DNA from: Chloroflexota bacterium
Lineage (GTDB): Bacteria; Chloroflexota; Anaerolineae; Promineifilales; Promineifilaceae
Reading direction: 5' to 3'
NCBI GenBank assembly: GCA_008501785.1
Contig: QQUD01000958.1
Location: 1-6,463 of the forward strand
DNA: 6,463 nucleotides
Numbering within the stretch: the stretch's first letter is position 1; each line of letters opens with the position of its first letter. The notes under the pieces were generated by a model. The model did not search any database. It was given only the letters and a program-made list of their open reading frames with translations, and was not told the DNA's origin. A program made the translations under genes and the position numbers. Positions 1 to 6,463 of this stretch are shown piece by piece.

Positions 1-1
1 G

Positions 2-88
2 GAACCGTGGGTTGAGGCGGGAACGGCCGTTTTCCACGAAGAAACATCACACCATGAACCGGTTCCGGGACCATTAGTAACAGCGTAA
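2..88 (+). CDS. Probable 3' end of an unidentified gene (partial)
   Basis: Reading from base 2, 28 codons stay open to a TAA at 86-88. The visible tail is rich in His, Glu and Pro and ends in PGPLVTA. No domain can be recognised in so short a piece. Support is indirect: the AACGGCCGTT palindrome at 22-31 is read here as Thr-Ala-Val, the frame it takes most often in the genes of this window, and a perfect inverted repeat follows the stop at once. A + strand gene ending here would be convergent with the Nudix gene. A second + frame is also open from base 3 to a TAG at 75-77, and a minus frame is open from 47 to the edge, so the call is tentative. Confidence 0.35.
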   Translation, partial: EPWVEAGTAVFHEETSHHEPVPGPLVTA

Positions 89-98
89 TTGTAATAAC

Positions 99-153
99 TT
101 CCCGGAAGCTTAGAACGATTGTTTTTGAAGCGTCATTTTATAGCTTCCGGGAA
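99..153. repeat. Perfect 12-bp inverted repeat after the left-edge gene
   Basis: TTCCCGGAAGCT (99-110) and AGCTTCCGGGAA (142-153) are exact reverse complements separated by 31 bases. Each arm is itself nearly palindromic around CCGG. The element lies 10 bases after the TAA at 86-88 in the convergent gap. It could be a 3' mRNA hairpin or a REP-like palindromic unit. A T-run does not follow on either strand, so it is not a standard intrinsic terminator. A weaker 5-bp stem (160-164 with 178-182) followed by TTTTT lies just to the right and might end + strand transcription. The remaining sequence to 269 shows nothing further that I can interpret. Confidence 0.55.
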
Positions 154-269
154 ATTAGCTGGTTGAAAACTTGGTCTAACCATTTTTGTTGGGGATGGAT
201 GAGCGCAGGTTTTGGAGTGAGGGGTGCCCAGAATGGGTGGAAGGTGTGATTGTTGTCGGCGGGGTGTGA

Positions 270-785
270 CTAGGAAACGGCCGTTTCCTTCTCACAAACC
301 AAATGAAAAAAGTGACGCGGTTTGTGTGTGCTGATCGCATCATTGGGAACCCAACCTACGATTTGAAAGTCGATAGCAGTTGGATTAGGCATCTGATCGT
401 ATTCTACGTAGGATATTTTTGTGAAGTTATTTTGTGTGCCTTCGTAATGCACGGTGAGGCCACGTGAGAACACTTTCATGAAGGGAAAGCTGGTTGTGTT
501 TGGTTCGAGTCGGGCCTGAATTGGGCGCGAAATGACGCGGCTGTCTGGCTCGAGTTCGTTGTCCATTTTGCCTAAATAGCTAATGATGCGGACCTGTGTC
601 AGACCTGTTTCTTCGGTGACTTCGCGGAGAACGGCCGTTTCCAGCCCCTCCCCATCTTCCACCGTCCCCGCAGGCACCTGAATTCCCGCCGTCGGATGCC
701 GAAATAGCAAAATTTGACGACCCATTGCTGTGTCGCGTGTGATAAAGGCAGATACTTTGTGAACTGATTGAGGTTTCATCATCAT
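270..785 (-). CDS. Nudix hydrolase
   Basis: This 171-residue protein carries a complete Nudix box at residues 40-62, fitting GX5EX7REUXEEXGU exactly: G40, E46, then REVTEETGL at 54-62. The Glu residues of REVTEE bind the divalent metal needed to hydrolyse a nucleoside diphosphate linked to a variable group. Substrate cannot be read from the sequence. The protein is cytoplasmic, with no signal peptide or membrane segment. Three ATG codons in a row open the frame (M1-M3), and no Shine-Dalgarno-like sequence precedes them, so translation may depend on coupling to the yihY-like gene that ends 32 bases upstream. Two AACGGCCGTT palindromes fall inside: one encodes ETAV within the variable X7 part of the Nudix box (residues 49-52), the other forms the C-terminal end KETAVS. 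The family call is firm; the biochemical role is open. Confidence 0.93.
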   Translation of the reverse strand: MMMKPQSVHKVSAFITRDTAMGRQILLFRHPTAGIQVPAGTVEDGEGLETAVLREVTEETGLTQVRIISYLGKMDNELEPDSRVISRPIQARLEPNTTSFPFMKVFSRGLTVHYEGTQNNFTKISYVEYDQMPNPTAIDFQIVGWVPNDAISTHKPRHFFHLVCEKETAVS

Positions 786-817
786 AAAAGGAAAGCAGCA
801 ACTGGCGAAGGACCCGT

Positions 818-1897
818 TTATCGTTTTTTGTTTTCCGTTTTTTGTTTTTTATTATCAAACATCCCATTCAGAAACGCAATCAACAATCCAATAGCGACAC
901 CAAGCAAACCAGTAGCAAATTGGCGTTGGATGACCTGGGTGGATGAAACGGCCGTTTCCCCTCTTGCCGCGACAATTTGACCAGATGCATGAGGCAGTGC
1001 GGGGAAGTCGATGGGTTGTGGTAGTAGGACCGGTTCATAATCGGGTTGTGGCAGTTTTGAGCCGTATTTATTCGTATATACTTGCGTGAATTCTGCGCCA
1101 AACAGAATAATTTGTGCGGAATAGTAAATCCATAGCAGCACAATGACCAGCGATCCTGCTGCGCCGTAGGTGGAGCTGACTGTGCTGCGACTGAGATAGA
1201 GGCCAATTAGATATTCACCAATGGCAAAGAGAACGGCCGTTACCGTCGCCCCCAAAAACACATCTTTCCACGCAATTTCCACATCGGGCAGCAGCCAAAA
1301 TAAAATAGCAAATAGCAAAATTAACAGACTGAATGAAACCAAAACTTCTAGATGTGGTAGTAAAGGGCCAATGACGGGCAAGATTGTTTTTAATAAACCA
1401 CCCAAGGCGTTAATTACGGTGCCTGCGGTGAGTGAAAGCAAGAGCAGCAGCCCCATGAGCAGAACCATGGCAAACGAGATAAGCCGTTTGCGTATGATGC
1501 CAGCGATGCCTTGATCTGATGTTGGTTCGATACCCCAAATGATGTTTAAGGCGCGTTGCAGTTGCCCAAAAAGGCCCGATGCGCCAAAAAACAGCAGCGC
1601 GGTGCTGATAATTGTGGCGATGACGCCTGCTTTCGATTGGCTGGTGCTGTTAATAAGCTGCTCGATCACCACTGCTGCTTCGCGTCCAACTGTGTCCTGA
1701 ATCGCATCCACGATTTGACCTTCGGCTGCTGCATCACCAAAGATGAAGCCTGCGACAGCGACGGCAATAACCAACAAAGGGGCGATGGCAAATATGGTGT
1801 AATATGCCAATGATGCGGCCAACATGCTGCCATGATCACGGCTAAAACCAACGGCCGTTTCCCGAATCAATTCAACAATCTTCTTCACAACATCCAT
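818..1897 (-). CDS. YihY/BrkB family inner-membrane protein
   Basis: This 359-residue polytopic membrane protein has the hallmarks of the YihY/BrkB (formerly 'ribonuclease BN') family: SLAYYTIFAIAPLL near residues 29-42, and YGAAGSLVIVLLWIYYSAQ followed by LFGAEFTQVY at 244-274. Hydrophobic segments lie around 30-54, 90-112, 138-165, 184-205, 213-236 and 246-270. After this core comes a Pro-rich linker (281-303) and an extra hydrophobic segment (328-346), then a basic tail. This extension makes it longer than the usual core of about 280-300 residues. The molecular function of the family is not settled. The start is backed by GGGGAG six bases before the ATG. Three AACGGCCGTT copies are translated as ETAVG (13-17), TAV (220-222) and ETAVS (314-318). 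The gene is probably co-transcribed with the downstream Nudix gene. Confidence 0.92.
   Translation of the reverse strand: MDVVKKIVELIRETAVGFSRDHGSMLAASLAYYTIFAIAPLLVIAVAVAGFIFGDAAAEGQIVDAIQDTVGREAAVVIEQLINSTSQSKAGVIATIISTALLFFGASGLFGQLQRALNIIWGIEPTSDQGIAGIIRKRLISFAMVLLMGLLLLLSLTAGTVINALGGLLKTILPVIGPLLPHLEVLVSFSLLILLFAILFWLLPDVEIAWKDVFLGATVTAVLFAIGEYLIGLYLSRSTVSSTYGAAGSLVIVLLWIYYSAQIILFGAEFTQVYTNKYGSKLPQPDYEPVLLPQPIDFPALPHASGQIVAARGETAVSSTQVIQRQFATGLLGVAIGLLIAFLNGMFDNKKQKTENKKR
822..849. repeat. 14-bp tandem duplication forming the 3' end of the YihY-family gene
   Basis: Two adjacent units, CGTTTTTTGTTTTC (822-835) and CGTTTTTTGTTTTT (836-849), agree at 13 of 14 positions. On the minus strand they are A-rich and encode the lysine-rich end of the membrane protein (KKQKTENKKR). 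Since 14 is not a multiple of three, the two units are read in different frames and the peptide is not repetitive. The tail probably arose by slippage or local duplication and need not be conserved. Confidence 0.6.
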
Positions 1898-1915
1898 CCT
1901 GCGCTCCCCAGGGTG

Positions 1916-1970
1916 TTAAGTAACCGTTCGGAAATAAAATAGCGGTTTCGGAACCGAACGGTTACTTTAA
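1916..1970. repeat. Large dyad upstream of the YihY-family gene
   Basis: GTAACCGTTCGG (1920-1931) pairs perfectly with CCGAACGGTTAC (1954-1965). The match continues outward by two base pairs and, past a one-base bulge, to 1916 and 1970. The loop holds a second short hairpin, CGGTT (1943-1947) with AACCG (1952-1956), which shares bases with the right arm, so the two folds exclude each other. The position just before the GGGGAG ribosome site suggests a leader hairpin or an operator. No T-run follows on either strand, which argues against a terminator. Confidence 0.6.
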
Positions 1971-2008
1971 GCCCATTCGCCAATTCCATAACTTATTTGC
2001 GAATGGGC
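1971..2008. repeat. Second large dyad in the same leader
   Basis: GCCCATTCGC (1971-1980) and GCGAATGGGC (1999-2008) are exact reverse complements. After one mismatch, three more pairs form inward (1982-1984 with 1995-1997). It directly abuts the previous dyad, so two strong hairpins would stand in tandem in the untranslated leader of the YihY-Nudix unit. Whether it acts as RNA structure or as a protein-binding site cannot be told from the sequence. Confidence 0.55.
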
Positions 2009-2040
2009 ACTAAGCATGCAGCTGCACGGCAACATGAAAG

Positions 2041-2068
2041 ATTAAAATTCATAGCGTTCGTAGGTCAA
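2041..2068 (-). promoter_or_regulatory. Candidate sigma70-type promoter for the YihY-Nudix unit
   Basis: On the minus strand TTGACC (2068-2063) and TTTAAT (2046-2041) are separated by 16 bases. These are close to TTGACA and TATAAT. It lies between the terminator of the upstream gene and the YihY-family start, where a promoter is expected. Transcription would begin near 2034 and leave a leader of about 135 bases containing both dyads at 1916-2008. Assignment rests on consensus similarity alone. Confidence 0.4.
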
Positions 2069-2101
2069 GACGCTGGCTGGACCTGATGTAAACGAAACAA
2101 C

Positions 2102-2124
2102 CGGACAAAACAGCGTTTTGTCCG
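2102..2124 (-). terminator. Intrinsic terminator after the trans-sulfuration gene
   Basis: CGGACAAAAC (2102-2111) and GTTTTGTCCG (2115-2124) form a perfect 10-bp stem with a three-base loop. On the minus strand it begins 12 bases after the TAA at 2137-2139 and is followed by the T-rich run GTTGTTTCGTTT. The T-run is interrupted, so termination may be incomplete. The stem is symmetrical, but on the + strand the following bases (ACGATAAGG) are not T-rich, so it fits minus-strand termination. Confidence 0.65.
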
Positions 2125-2136
2125 ACGATAAGGTCT

Positions 2137-3279
2137 TTACACTTGTTTTAATGCGAGAGCCAAATCGTCTATCAAATCTTGCACGTGTTCGATGCCTACC
2201 GAGATACGCACTAAACCTGGATCAACAGCCAATGGTGAGTCGGCAACAGAGGCGTGTGTCATTGGCGCTGGGACTTCGATCAGCGATTCAACCCCGCCCA
2301 GCGATTCGGCTAACGTGAAAAGCTTGGTTTCTCGAGCAATTGTGCGGGCTGCTGCTTCACCTCTGTGCAATATAAAGGAGATCATGCCGCCAGGACCAGC
2401 CATTTGTCGTCGTGCCAATTCGTATTGGGGGTGGGTGTCTAAGCCTGGATAAATGACTTCGGCAACGGCTGGGTGATCGGCTAGAAATTGGGCAATCATG
2501 CTGGCGTTGTGGCTGTGTGCTCTCATGCGCAATGCTAGCGTTTTGATGCCGCGCAATGTTAAGAAGCAATCCATCGGACCGGGCACGGCTCCAATGGCAT
2601 TTTGCAAGAATTTGAGCTGTTCGTAAACGGCCGTATCGTTCAACACCACCGCGCCACCGACTACATCTGAATGTCCGCCAATGTATTTAGTGGTGCTGTG
2701 AATTACGAAATCTGCGCCGTGGGTTAACGGCCGTTGCAAAGCTGGTGACGCAAACGTATTGTCAACAGCCAGCCATGCCCCCGACTCGTGGGCAATTTCA
2801 GCGATGGCTGCAATGTCAGCCAGTTTTAACAATGGATTCGTGGGCGTTTCCAGCCAGACCAGTTTTGTGTTTGGCTTCATCGCTGCCGCCACAGCTTCAG
2901 TGTCAGTTAACTCTACAAAGTCAAATTCAATGCCGTAACCAGAGAGAATTTTGTCGAAAAGACGGTATGTGCCGCCGTAAACATCATTTCCCGAAAGGAC
3001 GTGGTCACCCGGTTTGATTAGTCTCAGAATGGTATCAATCGTGGCCATGCCAGATGCAAAAGCCAGCGCATATTTGCCACCTTCGAGCGCTGCCAGCGCT
3101 TCTTGTAGGGCAGATCGCGTGGGGTTGTCGGTGCGCGAATATTCATATCCTTTGTGTTCGGCTATATCTGTTTGGGCATAGGTAGAGGTTTGGTAAATGG
3201 GTGTCATCACAGCGCCAGTTGTGAGATCAGGCTTGACTCCCGCGTGAACCGTTAGTGTCTCTAGATGAAGCTTTTTCAT
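2137..3279 (-). CDS. PLP-dependent trans-sulfuration enzyme, probably cystathionine gamma-lyase (or gamma-synthase)
   Basis: The 380-residue protein is a full-length Cys/Met metabolism PLP enzyme (aspartate aminotransferase fold). It shows YSRTDNPTR (47-55, phosphate-binding Tyr and Arg), ASGMAT (75-80), Tyr101 in DVYGGTY that stacks on the cofactor, Asp173 in AVDNTFASP, and Lys198 in HSTTKYIGGHSD, the expected Schiff-base lysine. SLGGVESLIEVPAPMTHAS (326-344) and Arg358 complete the active site. The family includes cystathionine gamma-synthase, gamma- and beta-lyases and O-acyl-homoserine sulfhydrylases. Glu46 and Glu335 match the acidic pair of yeast gamma-lyase, where E. coli MetB has Asp and Ser; this tilts the call to gamma-lyase but is inference. 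The ATG is preceded by AAGGAA at good spacing. Palindrome copies encode DTAVY (215-219) and QRPL (182-185). Confidence 0.9.
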   Translation of the reverse strand: MKKLHLETLTVHAGVKPDLTTGAVMTPIYQTSTYAQTDIAEHKGYEYSRTDNPTRSALQEALAALEGGKYALAFASGMATIDTILRLIKPGDHVLSGNDVYGGTYRLFDKILSGYGIEFDFVELTDTEAVAAAMKPNTKLVWLETPTNPLLKLADIAAIAEIAHESGAWLAVDNTFASPALQRPLTHGADFVIHSTTKYIGGHSDVVGGAVVLNDTAVYEQLKFLQNAIGAVPGPMDCFLTLRGIKTLALRMRAHSHNASMIAQFLADHPAVAEVIYPGLDTHPQYELARRQMAGPGGMISFILHRGEAAARTIARETKLFTLAESLGGVESLIEVPAPMTHASVADSPLAVDPGLVRISVGIEHVQDLIDDLALALKQV

Positions 3280-3285
3280 GGTTTT

Positions 3286-3291
3286 TTCCTT
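3286..3291 (-). promoter_or_regulatory. Ribosome-binding site of the trans-sulfuration gene
   Basis: On the minus strand this reads AAGGAA, six bases before the ATG at 3279. It supports the chosen start. No other start codon in frame has a comparable site close by. Confidence 0.6.
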
Positions 3292-3384
3292 TTCAGAAAT
3301 GTTATACCATTATCTTACCAAAAAGATGCGCGTATGGGGATTTATACGACTATTGTCTTGCAATTTACAGTTTATGATGAATGT

Positions 3385-3399
3385 CATAATTGGATTATG
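3385..3399. promoter_or_regulatory. Short dyad, possible operator
   Basis: CATAAT (3385-3390) and ATTATG (3394-3399) form a perfect inverted repeat with a TGG spacer. It lies in the divergent region about 110 bases from the start of the minus-strand enzyme gene and about 70 bases before the putative start of the + strand RNA. It is AT-rich and could arise by chance; another dyad follows within six bases. Confidence 0.3.
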
Positions 3400-3404
3400 T
3401 TTTG

Positions 3405-3421
3405 TCACATGCTATCTGTGA
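3405..3421. promoter_or_regulatory. TCACA-N7-TGTGA dyad, possible operator
   Basis: TCACA (3405-3409) and TGTGA (3417-3421) are exact reverse complements around seven bases. The half-sites resemble those of CRP, but in the opposite order and with a spacer of seven rather than six bases, so it is not a CRP site. It is best treated as an unassigned binding-site candidate in the divergent intergenic region. Confidence 0.3.
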
Positions 3422-3430
3422 TTTTTTTCA

Positions 3431-3460
3431 CTATTAAATAATAGTCTAATAGCATATACT
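3431..3460 (+). promoter_or_regulatory. Candidate promoter with overlapping dyad for the intergenic RNA
   Basis: TATACT at 3455-3460 is a good -10 box, putting the transcript start near 3467. The -35 position (3432-3437) matches poorly, which suggests an activated or weak promoter. Over that position lies an inverted repeat, CTATTA (3431-3436) and TAATAG (3439-3444), and TAATAG recurs eight bases on at 3447-3452. Thus three half-sites with regular spacing cover the -35 to -10 interval, as an operator would. Confidence 0.4.
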
Positions 3461-3466
3461 CTGCCG

Positions 3467-3604
3467 CGGATTAGATGGCACGAAAGTGCAACTCGGAAAA
3501 GTCAATGAACGCATTAGAAAGGTTATGCCAAACTAACCCGTTTCTTGATTCTTTTCCTCCTCCTAACGTTTAGGGTGATGATGGTGGATCATCACCCTTT
3601 TTTT
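3467..3604 (+). ncRNA. Putative structured small RNA or leader RNA, no known family recognised
   Basis: This gene-free stretch has a -10 box just before it and a strong intrinsic terminator at its end. A long-range stem can form: GGATTAG (3468-3474, with C3467 and G3466) pairs with CTAACCC (3533-3539, then G and T) with one mismatch, and TGGCA (3476-3480) with TGCCA (3526-3530) just inside it. A GNRA hairpin, GCAC-GAAA-GTGC (3478-3489), and a GGTTA/TAACC hairpin (3521-3525 with 3534-3538) compete with parts of this stem, so switching is conceivable. Between the fold and the terminator is a pyrimidine tract containing CCTCCTCCT (3556-3564). I compared it by eye with common riboswitch cores (SAM, cobalamin, glycine, c-di-GMP, preQ1, purine) and found no match. 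No open frame with a ribosome site is visible. It may be a free sRNA or an attenuating leader of the glycosyltransferase gene, which starts 37 bases later. Confidence 0.45.
3573..3604 (+). terminator. Strong intrinsic terminator
   Basis: GGGTGATGAT (3573-3582) and ATCATCACCC (3588-3597) form a perfect 10-bp stem around GGTGG, followed by seven T residues (3598-3604). This is a textbook rho-independent terminator on the + strand. No gene on that strand ends here, so it must serve a non-coding transcript or an attenuated leader. A smaller stem, CCTAA (3562-3566) with TTAGG (3570-3574), overlaps its base but is much weaker. Confidence 0.9.
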
Positions 3605-3621
3605 GTTTTCCCAAGACGAGG

Positions 3622-3640
3622 TAAAATTAAAATCTGATTT
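3622..3640 (+). promoter_or_regulatory. Possible promoter giving a leaderless glycosyltransferase mRNA
   Basis: TAAAAT occurs twice in tandem (3622-3627, 3628-3633). The second copy ends seven bases before the ATG at 3641, the distance expected if transcription starts at the A of the start codon. No Shine-Dalgarno sequence lies at normal spacing; the only GAGG (3617-3620) is about 20 bases away. The -35 match is poor. Both facts fit a leaderless mRNA but do not prove it. Confidence 0.35.
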
Positions 3641-6463
3641 ATGAATTATCAAGCTGAAGCAGATCACGCCTCGTATATTCGTCGATTTGGGGTCATCGCC
3701 GCCCAATTTTCGATATTCTTTTTGAGTTTTATTGGTGGATTAGCGGCTACGCGGATTTTTTATGAGCTTTATTTCCCGGCAGCTAGTTGGTTGGGACGGC
3801 CGTATACCGCCTTTCCCCTCGCGGCTCTTTTTGCATTTGTTGTTTGGGGGCTTTGGCTCAAAATCACGATGCGCTCGCCAAATCAAACAGAAATCGGACA
3901 CTCCCTTACGCTTTTCCCTTTGCTTCTCAATCTAATTTATTTAACAAATTCTACGGTTGATTTGGTGCGAAGTCGTTTCATATTCTTTGTCAGTTTGTGG
4001 TTGGTAGTGGGATTAGTTGTGGAATGTCGTGCGCAGAAAGCTGCCTGGAAATGGTGGGGAATAGGCCTGATTTGCACATTTTTGCTGCCCGTTTATTTGT
4101 TTACCATGTCGGCATTGGTGGGTAGAGATGATGTGTTTGAGTTTCAAGTGGTTACGCCGAAGTTAGGCATTGTGCATCCGACAGGGTATCCATTGTATTT
4201 ACTATTGGGCAAGTTATTTGCGTTGCTGTCGGTGCAGTCGGTGGCGTGGCGGCTGAATTTTGCATCAGTAGTGTATGCGTTGTTGGCGGCGGTGTTTTTG
4301 TTTTTGGTGATGTGGCGAGTGGGAAAACGGCCGTTTCCTGCCATTGTCGGTGCCGTTGTCATTGGCCTATCGCCAACATGGTGGAGCCAGGCAATTCAAG
4401 CCGAAGTGTATGCGCTTAATGTGCTGGTAATCTCAGTTGGGCTGTGGCAAATGGCAAAAGTATTGATGCCTGACGCTGAAATTGAATCACATAAATGGAT
4501 GGTTTGGCTCGCATTTACGCTAGGTGTAGGGCTGACCAATCACTTAACAACGGTGATTTTGATCCCTGCTGCTGTTTTGACGGCGATATTGATGCCAAAT
4601 AATCAATTTTGGGCTAGCAGGAGTAGAGGCTTTAGCCGGGATGCTTTAGTCGCTCAGACCCGGCTAAAGCATCTACTCCAGGTAAGTGCTGCCTTTGTTT
4701 TGCCATTGCTGCTTTATGCTTATTTGCCGCTGCGATGGCAAGCCGTTGTGGGTGAGCCGATGGGCTTTGCTCGATTTGTTGATTGGGTAATTGGCGGCCG
4801 TTTTCAGGGGGCGCTGCAATTGATGGCTTGGCTGCGTGACTTAACCCGGTATGAAGTGGTAGGGCGGCTCTTTTTAGAGAATTGGGGCTGGTTTAATTTG
4901 GCAATTGCGCTGCTGGGTATAGGCTGGTTGCTGTGGCAGCAGTGGCGAGTGGCGCTGATTTTGGTGGTAACGTGGCTGGGCTACACTTTTTACAGTTTGA
5001 ACTATTATGTGCCAGATTTGGCTGTTTTTTTGCTGCCTGCGCAAATCATGGTGGGCATTTGTTGGACGTTGGGATTGGGTTGGCTGCTGCAATTGGGTGA
5101 ATGGCGACTGAGTTTTCAAGGTGGTTTTTCAATACAACCTGTGTTGTTGTTGATTTTGGTGGGACCGGTTGTGCTGCTGGCGGTGCGGTCGTGGCCACAG
5201 GTGGACCAGTCTGACGATGATGGTCGGACGCAGTGGGGAACGGCCGTTTTGTCTCTCCCTCTCGCAGAAAACAGCGCTATCTTAGCCGACAGTGACAAAT
5301 ATCCGCCGCTCTTTTATTTGCAACAAACTGAAGGAATGCGTCCTGATTTAGATATTTCTGTTTGGCCGGATGAAGCGGCGTATCGGGCACAGCTAAGCGT
5401 AAGATTGGGCGCTGGTCAAACGGTTTATCTGGCACGATTCTTGCCAGGGTTAGAGGGACTTTACCATTTGCGTTCGGTGGGACCATTAACGGAGGTAAGC
5501 CCCGATGCTTTGCAACTGCTGCCTACGACAGCAACGCCGACCCAGCTTTCATTTGACACGATAACGTTAGTGGGATACGAGTTGGAGCCAGTGGCGCGTG
5601 TGGATGGGACGCAAACGGCCGTTACTTTTTACTGGCAAACGGCTGAACCTGTGTCTGTGGTGCGGCATGTGTATGTGCGTTGGTCCGGTGAACCGGCAGA
5701 AGCAGGTCAGCATCCGGCAAATAACTATTATCCAACGGTGGCGTGGCGGCCGGGTGAAATTGTGTCCGATTATCATTTGTTGCAGGCTCCGGTATTGCTG
5801 GATTCGGAAAAACGCGCTTTGCAGGTAGCATTAGCCCCGCCGTTTAGTTCACTAGATGATTTGGTGTGGCAAACCGTGGTGGAGGTTGAACTGGCAGCGA
5901 CGGAGGGTAGGGGATTGGAACGGCCGTTTCGTGTTCAATCTGTTGATGCAACGATTACCGGCGCAACTTTGCCTGAACAAATCCGGCCCAAACAGTCGCT
6001 GCCACTGCTGATTACGGGGTTTGGTGATGCTGAATCGTTTGATTTTAGACTGGAACCGGTTAGCATTAATCAGGTTTTGGGTGGTCGTTTGGCAGCTTCA
6101 CAAAAGTGGGGGAACGATGGGGCGGAATTTTTGTTGGCGGCTGAGGTGTATGTGGGGGAGGATAACGGCCGTTATCGCTTGATGGCTGCACACGATGATG
6201 GCGTTGTCTGTGGCTGGATGCAGTTGCAGGGGGATGGGTGTGTTTTAGGAGAAATTGAAGTATCGGGCGTGCCGATTCCCGCAGGTGCTGTGAATTATGA
6301 AGATAAAATTGCACTTTTAAGTGTGGATGTTGCTGACGCTAATTTGCAGCCTGGGGGTCAAATTAATTTGACGATAAATTGGCAAAGCCTTGCGCCAATG
6401 CGTGAAGATTATACGGTGTTTGTGCAGGTTTTGGATGCACAGGATCGGCTCGTGGGGCAGGTA
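3641..6463 (+). CDS. DUF2723 / GT-C type membrane glycosyltransferase, partial at its 3' end
   Basis: The frame runs 941 codons from ATG to the right edge without a stop. A TGA in frame at 3635-3637 fixes this ATG as the earliest start. Residues 1-520 are strongly hydrophobic with many membrane helices and carry DUF2723 signatures: DDVFEFQ (163-169, acidic residues in the first large loop), HPTGYPLYLLLGKLF (179-193), QAEVYALN (253-260), GLTNHLTT (297-304) and YYVPDLAVFLLPAQ (455-468). DUF2723 proteins (GT117; human TMEM260 is a protein O-mannosyltransferase) use lipid-linked sugars on the outer membrane face. Residues 530-941 are predicted extracytoplasmic and beta-rich, with two similar modules (about 638-735 and 893 onward; the second reads VFVQVLDAQDRLVGQ). 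Acceptor and sugar are unknown. Residues 327-346 come from a palindromic insertion. Six ACGGCCGT copies are translated as RP, TAV or NGR. Confidence 0.85.
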   Translation, partial: MNYQAEADHASYIRRFGVIAAQFSIFFLSFIGGLAATRIFYELYFPAASWLGRPYTAFPLAALFAFVVWGLWLKITMRSPNQTEIGHSLTLFPLLLNLIYLTNSTVDLVRSRFIFFVSLWLVVGLVVECRAQKAAWKWWGIGLICTFLLPVYLFTMSALVGRDDVFEFQVVTPKLGIVHPTGYPLYLLLGKLFALLSVQSVAWRLNFASVVYALLAAVFLFLVMWRVGKRPFPAIVGAVVIGLSPTWWSQAIQAEVYALNVLVISVGLWQMAKVLMPDAEIESHKWMVWLAFTLGVGLTNHLTTVILIPAAVLTAILMPNNQFWASRSRGFSRDALVAQTRLKHLLQVSAAFVLPLLLYAYLPLRWQAVVGEPMGFARFVDWVIGGRFQGALQLMAWLRDLTRYEVVGRLFLENWGWFNLAIALLGIGWLLWQQWRVALILVVTWLGYTFYSLNYYVPDLAVFLLPAQIMVGICWTLGLGWLLQLGEWRLSFQGGFSIQPVLLLILVGPVVLLAVRSWPQVDQSDDDGRTQWGTAVLSLPLAENSAILADSDKYPPLFYLQQTEGMRPDLDISVWPDEAAYRAQLSVRLGAGQTVYLARFLPGLEGLYHLRSVGPLTEVSPDALQLLPTTATPTQLSFDTITLVGYELEPVARVDGTQTAVTFYWQTAEPVSVVRHVYVRWSGEPAEAGQHPANNYYPTVAWRPGEIVSDYHLLQAPVLLDSEKRALQVALAPPFSSLDDLVWQTVVEVELAATEGRGLERPFRVQSVDATITGATLPEQIRPKQSLPLLITGFGDAESFDFRLEPVSINQVLGGRLAASQKWGNDGAEFLLAAEVYVGEDNGRYRLMAAHDDGVVCGWMQLQGDGCVLGEIEVSGVPIPAGAVNYEDKIALLSVDVADANLQPGGQINLTINWQSLAPMREDYTVFVQVLDAQDRLVGQV
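4620..4679. repeat. 60-bp palindromic element inside the glycosyltransferase gene
   Basis: The left arm (4620-4640, beginning GGAGTAGAGGC and ending TTTAGCCGGG) and right arm (4659-4679, ending ATCTACTCC) are reverse complements at 20 of 21 positions, around an 18-base loop. The loop segment GATGCTTTAG (4640-4649) also pairs perfectly with CTAAAGCATC (4664-4673), giving an alternative fold, and GCTTTAG is present twice. It is exactly 60 bases, 20 codons, and leaves the reading frame intact, adding a basic, polar stretch (RSRGFSRDALVAQTRLKHLL, residues 327-346) between two membrane helices. CAG flanks the inner part on both sides (4618-4620, 4679-4681), but an insertion bounded by it would be 61 bases, so target duplication is doubtful. 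Confidence 0.75.

Follow-up and report, generated by a model that had tools for sequence, protein, structure and literature searches.

The word ACGGCCGT is maintained nearly unchanged in one family of uncultured Anaerolineae (Chloroflexota), even where it alters proteins, and it is nearly all-or-none: the palindrome itself is in about 62-fold excess while its one-base variants are jointly at expectation. Its copies in the 6,463-nt stretch of DNA analysed here (the window) would belong to a genome-wide highly iterated palindrome (HIP) of that family. The word would act as a selected, exactly recognised signal on host and phage DNA, perhaps a Chi-like site or a self-mark. We hold this account, taken as a whole, at about even confidence.

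The palindrome in the window

Fourteen copies of ACGGCCGT lie in the window, twelve of them within the 10-mer AACGGCCGTT (Table 1), and the recount bears out the sequence-only reading, which had reported twelve 10-mers and two further cores. Under a second-order Markov model fitted to the site-masked window, 0.09 copies of the 8-mer and 0.01 of the 10-mer would be expected, and none of 200 dinucleotide shuffles gave at least 13 matches with at most one mismatch (mean 0.28, maximum 3). The excess of about 2,000-fold first claimed for the 10-mer holds for a uniform-base model only. The placement in four genes on both strands is likewise correct for 13 of the 14 sites, the other (23-30) being intergenic. 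The genic sites fall in phase 0 (eight), phase 1 (one) and phase 2 (four).

Table 1. Copies of the palindrome in the window, with the reading phase and residues at each genic site
Sequence	Position	Location	Strand	Phase	Residues
AACGGCCGTT	22..31	intergenic			
AACGGCCGTT	276..285	NUDIX gene	minus	0	TAV
AACGGCCGTT	630..639	NUDIX gene	minus	0	TAV
AACGGCCGTT	947..956	BrkB-family gene	minus	0	TAV
AACGGCCGTT	1232..1241	BrkB-family gene	minus	0	TAV
AACGGCCGTT	1850..1859	BrkB-family gene	minus	0	TAV
ACGGCCGT core, as AACGGCCGTA	2627..2634	Cys/Met PLP-enzyme gene	minus	0	TAV
AACGGCCGTT	2726..2735	Cys/Met PLP-enzyme gene	minus	2	RP
ACGGCCGT core, as GACGGCCGTA	3796..3803	TMEM260-like gene	plus	2	RP
AACGGCCGTT	4326..4335	TMEM260-like gene	plus	2	RP
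AACGGCCGTT	5239..5248	TMEM260-like gene	plus	0	TAV
AACGGCCGTT	5614..5623	TMEM260-like gene	plus	0	TAV
AACGGCCGTT	5919..5928	TMEM260-like gene	plus	2	RP
AACGGCCGTT	6164..6173	TMEM260-like gene	plus	1	NGR

Abundance, exactness and turnover in the family

Whole-genome counts were taken in relatives of the window's source. Four of them hold 8,313 copies in 5.0 Mb, 2,984 in 3.0 Mb, 6,147 in 6.2 Mb and 7,598 in 5.6 Mb, and the reversed word, used as a control, occurs in the same genomes 182, 55, 71 and 214 times. These counts lie far above those of the control, so the observation stands, and a window-specific artefact or a gene family is ruled out. More than 1,000 copies are present in 31 of 52 genomes of the family (maximum 15,176), and all 21 genomes exceeding that number in a class-wide draw of 396 fall in this same family. 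Density reaches, for example, about 2,090 per Mb (15,031 copies in 7.2 Mb); the lowest of the 28 genomes typed as ACGGCCGT, G400, has about 440 per Mb. With masking, the over-representation is 62- and 79-fold in two genome samples. The copies are spread genome-wide with near-exponential gaps, whose distribution has no regularity that would indicate even spacing. Pairs less than 50 bp apart number 43, where 80 would be expected (summed over samples), which fits a function satisfied locally by one site. Coding DNA is the denser in the GC-rich set (2.14 per kb against 0.80 in non-coding DNA); the corresponding densities are 1.37 and 1.77 in G098, and 1.28 and 1.29 in G399.

Pooled single-base variants of the word stand at 1.02 and 1.22 of expectation in masked host samples. 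Some outer-base variants are in excess: TCGGCCGT at 3.0 times expectation in the GC-rich set, GCGGCCGT at 3.5 times in the AT-richer set, ACGGCCGA and GCGGCCGA at 4.5 and 3.9 times in G399, and those of phage contigs at 3.7 times. Exactness is thus weaker at the outer pair. In the GC-rich group the footprint of conservation does not extend past 8 bp. Flanking G at -4 and -3 has frequencies of 0.52 and 0.47 at the word, compared with 0.39 and 0.37 for 256 variants, so that an extended target GGnnACGGCCGTnnCC is reduced to a mild preference. Core C-to-T variants are not in excess, contrary to a hypermutable m5C.

Genomes of the family carry ACGGCCGT, TCGGCCGA, GCGGCCGC, CGGCCG alone, TGCCGGCA or no word. 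Switches between these types mostly retain the CGGCCG core, and the changes match the RpoB tree.

Conservation and effect on proteins

Between genomes that are 84-93% identical, aligned sites are conserved at 92-100% and control 8-mers at 29-63%, and the difference holds at synonymous positions too. Synonymous codons inside the word are kept in 66 of 67 cases, against 43.5 expected. The word raises the number of Thr-Ala-Val tripeptides five- to twelvefold, and phase 0 prevails in the GC-rich set (321 of 545 coding sites). That the word stays nearly unchanged at a cost to proteins suggests a signal read by the cell. A codon or protein bias is rejected, as the word occurs in all three phases and in intergenic DNA, and codons within it are better preserved than those beyond it; the phases, the intergenic copies and the relatives' counts all agree with the original exclusion of codon-bias and gene-family explanations. 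The mutational hotspot that had been suggested is contradicted by site conservation if unprotected, and there is room for one maintained by a protecting repair system.

The word in phage DNA

Of 70 pattern-selected contigs, 16 have 1.0-2.6 copies per kb. Tailed-phage contigs, whose hosts are putative, bear the word at a density similar to that of the host genomes. One phage relative (L492) has the CGGCCG/CCGGCCGG type in place of ACGGCCGT. Conservation is lower at the phage sites than at those of hosts. When two phage proteins were scanned for relatives, each query's own contig was the sole match; the tape-measure protein gave three partial matches (31-32%) among INPHARED phages. A restriction-modification target is a site that phages would avoid, and word-dense phage contigs, with hosts that are putative, oppose it.

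Methyltransferases and other gene correlates

The sequence-only reading had proposed a methyltransferase recognising GGCC or CGGCCG, and a search for one co-occurring with the word. Profile searches over the 52 genomes, whose draft assemblies are incomplete, covered the PF00145, PF01555 and PF02086 methyltransferases together with Vsr, MutL and ComEC. Of the 28 ACGGCCGT drafts, 14 lack PF00145 (the m5C family), and eight have either no PF01555 match or a weak one (best E above 1e-25). Six genomes (G171, G198, G366, G400, G407 and G412) are without PF00145 and have weak PF01555 matches only. In G208, of the CGGCCG type, none of the three families is matched, though RpoB and MutL are detected. 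The widespread PF02086 (D12) enzyme is a Dam-type adenine methyltransferase, present with and without the word; its expected target, which we take to be GATC, is absent from ACGGCCGT. Comparison of the methyltransferase proteins gave no group tracking the word, and across the word-bearing drafts no PF00145, PF01555 or matching PF02086 enzyme is universal. Gene content therefore lends the proposal no support in these three families; any such enzyme may belong to another family or be missing from draft assemblies. Nor do the other genes follow the word: MutL (48 of 52 genomes) and ComEC (47 of 52) are equally common without it, and Vsr (8 of 52) is unrelated to it.

Relation to HIP1 and explanations of the word

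HIP1 was described in 1995. The HIP1-like character first attributed to the window is upheld, the word being genome-wide, family-wide, exact and beyond codon bias. It is not HIP1 proper (GCGATCGC): both sequence and phylum differ, and the core is CGGCCG instead of CGATCG. The available text of Elhai gives HIP1 densities of 300-2,700 per Mb (PMC4390886); as in the highly iterated palindromes defined there (Elhai, 2015), ACGGCCGT is far above Markov expectation with a density within roughly that range. Further likenesses are an exact GC-rich palindrome (here about 500-2,500 per Mb), its substitution by other palindromes in some relatives, and a widespread Dam-type enzyme. In three cyanobacterial strains word and enzyme switched together, according to the same text (PMC4390886), whereas here no searched methyltransferase tracks the word. 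One-off sequences are common in many cyanobacteria, again in that text (PMC4390886), while here the pooled variants are at expectation. Tailed-phage contigs carry the word here, and phages go unmentioned for HIP in the available text of PMC4390886. HIP1 is reported to be maintained by selection (Xu, 2018, as cited in the available part of PMC6604393). Among the papers listed by searches of a library with few subscription papers, none was seen to describe a HIP in Chloroflexota.

Under our preferred account, a symmetric (dimeric) putative DNA-binding activity would recognise precisely these 8 bp, in a nearly all-or-none manner, and selection would act against the loss of any single copy (population-scaled advantage of about 4 per site). 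Since phage DNA carries the word, the reader would act on all DNA that replicates in the cell, its likeliest class being a DNA-processing or self-marking step. By analogy, the word could serve a break-processing nuclease in the manner of Chi, a tentative choice among several; because it is palindromic, such a site would work in both directions. Chi sites (RecBCD/AddAB) are also short, GC-rich, exact words, dense and lineage-specific. To our knowledge none is palindromic, and the known ones are less over-represented than ACGGCCGT. Elhai also draws the Chi analogy for HIP, in the available text (PMC4390886). A more elaborate version, which taken jointly we consider possible but doubtful, makes the word a palindromic licence common to host and phages. 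A host nuclease, silencer or replication factor would treat unlicensed DNA less favourably, and phages would have to carry their own host lineage's version. The specificity would have switched several times, mostly around the CGGCCG core and without methylation, and the effect would be strong enough to rewrite protein sequence.

Methylation coupling of the kind proposed for cyanobacteria is unlikely: marks set on CGGCCG or GGCC by an orphan cytosine methyltransferase would direct mismatch repair, and copies would build up to about one per kb. The core and the density fit, MutL is present in most genomes, all cyanobacterial HIP genomes encode a methyltransferase whose predicted target is part of the word (Elhai, available text of PMC4390886), and Synechocystis has a GGm4CC enzyme (available text of PMC6604393). 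However, the gaps in PF00145 and PF01555, the lack of all three families in G208, the lack of a protein group following the word and the equal frequency of MutL without it speak against this coupling. Biased repair could imitate selection. A host mismatch repair that favours the word, or restores it, throughout the DNA replicating in the cell, with no fitness effect needed, is somewhat less likely still. It accounts for conservation and phage copies without load, and by calculation a single fixation-bias value fits both conservation and abundance, equally so for selection. Conversion predicts depleted variants, yet as a group they are not depleted (1.02), and Vsr, the known short-patch example, is too rare and unrelated to the word. 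We know of no restoring enzyme for an 8-bp site.

Binding by a nucleoid or segregation protein would agree with the genome-wide spread and near-exponential gaps, and a structural role has been suggested for HIP1 (Xu, 2018, as cited in the available part of PMC6604393). We consider it improbable, for the spacing is not regular and the phage contigs are equally dense in the word, something that a role confined to the chromosome would not call for. Least credible, and very improbable, is a role as a DNA uptake signal in natural transformation. In density the word is similar to the uptake sequences of Haemophilus and Neisseria, also high-density genome-wide words, and ComEC is found in most genomes. 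Those sequences, in the available text of PMC1939737, are non-palindromic, have over-represented mismatched forms and are denser in non-coding DNA than expected. Here the word is a palindrome with variants jointly at expectation, so we reject membership in that class; the GC-rich set is denser in coding DNA, a point limited by G098 and G399, where non-coding DNA equals or exceeds coding DNA in density. Moreover, ComEC is equally common without the word, and phages carry it.

A separate HIP-like system in a second phylum offers a natural experiment, since the word has been switched or lost several times across the 52 genomes. Its sharp 8-bp footprint, its word-bearing phages and the lack of a tracking methyltransferase among the families searched may part the word from methylation, unlike the cyanobacterial data. 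The recogniser should be findable by comparing the gene content of lineages that differ in word type. Finally, the Thr-Ala-Val effect demonstrates that a proteome can be shaped by a DNA-level signal.

Abundance, exactness, and distribution of the word

The palindrome ACGGCCGT, with its CGGCCG core, occurs 14 times in the window, 12 of these as the 10-mer AACGGCCGTT, against 0.09 and 0.01 expected, respectively, under a site-masked second-order Markov model. The sequence-only reading, which had reported 12 10-mers and two more 8-mer cores, is thus borne out. The sites lie within the NUDIX, BrkB-family, Cys/Met PLP-enzyme, and TMEM260-like genes, with one intergenic. Masked over-representation of the 8-mer is 62-fold in eight GC-rich genomes and 79-fold in an AT-richer set, and pooled single-base variants come to 1.02 and 1.22 times expectation. 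Outer-base variants are the exception, with TCGGCCGT at 3.0 in the GC-rich set and GCGGCCGT at 3.5 in the AT-richer one. At 89% of site ends in the AT-richer set, an A flanks the 8-mer and so extends it to the 10-mer seen in the window; in the GC-rich group the footprint of conservation stops at 8 bp.

A BrkB protein scan gave 80 loci, each screened for its commonest 8-mer palindrome. This was ACGGCCGT in four (L001, L029, L056, L072), the other 76 having at most one copy each, and the cyanobacterial loci showed HIP1, as a positive control should. The genomes behind the four loci hold 8,313, 2,984, 6,147, and 7,598 copies, versus 182, 55, 71, and 214 of the reversed word, so the density is not specific to the window. 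More than 1,000 copies were found in 21 of 396 genomes drawn class-wide, all 21 within one 52-genome family. In that family, 31 genomes exceed this number (maximum 15,176): 28 are counted as ACGGCCGT type (16 by samples, 12 by whole-genome count) and three (G155, G285, G208) as CGGCCG type.

The window BrkB protein has matches in all 52 family genomes. The best long one is in G001 (56% identity); a higher identity, 67%, is reached by a fragment of 95 residues from the edge of a contig in G412, an AT-rich genome that has the word. Besides itself, its closest database match is at 81% identity; some matches are named Candidatus Promineifilaceae or Candidatus Leptofilum, both placed under Promineifilales by NCBI. 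Going by these names, the window probably belongs to that order or close to it.

Genes and repeats noted in the window and in L191, a locus of genome G238
Sequence	Positions	Feature	Observation
Window	270-1897	NUDIX and BrkB-family genes	Adjoining; the two Pfam domains are fused in 3 of 120 BrkB homologues listed (P0016, P0018, P0030)
Window	~1917-1967	Inverted repeat between BrkB and Cys/Met genes (by eye)	Arms ~14 bp, AAGTAACCGTTCGG ... CCGAACGGTTACTT; perhaps a terminator or REP-like element
Window	4620-4679	Hairpin within the TMEM260-like reading frame	-38 kcal/mol over 70 bases; resembles a REP or MITE insertion
L191	8285-8364	Dispersed REP/MITE-like repeat	Like the three stretches below, found many times over in G258, G398, G366, and G397, frequently in both orientations
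L191	9234-9299	Dispersed REP/MITE-like repeat	
L191	13179-13230	Dispersed REP/MITE-like repeat	
L191	18046-18114	Dispersed REP/MITE-like repeat	

Different words within the family

Samples of other family genomes carry other words: TCGGCCGA (84 in 60 kb of G098, 77 in 60 kb of G399), GCGGCCGC (83 in 56 kb of G185), and TGCCGGCA (39 in 40 kb of G402, 3,665 genome-wide). The G402 word (seen in L171-L174, L363, and L364) is without the CGGCCG core, and this genome has only 14 ACGGCCGT. Enrichment of the core with a variable outer pair is seen in G155, G285, G416, G355, and G208, and more weakly in G413-G415. Small samples (20-60 kb) of G071, G294, G039, G401, G310, and G338 gave no sign of a strong iterated palindrome. 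On a quick, midpoint-rooted RpoB tree of 46 genomes, with G338 and G413-G415 set as unknown and six genomes (G417, G409, G410, G331, G118, G411) labeled from counts and position only, the word labels require 8 changes versus a shuffle mean of 20.6. As this tree has no outgroup, the changes may have run in either direction.

Conservation of the copies

When 20 kb of G238 are compared with relatives at 92.8, 89.5, 84.5, and 83.7% identity, 30/30, 35/36, 34/36, and 33/36 sites are intact, versus 60, 45, 31, and 29% of control 8-mers (63, 47, 32, and 32% if GC-matched). At 74.8% identity, 18/32 sites are intact versus 12% of controls. The G361/G389 pair has 36/38 sites in common (control 59%), and rpoB pairs, which are not independent, share 26/26 sites in the 85% identity bin and 515/925 in the 75% bin, versus 28 and 11%. 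Where the amino acid is kept, codons lying wholly within sites are identical in 66/67 (G366), 65/66 (G397), and 46/55 (G349) cases, versus 43.5, 41.0, and 26.2 predicted from those codons outside the sites.

By hand calculation, the 62-fold excess corresponds to a scaled advantage of ~4.1 and a loss rate of ~0.07 of neutral. Loss rates from GC-matched controls are ~0.04 (G398), 0.05 (G366), 0.08 (G397), and 0.11 (G361/G389), with none lost in G258 and ~0.24 in the distant G349. A single value of fixation bias thus roughly accounts for both abundance and conservation.

The words leave their mark on proteins. Thr-Ala-Val reaches 34.1 and 22.6 per 10,000 residues in two ACGGCCGT sets (3.9 and 3.0 times the dipeptide expectation), versus 2.9 to 4.5 in five others; Ser-Ala-Glu is at 4.2 times expectation in the TCGGCCGA set, and Ala-Ala-Ala at 2.7 times in the GCGGCCGC set. 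With open reading frames used in place of gene calls, sites per kb inside versus outside are 2.14 and 0.80 in the GC-rich set and 1.74 and 0.47 in G185; there is no such excess in G098 (1.37 and 1.77) and G399 (1.28 and 1.29). Gap lengths are near exponential with few below 50 bp. Neighboring copies that close number 43, with ~80 expected, and fall below the exponential in all five host sample sets.

The word in phage DNA

In IMG/VR, at least 120 stretches match a 16-base pattern drawn around the word, at least 35 of them with one or more ACGGCCGT per kb and at least 75 with less than 0.5. Among the 80 matches listed, grouped into 70 contigs, 16 contigs reach one per kb or more (maximum 2.6) and 52 stay below 0.5. 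Half of 20 proteins tested from four word-dense contigs matched PHROGs, including portal, head protease, tape measure, major head, endolysin, and DnaB-type helicase, and the word lies inside nine of the ten matching genes. One tape-measure protein has relatives in four word-dense contigs, in L491 with 9 copies in 20 kb, in L492, which is rich in CGGCCG and CCGGCCGG, and in four contigs without any copy. In pooled phage pieces, some overlapping in sequence, the word is 52-fold over expectation, with inner variants at 0.92 and outer-base variants at 3.7. At 83.5% identity, 22/32 phage sites are intact versus a control of 0.42, above background and below host sites. The hosts of these phages presumably belong to the family, and some word-dense contigs may be long-integrated prophages.

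What could read the word

A co-occurring methyltransferase, as the sequence-only reading had suggested, does not emerge from PF00145, PF01555, or PF02086, none of which follows the word. PF00145 is present in 24/52 family genomes and only 14/28 of ACGGCCGT type, and among 30 such proteins from the loci no group tracks the word. One group of four, which we take to be Dcm-like, includes G071, a HIP-less genome (one without such a word), where it adjoins Vsr. PF01555 is absent or weak in 8/28 ACGGCCGT genomes; 29 proteins of this family fall into several groups unrelated to each other, of which one, with seven proteins, has a HIP-less member. PF02086 is strong in 24/28 ACGGCCGT genomes and present in HIP-less ones too; five proteins tested are Dam-family, and the nearest solved structure to one is the DpnII methylase. 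The Dam-type methyltransferases of L141-L170 form several divergent subgroups with the same role throughout the family, as though GATC methylation had been retained through gene replacement. As RpoB itself is missing from 5/52 drafts, single absences carry little weight, but six ACGGCCGT genomes lack PF00145 and have PF01555 only weakly, and G208 matches none of the three families. Across these three families, the Chloroflexota family departs from the cyanobacterial pattern reported by Elhai (PMC4390886), where HIP genomes each have a methyltransferase predicted to recognize part of the word. Possibly a methyltransferase outside these matches, unseen here, acts on it.

What the data most firmly support is a fixation bias on an 8-bp palindrome, at thousands of positions in host DNA and less strongly in that of phages. 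Biased repair is the chief alternative to selection as the source of this bias. The HIP1 likeness first noted in the window is upheld as one of behavior: the word acts as HIP1 does and is a highly iterated palindrome in the descriptive sense, yet distinct from HIP1 itself. Its presence in phages argues against a restriction target, an uptake signal, or a purely chromosomal role. Being exact and symmetric, the word suggests a dimeric DNA-binding factor as its reader, and its presence in phages favors a step that handles any DNA present in the cell. Such a reader may serve, for example, in nuclease control, the word being Chi-like (read by a break-processing nuclease such as RecBCD or AddAB), or in self-marking.
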